The notes below the pieces were generated by a model. The model saw only the letters and a list, made by a program, of their open reading frames with translations. It was not told the DNA's origin and made no database searches. A DNA stretch of 64,000 nt from Auricularia sp. M13. Taxonomy: Eukaryota > Basidiomycota > Agaricomycetes > Auriculariales > Auriculariaceae. The first letter of the stretch is position 1; each line of letters opens with the position of its first letter. Made by a program: the position numbers and the translations under genes. Positions 1-64,000 of the stretch are shown one piece after another. The DNA lies in NCBI GenBank assembly GCA_037042915.1, contig CM073198.1:2170001-2234000 (forward strand). Direction: 5' to 3'.

Positions 1-2963
1 AGGCGTGAGGGTCGCCTCCTGCGCATGCCCATACACCACCGTGCTCTGGCTGCTGTCGGCGTGGTGGCTGCTGCGTTCCTCCCTGCGGATCACCTCGTCC
101 TCCCACGCCTGGCGCGCGCGATGCAGCTTCTCGTCCAGCTCCTTCATGCGGCAGATCGGGAACGGCGGCGCGAAGCGCAGCGTGGACGAGACAGAGATGA
201 ACGTCCGCGTGTAGTCCTCGTAGGAGCGCAGGATCTCGCGGCTGAGACGTAGCCGCGCGGCATCCTCGTCGTTGAGATGCTCGCTCTTCACCAGGCTGTG
301 ACCTACGCCTGACGGAGTATCCTGGCTCTCGTCAAGGATACTTTCCATGACGGTGCCCATCCACGCGGACCTCAGAGCAGTCGGCGATGCTACCGTCGGC
401 GTCCGTCCACCGGACGCTACAAGCGAAAGCGAAGGCGACGAGATGGCGCGCAATCGAGGTGGCGCAATGGGCACTGGCGCGGCAACAGGTGTCACAGCAT
501 CCCCGTACGCGATAGTGGGCGAGCTCAGTGCCAGGTCCTTCCAGAGATAACTCTCGACCTTGAGATTGCGGACGAGGTAGACGAGGAAGCGCGTGACGGT
601 CTTGACGCGGCGCAGAGTGTCGATATCCGCACCACGAAGGATGATTGTGCAGCCAACATCGCGCCCGCAGCCGTCAAAGCGCATGAGGGTCTTCCGGCGT
701 CCAGGTATGAGCGGGTGGTCGTAGGTCTGCACCAGGAAGCGCTGACATGTGCCCTTCTCCGGGACGACGGCAAGTTTGTCGTAGCTCGTAATGAGCGTCG
801 AGCCCGTCATGCGCGAGATGAACTGCATAGCGGACATTGCGACGTTCCGCGCAACGCTGATGCCCTTGCTGCGCAGCGAGTCGACGATGTATCCCTCGAC
901 CTGCGTGGAGACGAGGACAAGGGAGGGGTTAAGCTTGGCGATGCGAGCAGCAGTCTTCTCGAGCCGTTGTCGTGTTGCGTCGATCGCATGGTCAAGGTAG
1001 ACGACTTCTTCCTCTCGCCGGTCGGATATGGCAAAGAGCACGATGTGCGGGTGCTCAATATCGCGCGCCATATGCTTGTGCGCAAGATTCTTCGTAATGA
1101 CCGCGCCCGCGACGTACTCCGAGTCGCGTGGTGAGCCGCCAGGCAGCTTCTTGATCTTTACGAAGCGGCGGATGTCCATGTCCGCACCGTCCTTGCGGGT
1201 GAATGACACACCACGGGCAACGTCCAACGCAAGTTTGGTCAACGTCTTCTCCCATTCACGTAGATCGGGGATATTGTTGTTGATTAGCATCTGCCGCAAA
1301 AGCAGTCGGAAATGGAACATGGCGAGGTCGTTGAGCTCTTGCGCATATCTGGACGCAGGTGGGTGTCAGCACTGAAAACAGGCTCGAGGACGTTGGATAC
1401 TCACGCTGTGCTCTCGCGTCGAGTTCGCCAGCCAGGCTCTCCCATCGGCCCTACACGACTCTGTGCGCGACTACGCAGCATCTCCGTTCGGAGGTCGACG
1501 TCTGCGGCCGAGTTGACCCTTGACGTGCGTACGCTTGGCCGTGGGCTGTCCGCGTCGACGGACCCGGAGCCAGGAAACTGGATCGAGGACTGCTGGACGT
1601 CTGGCGGCTGGTTGTCCAGCAGCTCGCCGTTCAAACTGACCGAAATCTCAGGGGGGCTGTCTTCGGCAGGGGATACGTCGACGTTCTTGGACGCGTTGGT
1701 CATGACCTCGACCTTATCCTCGTCACTAATATTGCGGCGGAACGGCGCTGTGCTGTCATTGTCCTCCCACTCGTGTCCGTCTTCTGACGACCCCAGACTG
1801 CGTCGTGCATCACCGCCGACCTGCAGCGTATTGAAAGGATCCTCCATGTTGCCGAAAAGCGCGCTGGCCGTATAGGGGCTCTGCAGATCCGGTGTGTTCT
1901 GTATTGCCGGTGCGAGCTGGTGAGCCGTGAAGGGTGACGGGGCCGAGAAGGAAAACGACGAGACGATGCTTCTGCGGTCGTCGTCGTCGTCCGCATCATC
2001 ATGCTCTATCTTCTCCATGCAGAGGTTGCACACGCGAATCATGCTGTCTGCTCCGAAGCGCGAGCCCTTGATGATATTCGAGGCGCATCGCCCGCAGAAT
2101 ATTTGGCCTGATAACTGTGAGACTTGACTTGAGCTGCGAGTGCGCGACGAATGGGCGTACCACACAATCGACAGTGATGCTTTCGGCGCCAGGTCGAGAA
2201 TACGCCCTTGCAGTCTGAGCACTCTTTGACCCTCTCGTCGTCCATCCAATATTCTCGAGAAAGGCCTGGGATGGGAAAATTTAGTACGACTTCCAAATGT
2301 GGCCGGCTGCAGGGGCGCACCTTTACGGATAGCCTTTGATACTGAGCCCTTCTGTACATTGTTGAGCGCAGTGAGGCTGGCGCTGGCGACCGTGTGTATG
2401 CTCTTGGCGTCGTCCTGAATGTTGGGGAAGCCTGGGATGGACGTGCCGATGCTGCCGTAGAGGTCCTGACTTTCGGCATAGTAGCTGCCACCAGCTCTGC
2501 TCGAGCTTTCGGCGACGGCGTTGGACGAGTACATGATGGGTTCTGGGACAGCTGGCGTGCGCGACACCAGCGGAGGCGCAATGCCCGCAGGCTTGAGCGC
2601 GGTCGTCTTGAGCAGCGCGTGCGAGCGGTCCCTGGACGAGCGGTGGCGCGGACGCGGCGCCGCGATGGGTTTGTTCGTGGATTTTGAGCTCGCCGAGGAC
2701 ACCGTCTGCACCGTGCTCGCCGAGCTCTGCGAGTGGGACGGCGCTGGCGGCGGCGCGGGTTGGGCGGGCGGCGGCGTGGAGGCATGCAGCGGTGCGCTGA
2801 GCGAATGCTTGACTTTGGTGAGCAGCGACGTGACGAGCGCGTAGGACGACTGGTCCCGCTCGTCCTCGTCGCTGAACGGGTTGAACGTCGTCAGGCTCGT
2901 GACATCGTGGTCCAGGAGACTCGACGACGACGCGGACGCCTGCAGCACCTGCGGAGATGCCAT
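1..2963 (-). CDS. FAB1: 1-phosphatidylinositol-3-phosphate 5-kinase Fab1/PIKfyve, N-terminal part (runs off left edge)
   Basis: This kinase makes PtdIns(3,5)P2 on endosome and vacuole membranes. The start at 2963 opens about 200 low-complexity Ser/Ala/Pro residues. An FYVE zinc finger follows, with the hallmark RRKHHCRLCG and then QIFCGRC and VCNLC. It is restored only by removing two short introns; the first, 2266-2326, starts GTAAAG, carries a TACTAA branch site and joins in phase. An acidic linker comes next, and below about 1360 lies the Cpn60/TCP-1-like domain of the family (GCGRDVGCTIILRGAD), preceded by a segment beginning ELNDLAMFHFRLLL. The C-terminal lipid kinase domain must lie beyond base 1. 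FYVE plus a TCP-1-like domain in this order is diagnostic of Fab1. Exon edges below 1400 are approximate. Confidence 0.92.
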
Positions 2964-3392
2964 CGACGGCGTCCAGGATGAACAGAGCTCGGCGGAGTTG
3001 TCATTGATCTCCTTTGCTCATCCCACACTGTTCGACCAGCTTTCTTTCCTTTTCCATACTGCCGATTGAATGCGGCATGCGCAAGTCAGAGCCTATCTTG
3101 CTTGCTCTGTTACCTAGCCGCTAATGCAATCCTGGAGAGCACCCGCGACTCGATTCTGTGCACACAATCCTAGGCTCACTCCTACGGCCCGGTCACCGCT
3201 GCTCAGAGTTCTTGAGGGTTCCGTGTCTGGCGCTTCGCCTTCAGTCATTCTCTGAACTCTGCTTTGGGATAAACGAGCATACGCGCGATATTTGTGGGCT
3301 GCATCATGCTATTCGAACGACCAGGTTATACAGGTCTCCCATGAACACAACGAGACAAAACGTCCAATGCGTATATAAAGACTGGTATGTGT

Positions 3393-3958
3393 CTAGGGCA
3401 CCCGGGCATAAAGGATGAACGGCGCGCTGTACTGCGTGCTGGTCGAGACCTGGTTGAGCTCCTCCTTGATAGTCTTGAGCGTGACATTGCCCTTCGGGCC
3501 GAGGAGCTGCCAACTCCAGTCGCCGACGGCGTCCTGGTTCCACTTGGCCTGGAAGAACGCCTGGTTGAGCGTCGTGTTCGCCGCCGCCTTGGCGGAGCAG
3601 TCGAGCAGCTCGTTGTCGTAGCGGCACGTGTTGCCGTCGAGCGCGATCTCGGTGATGAGGTTGCCCGGGCGCACGGTGATGGGCACGGGCTTCAGGTCGA
3701 AGACCGCGATCCTGGGCCCCGGCTCCGTTTCGCTCGCCCAGCGCCACGCCTTGCCGTCGTCCGTCAGGTAGGCCTCGGTGTCGCCGAACACCGTCTCCGC
3801 CCAGACGGTGGCTTTCGTCTGTGGCCACCTCGTGAGCTTGGACACCTTTCTTCGAACATATGCATACGTACGGGGAATGGGTCGACGCGCTTAACCACGG
3901 TAGGTGTGGCCATGCTCACAGCGGTGACGGCCAAAACAACTAACGCCTTGAACTGCAT
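3393..3958 (-). CDS. small secreted protein of unknown function
   Basis: This gene encodes about 175 residues in two exons. Exon 1 starts at 3958 with a clear signal peptide (MQFKALVVLAVTAVSMA), followed by TPTVVKR, whose Lys-Arg could be a Kex2 cleavage site. The exon ends at DPFP before GTACGT. The second exon resumes at LTRWPQTKATVWAE after a very short intron of about 35 nt; an in-frame alternative acceptor nearby would make it 26 nt. The mature part has two cysteines (NTCRYDNELLDCSAK), several tryptophans, and ends ILYARVP. I recognise no family. Secretion is inferred from the signal peptide. A TATATAG on the minus strand near 4084-4090, about 130 bp upstream, is a plausible TATA box. 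An ATG five codons upstream (3973) is the alternative start. Confidence 0.7.
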
Positions 3959-4508
3959 CTGCAGGACCGTCAAGAGATTGAACCAAATCGACCCATAGGA
4001 GGCTGCAACTCACCGTGAAACGAGTGGGAAGGGTCAAGCAATGAAGATGATGGGTAGAACGAAAGCTGCGAACGAGTGAGAGCTATATAGCGCGGCACCG
4101 AGTCTTCGGTGTCATCCTGTAGATTCTCCAGAAGTTCAATTAACCTGCTGCGGATTTACTGTAAAATATCCTCATATAGAAGGACTTGCTGCGCTGAATC
4201 GCGCCTTCGAGAGATTGCCAGATCGATTCTCCCTGCAGTGGTCCTTGCAGGCCGGAATGCGGACAACTCGGGCATCAGATTCATATAAGCGGCTCTTCGC
4301 GCAGGAGCCACTGCCAGCAGTTCACCTTAATAGCCGTGTACGATGCACGCATATCACCGACAATGCGCCACTTGCGCAGGAGTCATAGACCTTTTAACGA
4401 CGTGCAGGGGTGCGCACTGCGAGAGTTTACTGCAAACTTAAGAGTTTATATCGTGCTGCACTACTCTCGGTCTAGACAAAACAGATCAGGTCATCTCCCG
4501 CAAGTGCC
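3959..4508. other. intergenic, promoter side of the secreted-protein gene
   Basis: No gene is supported here. The stretch separates the start of the secreted-protein gene from the 3' end of CCT7. It holds a TATATAG candidate TATA box near 4084-4090 on the minus strand and otherwise lower-GC sequence with only short, unconvincing open frames. Confidence 0.5.
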
Positions 4509-6468
4509 CTACCGCCTTGGCATGCCACCACGACCACGACCGCGAAGTGCACGTTGAGCCGCACCAGGAGGCGCCTTCGGACCAGGCTGCGGCTAAGGAG
4601 CAAACAAGTCAGACCTGAGTATTTGCAGAAGGCCTCGGTGCACATACCGGTTCACTCTGCGGGTTGCGCACGGTCTCGTCAACACTCAGAATGAGGGCGG
4701 CGGCCTCGGCGGCGGAGCTGATGGCGTTGATCTTGACGAGACTGGGCTCCCAGACGAACGCCTCCATGTTGTCGCGCCAGCCCTCGGGGCCATCGACGTC
4801 GACGCCCGCCCAGAGACCGTCCTTCTGGCTGTGGCGCATGCGCAGCTTGTTCAGCACGTCCGTCGCGTCCAGCCCAGCGTTGTCGCAGATTTGACGCGGG
4901 ATGATCTCCAGCGCCTTCGCGAACGCGTACAGCACCAGTTGCTGCTTTCCCGGAATCTCGAGGCCCTTGGCGCGGATGTACGCGGACAGGTCCATCTACG
5001 ACCGGGATATTGTATTAGATGAATGAAACTGGAACAGGATGAAAGTGCACGGACCTCGATGGCGCCGCCGCCTGCAACGACTTCGCTGCTCTTGATCGCG
5101 CGCTTGACAATCATAATGGCATCGTGCAAGCTGCGCTCAACCTCCTCGATGAACTGCTCCGCCCCTCCGCGCAGGATGAGTGTGCACGTCTTTGCCTTGG
5201 GGCAGCCCTCGAAGAGATTATACCGCTCGCCGCCGATCTGCCTCTCGTTGAAGCGCGCGCATGTGCCGAGATGCTGGCGCTTGATGTCCGAGCACGTCGA
5301 CTGGATAGATCCGCCGACGGCCTGCACGACGCGCTTGAGGTCCTGCGCGGGGACGCGGCCCGCGCAGAAGATGTCACGGTCGGCAAACCACTGCGTCGCG
5401 AGGTCTCCGATGGGCAGCTTGCTCAGCACGACCTTTGCGCCCGTCTTCGCGATCGCGTCGAGCTTGCGGAAGATGATCTCCCACTCGGCGTCGACGACGG
5501 CCTGGTACTCGGACACCTGCTCAACGCGCACCTCGGCGTTGTCCTTCTCGGCTTTGAGCTCGAGCTCGACATTCAGGCAAAGGATGAGCGGGTCCGTAAA
5601 CGTTTTGGGCTGTTGCTCCGCGCCCGCATACGTGAAGGTCTTTTTGAACGCGACGCCCTTGACCAGGAGGCTGTCCTGCATCCCGCCACCGGGGATTTTT
5701 TTCACGCCGATGAGGTTTTCGTCGAGATCGTTTTGGTCGAGGCAGAGGACGGCATCGACGACCATATTGGAGAAGAACGGCTTTTGGCCGTGGATGAGTT
5801 TCGAGGACATGGATGTCGATGCACACTTGAGCAGCAGGGAACGGAATTTCCTGGAAGGAATGTCAGCAGGACGCGATCGAGGCAAAGCACCAGTGCGCAC
5901 TCTGGGTCAGACTTGTCCACAGACACTTGCACTTCGCGAATGCGCTCCAATGCCTTTGGGAGTCTTAGTAACTCAATAAAAATAGGGAATATCCTGGTGC
6001 TCACGAGTTGGGAGGCTTTGCGGAAACCTTTGATGATAATATGCGGCGAAAGACCCTCCTCGATGTAGCCGCGTACTTCTTTGAGCATCTGGGCGGCCAG
6101 CAGCACAACAGAGGTCGTGCCGTCGCCGACCTCGGCATCTTGAGCACGGGCAATGTCGACCAGCGTCTTTGCGGCGGGGTGTACGATCTCGAGCAGCTTG
6201 AGAATGGTCGCGCCGTCGTTCGTGATCTGGGCGTCGCCGCGGTCGTTGACAATGAGCTTGTCCATTCCACGCGGGCCCAGCGTCGACGCGAGCGTCTCTG
6301 CGATGGCGATGCATGCGCCGATGTTGGAGAGCAGCTGGCCCTTGCCCTGCGAGGTGTCGGTGCCCTCGCGGAGCAGCAGCACCGTGGGTTGCTGGGCGCA
6401 GACAACGGTGAGCACGAGTGTATGCACCGGCGGCTTAGACTGCTCACCATTGGGAGTCCACGCTGCAT
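4509..6468 (-). CDS. CCT7: T-complex protein 1 subunit eta (CCT7)
   Basis: This is one of eight subunits of the cytosolic TRiC/CCT chaperonin that folds actin, tubulin and WD40 proteins. Exon 1 (start 6468) encodes only MQRGLPM. After an intron the protein continues [19 protein letters not shown], the eta-specific N-terminus. Chaperonin signatures follow in order: [20 protein letters not shown], the ATP-site motif [10 protein letters not shown], and [10 protein letters not shown]. The last exon sits beyond an intron ending near 4593 and encodes a Gly/Arg tail ([11 protein letters not shown], stop 4509-4511), which matches the RGRG-type tail known for eta subunits. The TDTSQGKG N-terminus and this tail separate it from the other CCT subunits. 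It is transcribed divergently from RAD5 with 84 bp between start codons. Confidence 0.95.
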
Positions 6469-6552
6469 GGTTGCGGGTGAAAGCAGAGACAGACGCGTTC
6501 TACGACATTGGCACTCCGCCGCACGCGTTCTCCAGCGCACCCTTGGGAGCGG
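6469..6552. promoter_or_regulatory. 84 bp bidirectional promoter between CCT7 and RAD5
   Basis: The ATG of CCT7 (6468, minus) and that of RAD5 (6553, plus) lie 84 bp apart, so both core promoters and 5' leaders must share this stretch. No TATA box is visible. An in-frame upstream ATG for RAD5 at 6508 lies inside it and would add 15 residues. Confidence 0.6.
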
Positions 6553-9500
6553 ATGGCCTCCTTCTTCGACACGCTGCTCGACGAGGACGCCCCTCAGACG
6601 CAGCAGCGCTCGTCGTCGCCGCTGTTTCTGGCGGACTCGGACAACGACGACGACGGCAACGACGCGCGCTCAAAGGCCTCTTCTGCCACATCCAGCAGCG
6701 CCCCGCTCTTCCTGCCTGCCAGCGACGACGAGGACGAAATTAACAGCAGCAGCATCTACCAGCCGTCGTCGCCGCCCCCGCAGCTCCCACGCGCTAAGCA
6801 GGCGCGCCGCTTAGAACCGTCGGCGACGGAGGCTGCCCCGCCACCAGCCAAGAAGCGACGCGTCTCGCCCTCGCCAACGCCAGTGAAGGAAGAGAAGCCT
6901 CCGGAACGCGCATATATTGGCGAGTTCTACGTCGAAGACGCGTACAGTCTCTGTTCTGGCAAGGGCTACATGAAGAACGGCGAGGAGATCGTCATCGAGC
7001 GCGACGTCCCCGCGCCAACCAAAGGCAAGCCCGTGCAGACGAAGCTAAACTTTGGGGCGCCGGTCAAGAAACCGAAAGCGAAGCCGAAAGGCACCATTAT
7101 ACGCTTCAACAACGCGCGCGGCTTCGAGCTCGGACGCTTGCCGGACAGCGTCGCGTCTTGGGCTGCCAAACTCCTCGACCAACGCGTCAGTACGCGTCAA
7201 TATCTAACTTCAGCCTCCACTGACTTTGCTGTAGTTGATTTACATGACGGGCAATATTGTAGACGCACCAGCCGTCGTACGCACAGGCGTCGACATTGTC
7301 CTCCGACTTCGCGTCTACTTGCTTCCTGCCGCATTTGACAAGCTCAAGACGGTGTCTACGGTATCAGCAAAGCAGATTATTGATGAAGGCCATGAAATGC
7401 CCGAAGAGGAATTACTGCGCGAGCGCAAGACAGCGCTTGCGGCGCTATTCCAACGCGTCGGCTTGGAGCCAAAAACCCGCAAACCACGTGTTACGGTGAA
7501 CGGCGACCAACCTGGGGATGGCGCTGCGCGCAAGATGGAGACAATTGGCGAAGGCGAGGATGCAGAGGAAGTCGAGGCGGAGGGTGAGGAACTTAACGAG
7601 AACGACCTCCGGATCATCTACAACAAGTGGGCCTGTTTGAATCTATCTGCATATATCCATCTCAAACTCGGAATTCAGGGCTCAGAGTGGCGATCAGAGG
7701 CTCGGAACCATGGAGCCTGCAGCAACCTTCTCGCTCACGTTGAGGAACTATCAGAAACAAGCTCTCAAGTTCGTTGTGACCAGAGCGCATATATTCTGCG
7801 TCATGACCTCTTTCGCAGTTGGATGTATTCCATCGAGTGTGGTACGGACGAGGCCCGCCAAAGCAACTCCATCCATCCGCTGTGGGACGAGTTGAGTGGC
7901 TTTCAAACCAAGCAGTCGAAATCGCATTCTGAAGGACCAAAGATACGCATTCCCCCATGACACTGCTGAGGGAGGCGACAGCATGGTGTTAGACCTGACG
8001 GAGGACGAGAAGCCCTTTTATTTCAACTCGTACTCGGGCGAACTCAGTCTCTCATTCCCCAAGGCGGAACGCAAATGTCGAGGCGGTATTCTCGCGTACG
8101 TGCCATAGATGCCACGCATTGACGATACTGACCCCATTTGCAGAGATGGTATTTCTCGCCCCAACCAAGGCCATGTCAGTGACTAATTTGTTATAGAAAT
8201 GGGGATGGGCAAGACGATCATGATCTCTTCGCTCATCCACAGCAACAGCGAGCCTGACATAACACCCGCCGAACCTACGTCCACCGCTCCCAAGAAGAAA
8301 CAACAAAGACTGGAGCTCGCCTTCAAGAAGCAGAAAAAGGACGTCGACCGCGGCGCCTACGCGACGCTCATCGTGGCGCCGACGTCGCTTTTGGACCAGT
8401 GGGCGCGCGAACTGGAACGCAGTTCGCGCCCGGGGTCGATTAAAGTAACGGTATGGCACGGCGCGAACCGCGCGGACCTCGATGCGCTTGCTCGTAGAGC
8501 CGGCAAGGGGAAAGACGACACGATTGAAGTCGTTGTAACCAGCTACGGCGTCCTGGCGTCCGAGCATGCCAGGATGAATGACAATTACACGCCGCCGGTG
8601 TTTGCAGGTACGACACCCGTCGTTCGCCCGCGTTTCTCATTGTGGTGCTGATGAGCGTGGACTGGGAAGTGGATTGGCTGCGCGTCGTGCTCGACGAGGC
8701 GCACAACTGCAAGTCACGCCTCAGCAAGACCGCGAAAGCCGTCTACGCCCTCAAGGCGCGGCGGCGATGGGCCCTCACTGGCACACCAATTGTCAACCGC
8801 CTGGAGGATTTGTACTCGCTCCTGTGAGTTGGCCTTCTTGTGTTAGAAGGCCCTAGCTGACACATGCCTCATCAGCAAATTCCTGCAGTACGAACCCTGG
8901 TCCGAGTTTTCATTTTTCCGCAGGCATGTTACGACAACGGCGTGACAGTGCGTTTTGCGTCTAACGCGGGCTTCCACCTTGCAGTTTCATCAGTGTGCCG
9001 TTCGTCGCGCACGACCCGAAGGCGTTGGAAATCGTACAGGTCATCCTCGAGAGTTGTCTGCTTCGCCGCGAGAAGAATATGAAGGACGCCGATGGCAAGC
9101 CGATTGTGGACCTGCCTCCGAAAGAGGTCTGCGTTTGTGCCTCCAGGTGTCGTCAGCGTTCTGATTACACGGATGCAGGTGAAGGTCGAGCGCCTAGTGT
9201 TCTCGCCTGCCGAGCGCAAGGTCTACGACCTGCTGTACAAGAACGCCAAGCAGACGTTCAACGACCTGAACGCGCACAACCTCGTCGGCAAGAACTATTC
9301 GATGATCCTGGCTAAGCTCATGATGTGCGTAACGCCTCTCCCGTGTTGCGACTTCGCACTGAGCCATTTCCGCACACACAGTTTGCGGCGAGCCGTGTTG
9401 CACCCGAGCTTTGTGACCGGCAAGGATGTGGTGCTGAAGAGCGAAGATACTGGCGAGGACGTCGATATGGACGCTTTTGCTAGCAACGCCGTTCAAGACA

Positions 9501-10646
9501 TCGAGAACATCAGCAAGAGTGAATGTCCGTTCTGCTTCGACGTCATGGAGAACCCCGTGCTATTGCCCAACTGCAAACACAGTTGGTGCGCCGTTTGCCT
9601 GGATCTTGTTGGGGCGATCTACTCATTTTCATGCGGCCGCAGCTGCAAGGACTGCATTCTTGGCTGGTTGCTTACGTGTCAGACCAAGGGCGAGGAAGGC
9701 GTCTGCCCGGTTTGCCGACGAGGGCCAGTGAAGGTACGGCATGCGCTAAATGTCGAACGGCGGTTTTCACGTCATTTATTTGATGCAGGAGGAAGAACTT
9801 CTCGACGTCGTGCAGAACGAAAACGCCGAACTCGTGTTGCGCAAGAACGACTTCCAGTCCTCGACAAAGCTCGACGCCTTGCTCGTCAGCCTTCGTGCGT
9901 TTGCCCATCACAAGCGATGGAAGATAATCACTGACCATTCGTAGGTAAATTACGCGAACAGGACTCGACCTTCCGCGCAGTTGTGTTCTCGCAGTTCACG
10001 AGGTTCGTGAAGTCGTGGGAAGCGATAGTGTAAGCGTCACACAGCTCTGATCTGCCGCGGAGCAGCTTCTTGGACCTGATCGAGATCGCGCTCGAGCGCG
10101 ACGGTTTCCCGTCGTATCGTTTTGACGGCACGCTCAACATCAAGAAACGCGCGGGCGTCATTGAAGAGTTCAAGAAGTCGAGCTCGAAGCCGAAGGTCCT
10201 GGCGATCAGCTTGAAAGCGGGTGGTGTTGGATTAAATGTGCGTCGGAGATCGCAATTAATATCTGTCTAACCTCCAGGCTAGTTGACGAATGCTCAACAT
10301 GTTTTCATGGTAGGTTACCGCTCACATCTCGCTCTGTTCTGACTGTTGCCTCCGCAGATGGATTGCTGGTGGAATGCCAGCGTAGAACAGCAAGCAATAG
10401 ACCGAGTACATCGTATTGGACAAGACAAACCCGTATATGTTACACACTTCATTGTGAGCACGCGTCTCATGATACCTTTGCCCGTGGCGGGATTGATGAG
10501 GTGCGTGGCAGATTGAACAGACAATCGAGGAGCGCGTGCTGCAGATTCAGCGGCGCAAGACAGCTATCATCAAAGGCGCGTTGAACAAAGGAAAAGAGGA
10601 CGAGTCGGACAGTATGGAGAATCTCAAGATCATGTTCGGGGATTGA
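6553..10646 (+). CDS. RAD5: DNA repair helicase / E3 ubiquitin ligase Rad5 (HLTF orthologue)
   Basis: Rad5 polyubiquitinates PCNA and remodels stalled replication forks in error-free damage tolerance. After an acidic, disordered N-terminus comes a HIRAN domain ([20 protein letters not shown], about residue 120). The SNF2 ATPase follows: LRNYQKQAL, a Walker A segment GGILADEMGMGKT assembled across a 5-nt exon, motif II as DEAH ([19 protein letters not shown]), and [12 protein letters not shown]3HC4 RING is inserted between helicase lobes ([20 protein letters not shown], then [10 protein letters not shown]). Lobe 2 has [17 protein letters not shown] and [12 protein letters not shown]. The order HIRAN, SNF2, RING, helicase C is diagnostic. 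More than ten introns of about 45-60 nt are needed, including flanks of a 27-nt exon (10283-10309). One junction near 7890-7930 could not be resolved. An earlier in-frame ATG lies at 6508. Confidence 0.93.
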
Positions 10647-11384
10647 CATCGATTACATACGTTCTTTACTCAAATTTTTGTGTTTCTTCTCACCTCATCT
10701 TTCGTTACTGTATTCCAACAAGGTGTACTAACAATATTCGCAAAGAAATTCTTGATCTCATCGTGCTAATCGTGTGGTCGACTTTCAGTACGCTGCTTTG
10801 TCAGCGCCTCGTGTTCTCCACGCTGCCCTGAGCTCCAACTTCAAGTCGCCGTGCGTTAATAGAGCCCGGGACCTTGCTTTCACCACAACGACTGGAGGCA
10901 TGTTTCTGCCAGCGCGCATGCTATTCCGTTCCCCCTTGTGCTAGAGTCCCCTGACATGGTGTATGGAGCGCGATGGTGGCAGAATCGATATCAGCCCTGG
11001 TCACCTACACGAGGCGAACTTATGTTCAATGACACGCTTTTTCTGCATCTTACAGAAGGTCTCCAAGCGCGCCTATAGGGATATCGATGCCGGACACGCC
11101 CCGTGCACTTTGCACGCTGGCAGCATCAGTACAACTATATGAAAACCGTGCGGACGCGACGCCTTCAACCCCGTGCGCCCCGGCTTGTTGTGCTCGCGGC
11201 TTTGTTTCCTCCACCGTGCCAGCCACCCTCATCGTCTATAAGCTCTGGGTCTGTGCGATGCGCACATATCGTTCTATTTCGTTGACGGGGATCTCCTCAG
11301 GTTTAGACTACCTTTAAGCTATCCCCACGCCGCGGGCGTCCGTCTCATCGATTCCTCTGATCCCCACTGGCACATCCCGCATCC
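10647..11384. other. intergenic, 738 bp
   Basis: This gap between two plus-strand genes holds the RAD5 3' region and the promoter of the next gene. The first 150 bases are AT-rich, as expected of a terminator region. No convincing exon, RNA gene or repeat was seen. Confidence 0.5.
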
Positions 11385-14075
11385 ATGGCGACGCTGGCCG
11401 CAGAGAGCTCGAGCGCGTTCCATCTCCCTACTGCATTCGCCTTTGGTCGCGGTGCTGGGACTGTTACCAGCACAAACACAACGGCCGATCCGATCCAGCT
11501 CCGTCCAGGTACGGTGCGTCCGCCCACGCTCTGCGGGCAGGAGATCCACATGCCCGAAGGCGCGCCTGAAATCAAGACGCCCGAGGTGCGGCCCTGGACA
11601 GGTCCTTTCCTCAACAGCCATTACTTCTCGCGCTCGCACTCGCGAGGCTCGTCGGACAGCGTAAACACGCACGGCAGTTCGTCGCGCTCGAACTCCGCCA
11701 GGTCAGACCATCCCACTACCACTACTGCTACTGCTACCACGACTAGCAGTACAATGCAACAGGACGAATTACCTGCGCCGCGCGGTAGCGTGCGGGCACA
11801 GGTGGAGAATATGGAGGCCAAGGCGCGCGGGGCGGACGCGAGCAGGCCGACGCTGCATCGGTCCCGGAGCAGGAGCACGGCGACGCGGACGACGTATCCC
11901 GCGGCTGCAAGCCAGACACCACCTGAGGCAGCGCCGCTCCGTCCGAGTGCGCAGCGCGTCCCCTCGTTCGACGCGCCGCCCGCCCAGACCGAGAAGCAGA
12001 GCCAGCACCATACCCGGCCGACACATCCCTTACGTTCCACGACGGTACCACCCGTAAGCCAGCCGCCGCCGTTATCACGCTCGCACACCATTCCGCGCCC
12101 GGGGCGCAGCGCGGCGTTCAGCGACACAGAGCAAGACGGGCCTGCGCGGCCGCGGCCTTTTACAGAGACAACAGCGGGAGCGGGGCTGCGCTCGCCGCGG
12201 ATGGGGTACATGGGCATGTTCAGCAGCTTTGCGTCTGAACGTGCCTCTGCACCTCCGCCTGCTGGCAGCACCGCGGCGTCCGCGCGGGAGCACCCTGGTC
12301 GGCCGTCGCGCTCCAGTGCGGTGCACATTGGGCCGCAGCCGCAACCGCAACCGGGGCATACGAACACGCACGCGCACACGAGCCACACGCCCTCGCAGCA
12401 CGACTCTGGCGCGACGGCCCCAGGCGATAAGGGCCGCTGCAGCCCTGGCGATACGCAAGCCCCCACACCCGCGACGGACACGCCCGAGCCCAGTCAGCCG
12501 ACTCCTCCAGATAACAGCCAGAACGCCAGACACGAGTCAGAGCAGCCATCCAGGCACGATGATAAGCCCCAGAATGAGACCGTGCCGGTTCATGAGCCAG
12601 AGCAACACGAGCAGCAGGAAGGACGGCAAGCAACAGACACCGAAGCGCCGGCTGGCTCCGGCGCTACTGCTGATGGCCCCGACGCGCCGGCGCCGACCGC
12701 CACTGCTCCTCCAGAACCGTCGCCAGCGTCCTCGGACAGCGCGCCACAGAATCCGCTGCCCCCGCAGTCGAAGCGCGCGGAGTTCAAAGTCGCGGTCGAG
12801 TCGGACTCGGATACCGAGCGCGAGACGCAGCAGCAGCAGCCCTCGCAGGCGCCGCGCCGCGCGACCATGCCTCCGCCACCGCAGGCCTCCGGTTCGTCGT
12901 CGTCGCCGTCGTCGTCGCGTCCCAGCGAGCCGACGCCGTCGCCCCCGCAACCGTCACCGTCCACGTCAAAAGGTCCCGCGGCGAGCGCGCAGCCTAACGC
13001 ACCCGCCGGCGCGTCCTCGGGCGCACCCCACGGTCTGCGGCACTCGGCCTCTCGCAGCGGGGAGACCCCTCCGCTGCGTCATTCTGCTTCGCGTGGTGGA
13101 GAGTCCAGGGACCGCCAGTCTCATAATGCCGCGCGCAAACCCTCGCCTCCATTGTCCAAGCCCTCGCCGCCACCCGCGATGTCCGCCGCGCTGCGCGACA
13201 TGCTGACGCGCCGCGACAAGCTGCGCGAGCACATGTCCGAGCTCGCGCTGGAGCTCGAGCGCCTGCAATCATCCATCCACACTGAGGAGGAGCGGCTGCG
13301 CGTCGAGGCCGAGCGCGCGCGAATCGAGCGCGAGCGCCAGGAGCACGAGCAGCAGCGCAAGGCCGCCGAACAGCAGCATCGCGAGCACACGAAACGGCCG
13401 TCTCCGCCGCGGGGCAAGACGCCCGGGCCCGCGTCCGAGTGGGAGACCTGGAAGGACGACCCCGCCGCGTGGGAGCGCGCGCAGAAGAAGCAGGAGGAGG
13501 AGCGTCTGCGCGCGGAGCAGCTGCGCCAGTGGGCTGCGCAGGCCAAGGAGAAGGAGGAGCGCGCCCGGCGCGAGCAGCAGCAGCGGGAGGCCCAGCAGCG
13601 TATGCGCGAGGAGGCCCGCCGGCGCGCCGAGGAGGAGGCGCGGCGTAAGGCCGAGGACAGCAAGCGCGCCGACGACGCCGCGCGCGGCCAGCGGCTCTCC
13701 AAGCTCGTTGTGCACGCGTGGGACGAGTATAACACGTTCTGGGCGAACCTGCAGCGCGGCAGCGACAGCGACGCGCCGCTGCGCATGACGACCATCCGCT
13801 GGCCGGTCATCTACATCGACCCCAAGTTCGCCGCGTCGCCGGAGCTCGTCATGAACCTGCTCACCGTGCACCAAATCGCGACCTTCCTCCTCTCGCCGTT
13901 CCACTCGCAGGAAAAATCGCACAAGGAGCGCATACGCGATGCGCTTCTGCGCTGGCATCCTGACAGGTTCACCGGCCGGTTCCTCAACCGCGTCGTTGAG
14001 AGCGACCAGGCGCTGGTAGTTCAGGGACTGAACGTCGTCACGTCGATCTTGAAGAGCCTGCTGGACCGTCTCTAG
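11385..14075 (+). CDS. 896-residue disordered protein with NFKBIL1-like C-terminal domain
   Basis: This is a single uninterrupted frame, unusual here because most neighbours have introns. Residues 1 to about 600 are low-complexity Ser/Pro/Thr/Gln-rich sequence with short repeats such as HSASRSGETPPLRHSASRGG. Residues about 600-770 form a long, highly charged helix or coiled coil rich in Arg/Glu/Ala/Gln. The last 120 residues look folded: they contain RWPVIYIDP, then a J-domain-like RDALLRWHPDRFTGRFLNRV and end VTSILKSLLDRL. The WHPDRF segment and its surroundings resemble the C-terminus of NF-kappa-B inhibitor-like protein 1, a family annotated in many basidiomycetes; ankyrin repeats are absent. 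I infer a nuclear or RNA-related role only from that resemblance. The start at 11385 follows a run without upstream in-frame ATG. Confidence 0.72.
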   Translation: MATLAAESSSAFHLPTAFAFGRGAGTVTSTNTTADPIQLRPGTVRPPTLCGQEIHMPEGAPEIKTPEVRPWTGPFLNSHYFSRSHSRGSSDSVNTHGSSSRSNSARSDHPTTTTATATTTSSTMQQDELPAPRGSVRAQVENMEAKARGADASRPTLHRSRSRSTATRTTYPAAASQTPPEAAPLRPSAQRVPSFDAPPAQTEKQSQHHTRPTHPLRSTTVPPVSQPPPLSRSHTIPRPGRSAAFSDTEQDGPARPRPFTETTAGAGLRSPRMGYMGMFSSFASERASAPPPAGSTAASAREHPGRPSRSSAVHIGPQPQPQPGHTNTHAHTSHTPSQHDSGATAPGDKGRCSPGDTQAPTPATDTPEPSQPTPPDNSQNARHESEQPSRHDDKPQNETVPVHEPEQHEQQEGRQATDTEAPAGSGATADGPDAPAPTATAPPEPSPASSDSAPQNPLPPQSKRAEFKVAVESDSDTERETQQQQPSQAPRRATMPPPPQASGSSSSPSSSRPSEPTPSPPQPSPSTSKGPAASAQPNAPAGASSGAPHGLRHSASRSGETPPLRHSASRGGESRDRQSHNAARKPSPPLSKPSPPPAMSAALRDMLTRRDKLREHMSELALELERLQSSIHTEEERLRVEAERARIERERQEHEQQRKAAEQQHREHTKRPSPPRGKTPGPASEWETWKDDPAAWERAQKKQEEERLRAEQLRQWAAQAKEKEERARREQQQREAQQRMREEARRRAEEEARRKAEDSKRADDAARGQRLSKLVVHAWDEYNTFWANLQRGSDSDAPLRMTTIRWPVIYIDPKFAASPELVMNLLTVHQIATFLLSPFHSQEKSHKERIRDALLRWHPDRFTGRFLNRVVESDQALVVQGLNVVTSILKSLLDRL

Positions 14076-14374
14076 TCGTTCACGCATTGCATGCACCTCA
14101 CGAACACTACCTTATGTCGTCGCAGTTTTCGGTATCACGCCCCACTATGTACTAGTTCTCGCAGTATCGCATCTACAGTTTTCAGACCCTTCTCACGCTG
14201 CGGCCGTCTTTCGGCTAAACAACAAAGAAGCGTCGACATTTCTGGATTCACGAGGACGATGAATGACATAGGTAGTACTGTACACGTGGGCTGTACGCGG
14301 AATACTGGTGGGACGAGGCATAGGGTACTGTACACACAATCTGGAGGCTGAACTGGGACTGAACAGCGATTATT

Positions 14375-15545
14375 TCAAAGGGGGCGGGCAAACGATGCGG
14401 TGTTCATCACGGGCAACTCGAACTGGGGCGTCTCGACGGGGTCCTTGGCGCCGTGCATCCACTTCCAGAGCAGGATGCGGCGGTCGTCCTCCGTGTCTTT
14501 GACGCTGGCAGCGCTTTTGTACTGCGCGAGCAGCGCGGGCTCCGGCGAGCCGACCTTGGTCTCGATGCTCGACTGCGTGCCCGTGCGGCCGCGGATGCGG
14601 TTGGTATGCGTGGGCGCGTCGCCGACGGATGCACCAGCAGCGAACGCCAGGCTGGCGGCCTCTTTCGCTGGGCCGCCGCCGTCGATAGCCGGCGTGGCGT
14701 CGGCGTCTGCCAGCGGCGAGAGCACACGCAGCGGGGGCTGGCTCAGCATATGGGGGGATTGGGCGTCGTATTCGTAGGCTGCGGCGAGCATGGTCGAGGA
14801 CAAGTCTTGGTCGGGCGTTTGAGGCCGGGCGAGCAAGGTGGCGCTGGGCGGGGCCGAAGCACTCTGAGACTGATCGCCAGACTCGTTCTGGGTGGAGTCC
14901 GCCGACGACGGCTCGGCAGGGTCCAGCGCGAGCGGGGGCAGCTGGGGAGTGGGGTACATGGGGGAACTGGAGGCAAAGCCGGGGAAGCGCGCGTTCCATG
15001 CAGCCGTGTCGTACTCCTGCAGCACGCTCTCCAGCAGCGCGTACAGCCGCGATGTCCGGCCCCTATCGAACGTCGCGATCAGCGCTCAGCCCGGCTAGTA
15101 ATGAGACGGAAAGGAGGCCCTACGCGTCCAGGGCCGAGTCCAGTGAGGAATCGTCCTCGGAATCGCTCCCAATGGCCGTCTCAGCGTCCAGCTGTCGCTC
15201 GAGCACGCCCTCCCACGCCTGCGCGAGCGCGATCCAGTCCGGGTCGCCGTCCCGCGCGATGTCTGACATGATCCACCCCTGCAGGCGCCGTCAGTGTCAG
15301 CCTCAGCGTCAACACGGCCGTGACACGCCACGCACCTGCTCCCCGTGCATCCGATACGACAGCAGTCGGACATACGCGTACTGCTGCGCGCCAACGAGGA
15401 ACTCTTGCTCCTCCGAATCGGACGCCTCGGAATCTGGCGTGCTGCCACCGGAAGCAGCCTGAGACTGGGAGAGGATCAGCGCATCGTACGCGCGCTGGTA
15501 GTCGGCCACCGCCAGCCGCCCGCCGGGCCCGGCACGTGAGGGCAT
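14375..15545 (-). CDS. hypothetical protein, three exons
   Basis: The start at 15545 gives MPSRAGPGGRLAVADYQRAY. Exon 1 ends at MHGEQ before intron 15279-15335 (GTGCGT, CTGCAG). Exon 2 runs GWIMSDIARDGDPDWIALAQ to DSSLDSALDA. A second intron (starts GTAGGG, ends CGATAG) joins in phase to GRTSRLYALLESVLQEYD. The rest is mostly Ser/Pro/Ala-rich, with a better-conserved-looking tail containing DDRRILLWKWMHG and ending TASFARPL. Helical segments in exons 1 and 2 rich in Trp and Leu look folded. I recognise no family. A CT-rich tract on the coding strand (15586-15607) lies 40 bp upstream, as in many fungal promoters. The gene is convergent with its left neighbour. Confidence 0.68.
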
Positions 15546-15585
15546 GGGTGTCGAATAGTGAACTTGATGTGCGCTGTGGTGGGTA

Positions 15586-15607
15586 AGAGAGAGAGAGAGA
15601 GAGAGAG
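15586..15607. repeat. (AG)11 microsatellite in a promoter
   Basis: Twenty-two bases of uninterrupted AG repeat lie 40 bp upstream of the start at 15545. On that gene's coding strand it reads as a CT tract, a common feature just upstream of fungal transcription starts. Confidence 0.9.
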
Positions 15608-16211
15608 GAGAAACGAGGAATAGGAGCTGAGGAGGGCCTCGGAATCTTGTCGAGTAATTGCACGTCGGTCCGCGGTGCATCGCCACCGCCAGCGCGCGGA
15701 CGCAGATGAGGTCCACATCGCTTATCTGCCGATCTCATCTCAGGATCTAGGAGCCAGGGTCGGCAAGAACGCGCGCTGGACAGAGCGCCGCGGCGAACGC
15801 ATCGCCACCGCGTCGTTTCTTCTGTTTTGTTTTGTCTTTGTTTGCACAGATTTCCAGACGGTGGCCAGAACGAGCTGAATCAGTGAATGCAACCGCTGGA
15901 TCGCGGTGGCAATGCTTGCTGTGCGATGATGATGAAACATGATTCACCCCAGAGCTGCGAGGCTGGATAGGGGGTTGTTGTCCATAGCACCGCACGGAGT
16001 AGTAGTAGCAGGTTGCAGTTGAAGCACGTCCCATACACTGCGGCTGCGGGACAAGTGGCCGTGACTATACAATAACAGTAGAGTTGGCTCTGCAATCATG
16101 TTTCGGGATTGCCTCGTGCGGTACTACTATTATAAGCTCGGAATGCTTTCAGTGCTGATCAAATGTGTACTCCGTGCACTCCGTGGCCATGAGCTCGAGC
16201 TCGAACACTGA

Positions 16212-16451
16212 TCAAGACCAGAGCCGCGAAAAGTCCTCATAGACAGCACGCAAACGCCAGCGGACTTTGCCGTCGTGCGCGATATTGATGTGAAACTCTG
16301 CTTGCCGAGCGCCTGCCGCTGCGGGCGGTTTGGCGTCCACCGCACCTAGATGGACGGCGGGACCCCATTTGTTGGAGCTGTTCCGCGCAATGCCCGAGCG
16401 CAGTGGTCTGCGAGGCGCCAGAGTTTTCAGAGCGCAGTGACCATGCAGCAT
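16212..16451 (-). other. exon-like open frame, possible unannotated gene or relic
   Basis: A minus-strand frame ends KVRWRLRAVYEDFSRLWS and contains EFHINIAHDG. Its composition looks protein-like in contrast to the surrounding frames. No companion exon, start or family could be identified, so this may be a terminal exon, a decayed gene or chance. Confidence 0.2.
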
Positions 16452-17325
16452 TGCGTGAGCCGCGAAGCCGTGGATAATCGATTATGGAGGAACCCTTGCG
16501 CATGTGGGCGCAGACGTCCCGAGGTCACCGAGCACGTAAGTAACGGGCCGCATCCCAGATCTAGACGCGCAGAAACGCGTCAATTGTCCTCGGTGGGCCA
16601 TGGAGACCGCCGGGGAAGGTGGACGCGAGATCTCGCGTAGCTGGTCGAGGACGGGGGAATAATAATCATCTCTTACATACCCGCGCGGCAGGCTCGGCGC
16701 GAGGTCGTGCTGCGTTGAGCTGGCAGTTGCTGCTGTGCAGCATCGTCACGGTCCGGAACTGAAGCGCGGCGTGGTCGCGTGCGTGGTCGGGCAGGCCGAA
16801 CGTCAGTCAGTGTCACTGCTGGACGTATCTGTCCAGGCCGTGCGGCAGCAGCTTGAGGGCGGGAGGAGGGAGGCCAAGGAGCAGAGTATATTTGCTGGTG
16901 ATGCGGATGCGGTCGCCCGGGTGATGATCTGCAACGAACCAGGGGCTCGATAGCGATCACACAAACTCTGGAAATACTATCAGTCCCCTGTCCAGCTAGA
17001 TTCTTGTCGCAGCCCGAACAAGACACGAGTGCTCAGCATTGAGGAGCTTGTTGGCGAATACATTGCTTGGAGGAGGACGTTGGGGGCGGCGCGAGGGGCC
17101 GCGGGGCGCGGGAGCGTGGTTGGAGGGGTGGTAATATTATATGGCAACCGGGCGGTCGGGAAGTCGCAGTGCAAGATGGGGTAGCCACGCGAGGCACGCG
17201 CCCGTGGTGCAACGTCAATAAATCTCAACGGTGCGCCGCGGTGTTTCGAGTGATTTTGCTCCTTCCCTTGCTTCTCTTCTTCCTCGCCGCCCGCTGCTCC
17301 TTCCTCTTCACCGCTGCCGCCGACG

Positions 17326-19965
17326 ATGATGCTGCGCCCGACGCCCGCCAAGCAGCGCAGCGAGAGCATGGAGAGCGTGAGCCGGAAGCTGATGTATGCG
17401 CGCGCGGCGTCTCTGCCCCCGGTTCCTATCAGACCCAGGTCGCGCGAGAACGCGATCGAGGCCGCTAGTGCGTACGGACATGGGCCTGCGTCTGCGATGC
17501 GGGCGGGCTCGGAGGCCCCGGTGGTGCGCGCTGCTAGCGGTGCGAGCAGGCACGAGCCTCGGCCGCGGACCAGCGAGAGCAGCTCCGCGTCTGTGCGCCG
17601 CGGCAGCGAGCGGGAGCGCGAGCGGAGTCTGGGATCCGGGGTGGATACGGTTGCGTCGACCAAGGCCCAGCGTCTGCTCGGGGCGCTGCAGCTGGACGAA
17701 CCGTTGGCGCCTGCTAAGCATCGCACGCCGGCGCGGCGCTCGTTTGCATACTCGGAGGTGAGCGAGGCGGACGACGACGACGACGACGGCGCGAGCTTTG
17801 TGGACTTTGGCGTCGACGAGCCGCGCGGCAAGAGCAAGAGCCAGAGCGCGAGCCGGGGCCAGCGGCGGCCGTTGTCCATCACGTCCGTGGACTCGGGCAT
17901 CCCAGCGTTTGCACCGGCCAGCAGCCCGCCCCGCGAAAGGAGGCAGTCTCCGCCCTCGCCCACCGCTTTCATCCGCACCTTCTCCTCCTCCGCCCACGCA
18001 CTCATGTCCGCCCCGCCCTCCTCCACGGCCGTCGCCTCCGCAAAGCCCGCGCCGCCCGCCCGGAGACCGAAGGCAGCGACCCCGCCGCCCTCAGAGCCGC
18101 TGCCGCTCCCGCCCACCACCAACACGCTCTCCAACGCAGACCGCGCTGAGCTGCTGCGCAAGCACCGCAAGCTCGCACAGGTCCTCGGCGATGCCGTCGC
18201 GTCCGCCCACCCCTTCGCCACCGCAGAGCCCGTCGACGGCCCCTGGCCTCCCGCCCGCGACACCGTCTACATGTCCGCCGCCGGTCGCCGTCACTCATCG
18301 CCGTTATCGCCGTCCAGCCAGTTCGACTTCCTGCGCTCCATCGACGAGTCCGCGTCGCTCGCCACAATGGCCAAGCAGCACACCGGCCGCGCCAGCCCGA
18401 CCAGCTTCGTCGACATGGACGACGACGACAAGCCGCCCCGCGCCAGTGCCGACGCCATCTCCATCGCCAGCTCACACCACGATGTCGCCGACGACGCTAC
18501 GCCGCCGACGCCCAAGGCCAAGGCACGCACAGGCACTTTCAGCAGCTCGTATTCCGTAGACTCGATCAGCTCCGCCTCCACCTCGTCTCCGCCCCAACGC
18601 CGCACCCATCGCGCCCGCTCTATCTCCGTCGACGTCGTCTCGTCCCCGCCGGGCTCCCCAGGCTGGGTGCTCGTCGGCCAGGGCGGCGTCGCACGACCTC
18701 ATGTCCCTCCACTCAGTGACGAGGAGCGCCGCCGCAAGCGTGCGAAACTCGTCAAGCTCCACCGCTTCCTTGGCTCGCGCGTCCCAACGGATCTCGTCTT
18801 AGGCCTCCCTCCACCAACGTCCAGTCTTCCCCCAGTGGCACCGGGCCTATCTCCCGTGGAAGATGATCCAGCTCGTGATGGCCTCAAGGGCTGGATCCGT
18901 CGGAAACGAGGCAGCGGCAGCGGCTCTGGCGCCGCCAGCCCCGTCTCGCTCGCGGATCAGGAAGACAGTCAACTGAACGCGACCGAGCTCGGAGATCGCG
19001 AACGCATGATCAACGTCAAGAGAGCCCAAAAGATGGAAAAGGTGGGCTACACTTTCCCGCTCTGCATAATTCAGCCGTGACTGACGCTTTCCGCACAGCT
19101 GTTCGGCGCGCAGCCGCCGCAGACGCTTTTCCACACTCGTACTGCTATCCCCGGACAGCGTCCGTATGGCAGTACCGGCACAGTACGTTCGCCTAGCAAC
19201 ACCGCGGCCTGGGGCAATTCCCGCGGCGCGTCTGGTCTTCCTGCCAGCGCACCGTCAAGCCCGCGCCACAGCGTGCTGCAGCTTCCGCCCACACCGCACG
19301 CTCGTCCCTGGAGCCGCGCGAATTCTGTGCAGCCTGGCCGTCCCAGCACGAGCGAGTCGAGTCAAGGCCTGCTCCGTGCATCCATGGAGGAGCAGGAGGC
19401 GGACTTTGCCTTCGCCACCGAGGAGGACGCCACGACGCCCATGGCGCCCCGACCGCCCCAGGCCGGCAGCCCCGAGTTCAGACATTATCAGCAGTCGCTT
19501 TCGTCGCTGGGTGCCATTATCGACCGCGGCGACCGCGAGAGCTTGATGGAGCTGTTCGACTACGTCAACGAGGGCAATTCGAGCGAGGAGGAGCAGCAGC
19601 CTGGACAGCCCGCTGCGCCGGCCGTGTCTTCGTCCTCTATCGAGCGCCGTCGCTCGCTTCCTCCCACACGTGCATCCGTGTCGTCTTTGTCGTCGATCAT
19701 GTCGTCGTCGCCCTCGGCCGGGAGTGTCAACTCCGATGCTTCGTTCGGCGTGCGCAGGCGGCGCGCTGCAAAGCTGGCGCACTTCTTCGGCGTGAGCTAC
19801 CGGGACCTTGTGGGCGACGTGCTCGACAGCATCGAAATGGGCGTGCGCGACGAGGCCAGCAGAGGCTCCATGAAGCCCGACGAGGTGCAGGAGCTCATCA
19901 CGCGCCTGCAGATCCTCAAGAACCGCGGCACCGACCTCGACACGCGCCTGCAGCGCACGCGCTAA
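17326..19965 (+). CDS. 860-residue Ser-rich protein with three degenerate KLxxFxG motifs
   Basis: Two exons are joined across intron 19042-19098 (57 nt, GTGGGC to CACAG): exon 1 encodes 572 residues and exon 2 288. Most of the protein is disordered (Ser/Pro/Arg, acidic DDDDDDGASFVDFGVDE). Three short basic-helix motifs stand out: KLVKLHRFLGSRVPTDLVLG (about 475), QKMEKLFGAQPPQTLF (about 568, spanning the splice junction) and AAKLAHFFGVSYRDLVGDVL (about 795). Each has a Lys-Leu helix, then aromatic or hydrophobic residue and Gly, then a polar stretch and Leu. The C-terminus after the last motif is helical. I do not recognise the family; the motif pattern suggests a peptide repeated for binding a common partner, perhaps in signalling or at the cell cortex. 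The tandem ATG at 17326 makes the exact start ambiguous by one codon. Confidence 0.75.
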
Positions 19966-20460
19966 ATGTCGGCCCGCCACGAACGTCAGAATCAGTCAGT
20001 ATAAGTATTGGAGTCTTGTAGCCTCAGCTTGGACCGTGACGAAACGATGATTTATCTCCTGCCCCGCCCCGCGCTCTTCTCCGCTCACGCTCGTTTTTTG
20101 ATATGCCCCCCGTCATGGTCACGATCCAAGTCACACCACATTTACATTACACACACACGCAACGCCCCCGCACGCAATAATGGTCCTTTTCTTCTTCTTC
20201 TTTTCTATGTTCTTGATTCTCTCCTCAGTGTCTTCTCCCCGTCTCTCCTAACTCATAATGTGTATTGCCTATCTATACCATAGCACCAGAATGTTGTCAA
20301 TGACACTCCTCGAGCGTGTTGCTCTTGTGACGAATTTTGTTGTGTTCTCGGGGTCCGGTGCTTTCCGGAGTGAGTCTAAGAGTAGAGCACCCCAGTCAGT
20401 TATGTACGCCCTATTCCCAGTGGGTTGTCTCTCTATTGTTCTCAAGGATATACAAGCTGA
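19966..20460. other. intergenic, 3' of the Ser-rich gene
   Basis: This region is AT- and pyrimidine-richer than the adjacent coding sequence, with a TTC-repeat tract near 20190-20205. Presumably it holds the 3' UTR and terminator of the upstream gene. No gene is supported. Confidence 0.45.
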
Positions 20461-20545
20461 ATTGAGATGAGAGTGTCGGGAGACGGTGAACCAGACGACT
20501 GCATAGGAATAGGAGGGAGTTGAGCTTTACCTTCAATGCTTCGAA

Positions 20546-20624
20546 GGCAGTTTGGCCGAGTGGTTAAGGCGCCGTGTTAAGGCCGCGGTCCGAAAGGGCG
20601 CAGGTTCGAGTCCTGCAGCTGTCA
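20546..20624 (+). tRNA. tRNA-Leu (anticodon AAG)
   Basis: The acceptor stem GGCAGTT pairs with AGCTGTC (discriminator A at 20624). The D arm is GCCGAGTGGTTAAGGC. The anticodon stem CCGTG/CGCGG encloses loop TTAAGGC, giving AAG in positions 34-36. An 11-nt variable arm (TCCGAAAGGGC) marks a class II tRNA, and the T arm is GCAGG TTCGAGT CCTGC. There is no intron. It decodes CTT and, with A34 modified to inosine, CTC and CTA codons. Confidence 0.95.
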
Positions 20625-20962
20625 GTAGCTTTTGCTGTCGCCGGTTTTGGTCGACCATGCGGCGAATCTAGCAAGTACTGAAGCCTAAGGATATAGTGCC
20701 TCAGTAAGCTGTATGTGCCATGATATAGTAAAGCATATTACTCTGTCTCATTGATATACATGTCGAAAGTGGGACAGGTACTTTCCAGCGTAACTCTGAG
20801 CGAGAGACCCTCAGTTGGCACCTACGGTTGCGCCAATCCATCCAGTTCATCTGACTTAAAGAGCTGCGGACCTTAAAAGAGCTTACTGAGGCAATACATC
20901 GTCAGGCCTCAGTACTACAGTCGCCGCATGGTCGACCAAAACTGGCCACAGCAAAAGCTATC

Positions 20963-21041
20963 TGACAGCTGCAGGACTCGAACCTGCGCCCTTTCGGACC
21001 GCGGCCTTAACACGGCGCCTTAACCACTCGGCCAAACTGCC
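20963..21041 (-). tRNA. tRNA-Leu (anticodon AAG), inverted second copy
   Basis: This is the exact reverse complement of the copy at 20546-20624, over all 79 nt as far as I can read. It has the same cloverleaf, AAG anticodon and 11-nt variable arm. The two genes converge across the spacer of the inverted repeat. Confidence 0.95.
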
Positions 21042-21270
21042 TTCGAAGACATCGAGGTATAGCTCAACTCTATCCTATTTCTATGCAGTCGTCTGGTTTA
21101 CCGTCTCCCGACACTCTCATCTCAATTCCGTTCATCTCTCACACTTTTCTCTCTGTATCTCATGTATTGTCACATAAAGGGAAGGAAACGTCTATATACT
21201 TCGATTTTGAGTTGTTCATGTCAGCGCGAGTTCAAGGTCCGCCAAAATCTCTGCTTTCTGCCGATCCAAG

Positions 21271-23133
21271 ATGCCACCCAAGTCCATCTACCGCCGGCCA
21301 GGAGCTAAGCACTTCCAACTTGTGCACCGTTCGCAGCGGGACCCGCTCGCCAATGACCCAGACGCTTCGCCGCACGTGCTCAAACCGTTCGAGCGTGACA
21401 ATGTGGCGCGCAAGGGCCGGTCGCTCGCAGAGCTCGAAGCCGAGCTCGCCGACGAGCCTCAGTCGTCGAAAGTCCGGGAAAACCTAGGCGAGGCCGTTCT
21501 GTACGGCGTCGACTACGATGATTCAGAATACGACTACATGCAGCATTTGCGCGAGTTCGGCGTCAAGGAGGATGGCGTGGAGAGCATCCTCATCGAGGCG
21601 CCTGCCACGAGCACCAAGAAGAAAACTGCGTCCAAGCAGCCTATACGCCTCAAGGACGACGAGCTCATTCCCCGCGAGGCGTTGGCTTCGACTTATGAAA
21701 TTGAACGCGATTACGAACGTGACGCGGACGCTGGCGAGGCGATTCCCGCCGAGCTGCGGGGGCTGCAGCCGGATATGAACCCGCACCTGCGGCAGACTCT
21801 CGAAGCTCTTGACGACGAAGCATTTATCGCGTCGGACATCGACGAGGACGACTTTTTCGCCGAGCTTGTGAATGGCGGCGAGGCCGACGAGGACGAGGAG
21901 CCGGAGTTCCCCTTCGTCGATGAGGGATTGGATTCAGACCACCCGCCTGAAGCGAACGATGACGACGAGGAAGACGAGAGTTTTGAAGCGCGATTCAAAC
22001 GCTTCAAGCAATCGCAAGGGGCGGCAGCACCTGGCTCGGACGACGGCTCGGAGGTCGAAACAGAGCGCGCGGATACGATCAGTGGTCTCCCCAAACTGCC
22101 TGTAGTTGGTGGTAAAAGACGGAGAAAAGGCGCCAGTGACGCTTCTGGCTACAGCTTGAGCAGCTCGTCCATGTTCCGCAACCAGGGCCTGACAGACCTC
22201 GACGAGCGCTACGACCAGGTCAGTGCCGCCCGACGTGTCTGATAATCTCTCATGAAGTTTCAGATTGAGCGGCAATACGAAGATGACGACGAGGATGAGG
22301 ACGACGACGGCTCGGAACTGGACTCGGACGGGGATGAGGCACCCGACCTCATGGCCGCCCGCGAGGACTTCAACTCTCTTGTCGATGACTTCCTCGAGAA
22401 TTATGAACAGGTCGGCAACAAGATGCGGCCTGTCATGCCTGGCGAGGCCCCTCTCGATAAACTGGATACCCTCCGTCGTGCATTCGATGCTCCAGTCGCA
22501 CCATCCTCCCTACCACCGCGCCGCAAGACACGGCCAATCGTAGATCCTGCCGACATTGTGGTCGAGGAAGATAAGGATAGATGGGACTGCGAGACCATAC
22601 TCAGTTTGTCTTGTCCATCGTTTCGCGTCGCGTTCGAGACTGACATGAATAGCGACGTACACGAATATCGAAAATCACCCGCGTTTGATTCGCGCTCGTA
22701 CGGAAAAGCCTATTTCAAAAATCAAGCTCGACCCGAAGACAGGGCTCCCAACCGTCGTCGAAGTTTCCAAGCCCGCGCCCGCGAACGGCAAGGCAGACTC
22801 GGGCTCGGACTCTGACTCGGGCATCGACATGGGTCGTAAGTCATGCATTTTGCACAAGTGCGGCTCGCCCTGTAACTTATTTCAACCAGCAAAACGCGAG
22901 ACCATCACTCGCCAGCGTGACGAGACACCCGAGGAAAAGAAAGCTCGCAAGCAGGCTGTCAAGCAAGAGAGACAGGTGCTTTCCTCCGTCTTTCAGCTGT
23001 TTACGTTGGTCTGATTTAGGCGCAGTCACGGAGAGCAGAGAAGAAGGCTACCAAAGAGGCGTTCGCGACCGAGAGTCGCAAGCAGGTCAAAAAGCTCGTT
23101 ACACAGGATCCTGGAAAGACCAGGAAACTGTGA
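21271..23133 (+). CDS. LTV1: ribosome biogenesis factor Ltv1 (40S assembly)
   Basis: Ltv1 accompanies pre-40S particles out of the nucleus and must be phosphorylated and released for beak maturation. The start (MPPKSIYRRPGAKHFQLVHR) matches the family's N-terminus, which has a conserved F-x-LVHRSQ-DPL pattern (here HFQLVHRSQRDPLAND). Acidic stretches follow, with VLYGVDYDDSEYDYMQHLRE and the EDFNSLVDDFLENYE segment typical of the middle of Ltv1. The C-terminus is a basic helix, RRAEKKATKEAFATE, ending TRKL with stop 23131-23133. Introns lie near 22222, 22600, 22835 and 22975. The gene starts about 145 bp from the inverted tRNA repeat. Confidence 0.9.
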
Positions 23134-23366
23134 TCATTTAGCGACTTGTAGCATGCTCCATTGACCGGGTACTTTTTGCGCAATGCTCATAGACGTCTTC
23201 CAGCACGTATGCGAGCTACGACATGGTTTGAATGCAGCGACAAGGTCACCCACAATCAAACGTGTGAGTTGGATTATTCGTGCACTGACTCAATACTAGT
23301 ATAATGGACGTTCGTATGCTGCGCTGTGACCGGTGACCAACCTGACCTGCTACGAATATGTGCTGT

Positions 23367-24857
23367 CTACTGATAACTTGGAGGTGGCTCCTGCGGGTCC
23401 GACTTCTCTCTCATCCTGCTCGCAACGAGGTCCGCCAGGCGTGACATCTCTTCTTCGCTCAGATTCGTCGGGATTGGAAGCGGCTTTTCTCGAGGATCTG
23501 CGGCCGTGACTTGACCGGTTGTTTGCGGCGGCGCGGACGACGACGCGCTGGTCGCGTACGGCAGCGCTGAGGCTTCGCCGTGGATTTCGTCAGCGTCTGG
23601 CGCGCTCATGATGTTGAATGAACGCTTCATGTCGGCTGGGTAGTACTCCTGCGCGCGTGCGGCGTACAGCGACGCATGGTCGGCGTCGTGTTCCGTTGAT
23701 ACCGCGAAAGACTGGTGGCCAGGATACATCGACACCGCGCGACTGCCTGGCATGAGCTGCTCCGTCGAGGTATCGGCGATGCCAGTCCACCGCTGCTTGT
23801 GCTGCGCCCCAATGGTGTTCATGGCAATGTTTTCCGGCACCTTGACATCTGCCTGGTGATGATTCGGCACAGCGAACCAGTCTTCCTCTGCGGCCTGTGT
23901 GTTCCTTTGTCGTCGCTTGTTCCACATACACCATCCCGCTATGACAAGGATGAGGAGGATCGCCACTCCAGCGGCAGCGCCGAAGAATGCGGGACTGATG
24001 CTCGTGTGTCGCCGCCTGGCAACATCCCGTCAGCTAATCCCGCGCTCGACGTTACAGAGAGGCGCGCGCTCACTCATTTGAGTTGGCAAGATTCGTTGAC
24101 GAGCCCAGCTGCGCATCGTCTGTCGCGCTGGAAGAGCTCCCGAGGCTACCGATGCCAGTCGAGACCGATCGCGAAGCAACGCTCCGGGGAGACGAAACAC
24201 TCGCGCCGGGTGTTGTGGTCCTGTATCATGCCCATTAGCAATGTCGCCGCTGATGGTCGGTGATTATGCGAACTCACAAATCTCTCGTCTGCGAGGGCGT
24301 AGACGTGGTCAGGCTGCTGCTGGGCTGCCAAGTAGTCATTCAGAGATGCTGAGCTCGCTAAGCAATAAGGCGAATTGTGCTACGCACGGATGGCGTTTGA
24401 GCTGCCGGCGTGCCACTGGATGCTGTGCTAGACCGCGTCCGGGTTTGCTGCGAGGCGGGGAGGCAGGAGTCTATCTCGGATTCGCCGACGCTGATGAGAT
24501 CTACGAGCCGCTTAAAACGTTGTCATCGCTCACTTCGGGCACACGTACTGGTGTCTGCCACTTGCGGAGGGGTGCTCGAATCAACGACTCGAAATTTGAT
24601 GAGAGTTCCTAATCAAAACACTTTCGTCAACCGAGGATGAGTGGTTGAGTGAACTCACCACCAGGAATTGCCACTCGATATGCGGCTCGCAGCGTCCTGA
24701 ACGATCCGACGACTCCCAGTGTGGGACTGTTAAGGCTGTTCTGTGCCCCGATAACCGTCACACTGTATGGAGGGCTTCCACCGCTCCATAGTAGCTGAGT
24801 TGCGCGGCATTGGACTACACCCGACGGTGTGAGGAAGTTGAGAGGGGCTGTCGCCAT
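23367..24857 (-). CDS. single-pass membrane protein with N-terminal QC-LxWxGGxPPY module (copy A)
   Basis: The start at 24857 gives MATAPLNFLTPSGVVQC, then LLWSGGSPPYSVTVI, a short beta-rich extracellular module seen in many basidiomycete membrane proteins. After an intron (GTGAGT to ATTAG) come TLIKFRVVDS and ESEIDSCLPAS, then a Ser/Thr-rich stalk, a transmembrane helix (AILLILVIAGWCMW), the basic stop-transfer NKRRQRN, and a Pro-rich cytosolic tail ending EPPPSYQ. At least four introns are needed. There is no classical cleavable signal peptide at the start, so the helix may act as signal anchor, as in its paralogue at 30613-31764. Function is unknown; wall sensing or adhesion is only a guess from architecture. 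Confidence 0.75.
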
Positions 24858-25271
24858 CCCCAAGCGATGCCTCTATAAACGAATGACTACCCGTGCGGGT
24901 TGAGATGATGGGGGAAGGGAAAAGAGAGACAGTATGAGGCTATTCTGCATTCGGTAGAGCTCGCCGTCGACTTTGGGCGCTGACATCGGCGCCAAGCTCG
25001 GCATCAGTGTTGCGCGCGAAGTCACGTTGACGTGAGCTCAGCACAGCATCTGCACTTTAGTGTTTTTGCATGCCTGGAAGAATCCGTTGTGCCTGGCCTT
25101 CGCAAGCAAACAGATGTTTAGCACTAGACGACGATAGCAATGATTACATGAATATAGGAAGCTCGGAGATTGGGACGAAGGAGCGTGGATGGAGGTTGAC
25201 AACGTGTAAAGACAGCTTCACGAGCACAGTTCCGCGCATCCGAGGAGGCGCTAAGGTGGCTCCTAGAATCC
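24858..25271. other. intergenic, 414 bp
   Basis: This stretch is the promoter of the membrane-protein gene to its left and the 3' region of the gene to its right. No gene or repeat is evident. The sequence is lower in GC than the flanking exons. Confidence 0.45.
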
Positions 25272-28200
25272 TCAATGCATTAGCACCCTGAATTTACCGT
25301 TCTCTTCACTCATGTTGATTTTGACGGTGCGAGTCTTCACAGACGATCCCATAGACGCGAGAGGAACTTCACCAAATTGACCGGTCTCAAAGGAGCACTC
25401 CTCGGCTGCGCAATCATCGGGATGGACATTCACGCAGGTAACGACTACCACCCAACTCACTACCAGGTTCAATGAAGAATGCCTTCAACTGAGGGGAGGA
25501 TAAGTGATGAGCTTTGATGTGTGGCGACAAAACTTACGCTCAACGACCCGAAGCTCGTAACGAGCTCTTCGTCGCACCTGGTTGAAGGTCAGCGATTGAC
25601 ATGATAATAATCTTGTCAGCTGACAAACGGGAGTTCTCTGTGGCGAATGAGGGGTTGGAAGACCTTGCCGCACGTAACAACACCTATAGGAATGCGCTCA
25701 ATATCCACTTCAGCGGTGCCAAACCAAGTTGAACTAGACTGACCAATTGAGACATTGAGCGACTCATCAGTCTCGTTGAGGATGCGCATTTGCCGGGAGC
25801 GATCGCAAATATGCTCTGGGTTATGTATGACCACGGTGCTGCCGCAGTTTGTGATACGAGTCTGGGTTGCGTGAGACTTCATGTTGGCACGCAATGAATC
25901 AACGCTTACCAGTGACCTGAGCTGCATCGCGCGACCATGTTAGATGATAATTAGGCTCAAGCGAACGGTGCATACCCTATTGACGCTGCGAGACAGATAT
26001 GTCGAAGAATACTGTCAAGCCAAGTCAGTAAAGAATACCTCGAGACAGCGAATCAGCCACCTTCCGCACTGATATGCCAAATTGGCCTGTGAATTCGAAA
26101 TCCTCGAAAAACCCTGATGAAGTGTCAGAGGAAAGGCCACAAGCAATGTGACGTTGTCTCACCACCGGGAGTGATATGTACTATCTTCCACACGAGGATC
26201 TCAACGTCTGCGGAGAACTTGTGAGCGGAGATGCTGAGCCCATGGCTGCAATGAAATAGTCACCTCCGGCCCCGCAATGAGTATCGTCGACGAGAGCCAA
26301 TGCGACCGTTCGAAGCTGAGAGACACGACAGTCGAAGCGCACCGTGAAACCTGCCGCAGGGGCAGCATCGGGTGCAGGAGCGGCATGATCACGCTTCCCG
26401 GCGTCCGAAGCGGGGCAGGAACAGGCCGTCGCGTTTCTCAGGCGAGGCAAGGGTGCTATCTTGCCACCTGACGGTTCATGTCCAACATCGTGAGCAAAGA
26501 TTAGGCGGAAACCAGAACCGCGAGTCGTCCTTTGGGTTGCGTAAGGCGGCAGAGTTGCCACAGTTTCATGGGCATAGGACGGCGTGTGCTGGCCATGAGG
26601 CACTGGAGAAGCACTGGCAAGCTGGCGAGAATAAGGGCCTCCCGTAATCGATGGCAGCGTCCTCGTGCCATTCTTTGGCGTCTTCTTCATCGAGCTCGTT
26701 GTCCACCTTATCGTCGTCGTAATCAGGCTCCAGTGGCTCCTCGAAGATGTGAGTGATACGAGGACGTCCATCATCGGCACTGACAGGAAACCCGTGAGCG
26801 TCCTCCTCTTCGGGCTCAACATCCTCGTAGCCCGAGGGACGAGACGCCGCTTCAGGGGGCACGCCATGCGTCCCGTGCGCCTCCGTGCCAAGCATAGAGA
26901 CATCTTCTGTGACGGTCTCAACGTATTCTGCCGCAAAGTCAAAACTCAAAGTTGTACCTTCCACAGCGGAGGGCAGCGCGTCCGAGACCGGCGAGGGTTC
27001 AGCAAGGGCATCACGAGCATCTGTGTGCAACATCTGCACGGAGACTCGCTCGTTCCGGACAGTGGACGACCCCCAGATAGGAATGCCAGGAGTCGAAAAC
27101 GACATTTCGTCGGGCTCGGCGAAACGCACTTCCTTCGGTGTTGGGAGAGGCATCTCTGTCGCAGCGTCCTGATAACGAGTGAACAATGTGCATCCAGGCA
27201 AACAAAGCAGCAACATACCGTGTGGACGACCGTCGGGAGAGACAGATCCGGGACGGGAAGTGGAAAGCGCGGCGTAGGTTCAGGAGTTGCGGCGTACTGA
27301 TACGGATTTGGCAGTTGCATTTCGAAAGATGGGGTACAGATTGCCTGCAACTGTCATACAGTCACAGGGGGTGCAGCCGTTTCCGGGCGCTCGGGGAACT
27401 GCGGCGCCGGTGGAAACTCTTCTCCAGGTTGCGCTGAGTCGCAAGGCGTAGACAGGTGCTGGGGTGCCTCGTGCGGCTTAGCCGAAAGCGCTGAGATAAT
27501 TGTGCCGACTGCGGTCGCAGCAGTCTGCACGCTAGGATCTTGAACTACGGCCGCGACCGCCTCGATCACAGGCTGAGGCACGCCGAGGAACGTCGCTTCG
27601 CCGTTGGCCGCTCTCGCGTCATTATTCGCTGCATGGGTCGAGAGCGAAGGGGTGAGCGGCATGCTGTAGCTGTAGACATCGAAGTCCGCAGTAGCGCTGG
27701 AACCCGAAACCAGGGATACCGCGCGCGTCGTAGTACTCGCATACTCGTCGCCGCGGAATTCCATCTCGGCTGCACCGCTGTGAGTGACGGAGTCAGGCTC
27801 GCGATGGTCAAATGCTGCATCGTCGCGCGGAGAAACGGGTGCAGAGCCAGTTATTTGGGTGCTTTGCGCGTCGCTAGACTGAGCATCGTGGTGAACCACG
27901 ACGTAACCTGTGGCGTGCTCCGAATGAGTGGTAAGGTCAGGCGTCGTAGTGCGCTCGTTAGGAAAGACGGTGAAGGGATTGGGCAGGTCCGTTGGGTCAG
28001 AAGCATAAAACGCCGCGGCCTCACCCTTGACCTCAGGTGACGACAAAGCGGCAACATTCCCTGCCTGCGCATGAGAGGGCGACTATAGTTCAGGATGGAG
28101 GAACGGTAATTCAGCACACCAGTGCAGGTACATGCAGTCTGACACGCACCAAGTGTCCGAATTCTTCAGGCCCAGAGCGCTCGTGGCAAGAGATTGTGTC

Positions 28201-28599
28201 GCCTAAGTCATGACCGTGTGGATGCTCGCTCGCAGGTGCAGAGTAGAGCTGGGGAAGATAGAGAAGGTCGACGACTGGTGCCTCTGCCACGAATGTTTCG
28301 TGGGAAGTTCCAGCATTGCCCGCGGTGAATTGCAGTCGCGAAGACTCGTCGGGTTCTGCCACAGGCTGTACAGCGTCCAATTTCTGCTCCAGGTCGACCA
28401 TGGCTTCAGGCTCTACAACCGCACAGTGAACGATGAGCTGAACTGGCTGTGAACTGGCCTGTGAGGGGGTTTAGAAAGACAGTATAGCAAGGGAAACAGC
28501 GTGGCCTGCCTCGCGAGGAAGCTCTGGCAACGGGAAACCGGGTGGCGCGCGTGCTCTGAGCGGGTAACCGTCTGGAGCGTCGCTCGTCAGAGAGGCCAT
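25272..28599 (-). CDS. large acidic protein with C-terminal unnamed beta-rich domain (long paralogue)
   Basis: The proposed start at 28599 reads MASLTSDAPDGYPLRARAPP and exon 1 ends REAGHA; an intron with a CTCACAG acceptor leads to SSQPVQLIVHC. The next several hundred residues are acidic and probably disordered (EVKGEAAAFYASDPTDLPNP, EDVEPEEEDAHGFPVSADD). From about 26450 to the end, many small exons encode a beta-rich region: TVRFDCRVSQLRTVALAL, ADVEILVWKIVHITPGG, DFEFTGQFGISVRK, RITNCGSTVVIHNPE, MRILNETDESLNVSIG, ETGQFGEVPLAS and NGKFRVLM. This region aligns piece by piece with the gene at 29007-30128. No named family was recognised. Exon edges are approximate, and a further 5' exon cannot be excluded. 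Confidence 0.62.
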
Positions 28600-29006
28600 T
28601 GGATAGTACTCGAATGTGCACGCTGGTCTGCGCGTGGAGGTGAAGGCTCGCCAAAAAGCCAGCTGGTCGGACGTGCAAGGGGCAGCAAGGACCCGCAGGG
28701 TCCCACATTCTTAGAGTGCGCTTCGGTTGCTTTCCGGCGCCATCGAAACAATCTGGATGGGCCGACTGTGAAGCGGTGATGGGTCTGGCGAGCCGTGGCA
28801 CCTCAAACCAGTTGTCGATCGCGCTTCTAGCTTCGGTGAATGCATCCAGGCACCTCCGCCAGTGCACTTCTCCATGCTACACACAAGCGAACCGCCGTGT
28901 CTTTGTATAGCGTCCGAGACTCCGATCTATTTGCCGTATAAAAGGGTACTCGCTACCCGCCACCCCCAACAGCTTGCTCTGAACCCACTCGCCTGCCTCG
29001 TCCGCC
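28600..29006. promoter_or_regulatory. shared promoter of the divergent paralogue pair, with TATA box
   Basis: This 407 bp lies between the proposed start codons of two related, divergently transcribed genes. A consensus TATAAAAG at 28937-28944 sits 63 bp before the plus-strand ATG. No equivalent box was found for the minus-strand gene, whose true 5' end may lie further into this stretch. Confidence 0.6.
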
Positions 29007-30128
29007 ATGTGCTGCAACAACTCTACCTCTCCTGCCCGCACCGCTACGCTCAACATCGAGAGCTCTTTCGCGTACGAGCGCACTGTCGCGTTTGCCATAG
29101 TCAACAGCCAGCTCGACAACCCTGGTAGGAGTACTACTCCTTGAACAGCGAAACTGTCGCTCACCCCGGCGTCCCCTCAGAGCTTGAGCCATTGCTGTTC
29201 GTTCACCCAATACCCCCCGACTCTTTTTATCTCACCTTTGCCATAGCTGGAAGGTTGAGCACATTCCCGCGAACTGCACGTTCGAAGTCGAGCATCACTT
29301 CTCTGGTGAGTTCGGGATTCGCGTCTCTCCAGTGGGATACGTGCGTGGCTTTCTCTAGCATATTGGCCAAGCGCACCAACCGCGTCTCAATGCAGTGCGG
29401 CGTTTCCTACACCGCGCAGCGCATCAACAGGGTATGTCCAGCTCAAAGACATTCTATCGCGTCTGATCTTATTCCCATAGCTCGGCACCACGGTATAGCT
29501 GGCCATTGTAAATTTTCTTTGTCTAAATCCTCGCCCAGACCGTCATCAGCGATAGCAAGTTTTCTGCCCTCCAAATCCACAGCCCGGTCGTCTCTTCCGC
29601 GGGAAACAAGCATGACATCAGGGTCGTCAACGAGAGCCAGCACGCGGTCGAGGTCACCATCGGTGAGTCTGAGCCGGGTTCCCGGCTTTCGTCTGACGCA
29701 TCGCGCAGGCATCATCGGCTGCAACGGTTCCTTCGAGCCTATCCTCCGCTGCGCTGAGCTCCCGTAAAGGTCCTTCTCTTCGTCGCACTTCTCGCACTCA
29801 TACGTTTCCCTCGCCAGTGCCAACGACATGATCACTGCCCAGTTCCCCAACCCGAAGGTATGCATCAGCTGCGCCACCGCTTAGAATACTCGCTGATCAG
29901 CGATCCCGCACAGCTCGTCGCGTATTTCGTGGACTGCAACAGTCAGTGGCTGCGCGCATACATCGTACCACTCAGCACACATGGACTAACGTTGTTCCAG
30001 CCAAGCCCCACACCGCGCTCGTCGAGAGCGGTGAGTTCGCGTCCACCCCGCTCTTCGCGCCGAAGAAATTGCACACCCGCGTCAAGCTCTCGGACAAGGT
30101 CGGCGGGTACAAGTTCAAACTGTTCTGA
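29007..30128 (+). CDS. short paralogue: unnamed beta-rich domain protein
   Basis: This gene encodes roughly 230 residues in about nine small exons. The start at 29007 (MCCNNSTSPARTATLNIESS) follows a TATA box. Exon 1 ends 29124; a 16-nt exon (29181-29196) gives ELEPL; then come WKVEHIPANCTFEVEHHFSG and EFGIRVSPVGY. Later exons give CGVSYTAQRINR, TVISDSKFSALQIHSPVV, IRVVNESQHAVEVTIG, CNGSFEPILRC, QLVAYFVDCN and finally ESGEFASTPLFAPKKL, ending GGYKFKLF (stop 30126-30128). Alternating hydrophobic residues suggest a beta sandwich. No signal peptide or membrane helix is seen. It is essentially the C-terminal domain of its divergent neighbour without the long acidic part. Function unknown. Confidence 0.68.
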
Positions 30129-30612
30129 GCAGAGATGGGGTGCGGCGCGCCTGAGTCGGGTTCCTACGCTCGTAGCTTTTTCCTAGTGCATTCCTGTCCA
30201 TACGCATCGCATCCATCCTTCTCCCAGTAATATCACATTCGTTACTTCTTTCTACATCATCCTTACGCGCGCATCATACTCTGCATATCTGAATGCATTC
30301 CACGCATCTGGCGACGCTGCGCGGAAGTGTGTCTGCCACTGTTGTGCGGATGAATGACTGCGATATCTATGTCGGAAGCTTTCTTTTCCCCGACGGGTCG
30401 AACTCACGTCGGCAAAACGCGGCGCGCTGCCAACTCGCTGAACCAACTCTGAACCATCGCCTCCAGACGTGCAACGATCCCAAATAATGCTATTCCCAGA
30501 ATGCCCATGCAAGACAAACAGCCCAGTGCAAGAAGAGTCCATACCACCCTGCACAACAGGGATGTCTCGAATCAGGAAAGGTCGAGAAAGCATATCTCGG
30601 ATCCAAACAAAA
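30129..30612. other. intergenic between convergent genes
   Basis: This stretch holds the 3' ends of two converging genes. It begins with AT-rich terminator-like sequence, and no gene or repeat is supported. Confidence 0.45.
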
Positions 30613-31764
30613 TTACTGGTAGGCACGGGACCAACGCCGTCCTACACTACCACTGCGCGCACCGCGAGTCGCAGGACGGGGCGGTGGCATGGGCGTCAGC
30701 CCTCCTGGAGGCGGCGGCGAGTAGAGGGGAGGAGACGCGGCGTAGTTCTGTGCGGACGCTTTGCCAGTGTCGATATTGGCCAACCGCGGTTGACGGGGCG
30801 GTTGAGAGATCGGCTGCTCAAGCGGAGCGATGGACTGTGGGTAATACCGGCGCTCAGTCGCGTGAACGCTGCTCTCCACGTCGGAACCTTCGGGGAGCTT
30901 CAGGTCGCTGTGCGTGGCGTTCGTGTTCCCCCACATCGGCGTCTCCGACCGTGACCCGAGGGCTGGCGGCAGCGCGCCTCGCGACACCAAGAATTCGGTC
31001 TTGCGGCGGGAGAGGTGCCAGTACCACAGCGCCGATACGATAGCAAGGGTGACGATAGAGCAGCCCACAATCGCGAGGATGAGTCCGGTGTTGGGCGAAG
31101 TGTGCGTGCTGCCATTGCAAAAATACGCAATGAGGTTCGCAAGTGGCTGGGCATGAGCGACTCACGAGCCAGACGGCGACTGCGATGGGCTGGCAGAGAG
31201 CGTTGCTGTGCTGGCCGCGTCGCTGCCACTGGCGAGCGGCTGACAGCGGTCAGCACCACAGCTAGTAGGCAAATGGTGTGCGAAACTTACCGAAGACGAT
31301 ATAGTAGTAAAGATTGCGGTAGGCGCGGGCTGAAGTGAAGCCGGGAGACAGGACGTATCGTCCGAGTCCCCCACGGCGACCGGGACTTGAGAACGCCCCA
31401 ATAAATAACGATTCCTCGTTTCGACTCGAATAAGGGACATACGGGTCTGCGCAGTCTTGCCCGTCGAGTCCTGCACCTGAAACACCACAAGCGCACCTTT
31501 AAAGTCACCACAGCGTCAGCAACTCACATCCTGAGCGGCGGATTCAAACAGTCCGAACCGACCTGCAGGCAACGCAGCCTTATCCCACTGGAAGAACGGG
31601 CTCTGCGCGCCGGTGACGACCTGCGCAATCAGCGCGCCGCCGACGCCCCCAAAGCGCGCGTCGAGCGCCGCGACGGCGTACGGCGGCAGCCCGCCCGCCC
31701 ACTGCAGCGCCGCCGGCTGGCACTGCGCGACCTGCGAGTTGAGGAACGTAAGCGGGAATGCCAT
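30613..31764 (-). CDS. single-pass membrane protein with N-terminal QC-LxWxGGxPPY module (copy B)
   Basis: The start at 31764 gives MAFPLTFLNSQVAQC followed by LQWAGGLPPYAVAALDA, the same layout as the gene starting at 24857, which supports both starts. The module continues to LFESAAQD; an intron (GTGAGT to TTTCAG) leads to VQDSTGKTAQTRMSLIRVE and DDTSCLPAS, equivalent to DSCLPAS of copy A. After a Ser/Thr-rich stalk comes a transmembrane helix (GCSIVTLAIVSALWYW), HLSRRK, and a Pro-rich cytosolic tail ending VGRRWSRAYQ. Sequence identity outside the shared motifs is low, so the duplication is old. It is presumably at the plasma membrane; the ligand or role is unknown. Confidence 0.75.
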
Positions 31765-32855
31765 CAAATTGGACTCGTGGGTGGAGGGGGGGCGCCTGGC
31801 CTGCCGGTGGTGCGACATCCCGTCGATGCTTAAGTAGGGCACTGCCAGTGCATGACATTGGTGCGCCTGCCCCGCGCGACGATCTGTCCGTCTCTCCGTC
31901 GGGCATGTCATGCCAGAGGTAGGTAGTCGTTTCGAGTGATCCGCCATGTCGTTGGCAAAGTGGCGGCAGATCTCTGGCACATACTGTAGCTGCTGCTGGT
32001 GCAGGACAGCTGTCACCTGCACAGATAGCCAAGCAATGATCGCACCTTCGGTGCGGGAGGAATTGCTTCCATGGCCCCAGCCACCGTACTTCCGTCTCAA
32101 ATGATGCAGGCAGAGGAAGGACACTGGAGGAGGTTGGAGATCGAGGAGCCCAGGAGTCGTCACTTGATGCAAGCCCGGCGCGACCATGAAGGTGTGAAAA
32201 ATGAACTGAAGCATCCTGGACGCGATTAACAGGTATCTTGCAAAGCTCTGTAAAGGTTGTGAGTAAATTGATGTGAATGAAGAATGCAGCAACATACCGT
32301 TGCGTCTTCGGCTCAGCGTTCGGTTCGGGTTGGAGTTGACGATAATCATTAGCACATTAGTGTCGGAGGGAAGGCACAACCGGGATCATCCGCCGCCCAA
32401 GGTCCCAGAAACCAGCCCACACAGCAGCTCGAAGGTCGACAAAGCGAACCACCATAAGCAATCATTCCGTTGCATGTGTATTCTAGTGTGTTGTACAGCA
32501 GAGGGCGCAGCAGCGTGCGGAAGCCCACGCCAGCCTGAAGCCTGAAGCTGAAGATCGGGGTCAGCTATGCGAGCGGGGGGTGGGTTACATTGCAGTGAGC
32601 AAGAATGATCAGAGCGAGGATGGAAAGAAAAAGTGAGCGAGGCAAGCGTGCGTTATGGGACAGGGAATCAGGATGGATGGATGGATCCTCGGGCATGTAC
32701 GAGAAGAAACGGCCAGTGGTCGCAGGCCGAGTGCAAGCGCGAAGGTTATAATGATCCGGTAAGAGAACGGTCCACGGAGACTGAACGTTGAACATGTACA
32801 CAGCGTCCAAAGCCGCACTGTATCTGGGCGACGGGTGCGGGCGCGGGCGCCAATG
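31765..32855. other. intergenic, 1.1 kb
   Basis: This stretch contains the promoter of the membrane-protein gene to its left and the 3' region of the gene to its right. A long minus-strand open frame continues upstream of 31764 but shows no protein-like conservation and includes no better start. No repeat or RNA gene was seen. Confidence 0.45.
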
Positions 32856-34292
32856 CTAGACGAATCCGCGCGCGGCGGTGGTGTGGATCTTGACCTTCTC
32901 GAAGATGCGGAAGAGGCTGATGATGAGCGAGACGTTGTACAGAGCGAGGCCGACAAACTCGAGGCCGAGGATGACGAGCTGGTCGCCGCAGATGGCGTCC
33001 GCCACGCCGCCCTGGTGGCGCCCAAGCTTGCCGGCAATGGGCGACGGCTGCGGCGGGAGGTGGTTCCACCAGGTGTTGAGCGACTGGGGCGTGCACAGCA
33101 GCGGCGACGTGAAGTAGTTGTCGAACGCGACCGATACGGAGCCGGACCAGATGCAGATGAACAACACCTCGGACAGCGTGTGGGCGAGCTTGGCGGACGT
33201 GCGCCAGAGGCCGAGCGGGCGCCCGAAGTACTCGAGCTGTGCCAGTGTTCATTCAGTATTCAGGGTGAAACGCGCGTCATGGGAGAAACCGGGTCGGCCG
33301 ACGCACGTAAATAGCTATCAGGACATGGACAAGCGTCAGCGGGGAGAAGATAATGGCCAGGATGCTGCGCAAAAGAGGGGATGAGCGGAGATAGACAGGA
33401 GGTGCTGGGCGAGAACGCACGGCGAGCTTCCCACTGCGCCAAGAGCGTCGTTATCGATTTCCATCTGACGCAGGCGGATAGCGACGCCCAGGGTAGCCGT
33501 GGTGAAGGAGAAATTGGCTATTCGACAGAGCTGCGATGGGCGTGAGCAGACGGTGGTCCCAGCTGGAGCTCGGACGACGCACAAGCGGCACATAGCCATT
33601 GGTGAGAATGAAGGAGCGCAGCGTCCGCCGGCGCCTCTTCCAGGCGCTCATGGGTGCCATGTCCTTCTCGGGATCGTCCATGCCCTGGAACGCGGTTTCT
33701 GGCGGGATGTTGCTACCCGAGCGCATGTACGGGCCGCCCTGTCTGGGAGCGTTGGACGGCGCCCAGGGCGTGGACCAGCCCGGCGTCTTGCTCTGGGCCA
33801 GCGTGAACGAGTGGGCGTTGCGCGGGATCTGCAGGCGCAGCGGCGTCGGGCGGGTCGGCGGCGACGGGAAGTACGATGTCGACGACTCTGGCGGCGGCTC
33901 GGGCTCCTCGACAAGCTCGGGCTCGTGGTCGTGGTGGCCATGGGCTGCACCCGACGCGCGCCGCAGCTGACTGAGCATCGACTGGAAGCGCCACCGGCGG
34001 CCGTCCGGGAGCGTGGTCGTCGTCGACGAGTGCAGCGAGGCCGCGCTGCTGGATGCCGCGCCGTTCGCGGCGCTGCCCGACTGCACCGACGCCGAGAGCC
34101 TGAGGGCCAGGTCGGAAATGGGCATCGCCTCGAGCTCGGGCGACGGGGGCTCGTCGCGTGCCCATGCTGGACAATGTGAGCGTGTCGTCAGGCTCGGGCA
34201 CGCAGCTGGCACGCACGCGGCTGGGTCACCACTGGCCGTATCGTCGACGCGCCCCGGTGCAGCGACGTTGAGCCCGTCTCGGACGCAGACAT
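32856..34292 (-). CDS. multi-pass membrane protein, probable SRF1-like regulator of phospholipase D
   Basis: Exon 1 starts at 34292 (MSASETGSTSLHRGASTIRP); a 50-nt intron (GTGCGT to TCCAG) joins in phase to PWARDEPPSPELEAMPISDL. A long disordered cytosolic region follows, then RRRTLRSFILTNGYVPL, the start of the membrane part. Later exons give ANFSFTTATLGVAIRLRQ, LAIIFSPLTLVHVLIAIYL, EYFGRPLGLWRTSAKLAHTL, EVLFICIWSGSVSVAFDNYF and LEFVGLALYNVSLIISLF: about four helices. The membrane part resembles fungal proteins annotated as regulator of phospholipase D SRF1 (Spo14 regulator of yeast), which I recall from family pattern only. Stop is at 32856. The naming is tentative; the topology is well supported. 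Confidence 0.72.
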
Positions 34293-35498
34293 GGCCCTAC
34301 AACGGCGAGAGGAAAGGAAGGAGAACGATCACACAAGCCGGCACCAGAACCCGTCGTCGTTCGGCCTGGCCGAGCTGCAAACACTCCGCGGTTCGACCTC
34401 AATTATATCTTCCAGTCTTGTCCTGCTCAGCGCTGCAGCCCTGGTCGACTAACCTGCTGCGGGGTATTTCCCTTATTCTGCCCAATGACGACACCCTCTA
34501 TCACTTGCCACTGCCCGTTTTCGATGCTATTGCTGCCTACCGTGCCTCTGTGGCAAGGAATTGCCAAGAACCACTCGGATCCTGTTACGCCAGTTGTACT
34601 CCTCCTGCGAGTTCTGCTGCATCGCATAAAAGGCAGCTTTGGGACAGTAAGCTCACTTCCGAAGTGAGAATGGTGTCTCCTCGAGGTCATGTGCCACGAC
34701 GATGACGCGGCGAGCAATGCAACGTGAGCTGTGCTTTGCCTTGGCATGGCTCCTGACTTTGTATACCCTATGTTTTGGAGTGGCTACATATGCCTTGTTA
34801 TACTGGACGACCAGCTACTGACTAGCAAAACCTGCAGGCCCTGCACGGACTCGGATGTCCCGCGGAATCATAGACCGGAACATTCGGGACGGAGGCCGAC
34901 ACAACCACGACTCTGGCGCGCCGGGGAAGTCCGCGGTTGTGAACTTGGCCTCTCTCTTCCATGGCCGCTGCGTGGGCTGAGGACATGCGCGCGCTCTTCT
35001 ATGCTTGGTTTACGCGCATGCCGCACGCGGCAGCTGTGCACGCCTGGCATGGAATGCCTAGCACAGTCTTCGTCTTCAAGGAACTCTGGCTGGGCGCTCC
35101 GCCGATGTGCTTTGTGATACCGCAAGAAAGGCGTGCTTCAGTTAGCTGCGCCGCGACTGGCTCTCACTTCTGCGCCGTACCTCATAACACTGCGGAAACC
35201 GTTGGAAACTCTTCCGGCTCTTCTGGTAAATGCGCAGCTTTGGGTGCCGACATACTGACCCTCCTTGGCACTTGCCTCAGCAAGTACTTTGCCGCAGCCG
35301 TTGCCCGGCTCGGAGGGTGCCGCCGCCCAGACCATCTGTGCGAGCTGTGGTCACCAATGGCGGCTCGTCCGTGTACCCTCCAACACTACAAGAAATGAAT
35401 GTGCACAACGCAACATTACATAAGTAATGATCGCGACATGTTCGTGGGTGACTGCATATGTCGAAAAGCTGGCCATCGCTGGTGACTACATGACACAT
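34293..35498. other. gene-poor stretch of 1.2 kb
   Basis: No gene is supported; several frames of 70-150 codons occur on both strands but none resembles a protein family or fits an exon chain. A perfect 17-nt palindrome CTCACTTCCGAAGTGAG lies near 34653-34669. The stretch could hide a decayed gene or transposon remnant. Confidence 0.4.
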
Positions 35499-36465
35499 TC
35501 AGTGCTCGAACACAGCCCAAATGAGCAAGGTGCCGTCGTCAGAGCCCGACGCCATGCTCTTTCCATCCGGGGAAAAAGCAAGCGATCGAACAGCGAGTTC
35601 GTGCCCCTTGACCGGCATGCCGACAGGCTCCCCGGTCTCAGCGTCCGACATACGAATCCTCCCGTCGCTCGCCCCAGACGCAATGTATCTCCCCGAAGGC
35701 GATATCGCCACGGAATGGATCTCAGATGAATGTTCGTGGATGTTGACCTGGAGCTCGAACGTCACTGCGTTCCAGATCCGAACCGTGTTGTCCAGTGAAC
35801 CGGAGACGATGAACTGGCCATCGGGCGACCAGCAGACAGCCTCTACAGCAGACCGATGTCCAACGAGTACCGCCAAATGCTGACCATCTATGGCATCCCA
35901 GACGCAGATTGTACTGTCGAGGGATCCAGACGCAAACAGAAGACCATTGGGAGAGAATGCAACAGATTTCACAGCCGCGGCATGCCCTCTCAGAGGTTCG
36001 CAGATAACTCGCCCTGAGAAGCTATCCCGCAGGGTGATCGTTGTGTCCCGGGATCCCGAGACAGTGCGTTGCCCATCTGGAGAATAGGCAATGCAGCAGA
36101 CGTCAGCGCCGCCATATGTAAGTTGCGGACCGTCCGGTGAAATAGCCATTGCAAGCACCGGTGGGGAGCTGTCCCTGGGACGCACTCCCCGTACCTCCTC
36201 GACCATTGCGCCGTCGCGAGTGTCCCACACCTCGATGCGGCCGTCAGAGGAGCCGGATACAACGTATCTTCCGTATTCCGATGGCCACCAAGCAACAGAA
36301 TGAATGCCATATTCGTGTTCTGCGGCCTGGCGCATGCGAGTGCAAACTTGGTAACACCACATTAGCCTGCTTCGTCATACTACTTTCACATTGAACTCAC
36401 ATCGTAAACTCATGTGTAATAGACTCGATGAGTGGCTGAATCGTTGTTTCGTCAGAGAATGCCAT
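35499..36465 (-). CDS. WD40 repeat protein
   Basis: The proposed start at 36465 (MAFSDETTIQPLIESITHEF) leads over one short intron into AEHEYGIHSVAWW. About six or seven WD40 repeats follow, with ends SGSSDGRIEVWD, SGSRDTTITLRD, SGSLDSTICVWD, SGSLDNTVRIWN, SGASDGRIRMSD and SGSDDGTLLIW. The second repeat appears collapsed: ISPDGPQLTYGGAD runs straight into VCCIAYSPDGQ without an intervening repeat end. The final repeat ends three residues before the stop, so the protein is almost only propeller. Such short propellers in Agaricomycetes usually act as scaffolds. It lies 21 bp downstream of a kinase gene on the same strand; a single fused kinase-WD40 gene is possible. Confidence 0.8.
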
Positions 36466-36486
36466 ATCCAGGCAAAACCCTCGCAC

Positions 36487-37806
36487 TTATTGGGCGGGCT
36501 CAGGGAGCGGTTGGGGAAGCGGGTCACCAAATCGGCATCGGCCTGCAATAAACTGTTGAGAACGACGATCACTCGCATTTGCTGGCACTGAACGTGCCTT
36601 AAGTTTGGTCCAAACTTGAAGCATGGTCGGACGGAAGCCAGGGTTGAACTTCCAGCACTCGCGACATACCTCCCACCAGGCGTTGGTCAATCCTAAAAGC
36701 GTGGCCTGCGCTCCCGGATGTGGATGAATCTCGCCATTGTAGACCTTCCATATGACAGCCCCGTCTAGTAAATGAGGCCATGGCGCCTTCTCAGTAAAAG
36801 CCTGTAGCGGGGCAGTCGTCAGAAGAGCTTCATCGCGACGTCTGGCGGCTCGCCTGTAAGAGGAGCATCCCGAAGGCATAAACATCGCTCTCTGGTGTCT
36901 TAGATCGTGGTCGGGCATGACATTGACTGACATTTCCGCCGTCTTCTGGTTCCATTCCAAGGAAAAACTCTGGCCCGGCAAAGCGAAGTGTGTAGCTTCC
37001 GCGGATGCCGGAGATCGTTGTTGCGCTGTCCTCCTCCTTGTCAATCATGGTGCTCAGGCCGAAATCTGTTATTCGGGCGTTGCCTTCATCGGACACGAGC
37101 ACATTCTCCTAGAGAAGTGTGAGCGACGAGTCGCAAGGCATAGACAGAAATCATACGCACACATTTCAAATCACCATGGACCACGCCCACGTGGACATGA
37201 AGAAAGCAGACGGCTTCGGCGACTTGGACAATCTAACCCCATGACCGATGCTCGTGTTCAACACAGCACGGATAGAATACTAAAGCGACTAACCAATGCT
37301 CGTCGATCTGCCCCAGGCCGAGTCTTCAGGTATTGCAACATATTGCCGTTTTTCATGAACGGTGTGACAATAATCGTTTGACCGCCAAGGTTTGAAGTGC
37401 CAATGAACGGTAAGATGCAGTTGTGTTTAGCCCTCGACGCCGCCTTCAATTCTCGACGAAGCATCTAGAAACGACACATAAGCACGTCAAGAAGCAAGGA
37501 TTAACCATAACTCGTACGTCTTTTTCGTGCTCTCTCAGGAGACTGGGAAATACCTTCAAAGCGACGGTGCACGTCCTGGTGCCCAGCTTCAATTCGCCCT
37601 TGTATATTAGTGCTGATGCCCCACGGCCTATCGAGAGATGCGATAGGATCTCCACCGACAAGAGTTCGTTGTCACCGAATGTTGATACGGTAATGGTCGT
37701 TCCTGTCCCAGCGGCGCCCGCTATGGCGAATGGGTACGTCGGCGAATGAGTGCATCGGCAAATTTGCCTAGTGATCCAACGCACCTAGAGGGCCCCATTC
37801 AGCCAT
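36487..37806 (-). CDS. protein kinase, TKL-like (Agaricomycete HGDLK type)
   Basis: The start at 37806 encodes MAEWGPL; an intron (GTGCGT to CCATAG) joins in phase to AGAAGTGTTITVSTFGDNEL. Kinase motifs follow in order: glycine loop IGRGASALIYKGEL, VALKVF with the ATP lysine, LRRELKAASRAKHNCILPFI (helix C), hinge IIVTPFMKNGNMLQYL, catalytic loop VVHGDLKCENVLV, ITDFGLSTM, activation-segment end FAGPEFF, and SDVYAFGMLLLQ. The C-lobe ends near RECWKFNPGFRPTMLQVW. The catalytic HRD is HGD, usual in the large TKL expansions of mushroom fungi, and APE reads GPE. No transmembrane or regulatory domain precedes the kinase. Four or more introns are needed. The downstream WD40 gene is almost adjacent. 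Confidence 0.85.
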
Positions 37807-38307
37807 AATATGAGAATGTGCAGGGATGGCGAGAACAAGCAGTTAAAAAAATTCTGCGGGTGGCAGAACACGACCTCATCCGATTGTACTCTTCGGATAG
37901 TCTACCGTACGCAGCCGCTACTACAGTGCTCCTTTATACCGGCGGAGCGGTCAGGAGCACTGATGTAGCCCGTTAGGATCCGGTAGGCGCGCGTTTGCGA
38001 CGGCAGCCATAGCAAGCAGATTCAATCAGGATTCAATGCCCTGGGGACGCTCGCAGTATCTGAACATCCACCATGGAAGCTGTTTCGGTGTCGTTGCCGA
38101 TTCAAACACACCGGCTGGGTGAGAAGCGAGTCCGAGGGACGCGGATTGTGCTCCGCTTGAATTCCGTGACTGCAGCCGGCGGCGGCGGCCTGTGTTACGG
38201 ACGCTCAGGCCTCAGGCTGAGCGCGCTCCAAACGAGGCCCGGGTTTATAGACACCCAATGGTTGAGCTTGAGCGCGTGGTACGGGCTCGGCAAATCTTTC
38301 CCCAGGA
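37807..38307. other. intergenic upstream of the kinase gene
   Basis: This stretch contains the kinase promoter and sequence leading to a MITE at 38308. No gene is supported. A 170-codon plus-strand frame (38073-38585) runs through the MITE and lacks protein-like features. Confidence 0.4.
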
Positions 38308-38535
38308 CAGGGCACAAGTATACTGACCCAGAATACATAAACACCGACCGTAGGTATTGCTCTCATATTGTGACACAGAATACTTTACGAGATACCAAAC
38401 AAAAACCGGCTCTTTTCAATTCAAAAGCTCTGGTATTCCCTCGATATAACTCCGGTATTGCGTGTCACAATACTCAAGCAATACCTACGGTCGGATACAG
38501 AGTATTCTGGGTCAATATACTAATTTTCTGCCCTG
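38308..38535. mobile_element. MITE-like non-autonomous DNA transposon, 228 bp
   Basis: Terminal inverted repeats of about 85 bp begin CAGGGCA and end TGCCCTG. Shared inner blocks are TGACCCAGAATAC, CCGACCGTAGGTATTGC and ATTGTGACAC, each found on both arms in opposite orientation. Arms differ by a few substitutions and small gaps, so the insertion is not fresh. CAGGG ends recall hAT elements, but the 8 bp flanking each side do not match, so family and target-site duplication are unproven. It carries no gene. Confidence 0.75.
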
Positions 38536-38709
38536 GTGTTTCTCAGACTTGGACTCTCACAGACGGAGTCACAGACTCTAACTAATGTATAATCCAATCC
38601 GTACAGCAGTCGGGGGAGACAGCGTCACAAGAATAATAATGCGGCGGGAACTCAGACCATCAGTCAGAGCGTGGACGTGGTCAGGAAGTATCCAATAGAT
38701 ATTGAGCAC

Positions 38710-40120
38710 TTAAAAATCATACAAATCCGGTCGGTCAGAGACGAACCCGACCTTCTTCGCCTTCTTGGGTTTCCCCTCGCGAGCCTCCTCCGCTTTCTTC
38801 GGGCTCATGATCGCATCCTCTCCTTTTGTCTTCTCGTTCAGCTGCTGCCCGCGCTCAGGCTCAATAGCCACAGCCGGCTTATCCAGCGCCGGCGCACTCG
38901 CAACACCAGGCGTCGTGCGCCGCTCGCTCACGCCGCCTTCGAGGTCTAGGTGCATGGTCTCCAGGACAAACTTCTTGCGCGTTGTCTTGAACGCCAGGTT
39001 GTTCTCCCCGACGCCACCCTGGCCGACGCCGCGCAGCACAGATGTCTTGTCGCTTGGCGGTGCGAATGACTGCGGCGCGGGCAGCGTGTGGATGCGGATG
39101 AGGCCGTGGTAGGCGGGGAAGAGCGCCGTCATGCTCGGGTCCGCTGCAAGAGATGCGAGGTGAGAGACGAGACTATAGGTGAAGGAGGCAGAACGTACCG
39201 GAGAATGCGGAGAACGATATGCACGCGTCTGTGAGCCAGCCGAGTTTGTCGAGCCAGCCCGGATCGTCAGAGAGTGTGTCTGAGAGGTGTGGCGGTAGTG
39301 TGATTGTTACTGTGCTGTGACGTTGAGAAGCACGCAGGAGACCGCGCAGAGTGTGCAGGAAACGGAGCAGCATCTGCGCGGTGGCTAGGTAAGCTCAAGC
39401 TGCTAATCTGACGACATTGGTGAAGCATACTGTGCTCGTAACGTCTCCCCATTCGTAGTTGGCCAACGATGGCAGGGATATGCGCAGGGGAGGCGCGTCT
39501 GAACGCCTGCATCAATCCAACATGAGATGAGAAACGGCAAACGGGCGTGAGAACGCACGATAACTCATCCCGCAATATTTCCAGGCATGCATCCAGCGAA
39601 TATGGAGGGACGACGCGCAGCTGGCCGCTTTGCAACGCGTCCTTGACGCGCTCGGACGGTATTCGCGTGCTCAAGTCGAATCTGCCACCCGAATCGCTTA
39701 GATCAACCCTGCGCCGTCCATCGCGAGGCTAAATCTGACTCACAGATTTGCGTCAACGGTGGTCCGGAAGCGCTTGACATTCTCGTACCTCCACGCGATC
39801 GTCATCTTCTCGTCCTCGGCATCCCGCTCCTTGACCTCGTCGAGCGCAGCGTCCTTGGGCAGCCACATGCAGCCGTCCACGAGCTCCTGGTTGCCAAAGA
39901 CGCAGATGTGCTGCCCGGAGTGCATGCCCTGCGCGATGAAGTATTTCTGCAGCAGGTCGCCGTAGGACGAGTGCGCGTCGGGCGCGAGCGCGAGGAAGAC
40001 GCTCCCGGACGGCATCCCGCCGCCGCCCAGGACGTCGTCCAGCGAGGATATGCCTGAGGAGAAGTGCAAGAGGGCTGGGGCGGCGGGTGTGCCAGCTGGC
40101 GCTCGTCGTTTGAACGACAT
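38710..40120 (-). CDS. ELP4: Elongator complex protein 4 (Elp4)
   Basis: Elp4 is one of three RecA-like subunits (Elp4-6) that form the hexameric ring of Elongator, which modifies wobble uridines of tRNAs. The start at 40120 gives MSFKRRAPAG, then GISSLDDVLGGGGMPSGSVF, the family's degenerate P-loop region. LVDGCMWLPKDA and WRYENVKRF follow. Later exons give RIPSERVKDALQSGQLRVV, TLPPHLSDTLSDDPGWLDKL and WLTDACISFSAF. The last exon has GLIRIHTLPAPQSFAPPSDK, VGENNLAFKTTRKKFVLET and LDLEGGVSERRTTP, the best-conserved block of Elp4. About four introns are present. It shares a 68 bp divergent promoter with SLX9. Confidence 0.92.
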
Positions 40121-40188
40121 GCGAGTCAAGAGTGGCCAACGAGTCCAAGTCCGATCGCGGCTGTCTTTCAGCCACATTCACAGCAGAC
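40121..40188. promoter_or_regulatory. 68 bp bidirectional promoter between ELP4 and SLX9
   Basis: The ATGs of ELP4 (40120, minus) and SLX9 (40189, plus) are 68 bp apart, leaving almost no room for separate promoters or leaders. No TATA box is visible in it. Transcription may start inside the partner gene. Confidence 0.55.
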
Positions 40189-41040
40189 ATGGTCTGTCCA
40201 AATTTCCTCGATTGGGTGCCCGTACGCTTGCTGACGCCTGCCGCAGCCAAAGGACCGGTTGAAAAAGACGCGCCAGCATGCGCCGTCCGCCAGCCTCGCC
40301 AGCCGCAAGCTCGCAGCAGACGGCGCGACTGAGCAACTCGAGCTCGGCGCGCTCGCTGAGTCCTCTGTGCGCTGCTCCACCACCCACATCTCACCCACGC
40401 CATACTGAACGTATGTATGCTACCGCAGGGCAATGACATCCTCAGCGCGCTCTCCGCGCCAAAGCCGACGGTCTCGAAGAAGGCCAAGCAGCAGCAAAAA
40501 CACGAAGCGTGGATGCAGCGTGCGTCCTTGCATTCACAGTCCTGTTAAGAATGTCTCAACAACACCGCACGCAGACTTGCAAGAATCTCAAGCGCCGTAC
40601 TCGAAATCCCACTCGCGCAGATTAAAGCGTAAAGCAAAAGAATCGCTCACCACAGGCATGGACGACATGCAGGCCGTGCTCGCCGACCTCCAGGCCGAAG
40701 CGGACGCCGTGCAGCCCGAGACGACCATCGCGGACGCTGGAGCGGACAAGGACGCCAATGCCATGCAGCAAGACTCCGGCAAGAATTCTAAGGCGAAAGC
40801 AAGCACGCTCATCGGCGAGGGCAAAGGCCAGCCGCTGAGCAAAGCACAACGAAAACGCGCTCTGTGAGTCTTGCATTGTCCCAAACATGCTACGCTTTGA
40901 CTAACATGCTGTCCAGCGCGGCGGAGGCAGCGCGTCTGCCGCTCGTCATGTCCAACCCAGCGTTTGCAGCAAACCCATTTGCCACCATACGCACGCATGT
41001 GTCCAACACGCTTGTAAAACACGACCACGCGTCGCAATAG
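40189..41040 (+). CDS. SLX9: ribosome biogenesis protein Slx9-like
   Basis: Slx9 binds pre-rRNA and helps mature and export the 40S precursor. The first coding exon is only the ATG (40189-40191), followed by intron 40192-40246 (GTCTGT to CCGCAG). Exon 2 reads PKDRLKKTRQHAPSASLASR to GALAESS. Exon 3 gives GNDILSALSAPKPTVSKKAK and QQQKHEAWMQ; exon 4 gives LQESQAPYSKSHSRRLKRKA, then ends LSKAQRKRAL. The last exon gives MSNPAFAANPFATIRTHVSN and ends HASQ (stop 41038-41040). The KHEA segment, the PYSKSHSRRLKRK basic block and the NPFATIRTH tail fit fungal SLX9 proteins. Every junction is in phase. The N-terminal single-codon exon rests on frame logic only. Confidence 0.75.
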
Positions 41041-41364
41041 CACTATTCTGCATGGCTATTCCGTCCATATTTGCAGATGGTGGAAATTCTCCTATCAAGG
41101 ATGCAAATGCAACATTGGAAGCCAACTCGGAGGGCAGGTCGTGAGATTCGTGTGACACTAATTACTTTAAGTACGAGGCGACAGACGGCATGGCATGCAT
41201 GTAGAGGCCGGGGATTGAAAGAAAGAAAGAAACAGAGCTCGTGAGGGGACAGATCCAGAGACGAAGGCGGACGAAAGCAGGCGACATAACGAGAGAAACT
41301 CAGAAAGAGAAAAGAAAACAACGTGAACAAACGTGACCAACTGAGCAAGCTGAGCACTCAGCAC
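41041..41364. other. intergenic between convergent genes
   Basis: This stretch holds the 3' ends of SLX9 and the coiled-coil gene. It contains a short GAAA-repeat tract near 41217-41232 and purine-rich sequence; no gene is supported. Confidence 0.45.
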
Positions 41365-43910
41365 TCAGTTCTCCTCGCTCATCCTGCGCAGGCTGTCGGC
41401 GTCGCCGTCACCGCGGCTCATGCCAGCGCTGAACACCGTGCTGCCGCTGCCGCTACCTCCGCCGCTGCGCCGGCTGCTCCTCCTGGAGCGCCACTCGTCG
41501 CCGAGCGAGCTGCGCGGGCTCATCTCGGTGAACCCGCCCGAGCGGCCTTTCGCAATCTCCGCGCTCATAGCCTTCTCGCGCGCGTCGAGCGCAGCGAGCG
41601 ACTGCTCCGCCTCGGCTTGCTCGAGCGCCTCGGCCGTGAGCGCCTGGCCCTGCTGCCCCTCCGAGCCGCTCGCGCTGCTCCTGCTGCGGAAGAACGGGAA
41701 CCGGGTCGCCGCGACGGGCGTCGCGCCGCCCGGCGAGCGCGGCTCGGGCGTCATCGGCCCGCCCGTGCTGCTGCTCCCGCTCGTGTGGCTCGACAGCGAG
41801 CGCGCGGCGAGCGGCGGCGCGACGGGGCTCTTGGGCTGCGGCGGCGGCGGGTCGTACCCCATCAGCTTCATCGTCGCGTGCAGCCGCTCGCGCTCCTTGC
41901 GATCCTCCTCGTCCTCCTGCGTGTCCAGCTTGCGCGCGGTGCCCATCACGGTGCTCGTCGCGCCGGGACGCAATGTGAGAGGCTTGAGACCAGGCGTTTC
42001 GGGCGGCTGCGGCAGGTTGGGGTTCTTATCCCCACCAAAAAGACTAAAGCTCTTCCAGTCGAAGGAGAGCGAGCGTCGATTGCGTTTCGCGTCCGCCGCG
42101 GGTGGGGGTGGACTAGCTGCGGCAGCGGGGCTCGGGGCGATCTTCTCTGGCTCAGCAGCTGAAGAAAGCGCCTTCCCGAAGAATGTCGTGCTCTGCGGGC
42201 GCGCCTTTTTCGCCGGCGCTGGGGCGGCAGTCTTGCTGGACTTCGGCGGCGGGAGCGTCGATGCCGTGCCACCAATCTTCCGCGGGCTCGTTGGGCTCTT
42301 GTTCTCCGTATAGTCAACAGCGAGGACGTGCTCGAAGCCTTCCTCCGAGATGATGCGGTCGAGAATCTTGGAAGCATACAACGAGAGCGCCTTGTTGGCA
42401 TCCTTGAGCGCCTTGACTTCGTTGCGCAAAGCGTTGATGTCGCTTTCGTCCGCCGTCTCCTCGCGGCCATGCTTGCCCTTCTTCCCAAATTTGTCCTCGA
42501 CCGTAGCACGACCCTCGAGAATGTCCTTGTTCTCCGCGCGACCGAGCTCGGACGCGAGGTCAAGACCGGGGCCGGTGATGGGCAGGTCGCCCAGGTTCTC
42601 GCCTCGGAGTGGCGGCGAGCTTGTGCCACTCCGGCCCTTCCGCGGACGCCCAGAACGCGAGACGGACAGCGACAGACGGTCTGCGTCGTCGTCTTGCGAC
42701 TGCGGCATGGCAAGCTCGAGCGCCTCGTCCACTTCGGGCACCCGATCCAGCAAGGAGCGCGCAGCACCGGACCTGGTTGATCTTGTATCATCTTCGTCTT
42801 CGCCGCCTGCACTGCTTGTGGGTCCGCTGCCGCCGGCACCGGCGTAGCGCGTGGGGTCGAACTGGCCGGTGAGCGTCCGCTCCCTGAGCAACATGTTGTA
42901 GCTCTCGTTCTCCTCCTGAAGCTCGTGGTTAACGCGCTTCAGATCGAGCAATTGCGTCGAGAGAAGCTGCAGGGTGTTTTGCAGGGACGAGTGCGAGACG
43001 GACAGCGTGTTTAGCTCGAGCTTGAGCGCGGTCATTTCGGGCGGCTCGTCGTCGGCGGGCGGCGTTTCCTCCTTCAGCGGCGCTGCAGGCACCTCCTCCT
43101 CGTCTTCTACATCCGTCTCCTGCCCAGTCGGGGAGGCAGGTACGGGGATCGTTTTGCGGGCCTGGGTGAGATGCTGGATGCGCGATTTGAGGTGTTGTTC
43201 GTTGTCGTAGAATGATTGACGCTCGGCGTCGAAGGTGGAAGTCTGTCCGAGCGGTAGCTTAGCTTAGAGAATACAGTTGAATGGGTGGCTGCAACGAGCC
43301 GTACCTGTTCGTTATATCGTCGTTGGATGTCGCGTTTCTCCTTCTCGAGATCGCGGACTTGGGTGCGCAGCTTGTCGATGAGCTCGAGGCGGCCTTCCAT
43401 CTCGCTCTCGAAGCGTTCCTGGTCGGCATAGACCTCTGCGAGTCGTGTCTCTGCGGCATTGAGCGACGCGCTGAGGTTGTCGTTCTCCTCCTGGAGCTGG
43501 GTGATCTGCTGGTCCTTGTTCTGCAGCTTGACGAGGAGCTGCGAGAGACTATCAGCCTATGGCAGGCCGGTAGCGCATACGGCACCGACCTCCTCCTTCT
43601 CCTCGGTCTCGCGGCGCAGGGAGAGCAGCAGCGTGTCGTTGCCATCGGTGGGCACAATGTCGTCCGGGTGCGGCAGCGCGATGCCGTTCGTCTCGCGCGT
43701 GGGCGACTTGATGGGCGGCGCCGCCCTGCGCGCCGAGGACATGGAGAGCGACGACGGGCGCGGTGGCGCGGCCGCCCGGGCGGACGACGGCGAGCGCACC
43801 AGGCCCGGCGACGCGCGACTCGGCGGCGGCGTGGGCGACGAGCGGCTGCTGGGCGTCGACGGCGTCACCCGCCGGGCGGCGGGGCGCGTGGCAGTCGCGG
43901 GGCTGGCCAT
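41365..43910 (-). CDS. coiled-coil protein with disordered Ser/Pro-rich tail
   Basis: The start at 43910 reads MASPATATRPAARRVTPSTP, a Ser/Pro-rich head. From NDTLLLSLRRETEEKEE onward lies a coiled coil of about 180 residues assembled from three exons: LLVKLQNKDQQITQLQEEND, ETRLAEVYADQERFESEMEG, IDKLRTQVRDLEKEKRDIQR, then TALKLELNTLSVSHSSLQNT and LDLKRVNHELQEENESYNML. A second helical stretch (LRNEVKALKDANKALSLYAS, ILDRIISEEGFEHVL) lies near 42350-42430. The C-terminal 300 residues are disordered with RRSLSFDWKSFSLFGG and MKLMGYDPPPPQ, ending SLRRMSEEN. I recognise no named family; a cytoskeletal or septum-linked scaffold is a guess from layout. Two introns are clear (near 43260-43300 and 43545-43590). 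Confidence 0.8.
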
Positions 43911-44440
43911 GCTGCCGGGTTCCTGGAGAGATGGGAGAGAAAAGCGGTCGGTCGGGCTTGCAATCTGCGGTGCCCTTCGGTCTCGCGCGGGCGGCGCACG
44001 CGACGTGGCGCGGAGCCTTCCTCTTGACAGGCTCTTATTTTCTTCGACAGTTGATCCTGTCTCCGAGTCCTTGCGTTCTCACAACTTGTATGTACAGTGC
44101 TCAGTGCTGATATTCTGCATGCACTCCCCATCGCACCTCCCCTGCGCCCCTCTCGTTGCCGCTACGGCGCTGCCCGTAACCTCCTAACGACCGGCGTTAT
44201 TTACTAGCCTCCCAATCGCCTTGCACACCGCAGACGCGTTTCATACACGCTCACAGCATGTGCACCACAATATCAGCCAGTCAAGGGGGTACGTGATAGT
44301 TTGATATTTCAAAAGCTCGGAACTGCGCACAATATGTTACAATATAGCACCCGCTAAACGCCCGGTGCATGCACAAGCCTGCGGGTCGCTGAAGCATGAA
44401 GCTAGTCATTAGACTCGTCCCCAGCGCATGAACGTTCAAA
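43911..44440. other. intergenic, 530 bp
   Basis: This stretch is the promoter of the coiled-coil gene and the 3' region of the LPMO gene. No gene, RNA or repeat was recognised; short frames only. Confidence 0.45.
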
Positions 44441-45827
44441 TTAGAGACATTGCGAGTACTAAGGGATGTGCAACCTGATCAGCTTCACTTTCAGCAACTG
44501 GCAGCGGGTACTCACGTAGACCGAGCTAGCCTGGCAGGTCGATCCAGCAGCGCAGACGGTTGGGCCGCTATTAAACTGTGTGAGTACGGCCGTCGAAACG
44601 TATCACGAGCTTGCAACATACGTGAAGCCTTGGCCACCGCACTGGCCGAACTTAGTCTGAGTGGCAGCCGGCGCGCTGGCAGTCGACGTGGTGCCAGAAG
44701 CAGTTGAGCGCGTCGGCGTGGCAGGGGCAGAGCTGCCGGAGGCAGGCGCAGATGTCGGGGCAGCGGCGCCAGGAAGCGTCGTGAAGTCCGTCTTGGGCAA
44801 CGACGCAGTGTTGATGGTCGCAGCGGTCGGGAACGGGGTCGTGGCGACCGTAGGCGAGGTCGTCGCGAACGGCGACGGTCCGGGAACTGTGCATCATCAT
44901 GAGAAAAATGCCACATGCTGGAGAACGGATGGGCTTACTGGTGTATGCGTTGAGCTGAGTGTAGATGTTGATCAGGATGCCAGGGTCGGACGCGCTGTAG
45001 GCTCCTGGGAACGAGACGGTTGGCGGGCTAGCATTGCCGCCTCCAGAGACGCTAATCTGGAAGCACGACATGTAGAACCTTGTCCTCTATCAGTCCCAGC
45101 TGTTGATAACTTGTAGGGACGACATACTGTGCCCCTCCTGGCGAGCTGGCGACATGGAGAGCAACAACTTCGGAACGAAGAAGGTAGTCGCCTGTGGAAA
45201 TATAAACTGGAATTTCTATTGGAAAATCCAATGCTACATACCAGAAGGAATGTCACTCGGAAGCTTGAAGGTAAAATGGCCGCAGTTGTCGTTCAAGACC
45301 TCCGTGGCCCAGTAGTCTGTAAAGCAGTTAATTCAAGTCGATATGCATAAAATGCAATATTCTAGCGCATACCCGGGTTGGAGCTCGGCAGGCCCGCCTC
45401 GGCGACCTTGAACCACTTCTGTCCTGCAGCCGGAGCCGTGGACGCGTTGGCAACCTTGGCCAAGTACACAATGACAGGGCCAAAGTGGTCTCCGCCAATC
45501 GCCTCGTTCGCGCAGCTGCGGTCGCCCGGCTGCTGGTGCATTTCGACGGTGATGCTGTCGCCGGCCTTCACGGCGCAGGTGTTGGCCGCTGCATGCGGGT
45601 TTGCGTTGCAGATGATGTCCTGCAGCAGTGTCAGACCATCTGAATGGTATCCTCTCGTGTGGGCGGCATACATCAGACGTGACGGACGTGACGGGGCTGT
45701 TGCTCTGCGGGAGCCGCACGCACGAGCCGCCAAAGTCCTGGCTGTTAACCCACAGCTGCTGGAACGTCGCGTGCGCAGACACGGACGCGACCAGAGATGC
45801 AGCGGCAAGAGCAGCACGGACGAACAT
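44441..45827 (-). CDS. AA9 lytic polysaccharide monooxygenase with CBM1
   Basis: This secreted copper enzyme oxidatively cleaves cellulose. The signal peptide MFVRAALAAASLVASVSA precedes mature HATFQQLWVN, so the N-terminal histidine of the copper brace is exposed after cleavage. The second copper histidine is in SITVEMHQQPGDRSC, and the active-site tyrosine in QFYMSCFQISVSGG, restored over an intron. HFGPVIVYLAKV and HFTFKLPSDIPSG are typical AA9 segments. A Ser/Thr/Pro linker leads to a complete cellulose-binding CBM1 spread over three exons: KFGQCGGQGF, TGPTVCAAGSTCQASSVY and YSQCL (stop 44441-44443). The frame is open upstream of 45827, but the signal peptide fixes the start. A TATAAGAG lies about 55 bp upstream. 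This implies a plant-biomass-degrading lifestyle. Confidence 0.95.
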
Positions 45828-45877
45828 GGTTGAAACTGCTGTAGGGCCTGGTGTCCATGCTGAAGAACGGCGACGTG

Positions 45878-45885
45878 CTCTTATA
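45878..45885 (-). promoter_or_regulatory. TATA box of the LPMO gene
   Basis: TATAAGAG on the minus strand lies 51-58 bp upstream of the LPMO start codon, a normal distance for a regulated fungal gene. Confidence 0.5.
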
Positions 45886-46181
45886 CGAGCTGCTATCGCG
45901 AGCCATGACGGGGAGCAGCTATCCTTAGAGCACGGGCACGCTGGCGGGCGCCGCTCGATACCACTGGCAAGTCGGCTGGGGACAGCCCAAGTCTCCGCAT
46001 CGCGTTGCGTGGCGGTCCTGGGGTAGTCCTGGGGCAAAGCGGAGAATCGCTGCCGCGGAATCCCCGACAGAACAACGTTCTCAGTCACGTGGCGAAAAAG
46101 CGCCTGCAGCAACTGCCTTCTTCTTTCAGCATCCAGTAGTTTGAAGCTCGCCAAACCCTTTTTCGTTCCACTGTGATATGC

Positions 46182-46394
46182 TCAAAAATACCACGCCAAA
46201 CCGCCGTCTTGATCAAGGCGCCAGCCCGGGCTAACAACTGGCAACGTCGACCGCCAGGCGCGACAGACGACAGCGCAAGCAGATAGTGTGACGGTTAACT
46301 TGGTGACGTCGTCATCTGGAGCAGAAAATGCGTGTGGGAGTGGTGGTTCAAGATACTCGAAGACATCGTGCAGTACGGCTTCGAGTGAGGCCAT
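46182..46394 (-). pseudogene. F-box-like fragment
   Basis: A 70-codon frame starting at 46394 reads MASLEAVLHDVFEYL, then LTVTLSACAVVCRAWRSTLP. The spacing of an N-terminal hydrophobic helix and an LSACALVCRAWR-type helix resembles the F-box-like start of many Agaricomycete proteins, which normally continue for several hundred residues. Here the frame stops at 46182 and the LPMO promoter begins soon after, so it is probably a truncated relic. An intact small gene cannot be excluded. Confidence 0.35.
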
Positions 46395-46581
46395 TGTGGG
46401 GGCAGGAGAAACCAGCGTCCAGATGATTTCATAGGCGCTCACCGTATATGCAGGTGCTCAAGTTTCAAGCGGGCTCGGACCGCAATTCGCGACTCGACCG
46501 TGTCTCTGTGAATCGAAGAAATTTTCAGAAATCCAGCTTGATATGAAACCATAGCGGTTTACAGTAACCCAGCAGTAGCGA

Positions 46582-47804
46582 TTAAGAACTCAGGAACCCC
46601 TTTATCTTCGCGATGAGCCACGCCTGGTCCTCCGGGTTTGCCTGTCCACCCGCGGCATGCCCCCAGATGCTCGGGATTGGTATAACCGACGCGCGGTCAG
46701 GCGCGGCGAAGGACTTGAGCTCGATGAAGTTGTCCTCGGCAGGGAAGTACAGGTCAGTCTCGCACGGGAGAATCAGCGCGCGAGCTTTAATGGAGGCAAT
46801 AGCCGCGCCCAGGTCACCGTCATGAGTGTACTTCGAGACGTCCCCCCGCTGCCAGGTGTCGAGCATGACGAGTAGGTTGTCCGGATCTGCATGTGCGCGT
46901 TAGCTGGCTGCAGCAGCAGATGATGTCGTGACGATAAAGATCGCATGCCTTTGATAGTTGCAAATTGATCATAGTTGTTTTCCTAGAGCCACCACGTCTC
47001 AGAAATGATTATGCCAGAGACGCAAGATCACAGACCAGGAATTCTTCGAGCGTCTTGAATCCTTGCCGTTCCCAAAGTTTCTCGCGATACCAGGCCTGTG
47101 AGAGTCCCCAGCCAGCCCAGACGCGTCCGAATGCTTTGCGCGACAGCGGGCCTTTATCCCCAGCGAGCAACGCAGCTTTCGGGCCCTCAAGGAAGACCTA
47201 AATAGCTTTTGAATACCAGAATGAGCAGCGATTACCCACTTTACGAACGAAATTGTGAGGGGAAGTCTTCGCGCTCCCGCAGATAGGAATGATTTTACTC
47301 CGCTCGTCGACGAGATCGGGATGCTGGACGGCCCACTGGAACGACTGTTGGGCGCCCATACTGAAGCCGAACACGGCGTAGACGTGCGTGACGCCGAGAC
47401 TTTCGACGAGAATGCGTTGCGCACGGACGTTGTCGAAGTATTCGACGAGCGGAAAAGGGCTTTGCTCGCTGTTCGACGGGGACGTCGACTCGCCGTTGCC
47501 GAAGAGCGCGGGCACGATAATGAAGTACTTCTCGGGATCCAGCGCCTTGTCCGCGCCGACAGTCCAGAAGCAGTCCGCGATGACTACGAGACATGAACAG
47601 CTGTCCCGCTGCTGAAACTAGAAGCGACAGCAGACCTCCGGAGTACCAGGTTGGGTTGACGACGGCAGGCTTATCGGGAGTGCCAAAGGTCGCATAGGCT
47701 ATGTGCGCATTGCGCAGGACTTCGCCAGACTTGAGCTCGAAGTCGCCTAGCGAGAGTTTTCTTAGGTGCTCAGTGCCATGGTTGATTTGGCGCAGCGCGG
47801 ACAT
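46582..47804 (-). CDS. alpha/beta hydrolase of the homoserine O-acetyltransferase-like family
   Basis: The start at 47804 gives MSALRQINHGTEHLRKLSLG, then FELKSGEVLRNAHIAYATFG and VVNPTWYSGG. The next exon has DCFWTVGADKALDPEKYFII and PALFGNGESTSPSN. The nucleophile elbow is VYAVFGFSMGAQQSFQWAV, with Ser in GFSMGA. The acid is in LILPCETDLYFPAEDN and the histidine in IPSIWGHAAGGQAN; the protein ends KIKGFLSS. The triad layout follows MET2-type acyltransferases, but the elbow differs from the GGSMGG of true homoserine acetyltransferases, so a related hydrolase or acyltransferase is likelier than Met2 itself. About five introns are needed; small exons lie between 46880 and 47240. It is divergent from eIF3b. 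Confidence 0.85.
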
Positions 47805-48140
47805 GGACAGTCGAGGGAGAGTGGACAAGAGCAGAACATCGGTTCCAGACAGTCAGTCTCCATCCTGGTACAGTTGACTGTAAGCTGAATGGACGGCACG
47901 CGGAACAAGAGCTGAGGGCGGAGACCCGAACAGAGACCGAGACTCGAATAGAAAGCAGGCGGTTGAAGCTGGCAATAGCAAGGGCAGATATGTTTCGACT
48001 GCCAGTGCGGAACGGGGAAGCATGCACCAGCAATTTACGGCTACCAGCAGACAAAGTGAGATGAACGCTGTGAACGCGCGGAGGAGAGACGCGGCGGGGA
48101 TTTCGGTCACTTCCGCCGTCCGCGCTGACTTTTTTACACG
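47805..48140. promoter_or_regulatory. divergent promoter region between hydrolase and eIF3b genes
   Basis: This 336 bp serves both genes. No TATA box is clear. The end next to eIF3b is GC-rich and leads into a short T-rich stretch just before the ATG at 48141. Confidence 0.4.
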
Positions 48141-50777
48141 ATGCCCGCCCCCGTCGCCAACGGCGTGCACGTCACTGACGATGACATCGACTACACCGAC
48201 ATCGAGGAAAAGTGCGCCCGCCGCTGCTCGACCCAGACAACGTACTGAAACACGGCCAATCTTGCAGATACCAAGTCCATCTTGAGGAGGGCTTCGACAA
48301 CGTGGTCGTCGTCGACGGCGTGCCCATCATCGACAAGTCCAAAGAGGAGAAGCTGTTTGCGAAGATAAGCAAGGACTTTGGCAAGCGAGGATGTCCTGTG
48401 CGCCCGGAGCGCTTCCTCATGCCTTGGGACACGGCGAAGGGCAAAAGCAAAGGGTGCGTCGCGTCCTGCTCAGTCTGTGCTCATTCTAAGTCGCGCTCCC
48501 AGCTTTCTCTTCATTGAATTCCCGACGGAGGAGGAGGCCACGCTGGCCATCGCACACTTGGACGGCCACGCGTTCGACCCAAAGCACACATTCCGTCTCA
48601 ACCGCTTCACCGACATCGAGCGGTACAACAACATGGACGAGACATTCGTCCCGCCAGAGCCCGAGCCCTTCAAGCCTCGTGTACGCTGCTCGTCATTTTG
48701 TAATTCACGTCGCTGACGCGCCGTGCAGGAGCATCTGCGTGCATGGCTCACCGACCCGCAAGGCCGCGACCAGTATGTCACTTACCGCCACGACGATGTC
48801 ACAATCATGTGGCACGGCAAGCCTCCGCAAGTAGCGTATGAGAAAAAGGTGCGTTATCGTGCATGGTCTTATTGCTGGAAACGATCTCGAACTGTCTTCG
48901 ACAGAATTGGACGGACTTATATGTATCGTGGTCGCCATTGGGAACGATATTGGTCACCACGCACCGTCAAGGTGTCCAGATCTGGGGTGGCCCCTCCTGG
49001 GAGCGTCTGAATCGTTTCGCGCATCCTATGGCCAAGCTCGTCGACTTCTCGCCGTGCGAGCAATACCTCGTTACCTGGTCCAACGAAGAGATCCACGTGC
49101 ATGAGGGCATGCCGCAAGGGCCGCAATATTTCTCTGCAGAGGACGAGGGTCACAATCTTGCCGTCTGGGATGTGCGCACTGGCCACTTATTGCGTACCTT
49201 CAAAGCCAGCCCGCCGCCGTCGGACGGCGACAAGCGCCAGCAGATGCCATGGCCGCAATTAAAATGGAGTCCCGACGACAAATACTGCGCGCGCGTCACG
49301 CCAGATGTGCAGATCAGCGTGTACGAGCTGCCGAGCATGGGTCTGCATGGCAAGAAGAGCATCAAAATCGACGGTGTCGTCGACTTCGAGTGGCGGCCCA
49401 TCGGCGAGAAGGACCGTGAAGACGAGGGCAAGTCCAACAAGAAGGTTCGCGAGAACATGCTCGCGTTCTGGACGCCCGAGGTGGCGAACCAGCCTGCCCG
49501 TGTCACCCTCATGAGCTTCCCGAGCCGGTCGGTGCTGCGCTCCAAGAACTTGTTCAACGTCACAGACGTGCGTGGCTGACGACACGTACATCTGCTTGCA
49601 GACGCTGACTTCGTTCCAATTGTAGTGCAAGCTTCACTTCCAGAATGAGGGCGACTTCTTGTGCGTCAAGGTCGACCGGCACACCAAGACCAAGAAATCC
49701 ATCTTCTGCAACTTGGAAATCTTCCGCATCCGCGAGAAGGACTTCCCGGTCGAAGTGGTTGAGCTCAAAGGTACGTGCATAGTGGCGTTGTTGCTCATGT
49801 GGCGTTTGGCGATAGCCTTCTAACTGACATACATAGACACCGTCATTGACTTCTCGTGGGAACCACATGGCGAACGCTTCGCCATCGTCTCTACGAACGA
49901 CCCGAATTATGGTAATCCTGCGCCGGGTGTGACGCTGCGCACAGACGTTGGTTTCTATAAGCTGGAACGTGACAAGGACAACTTCAGGCTTTTGCGTGCG
50001 TGCCTGCTTCGCGACTGTGGGCACCTGTTCAGTCTTTTGACATTTAATTAGGCAACCTTCCGTCGCGTTCGACCAACACCGTGCGGTGGTCGCCCAAGGG
50101 TCGCCATGTTGTCCTCGCAACCGTCGGCTCGTCGACAAAATCCGAGCTTGAGTTCTGGGACCTCGACTTCAATAACGAGGACTTCGGGCGCAAGGATGTG
50201 ATCGCGGGCAAGGACGAATGGGGAGGTGGCATCCAGCTCCTCGGATCCGCGGACCACTACGGTGTTACCGATGTGGAGTGGGACCCTAGCGGCCGCTTTG
50301 TGGGCACGAGCGCGAGTGTATGGAAGCACATGGTATGTATTGAGTGTTCGGCATGCATGCCATGCCAGGGCGAAACGCTGACCGTACCCGTCTTCTTTCC
50401 CACACGTACAATAGCTCGAGAACGGGTACTGTATCTGGGACTTCCGTGGCCAGGAGCTCGAGAAGCACATACTCGACCGCTTCAAGCAGTTCCTCTGGCG
50501 TCCGCGTCCGCGGACACTGCTCACCCAGGAGCAGCAAAAGCAGGTCCGCAAGAAGCTGCGCGAGTACAGTCGCTTGTTCGAGGAGGAGGACGCCGCCGAG
50601 GAGAGCAACGTCAGCGCGGAGCTCCTCGCGCAGCGCAAGCGCCTCATCGACGAGTGGAACGCCTGGAGAGCGCGTGTCCGGAGTCAGCGTCATGCGGACG
50701 ACAAGGAGGAGGCCACCGAGGAGATCCAGGAGTGGATCGAAGAGATCATCGAGCAGAAGGAGGAGATTATCGATTGA
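48141..50777 (+). CDS. PRT1: eukaryotic translation initiation factor 3 subunit b (Prt1)
   Basis: eIF3b is the scaffold of eIF3, needed to bring initiator tRNA and mRNA to the 40S subunit. Exon 1 encodes [20 protein letters not shown]; after an intron comes [20 protein letters not shown]. The RRM occupies roughly residues 30-120, with [20 protein letters not shown] as its RNP region. A beta-propeller follows: [93 protein letters not shown] and [19 protein letters not shown]. The C-terminal helix that binds eIF3i/g is clear ([28 protein letters not shown]). The gene has about nine short introns and stop at 50775-50777. The family is unmistakable; TIF3.2 and eIF3b are synonyms in other species. 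Confidence 0.95.
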
Positions 50778-51082
50778 TCTTTTCTGTGCATGCTTCATGT
50801 AACTGACCTGACTGACTGACGCCTTCACGTTTTGGAATGAGATGGAATAAGCTGTCGGTCGCTGTTTGCTGTACGGCTATGTCTAAGACCGGTTACAGCC
50901 CTTGACCTTGTCAAACTCTGATTGCGTGGAGATGGTCCCAATCCTGCGGGCCGGCGGGAGGCAGTTCGGCCATGCACCAACGAATTATCCTGAGCACAGT
51001 ATATTGAAAATATATTCAGCGACGCGCTGAGGAGGTTGCTAGAAATTCGCGATATAAAGGATGTCAGTGTCGGATGCAAACT

Positions 51083-51091
51083 TTATCAGAT
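51083..51091 (-). promoter_or_regulatory. iron-GATA factor site ATCTGATAA (distal) upstream of hapX
   Basis: The minus strand reads ATCTGATAA, a perfect match to ATCWGATAA, the consensus bound by fungal iron-sensing GATA repressors (SreA of Aspergillus; relatives Cir1 and Urbs1 in basidiomycetes). It is 84 bp from the hapX ATG. Confidence 0.6.
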
Positions 51092-51149
51092 TGTGACAAT
51101 CGGACCTTTCGGACGTGTCGGAGTCAACTCCTTGGGATTCAGGCTCCGC

Positions 51150-51158
51150 TTATCAGAT
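51150..51158 (-). promoter_or_regulatory. iron-GATA factor site ATCTGATAA (proximal) upstream of hapX
   Basis: This is a second perfect ATCWGATAA match in the same orientation, 67 bp from the first and 17 bp before the hapX ATG. So close to the start codon it may lie in the 5' leader or core promoter. Confidence 0.6.
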
Positions 51159-51174
51159 CATCTCATCGCCCACC

Positions 51175-53018
51175 ATGAGTGTAAAGCGACCGCGACTAAT
51201 ACCCAAGAACGCGCCTGCTCTTTCCCGAGCACCTGCCATCGTACCCAGCACGGTCTCCATGGGCAGGTCCCAGCCCGAGGCAGCGTCGTCGTCCTCTACG
51301 CTCTGGGCCCAGGGCGCGTTCGATCGTCCAGACTCGCGCGCATGTCGAGCTCATGCTGTCCACAGCATCTAAGGAATGGGTCATACCGCCCCGCCCCAAG
51401 CCCGGCCGCAAGCCCAAAAAGCCTGTTGCTGAGCCCGTTTTCGAAGACGAACTTAGCGAAGATGTGAGGACCATCTTCTCCTCGGCGCCAGGCCTTGACT
51501 AATGTGATGGAAATCCCATGCAGGACGGGTCTGGGCGCAAGTCACAGAATCGGTTGGTTTCTTAAACTTGCGACCTGCCCATGGTTATTCATTGCTCACG
51601 ACAACCATGGGATCTACAGTGTGGCTCAGAGGGCGTTTCGTGAGCGAAAGCAGTCTCAGCTCGCCGAACTCCAAGCTCGTCTTCAAGAATACGAGCAGGG
51701 CGAAGTAGAGCGAAGCGTTCATCTCCAGTCTATTGCCAAGAAGCTCAAGGAGGAGAACGATGCTCTCAAGGATGAGAACGCTCGACTGAAGGCGGAGGTC
51801 GCCCGTCTCATGGTCACTTCACTCAGTGCGCCAGACGACCGACTCAAGCGCTCCCACGACGATTTCTCGGCTGGATCACTTCATTCGGACTCGTTCAGCA
51901 TGGAGACGATGCGCAAGAGGCTCAAGTCTCGTCATCCAAGCGGTGACATGGTCCCTACGCTCCCTCCGATATCGTTCCTCCCTACACCACCATCCGACGC
52001 CCCAACTCCAGACTCATCGTCCTCTGTCAGTGCTTTCTCCCCAGCAGCAGCCTATCCGTCTCCCGCCGGATATCCGACACCTTCGTCATCTGCGACAGGC
52101 ACCGGCGCGCACGGTTACTCGCATCCCGAAAAGCCGTTCATCCAGCGTGAAGGAGCCGCCCTCGAGGTGCTTGATTGCGTCCTCTGCACCGATGGAACAG
52201 ATTGTATCTGTGGGGACAAGAGACCCATTCTGTCGGGGCGTCTCTCTTCGTCCAACCTGCATCTCGACCTCCAGGGCAGTACTCCCGACTCAGCCCAGGA
52301 TTTCCACCCTCCTGTCACAGAGTCACCGCCTTCTACCTCTGTCTTGGATAACCTGCCACCATATCAACCCGCAGTCCCTCTCCCACGACGAAACAATGCG
52401 GTGGCGCCGGCCGACCGCGTGTTCAAGTACACGACTGTCCAGGCACCGCTTTGCACAGGCGACCCGTCCAACTGCCCGGCGTGTGCAGACGATCCCTTTG
52501 GTCAGGCGTTCTGCGCGGCACTCGGCGACGCGGTATGCTCTAACCCGGATTGCAAAAACTGTTCCGGGCCAGCGCCTACAACTGCAGCCCCCGCCAATTC
52601 CGGCCCACATTGCTCCCATGGTCCGAACTGCAATTGCGGCGCGTCCAGCGCGTCCACTGCTGCACTCTCCTCTGGACATCCTGAGATTCAGCAACCTCAG
52701 CCGAGCAAGGCGATCCCCACGAACTGCGCGTGGAGCCAGCTAAAGTCGCATCCAAACGTCGCGTTCGCGGACCTGCAGCTTCTTGCCGAAGTGGTTGCCG
52801 GGAAGCAGCGCTGTACCGGCCCACGCGTGCTGTTTTCTCCACCGCCGGCGGACGTATTCAGGGGCAGGAATAACGCAGATTCTCATCGCCAGATCTCGTC
52901 GGCCTCGCAGACGACTCGGGACAGCAGCTGCTCACGGCCTCCTGTTGTTGAGGTCCAGTCGTCAAATGTCCGCGAGGCTCTGGCAATTCTGGACGGCAGC
53001 GGTTTGCACATGGTTTAA
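51175..53018 (+). CDS. hapX: HapX-type bZIP iron-regulatory transcription factor
   Basis: HapX binds the CCAAT-binding complex, represses iron-consuming genes under iron starvation and in ascomycetes also senses iron. The start at 51175 gives MSVKRPRLIPKNAPALSRAP. The Hap4-like CBC-binding segment KEWVIPPRPKPGRKPKK is followed by a bZIP assembled over two introns: GRKSQNRVAQRAFRERKQSQ, then LAELQARLQEYEQGE. The remaining 380 residues are Ser/Pro-rich with cysteine clusters of the iron-sensing kind: CVLCTDGTDCIC, CTGDPSNCPAC, CSNPDCKNCSG and CSHGPNCNCG. Hap4-like segment plus bZIP plus Cys-rich clusters is specific to HapX. The first intron (about 51268-51314, GTCCCA donor) is the least certain; it is the one that restores the frame into the Hap4-like segment. 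Two ATCTGATAA sites lie upstream. Confidence 0.9.
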
Positions 53019-53142
53019 GGCCGTTTGTTTATGTATGCATTGGATTGAGCCATGTCATGGTAGGTTAGGTCGGTCGGCGTCTGCGCGAGACCGATGGTAG
53101 TAGCATTGTCGACATTCTGTACATCATGTTGATACATTACGT

Positions 53143-55539
53143 TCAGCGGCCTGGTCGGAAGAAGCCCTTCCACTGTCTGAGCACTATTGCGATGTCCTTA
53201 CGGAGCACACGCCGGTCACGCTCTGACGGCGGCGGTCTTGGGGTCTGCAAAGCCTCGGAATTGGAAAACGCTCTCCGCAGCGCCCACACGTTCGCGTCCT
53301 TGAGGTGGCTGGGGAAGTCGATGACCCACTTCCACAGCCGAAGCAGGAGGATACGCGCAAAGAAGAACTTCTTGACGGCCATGAACGCGTCGACGAGCGC
53401 GAGCACGGCGCGGACGTCGGGCGGGATGCCGCTGCTAGCCATGCGGAAGAACGCGCGCGAGGCGAGGTCCGGGCGGCGCATGCGCGCGTAGCCGCGGATG
53501 ATCACGGTGTGCATGACCACAGTCGGGTGCACGTTGTTCTCCTCGAATGCCAGCGCGATCATCTCCTCTGCGGCGGTCATGTCGCCTATGCGCGCGAAGC
53601 CGTCCATGAGGATGACGAAGTGGCGCGAGTTGGGCCGGATGCCGCGCGCCGCCATCGTACGGAACGTCTCGCGCGCGCTCTGCATGTCGAGCTTGGTCAC
53701 CGCGTCTCGCCACAGGCGCAGCGCGAATGTCGAGCTGTTGCTTCGAATCTTGCGCTTGGAGATGAGGGTGAGCAGCTCGGTGAGCTCCACGTTCCGCGGG
53801 TTGGCAAGGCCGGCGCTAGGATCGTAAGGGTCCGCCTCGGGTTCGCGACGCAGCGCTTTCTGCTCGGCCGCCTCCTTCTGGTCGAATACGATAGCATGTG
53901 TACCGCGACGCCGACGGAGAATCGAGGCGAGGATGGAGTTGACGTGCCCAATAGTAGGACGACAGTTCGGCGGCAATCGAGAAAAGAGGGTAGCAATGCG
54001 AATAAGTTGGCGGGGAGTTTGGCCACGGTTTGCCAGGTAGTGAAGCAGGATATTGCCGGTCTTCTTGTCCGGCTCGACGTTGAATGCGTTCATATGTTCC
54101 AAACAGAGCTGGAACAGCCGCACGCCGCAGAACGGAAGCAGAGCAGCGATTAAACCGTTGTAGACGTGAATGTCGAGCGGGACATGGGAAAGCCCTAGAC
54201 GCGGGCGTGGCATAGGCTTCTCGCTCGCCACCTTGAAAAGACGCGCGAAATCCCGCGTCATATGCGGGGTACCACATACCTCCATGAAGACGGACAGTGC
54301 GCCTTCGCGGTCACCAACATTGACATACGCTTTGATGAGCGCATCCACAATCTTCCCGTCGGGCGGAATGTCGCAGCGTCGCATGAGGTGATAGGCGCGT
54401 TCGACCTGGTCAATTTCCTCCTGATGGGCGAGCACCTCCATGATCATGGCGAAGGTTGCAGCATTGGGCTTCACGATTGTGCGGTCCACATGAGCGTAGT
54501 TGCCGTCCAGTGCAGGACGGTAGATGGCGTCCTTGCTGTTGGGCCGCTCTATTAAGCGCATTTCAACGCCAGTCATGCGAATGTTGAACGGAGCCGTGAA
54601 CAGACGGAACGCATTGCACATCCCGTTGAGGTCGCCATGGCGCATGCGCAGCTGCATGATCGAGTTCACGACGAAAGTGTCAGACTCGGGGTTGATGCCG
54701 CGAAGCGTCTCAAACGCGCGCGCCTCGACGTCGTCCTTCTGGCCAAGCACATGGTATACCGCCAGCACCGCGACATGCGTGCTGTCGTCTGGACGGAAGC
54801 CTGCGCGCTCCATGGCGACGAGATAATCTCTCGCTCGCGGCAAGTTGCTGTTGAGGATGCAGGCCTGCACAAGCATGTGCCAGGTACGGCGGTCGGGCAT
54901 GATGTCTGCGGCCTGGAATTCGCGCAACATGAGCTCGACCTTGCCCCACTCGCCGCACTCGATCAAAGCGCGAGTCTTCCAGTTCAATAGCCGCTTCGTC
55001 GACCGCCCTGTGATGCGGCGCCCCAGTGCTACAGCTGCGGGGACCTGGTTCCACCGCCTGGCCGCTGCGAGTCTGTAGACGACACCCTCGATCGCGTTCT
55101 GACGCGGCCGCACACCGAGCTTGTAGACGAGCCATAGTAAGGGCCGACTCGACCTGCTGTACACAGGAGACTCTGCAACGGCCCAGGCAAGCTTGGCGGC
55201 ACCGTCGCGTGTCAGAAGATCTCGAGCAGGGTGCGCGTCGGGCAGTTGCTGCAGGTATTCGATAGCCTGGCCTTTTGTGTATGGCCTCCGATGCAGGAAG
55301 TTGACCGCGGCAACTACAGCCTGGAGATCGATTGCAGCTGGTGGGGGAGCAACGGGAGGAGGCTGCGACGGTGGAGTTGATGGCGGATTGGCTAGGCCCG
55401 GATTCGAACGCGACGACGCGTTTCGCAACAGTACGCGGGCAGGCCTGGCGTGGGCAGCGCATTGACGGGCAAAGACGAGATGCTGCAAATGGTCGAGAGT
55501 CTGTAAGCTCCTGCGAGAGATCCTTGCTCTCCAGAGCAT
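53143..55539 (-). CDS. mitochondrial pentatricopeptide repeat (PPR) protein
   Basis: This is an intronless frame of 798 residues. The N-terminus is a basic, acid-free presequence (MLWRARISRRSLQTLDHLQH, ARPARVLLRNASS), followed by a Pro-rich stretch. Helical repeats of about 35 residues fill the rest, for example RRTWHMLVQACILNSNLPRA, DALIKAYVNVGDREGALSVF, SRHFVILMDGFARIGDMTAA and VVMHTVIIRGYARMRRPDLA, each of the PPR type. Such proteins bind mitochondrial RNAs for processing, stability or translation; the target cannot be read from the sequence. The tail KDIAIVLRQWKGFFRPGR is basic. The long frame between mostly intron-rich genes suggests few constraints or retention from an intron-poor ancestor. 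It is divergent from SPB1 with 203 bp between starts. Confidence 0.87.
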   Translation of the reverse strand: MLWRARISRRSLQTLDHLQHLVFARQCAAHARPARVLLRNASSRSNPGLANPPSTPPSQPPPVAPPPAAIDLQAVVAAVNFLHRRPYTKGQAIEYLQQLPDAHPARDLLTRDGAAKLAWAVAESPVYSRSSRPLLWLVYKLGVRPRQNAIEGVVYRLAAARRWNQVPAAVALGRRITGRSTKRLLNWKTRALIECGEWGKVELMLREFQAADIMPDRRTWHMLVQACILNSNLPRARDYLVAMERAGFRPDDSTHVAVLAVYHVLGQKDDVEARAFETLRGINPESDTFVVNSIMQLRMRHGDLNGMCNAFRLFTAPFNIRMTGVEMRLIERPNSKDAIYRPALDGNYAHVDRTIVKPNAATFAMIMEVLAHQEEIDQVERAYHLMRRCDIPPDGKIVDALIKAYVNVGDREGALSVFMEVCGTPHMTRDFARLFKVASEKPMPRPRLGLSHVPLDIHVYNGLIAALLPFCGVRLFQLCLEHMNAFNVEPDKKTGNILLHYLANRGQTPRQLIRIATLFSRLPPNCRPTIGHVNSILASILRRRRGTHAIVFDQKEAAEQKALRREPEADPYDPSAGLANPRNVELTELLTLISKRKIRSNSSTFALRLWRDAVTKLDMQSARETFRTMAARGIRPNSRHFVILMDGFARIGDMTAAEEMIALAFEENNVHPTVVMHTVIIRGYARMRRPDLASRAFFRMASSGIPPDVRAVLALVDAFMAVKKFFFARILLLRLWKWVIDFPSHLKDANVWALRRAFSNSEALQTPRPPPSERDRRVLRKDIAIVLRQWKGFFRPGR

Positions 55540-55742
55540 GAACAGACAACGCCGAGAGCCTGTTTAGCTGGGCCTGCGATACCGCAGCATATATGAGCAC
55601 TTATTACGGTTGAGAACGCGTCGCAGCACTCACATGCGCCTGGGTAGACACTGCGACGCGTCCTTGGTTTTCTCTGCCAGAAACAGCGAGCGAGCCCGGG
55701 TCGGCTTTTCCCACTCGCGTTTTTGCTTGCTGTCGCGACAAA

Positions 55743-58700
55743 ATGGGCAAGCAGCAGAAAAAGACTGGCAAGGGCCGTATCGACAAGTACTACAAGCTCG
55801 CAAAGTCCGTATAACTGGCCCGGGGCGTGAAGAAATCCGTTGAACATTGGTTTTTTCTTCAGAGAGCAGGGATTTCGCGCGCGTTCGGCGTTCAAGCTCA
55901 TCCAGCTGAACAAGAAATACGGCTTCCTCGAGCATGCACGCTGCTGCATCGACCTGTGCGCTGCGCCCGGCGGTTGGCTGCAAGTGGCGAGCAAGTACAT
56001 GCCCGTCAACAGCCTGATTGTCGGTCCGTCGCTGCACCAGCCACATCTTGTGCACACAGTGCTCACGGTTCGCAGGTGTCGATTTGGTTCCCATCAAGCC
56101 CATACCACGCGTCGTGACCTTTGCCTCGGATATTACGACCACCCAATGTCGCAATCAGCTGCGCGCCGAGCTCAAAGACTGGAAGGCGGACGTCGTGCTG
56201 CACGACGGTGCACCGAACGTCGGTACCGCCTGGATTCAGGATGCATACAGCCAGAGCGAGCTTGTGCTCATGAGCTTGAAACTCGCGGTCGAGTTCCTCA
56301 GGAAAGACGGCACTTTCATCACCAAGGTTTTCCGTAGCACGGACTACAACAGCCTCATTTGGGTCTTCAGTCAATTATTCGGCAAGGTCGAAGCCACGAA
56401 GCCGCCTTCTTCGAGGTGTGTATTGCCTACTTGCACCTTTGCAGTCATTTTAATTTTGCTCAGAAACGTCTCTGCCGAAATCTTCGTCGTCTGTCGCGAG
56501 TTCCTCGCGCCAAAGACGATTGACCCCAAGTTCCTTGATCCCAAGCACGTCTTCAAGGAGCTCACAGCCGCTGCCGGCAAAGGTACCTCTGCGGGCAACG
56601 TGCAGGAGAATGTCTTCCAGCCCGAAAAGAAGCGCAGGCATCGCGAGGGCTACGAGGATGGCAATTATACATTGTTCAAGCAGTGCACCGCCGCCGAGTT
56701 CATTCGCGCGCCCGACCCCATTGCTGTCCTCGGCTCTGTCAACAAAATTGCATTCAAGAGTGACGAGGAGAAGGAGTACGTTTTGTGGACATTCCTTTCT
56801 TGTCCGCAGGACCTGACGATCAATACCTAGGTGGCTGCAATCCGAATTGACAACGGACGAGATCAAGCACTGTTGCGAAGATCTCAAGGTGCTGGGCAAG
56901 GGTGATTTCAAAGCCTTGTTGAAATGGCGTATTGCCCTTCGTGAGGACGTACGTTTCCAATTCCGTCCCACATTCGCAATATGCTTAAAATCATCCTAAC
57001 ATAGATTGGCCTCGAAGTGAAGACCAAGGAGACGGAAGAGTTGACCGAGACCGTCGAGGTCACCGAAGAGGTTGACGAGGATGAGCAGATTCAAGATGAG
57101 GTTTGTGTTATATCTACACTGAGAGCCTTTGCGCAAACTAACATCCTTGCAGCTCGAACGCCTGAATGCAGAGGCTGCTTCTCGCGCCAAGCGCGAGCGT
57201 CGACGCGCCAACGAAAAGCGCACGAAAACGATCCAGCGCATGCAGCTGCATATGACAGCGCCGCTGGACATCGGGCAGGAACTGCAGGACCAATCGCTGG
57301 GTGGACAGGACGACTTTTTTGACCTCGAGACTGCGGAGAAGAGCGGCCGCAGGCTTCGTACGACGATGGATGATAGCGACAGTGATGAGGAGGACGCAGC
57401 CCCGAAACGTCCTCAACTTGTTGACGAGGACGATTCCGATGACGACTCGGACGACGACGACGGTGCTCGCAAGGCGGACAAGCTTGAGCGGGAACTGGAC
57501 GGGCTGTACGACGCGTATCAGGAGAAGCTCGCCGACCGGGACGCCAAGTACCGCGCGAAGCAGGCGCGGAAGGCGAACAAGGACCGCGAGGAGACGTGGG
57601 GCGGCATCAGGGAGAACGGCGGGAGCGACGATGATGACGCGGCCGAGGGGTCTGACGCGGAGATGAGCGAAGAGGGTGGATGGGACGTCGTCCAGCGACA
57701 CAAGCGCCGGCTTGAGAGCGACGACTCGTCTGATGACTCGGACGACTCGGACGCCGACCCTGGCCCGCCTGCTAAGAAACAGCGCAAGGCGGCTCCAGCT
57801 CCTGAGCCACGCGCCAAGAAGGCGAAGCTGCTCACGAAACTCGACGACAAGCCCAAGGCGAGCAGTAGCCGCGCGGCGCAGCTGTGGTTCAGCAACGATG
57901 TCTTCTCTGGAGTTGCTGGTGACCTGGAAGCACTCTCCGATGACGATGAAGACGTGGAAATGGACGATGCGTCTGCCGCGTGGTCGGACGAAGACCAGGT
58001 CAGCCGTTTGCTGCCTCTTCGCGTCGTTTGACTTCACTTGCTTACGGGGATCAGGACGACGATGCTTCGGGCAACTCGGGTTCTGAGATTGAGGTTGTGC
58101 CTCAGGATCCAGACTCTGACGAAGACATGTGGGATGTTGACGACGAGAACGAGGATGCGATAAAGCAAGAAAAGATACGCCGTAAGTGTCTATCTTTGAA
58201 GCTTGAATCGACATGTGTAACCCTCGTGTGTGTTTCCAGGTCACGGCCTCACTACAGCCGAGGCGGTCACGCTTGCGCAGCAGCTTGCCAATCGCCAGAC
58301 GACCAAAACGCATCTCGTTAACGATGGCTTCAATCGATACTCGCTCAACGCGAAGGACGACCTCCCTGCTTGGTTCCTCGATGACGAGTCAAAGCACTAC
58401 AAATCGAATATTCCCGTTACCAAAGAGGCCGTACAAGCACTTCGCGCAAAACAGCGCGCATTGGACGCGCGCCCGATCAAGAAGATCGCGGAGGCCAAAG
58501 GACGCAAGAAGATGCGCGCCGCGAGACGGATCGAAAAGGCGATGAAAACGGCGGAGGGCGTCAACGCGTCGACCGAGCTCACGGAAAAGGAGAAGGCGAG
58601 CCAGATATCGAAGCTCGTGAACAAAGGGTTGGGCAAGGGCAAGCCGAAGAAGGACATCAAGCTTGTCGTGGCCAAAGGCGCAAACAGAGGCCTCAAAGGC

Positions 58701-58863
58701 AGACCGAAGGGCGTCAAAGGCCGGTACAAGATGGTCGACCCTCGGATGCGCAAGGAGGTATGTGGCACAGAGTTGGCTTTGTGGCGCCGTGCGCGTGCTC
58801 ATATTGTTATAGTTGCGCGCGCAGAAGCGCAAGGCCAAGGCGGCGAAGAAACGGACGCATTGA
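55743..58863 (+). CDS. SPB1: 27S pre-rRNA 2'-O-methyltransferase Spb1
   Basis: Spb1 methylates the A-loop guanosine (G2922 in yeast) of 25S rRNA in late nucleolar pre-60S particles. The start at 55743 gives [20 protein letters not shown]. The FtsJ domain (about residues 20-240) has the catalytic K-D-K-E set in [37 protein letters not shown] and [13 protein letters not shown], and the SAM loop [20 protein letters not shown]. The DUF3381-like middle ([20 protein letters not shown]) and acidic stretches follow. The Spb1 C-terminal domain begins [20 protein letters not shown] and includes [17 protein letters not shown] and [14 protein letters not shown]; it ends AKKRTH (stop 58861-58863). About eight introns are needed. 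Frame and family order are unambiguous. Confidence 0.95.
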
Positions 58864-59461
58864 GAAGCGCTCCTTCTGGCTCTCTCTCTTTGCTTATTCG
58901 ATATCAGTGCCTCGGTGCATTTGTACTTGCACATGAATTTCATAGTGCTGCATTGGGTTTTTCGATTGACACGTTCGAGCGTGTGTATCCCTATCAGCGG
59001 GAGTAGTGACTGCGCGTAAATTCGGCGGATATGACAGGATCTACAACTCAGCGCCTTTCTGAGCACCTTACAACCTCTACGTCGCGTGCGTGAGCCCTGC
59101 ACAGATGCTTCAATATAAGCCCCTGAGCACAGCGCGAGTCTTTGCTGCGACGAATGGCACGCTGCCTGGTGTTGTGTCGAAGCGGAACGGACGTTAACCG
59201 CGTTGCCGTAGCCGTTGCCTGGGCAGCAAAAGATACGCGTCGGACTCGGAGCCGGTCATAAGAAACGCTACCTGGCGCATTACGCAGTTCTCCCACGCTT
59301 TCTCTCTCTCCTTTCTTTCGTCCTTCGTTTCCTCTTCGTTCTCGCTCGTGCAGTGGCTGGTCCTCTTTGGCAGCTGTGTGCTCAGTGTGTACTTACCTTC
59401 GGTTACTGGCAACTCGGCGCACACGCTCAAGCAGCACGACTTCTCTTTCCCAACTCGCGTC
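58864..59461. other. intergenic, 598 bp, with CT-rich promoter tract
   Basis: This stretch holds the SPB1 3' region and the promoter of the next gene. A strong pyrimidine tract (TTTCTCTCTCCTTTCTTTCG onward, about 59300-59345) lies about 115-160 bp before the ATG at 59462. No gene is supported. Confidence 0.5.
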
Positions 59462-61786
59462 ATGGCTACATTTCCCTCCCGTCGCCCCCCGGTCTCGCGT
59501 GCCCCGGTTGGCAATGTCTCGACGGAGCGGGATTCTCACTTCAGCTGGGTCATGCCCAATTCTATTGCTCAGGTATGCATTGTGCTCAACAAAGGCAGGC
59601 GCTCCGCGGCAACACCGCCTGACATTTGCGTCCATAGACTAGCAGAGGTCGTTATGGTGGCTCCCTTGAGTCGCTCTCAGAGTCTGCAGAAACAAACCAG
59701 TCGTCGTCCGTAACGGTGAGCACCTGAGGCATTTACGCTCGCCGGGTGCTAACGCGTCGTTGTAGTCCTTGGAGAACAACTCTCCTAATGTTTCCCGTCT
59801 TCCGCCAAACAAGTTCACGCTACCCAATGTCAAGCTCGTCATGCCAGTCCCGGAACCAGCAATCGTTGAGGCGGACCCAAGTACGTACCTCACCGTCCTG
59901 CTCTTGCTAGCTGCTTACTTTCAATAGATCCTCCACTGCAAGGCAAGAAGGTCAAGAAGAAGGCCTCTGCGTCGAAAGCGTCAAAGGAAAAAGTTGCGAC
60001 ACCGGCTACACCTGCATCAAAGTCCTCGACAAAGGAAAAGGAAAAGCCGGCGTCACCTAGCACAGGGAAAAGCCCAAGCAAGTCCATTGTGCCCAGTGCT
60101 TTCAGGTTCGGGACGCGTTCGAAGACTCTTCCGCCACCGGCGCCGGAGACGGAGGCGCCGAAAATTTCGCGCGTTCCCAGCTTGCGTTCCTCGTTGCCCA
60201 TCGCTGCGCGGTTTGCGAAGGCCAACCGCCAGTCTTGGATCCAGAAATATGGCTCTGCGGATGCGGTCAAGGGGCCTACTGTTCCTAGCAGTAAGCCCAC
60301 GCTCAGCTTCATCAACGAACTTCCTGGGATGTCGAGTATGCCTGTTCCTCCGGTGCCCCCGATTCCTGCCTTTGCCCGTTCCAGCGAAGATGGCCCTGCT
60401 CGGCGGACTCCCTCCCCTGTGGCCGATGTACTGTCTCCGAAGAGCTCATCTCTTGACCTTCCGTCTGCGCGCCGTGTCATGAGCCCTACTTTGCGAATCA
60501 AGTCCCCCGAACCTACCGAGGACATCCCTCTGCCGCCGGCGACTCCTGCTGCAATCCGCATAATGTACCCGAAGCGGAAGCCTGCGCCTGCTGCACCGAT
60601 GCCTGCACCGACAGGTCCGCTCCCTGAACCGCCGGTTGCGCGTTCTGAAGCTGGCTCCTCGAGTTCTGAACAAGACCGCCTTCTGTCGAAATCTCAGAGC
60701 GAGCGGGTCACACCCAGACGCGGTGAGACTCTTCCCTCTCGTAGTGCTTCTGCCGGTACTGCGACTCGGGCCATGGGATTGCCAAAGCTTCCTGGTAGTA
60801 ACACGCCCACTGTGATCCAGGTCTCACGCACATCGCCGTCTCCCCCGCCCATGCGCTCGGCTCCATCTCCCCCGCCGACTCAAAGGGAACCATCTCCGAC
60901 GATGCGAACCGTAGCTCCACTGCGTCCCATCCGCACTTCGCCATCTCTACAGGCTCAGCAGGCTCAGCGTCCAGGGCTGCCAACGTCGCCACTGCCCTCC
61001 GGGCGCACTACGCCGTTGCCAGCAACTGGTCGCACGACACCTACCCTGCAACCAAGCCGCAGTATGACCAGCCCTCCCTCAGGTCGTATGACGCCTGTGT
61101 TGAGCGCAGGGCGGGCAACTCCGCCGCTTCCGATGCGCGGCAGGACAATGCCCGTCCCTGCATCAGGCCGTTCGACGCCGGTCGAATCGCCCAAGATCTT
61201 GTCGAGACCGTCATTGGACCGCCTGGTCGTGCCGGTCATGATGGCCAGCAAGTACACAGTGACTGCTTCTGCGCCGACGTCGCCGATGCAGAGCCAGGGC
61301 GAGGACTATGGGCGCACTCGCGCGTTCATCCCCGCGCCGCCCGCCAGCTCCGGCCTGCGTCGCACGCCCTCGCTGCCGCCCGCGCGCCGCGAGGAGGTGC
61401 CGAGCACGCCGCTGGCTCTCACAAGCGCCAAGCGCGGCCGCGAGCACCCGTTCCCGCTGCGCCCCGTCGCACCGCGCGCCCGTCCGGCGCCGTCTGCGTA
61501 CAGCGGAAGCGTGACGGACGACGAGGACGACAGGCTTGCGCGCGTCGGGTTCTACCTGCCCGCCGCGTCCGTCTCCGCGACAGACTTGTCCTCGTCGTCG
61601 CTGCGTCCTCCGCCTTTCAACAGCAACCCTCGCATCTCGGAGGCGCGCTCGAGCATGTACTCGCAGCTCTCGGCTGACGACTCGCTGTACAACATCATGA
61701 ACGAGGCGCAGCATGACGAGCGCCGTGAGAAGCTCATCGACAACGTGGAGCGCATTATCCGCAAGGATGCGCGGGTGATGATTTGA
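59462..61786 (+). CDS. Ser/Pro-rich disordered protein with degenerate GRxTP repeats
   Basis: The start at 59462 gives MATFPSRRPPVSRAPVGNVS and WVMPNSIAQ; three introns (near 59572-59638, 59713-59765 and 59881-59928) lead into a long last exon. SLENNSPNVSRLPPNKFTLP and a Lys-rich stretch precede FRFGTRSKTLPPPAPE and [20 protein letters not shown]. The middle is proline-rich, with a run of imperfect units around 61000-61180: SGRTTPLPATGRTTP, SGRMTPVLSAGRATP, RGRTMPVPASGRSTPV. The C-terminus looks helical and conserved: SLYNIMNEAQHDERREKLID, then VERIIRKDARVMI. I recognise no family. The repeated R-x-T/S-P units would suit proline-directed kinases; SH3 or 14-3-3 partners are also possible. No membrane segment is present. 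Confidence 0.75.
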
Positions 61787-62135
61787 ACGATATACAGGTA
61801 ACATGAATGGGAATATGCATACACGGACGGTGCAGTTAGGCTACTACATGCTTTGCTGCTCTTTGCGACTTACAACTACTCTTACAAATAGTCATTGGCC
61901 TTTTAGTGAAATTTCCCTTCTCAATGGTGTGCGTGATCTACGATGTACAGTGTACCGAGTTTCCCGCTCCTTCTTTGTAGAGTCTGTTGAGGAACATAAC
62001 CGAAATAAGAAAGGATTTGAGAGCGAACGGTATTGAGTCGTGCGACGAACTTCTGTATGCCGGCAAGTGCTTGATGTATTAGTTGGACTTTACGCTCCAG
62101 TTTCGAGGTGTTGATTGTATTACGGCGTGCTGTTG
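61787..62135. other. intergenic between convergent genes
   Basis: This stretch is AT-richer sequence holding the 3' ends of two converging genes; no gene, RNA or repeat is supported. Confidence 0.45.
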
Positions 62136-64000
62136 CTAGGAAGCCAGACTATCCATCTCCTCTACCATGCTCTCCTCCAACGAAGGAACGCTCCGTGGGA
62201 GCTTCATCGTCAAGCGATCACAATGCCGGAGGAACTCCTTCCATCCTTTCTGCGCGTCCTCGCAGAGAATCTGAATAACCGGAACAATTAGATATCCAGT
62301 TCCAGCAAAGATGAAAGGATAGATAACTCACCTCGCAGCTGGCGGCCTTCTGGTTGCCCTCCAAGTCGGTCATACTCTCAGTAGCGGCACGCGTGGGTCC
62401 GTCCATCACCCAATCGTGGCCGCGCGGCGGCGTGAACTCGTCTTGGCTACGGCGTACGCTCCAGCTCGTGTCCAGGGTGTACTGCACGCCGTCGTGCGTG
62501 AGATAGAGCGGCGCGATGGGCTGGCCGGCGGAGGCATCTGCGAAACTATTGGACGGCATGTCAGCGAAGTCAGGACAGAAAAAGGCAGGGAGGGTGCAAC
62601 GCACTAAAATTTCAAGGCGTGCGCATATTCGATCAGCGCGGGCGGTGCATCGTCCAGTGTACCCTGGACGAAGTCGAAGGCGGAGAACCGGATGTCCATC
62701 GGTCTGAATGCGCGGTCATCAGCCAAGCATTCAGGGACTTAAGCACAGTAGGAATGGCACACCGGTCTGGTAGGAGCAGGTCCACGGCTGCCTCGACGCC
62801 GATACGACAGGAAGCAAGGCTGAGGTCCATGTCGGGCACGCGACGCGCCTCGAATGATTCGATGTCCATCTCGGGCACGCTCAGATCCAACATGATGGTC
62901 CTTGCAGGCTCGCTATCCGTTTCTGCAGCGCGATACACCAATCTATTGAGGGTAGAAGTGTTCAGCGGCGTTGAGTCGAGCAGCGCCGCGGGCAGGCTAT
63001 AACACGCACTGTCAGTGCGAATTTGGTGGGTGCTAAGAAATGCCAACGTACTCTGGGACAAAGGTGGACTTGTACTCCGTGGACGTGTTAGAGACCCAGC
63101 GGAGCAGTTCGGAGAAAGTCAGCGTGCCCTCTAAAGGCGACGAAAGAGAGCCGCGTTCGGGTACCGATGAGCGCGAGGTGAACAGGATATTGCCAACACT
63201 GCAGCTTGTGAGAATCTAGGGCTTGGACAGGAGGCGGGCCGTACGATGCAACAACCTCCCGTTTTCGGCCCTCGCTCGGTGGCAGCTTCGCCAGCAGTTC
63301 GTTTCTCAAGTCAAGTTCCTGACTACGCAGGAAGCGCTCAGCATCGATAGCGCGCCATGAACTACAAAGGAAACTCACCCAGAAAAAGTTATTGTCTCGC
63401 CAAGGTTTAGACCATACTGTTCCGCGTAATCGTCGTCCCCGCTCAGCCATTCGCTGACTTTGCGCGCTCTGAACGCGCCGCCGGAACTCATCGTCCACAG
63501 CTGCGTTCGCGGCGATAGGAAGGGATACAAGGCATATCGGCGTTGGAAGGCTGCACCAAGGTCTGGCAGCCGCGCGCGGTGCACAAATATCGGTATGCTC
63601 GATTCGCGTTGGTCCTACAAGTCAAGGACCATCAGCAAAACGCAAAACATTACGTAGGACATGGGCAGACGCACGATCCCGGCTGCCCGAACGACAAGCC
63701 GTTTAGCATGGTTCAGGTCTTGTATGTGTTTTGCAGATATACGAAGCTGGTGGTGTCAGAGTTAGGCTGCGTCGAGAAATAATTCGAAGTGACTCGCTAC
63801 CTTTCCTGGTTGAACGTTCTCGAGGAATGCACCAGTAAGCTTGGATATGCGCTGAACGAGATCATGGTGCAGTCCTCCAACGGATGGGTCATCAATTTCC
63901 TCTGTGCGTATGCTCTGGGATGCATCTGTCAGGGAGGCGACTACTAGGAAAGTGTGCATACCTTCTTGGTCTCTGCCAGTGCCTCCTCCATCTTGGACAG
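62136..64000 (-). CDS. unidentified protein, multi-exon, cut by the right edge
   Basis: A chain of short exons reads right to left. At the edge is LSKMEEALAETKK, whose Met may be the start or internal. After an intron comes SIRTEEIDDPSVGGLHHDLV, then QRISKLTGAFLENVQPGK. Next are IPIFVHRARLPDLGAAFQRR, YALYPFLSPRTQLWTMSSGG, KVSEWLSGDDDYAEQYGLNL, then RAIDAERFLRSQELDLRNEL, LTFSELLRWVSNTSTEYKST, DSTPLNTSTLNRLVYRAAET and MDIRFSAFDFVQGTLDDAPP. The last exon is ILCEDAQKGWKEFLRHCDRL to VEEMDSLAS (stop 62136-62138). The parts look well folded, with no signal peptide or membrane helix. I recognise no family. The strand and reading frames are well supported; exon borders are approximate. Confidence 0.65.

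Follow-up and report, generated by a model that had tools for sequence, protein, structure and literature searches.

Very small exons are already known as a kind, and the closest described systems come from fungi and plants. P450 genes of the CYP621A type in Fusarium contain an exon of 1 nt that completes a conserved protein motif and was found through reading-frame logic, with RNA reads and 20 orthologues behind it (PMC12940212). In the white-rot basidiomycete Phanerochaete chrysosporium, whose genes often have small introns (45-55 bp), the micro-exons of P450 genes encode 2-10 amino acids, the shortest exon given being 6 bp (2 amino acids) (PMC1184071). Plant micro-exons of at most 15 nt include exons of 1 nt and an RT-PCR-validated exon of 5 nt in rice; they are conserved across species, backed by RNA and often absent from annotations (PMC8831610). 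The filamentous fungus Trichoderma virens has a micro-exon in Xlr2 that is alternatively included and regulatory (PMC11121469). Further, stwintrons, in which two introns in immediate succession are removed by consecutive splicing reactions, have been described in fungi (PMC12403724; PMC6616335).

To this group the RAD5 gene of Auricularia sp. M13 adds a member. Within the stretch of 64,000 nt analysed here (the window), this gene very probably carries a coding exon of 5 nt, AGATG, which completes part of the ATP-binding site. Like the Fusarium exon, it is a tiny exon in a fungal gene that restores a conserved motif and is revealed by reading-frame logic, whereas the Fusarium exon has a single nucleotide and belongs to an ascomycete P450. 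The plant micro-exons match it in size and coding role; however, both they and the Fusarium exon have RNA support and conservation in other species or orthologues behind them, whereas the RAD5 exon is read from genomic sequence. Phanerochaete chrysosporium offers a similar setting of small introns and micro-exons, but in another gene family and with exons of at least two amino acids. Unlike Xlr2, RAD5 has no hint of regulation in its sequence, and unlike a stwintron, which leaves nothing behind, the RAD5 stretch must keep 5 nt. At the level of sequence the locus offers a clear example of a 5-nt exon that splits codons within a catalytic motif, in a fungus whose introns are short. Gene finders could be tested on it, as could the order in which neighbouring introns are spliced. 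Neither a RAD5 micro-exon nor a hotspot of introns at the same motif (see below) appeared among the matches listed from openly licensed literature, a scope that makes this weak evidence of absence. The hotspot might be the new part, although its statistics are only suggestive.

The assembly from which the window was taken comprises 52 Mb in 14 contigs. The gene was spliced by hand, without internal stops, into the model summarized in Table 1. It is RAD5, as the original prediction had named it. The closest PDB structure for the protein is Rad5 6l8n (E 8.5e-138), with the runner-up at E 6.9e-43, and Pfam domains fall in the order HIRAN (residues 124-236), SNF2-rel_dom (366-758), RING finger (about 796-842) and Helicase_C (882-989). 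A HIRAN domain and an SNF2 ATPase with a RING placed before Helicase_C is the arrangement that we take to be typical of the Rad5 helicase/ubiquitin ligase; the 6l8n structure is presumably that of K. lactis.

Table 1. Features of the RAD5 gene around the 5-nt exon (positions in the window).
Feature	Position	Strand	Description
RAD5 gene	6553..10646	+	begins at apparent start codon; encodes 1044 aa in 19 exons separated by 18 introns (45-63 nt)
Exon 5	7943..8095	+	ends ...CGAGGCGGTATTCTCGC (R-G-G-I-L-A), phase 2
Intron 5	8096..8143	+	48 nt; GTACGT...TTTGCAG; CTGAC at 8128-8132
Exon 6 (micro-exon)	8144..8148	+	5 nt, AGATG; completes Ala (third base), spells Asp and opens Glu (first base)
Intron 6	8149..8196	+	48 nt; GTATTT...TTATAG; CTAAT at 8183-8187
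Exon 7	8197..8607	+	starts AA ATG GGG ATG GGC AAG ACG (E-M-G-M-G-K-T)
Exon 17	10283..10309	+	second small exon, 27 nt, from gene model

The coordinates and letters originally given for both introns and for AGATG agree with the window sequence. Between GGTATTCTCGC (G-I-L-A) and AAATGGGGATGGGCAAGACG (E-M-G-M-G-K-T) lie 101 nt, made up of intron 5, AGATG and intron 6 in immediate succession, and no unspliced frame is readable across 8030-8230. Splicing in this interval was enumerated with GT or GC donors and AG acceptors, allowing one intron or two, none shorter than 25 nt, and keeping the ATG at 8199 in frame. Stop-free readings in frame numbered 5 when one intron was removed and 38 when two were. 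Only one of these yields GGILADEMGMGKT, namely AGATG (8144-8148) between the two 48-nt introns, and it aligns without gaps with GGILADEMGLGKT of Rad5 6l8n. Its score against the Rad5 segment, 73, is as high as the self score; the second-best reading (61) requires a GC donor and inserts Tyr-Val, and the top score with one intron is 46. The prediction that the conserved SNF2 segment can be read only through a 5-nt exon is thus borne out among the enumerated readings, this being the sole one that preserves motif I. Reading across the junctions gives GC+A, GAT and G+AA, that is, Ala-Asp-Glu, again as foreseen. The exon contributes the Asp that opens motif I, the last base of the Ala codon and the first of the Glu codon; the GxGKT loop is encoded entirely by exon 7. 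At the DNA level the exon has the form TTTGCAG/AGATG/GTATTT and fits a coding micro-exon (defined as at most 30 nt) in that the AG acceptor and the GT donor belong to two separate introns and both the frame and the conserved residues depend on it. If it is skipped, the frame shifts, as had been claimed, to ...GGILANGDGQ...RA*, with a stop at the 20th codon past the Ala codon, inside the ATPase. Retention of intron 5 would bring a stop at codon 451, and retention of intron 6 a stop at codon 461.

The same exon was recovered by a spliced aligner, which matches a protein profile to DNA and allows GT/GC-AG introns of 38-130 nt. Seeded with a single paralogue (L045), it returned a 5-nt exon at 8144-8148, by a margin of only 3 units (150.4 against 147.3 for the best reading without the micro-exon). 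An SNF2 family profile built without RAD5 recovered the exon too, and masking either of its splice sites then cost 35 or 31 half-bits. The aligner is not infallible, since in this RAD5-free run one other intron of the gene was put at 8564-8607 instead of 8608-8669, in a variable stretch. The rate at which such a reading arises by chance was estimated from 101-mers on both strands of the window that do not overlap 8096-8196, with introns of at least 38 nt. A residue-exact 5-nt reading was found in 63 of 127,398 (about 5e-4), equivalent to some three separate sites because neighbouring 101-mers overlap, and in none of the 422 that start with GT and end with AG. Shuffling 8096-8196 gave it in 147 of 400,000 cases. 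When residues are ignored, a frame-restoring, stop-free micro-exon can be read in 7,822 of 40,000 random 101-mers; thus the frame argument is weak, and it is the match in residues that carries weight, and strongly so.

The splice sites were compared with 90 training introns, comprising the 16 other RAD5 introns and 74 paralogue introns of 40-75 nt placed by the aligner. Intron 5 ranks at the 74th percentile for its donor and the 79th for its acceptor, and intron 6 at the 21st and 97th, respectively, so that three of the four sites stand at or above the 74th percentile. Of the two donors that of intron 5 ranks higher, and of the two acceptors that of intron 6. GTATTT, the donor of intron 6, is rather weak; 18% of plus-strand GTs in the window score equally well. 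Training introns have a median length of 52 nt, and 7 of the 90 measure 48 nt. A CTRAY motif near the 3' end is present once in each of introns 5 and 6, and 34 of the 90 training introns are alike in this respect. A tandem duplication of introns 5 and 6 was also considered and rejected: ungapped identity is 14/48, and their global score of 1.5 lies below the mean of 2.46 for intron 5 against the training introns (53 of 90 of which reach 1.5), so no such duplication is visible.

Three other explanations of the 101 nt were weighed against a 5-nt exon. Removal of 8096-8196 as a whole, either as a single 101-nt intron or as a nested twin intron of the stwintron type, would leave no micro-exon. The stretch does resemble a twin intron in its GT at the start, its AG at the end and a further AG and GT inside, and fungi are a group from which such units have been reported (PMC12403724; PMC6616335). 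However, removing all 101 nt leaves the flanking exons out of frame and leads into the stop of the skip product, and GILADE survives intact in none of the five in-frame readings with one intron; the best of those with GT-AG ends (8086-8196) lacks G-I-L-A-D. The stretch therefore does not behave as a stwintron, and we regard its complete removal as highly improbable. A micro-exon of varied inclusion, acting as an on-off switch for RAD5 by way of a frameshifted transcript prone to decay, deserves slightly more credence but is still very unlikely. Skipping would make an effective off switch, given the early stop inside the ATPase; the intron 6 donor is somewhat weak; and a micro-exon switch has been claimed in a fungus for Trichoderma Xlr2 (PMC11121469). 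Against this, nothing in the sequence points to regulation, and a splicing machinery that pairs sites across introns should, when it errs, leave introns in rather than skip exons (PMC2397502). Small exons are, moreover, not special in this genome, because aligner models of 22 SNF2 genes hold 19 exons of at most 30 nt, of which 14 are of 20-30 nt.

That the locus is a decaying copy or an assembly error, with the 5-nt reading a coincidence, is the least probable of the three. Chance alone does produce residue-exact readings, at a rate of about 5 per 10,000 101-mers, but the whole protein of 1044 residues is open, conserved motifs flank the stretch on both sides, the splice sites at both of its ends score as ordinary, and a 501-base query spanning it has one match in the genome assembly. 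We therefore favour, with high though not complete confidence, a constitutive coding exon of 5 nt between two ordinary 48-nt spliceosomal introns, which would be spliced by intron definition and have arisen separately.

A cross-kingdom survey extends intron definition to basidiomycetes and, for splice sites paired across introns, expects errors to take the form of intron retention rather than exon skipping (PMC2397502). Under this scheme introns 5 and 6 would each be recognized across itself, and the 5-nt exon would need no exon-bridging complex. The suggestion that the micro-exon challenges exon-definition models was accordingly not upheld, since both introns are of ordinary length and recognizable across themselves in a group of fungi placed under intron definition (PMC2397502). 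The two excisions would presumably take place in succession: with just 5 nt between them, the intron 5 acceptor and the intron 6 donor would hardly be occupied simultaneously. After the first excision, the intron still in place would have normal sites.

An exon of this size is not very surprising in so intron-rich a gene. When 18 introns are placed uniformly in 3,132 coding nt, an exon of at most 5 nt arises in 42% of trials, and uniform placement over the 22 SNF2 genes predicts about five such exons. The aligner models contain three, and only that of RAD5 has introns of normal length on both sides; the other two, of 1 nt (L051) and 3 nt (L054), are likely artefacts, lying beside introns of 115 and 130 nt. 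Very small exons are thus to be expected because intron density is high, and in SNF2 genes the tiniest are, if anything, rarer than random. The RAD5 micro-exon is best accounted for by two neighbouring intron positions in a region where introns are plentiful. Judging from the paralogues of this one genome, the two positions would have arisen separately in the SNF2 core, rather than as the borders of a regulated cassette. Pattern matches in viral and prokaryote sequence (2 in viral_contigs and 17 in genome_contigs) encoded no relative of RAD5.

The paralogues were collected by a genome search with PF00176, whose 55 matches fall into 30 stretches (RAD5 and L045-L073); the list is possibly incomplete, since the search scores the best candidates only. 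Names given to paralogues, such as MOT1, ISWI, RAD16, RAD54 and FUN30, are tentative assignments from motif wording. Eight stretches were dropped, either as near-identical copies (L053, L059) or as low-scoring or degenerate (L055, L068, L070-L073), leaving 22 genes. Motif I was read by eye in many stretches and by the aligner in all, and the positions are those of the aligner models. Its nine codons (ADEMGLGKT) are interrupted in 14 of the 22 genes, by 16 introns at 12 different positions, and are uninterrupted in the other eight. Counted in nt after the start of the Ala codon, the introns lie at 2 and 7 in RAD5, 2 and 24 in L066, 3 in L050, 7 in L045, 8 in L063, 9 in L051, 11 in L062, 12 in L046, 13 in L058, 18 in L057, 19 in L061 and L065, 20 in L047 and 24 in L048. 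Intron 5 of RAD5 thus coincides exactly with an intron of L066, presumably a Rad5/16-like gene, and intron 6 with that of L045, which we take to be MOT1-like. Among the dropped stretches, L059 shares the motif-I intron of its twin L058, an intron of L073 falls right on the border of the 27-nt window, and the remaining six are uninterrupted there.

No other 27-nt window of the SNF2 core in this genome holds as many introns as motif I, which has 16 against about 5.3 expected if the 101 introns were spread evenly over 534 profile nt (uniform placement being the null). The best non-overlapping window holds 10, motif II 7 and motif III 4. For the 22 genes the excess has P 5e-5 if the window is taken as fixed and 0.013 after correction for choosing the best one. 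The count was repeated without RAD5, because that gene had prompted the look, and then gave 14 introns where 5.1 were expected (P 0.00035 for the fixed and 0.059 for the best window); with introns restricted to at most 75 nt it gave 14 against 4.26 (P 0.00015 and 0.009, respectively). With RAD5-free best-window values of 0.059 and 0.009, the evidence from intron density is suggestive, not strong. Proto-splice sites of the form AG/G were considered as a cause and rejected: none of the 16 motif-I introns lies in AG/G and 5 lie in G/G, as against 2 and 8, respectively, of 67 introns outside the motif. Basidiomycete amylase introns are likewise reported to show little sequence preference (PMC3584928).

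This density bears on the question of whether introns come to lie in conserved motifs at random, by inheritance or because such positions are favoured. The codons of motif I could be a genuine hotspot for spliceosomal introns, with the 5-nt exon of RAD5 and a 22-nt exon of L066 as its by-products, but we put this forward tentatively and think it rather less probable than its opposite. A bold reading would add that introns at the ATP site are favoured since a splicing failure there gives a dead rather than a partly active enzyme.

Several smaller observations concern the same family. In L066 (G000:C8:88400-91800), positions 368-389 form the 22-nt exon TGATGACATGGGATTGGGCAAG, which covers nearly all of motif I and lies between introns of 54 and 53 nt; the donor hexamer of the first of these, GTACGT, is identical to that of RAD5 intron 5. 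The aligner models of L062 and L063 (G000:C9) have four and three exons of 21-30 nt, respectively. L055, L070, L071, L072 and L073 are partial or broken SNF2 stretches distributed over C8, C6 and C3 that resemble one gene (compare L056), presumably CHD-like, and look as if copies of it had spread and then decayed.

Elsewhere in RAD5, intron 9 (window 8924-8984) was read as a GC-AG intron, CAG/GCATGT...TTGCAG. On the minus strand, at about 6038-6553 of the window, lies a chaperonin gene of the TCP-1/cpn60 type (Pfam PF00118), which we take to encode the eta subunit, in head-to-head orientation with RAD5. The apparent start codons of the two genes, that of the chaperonin being read by eye, are 84 nt apart, so a promoter region may be common to both.
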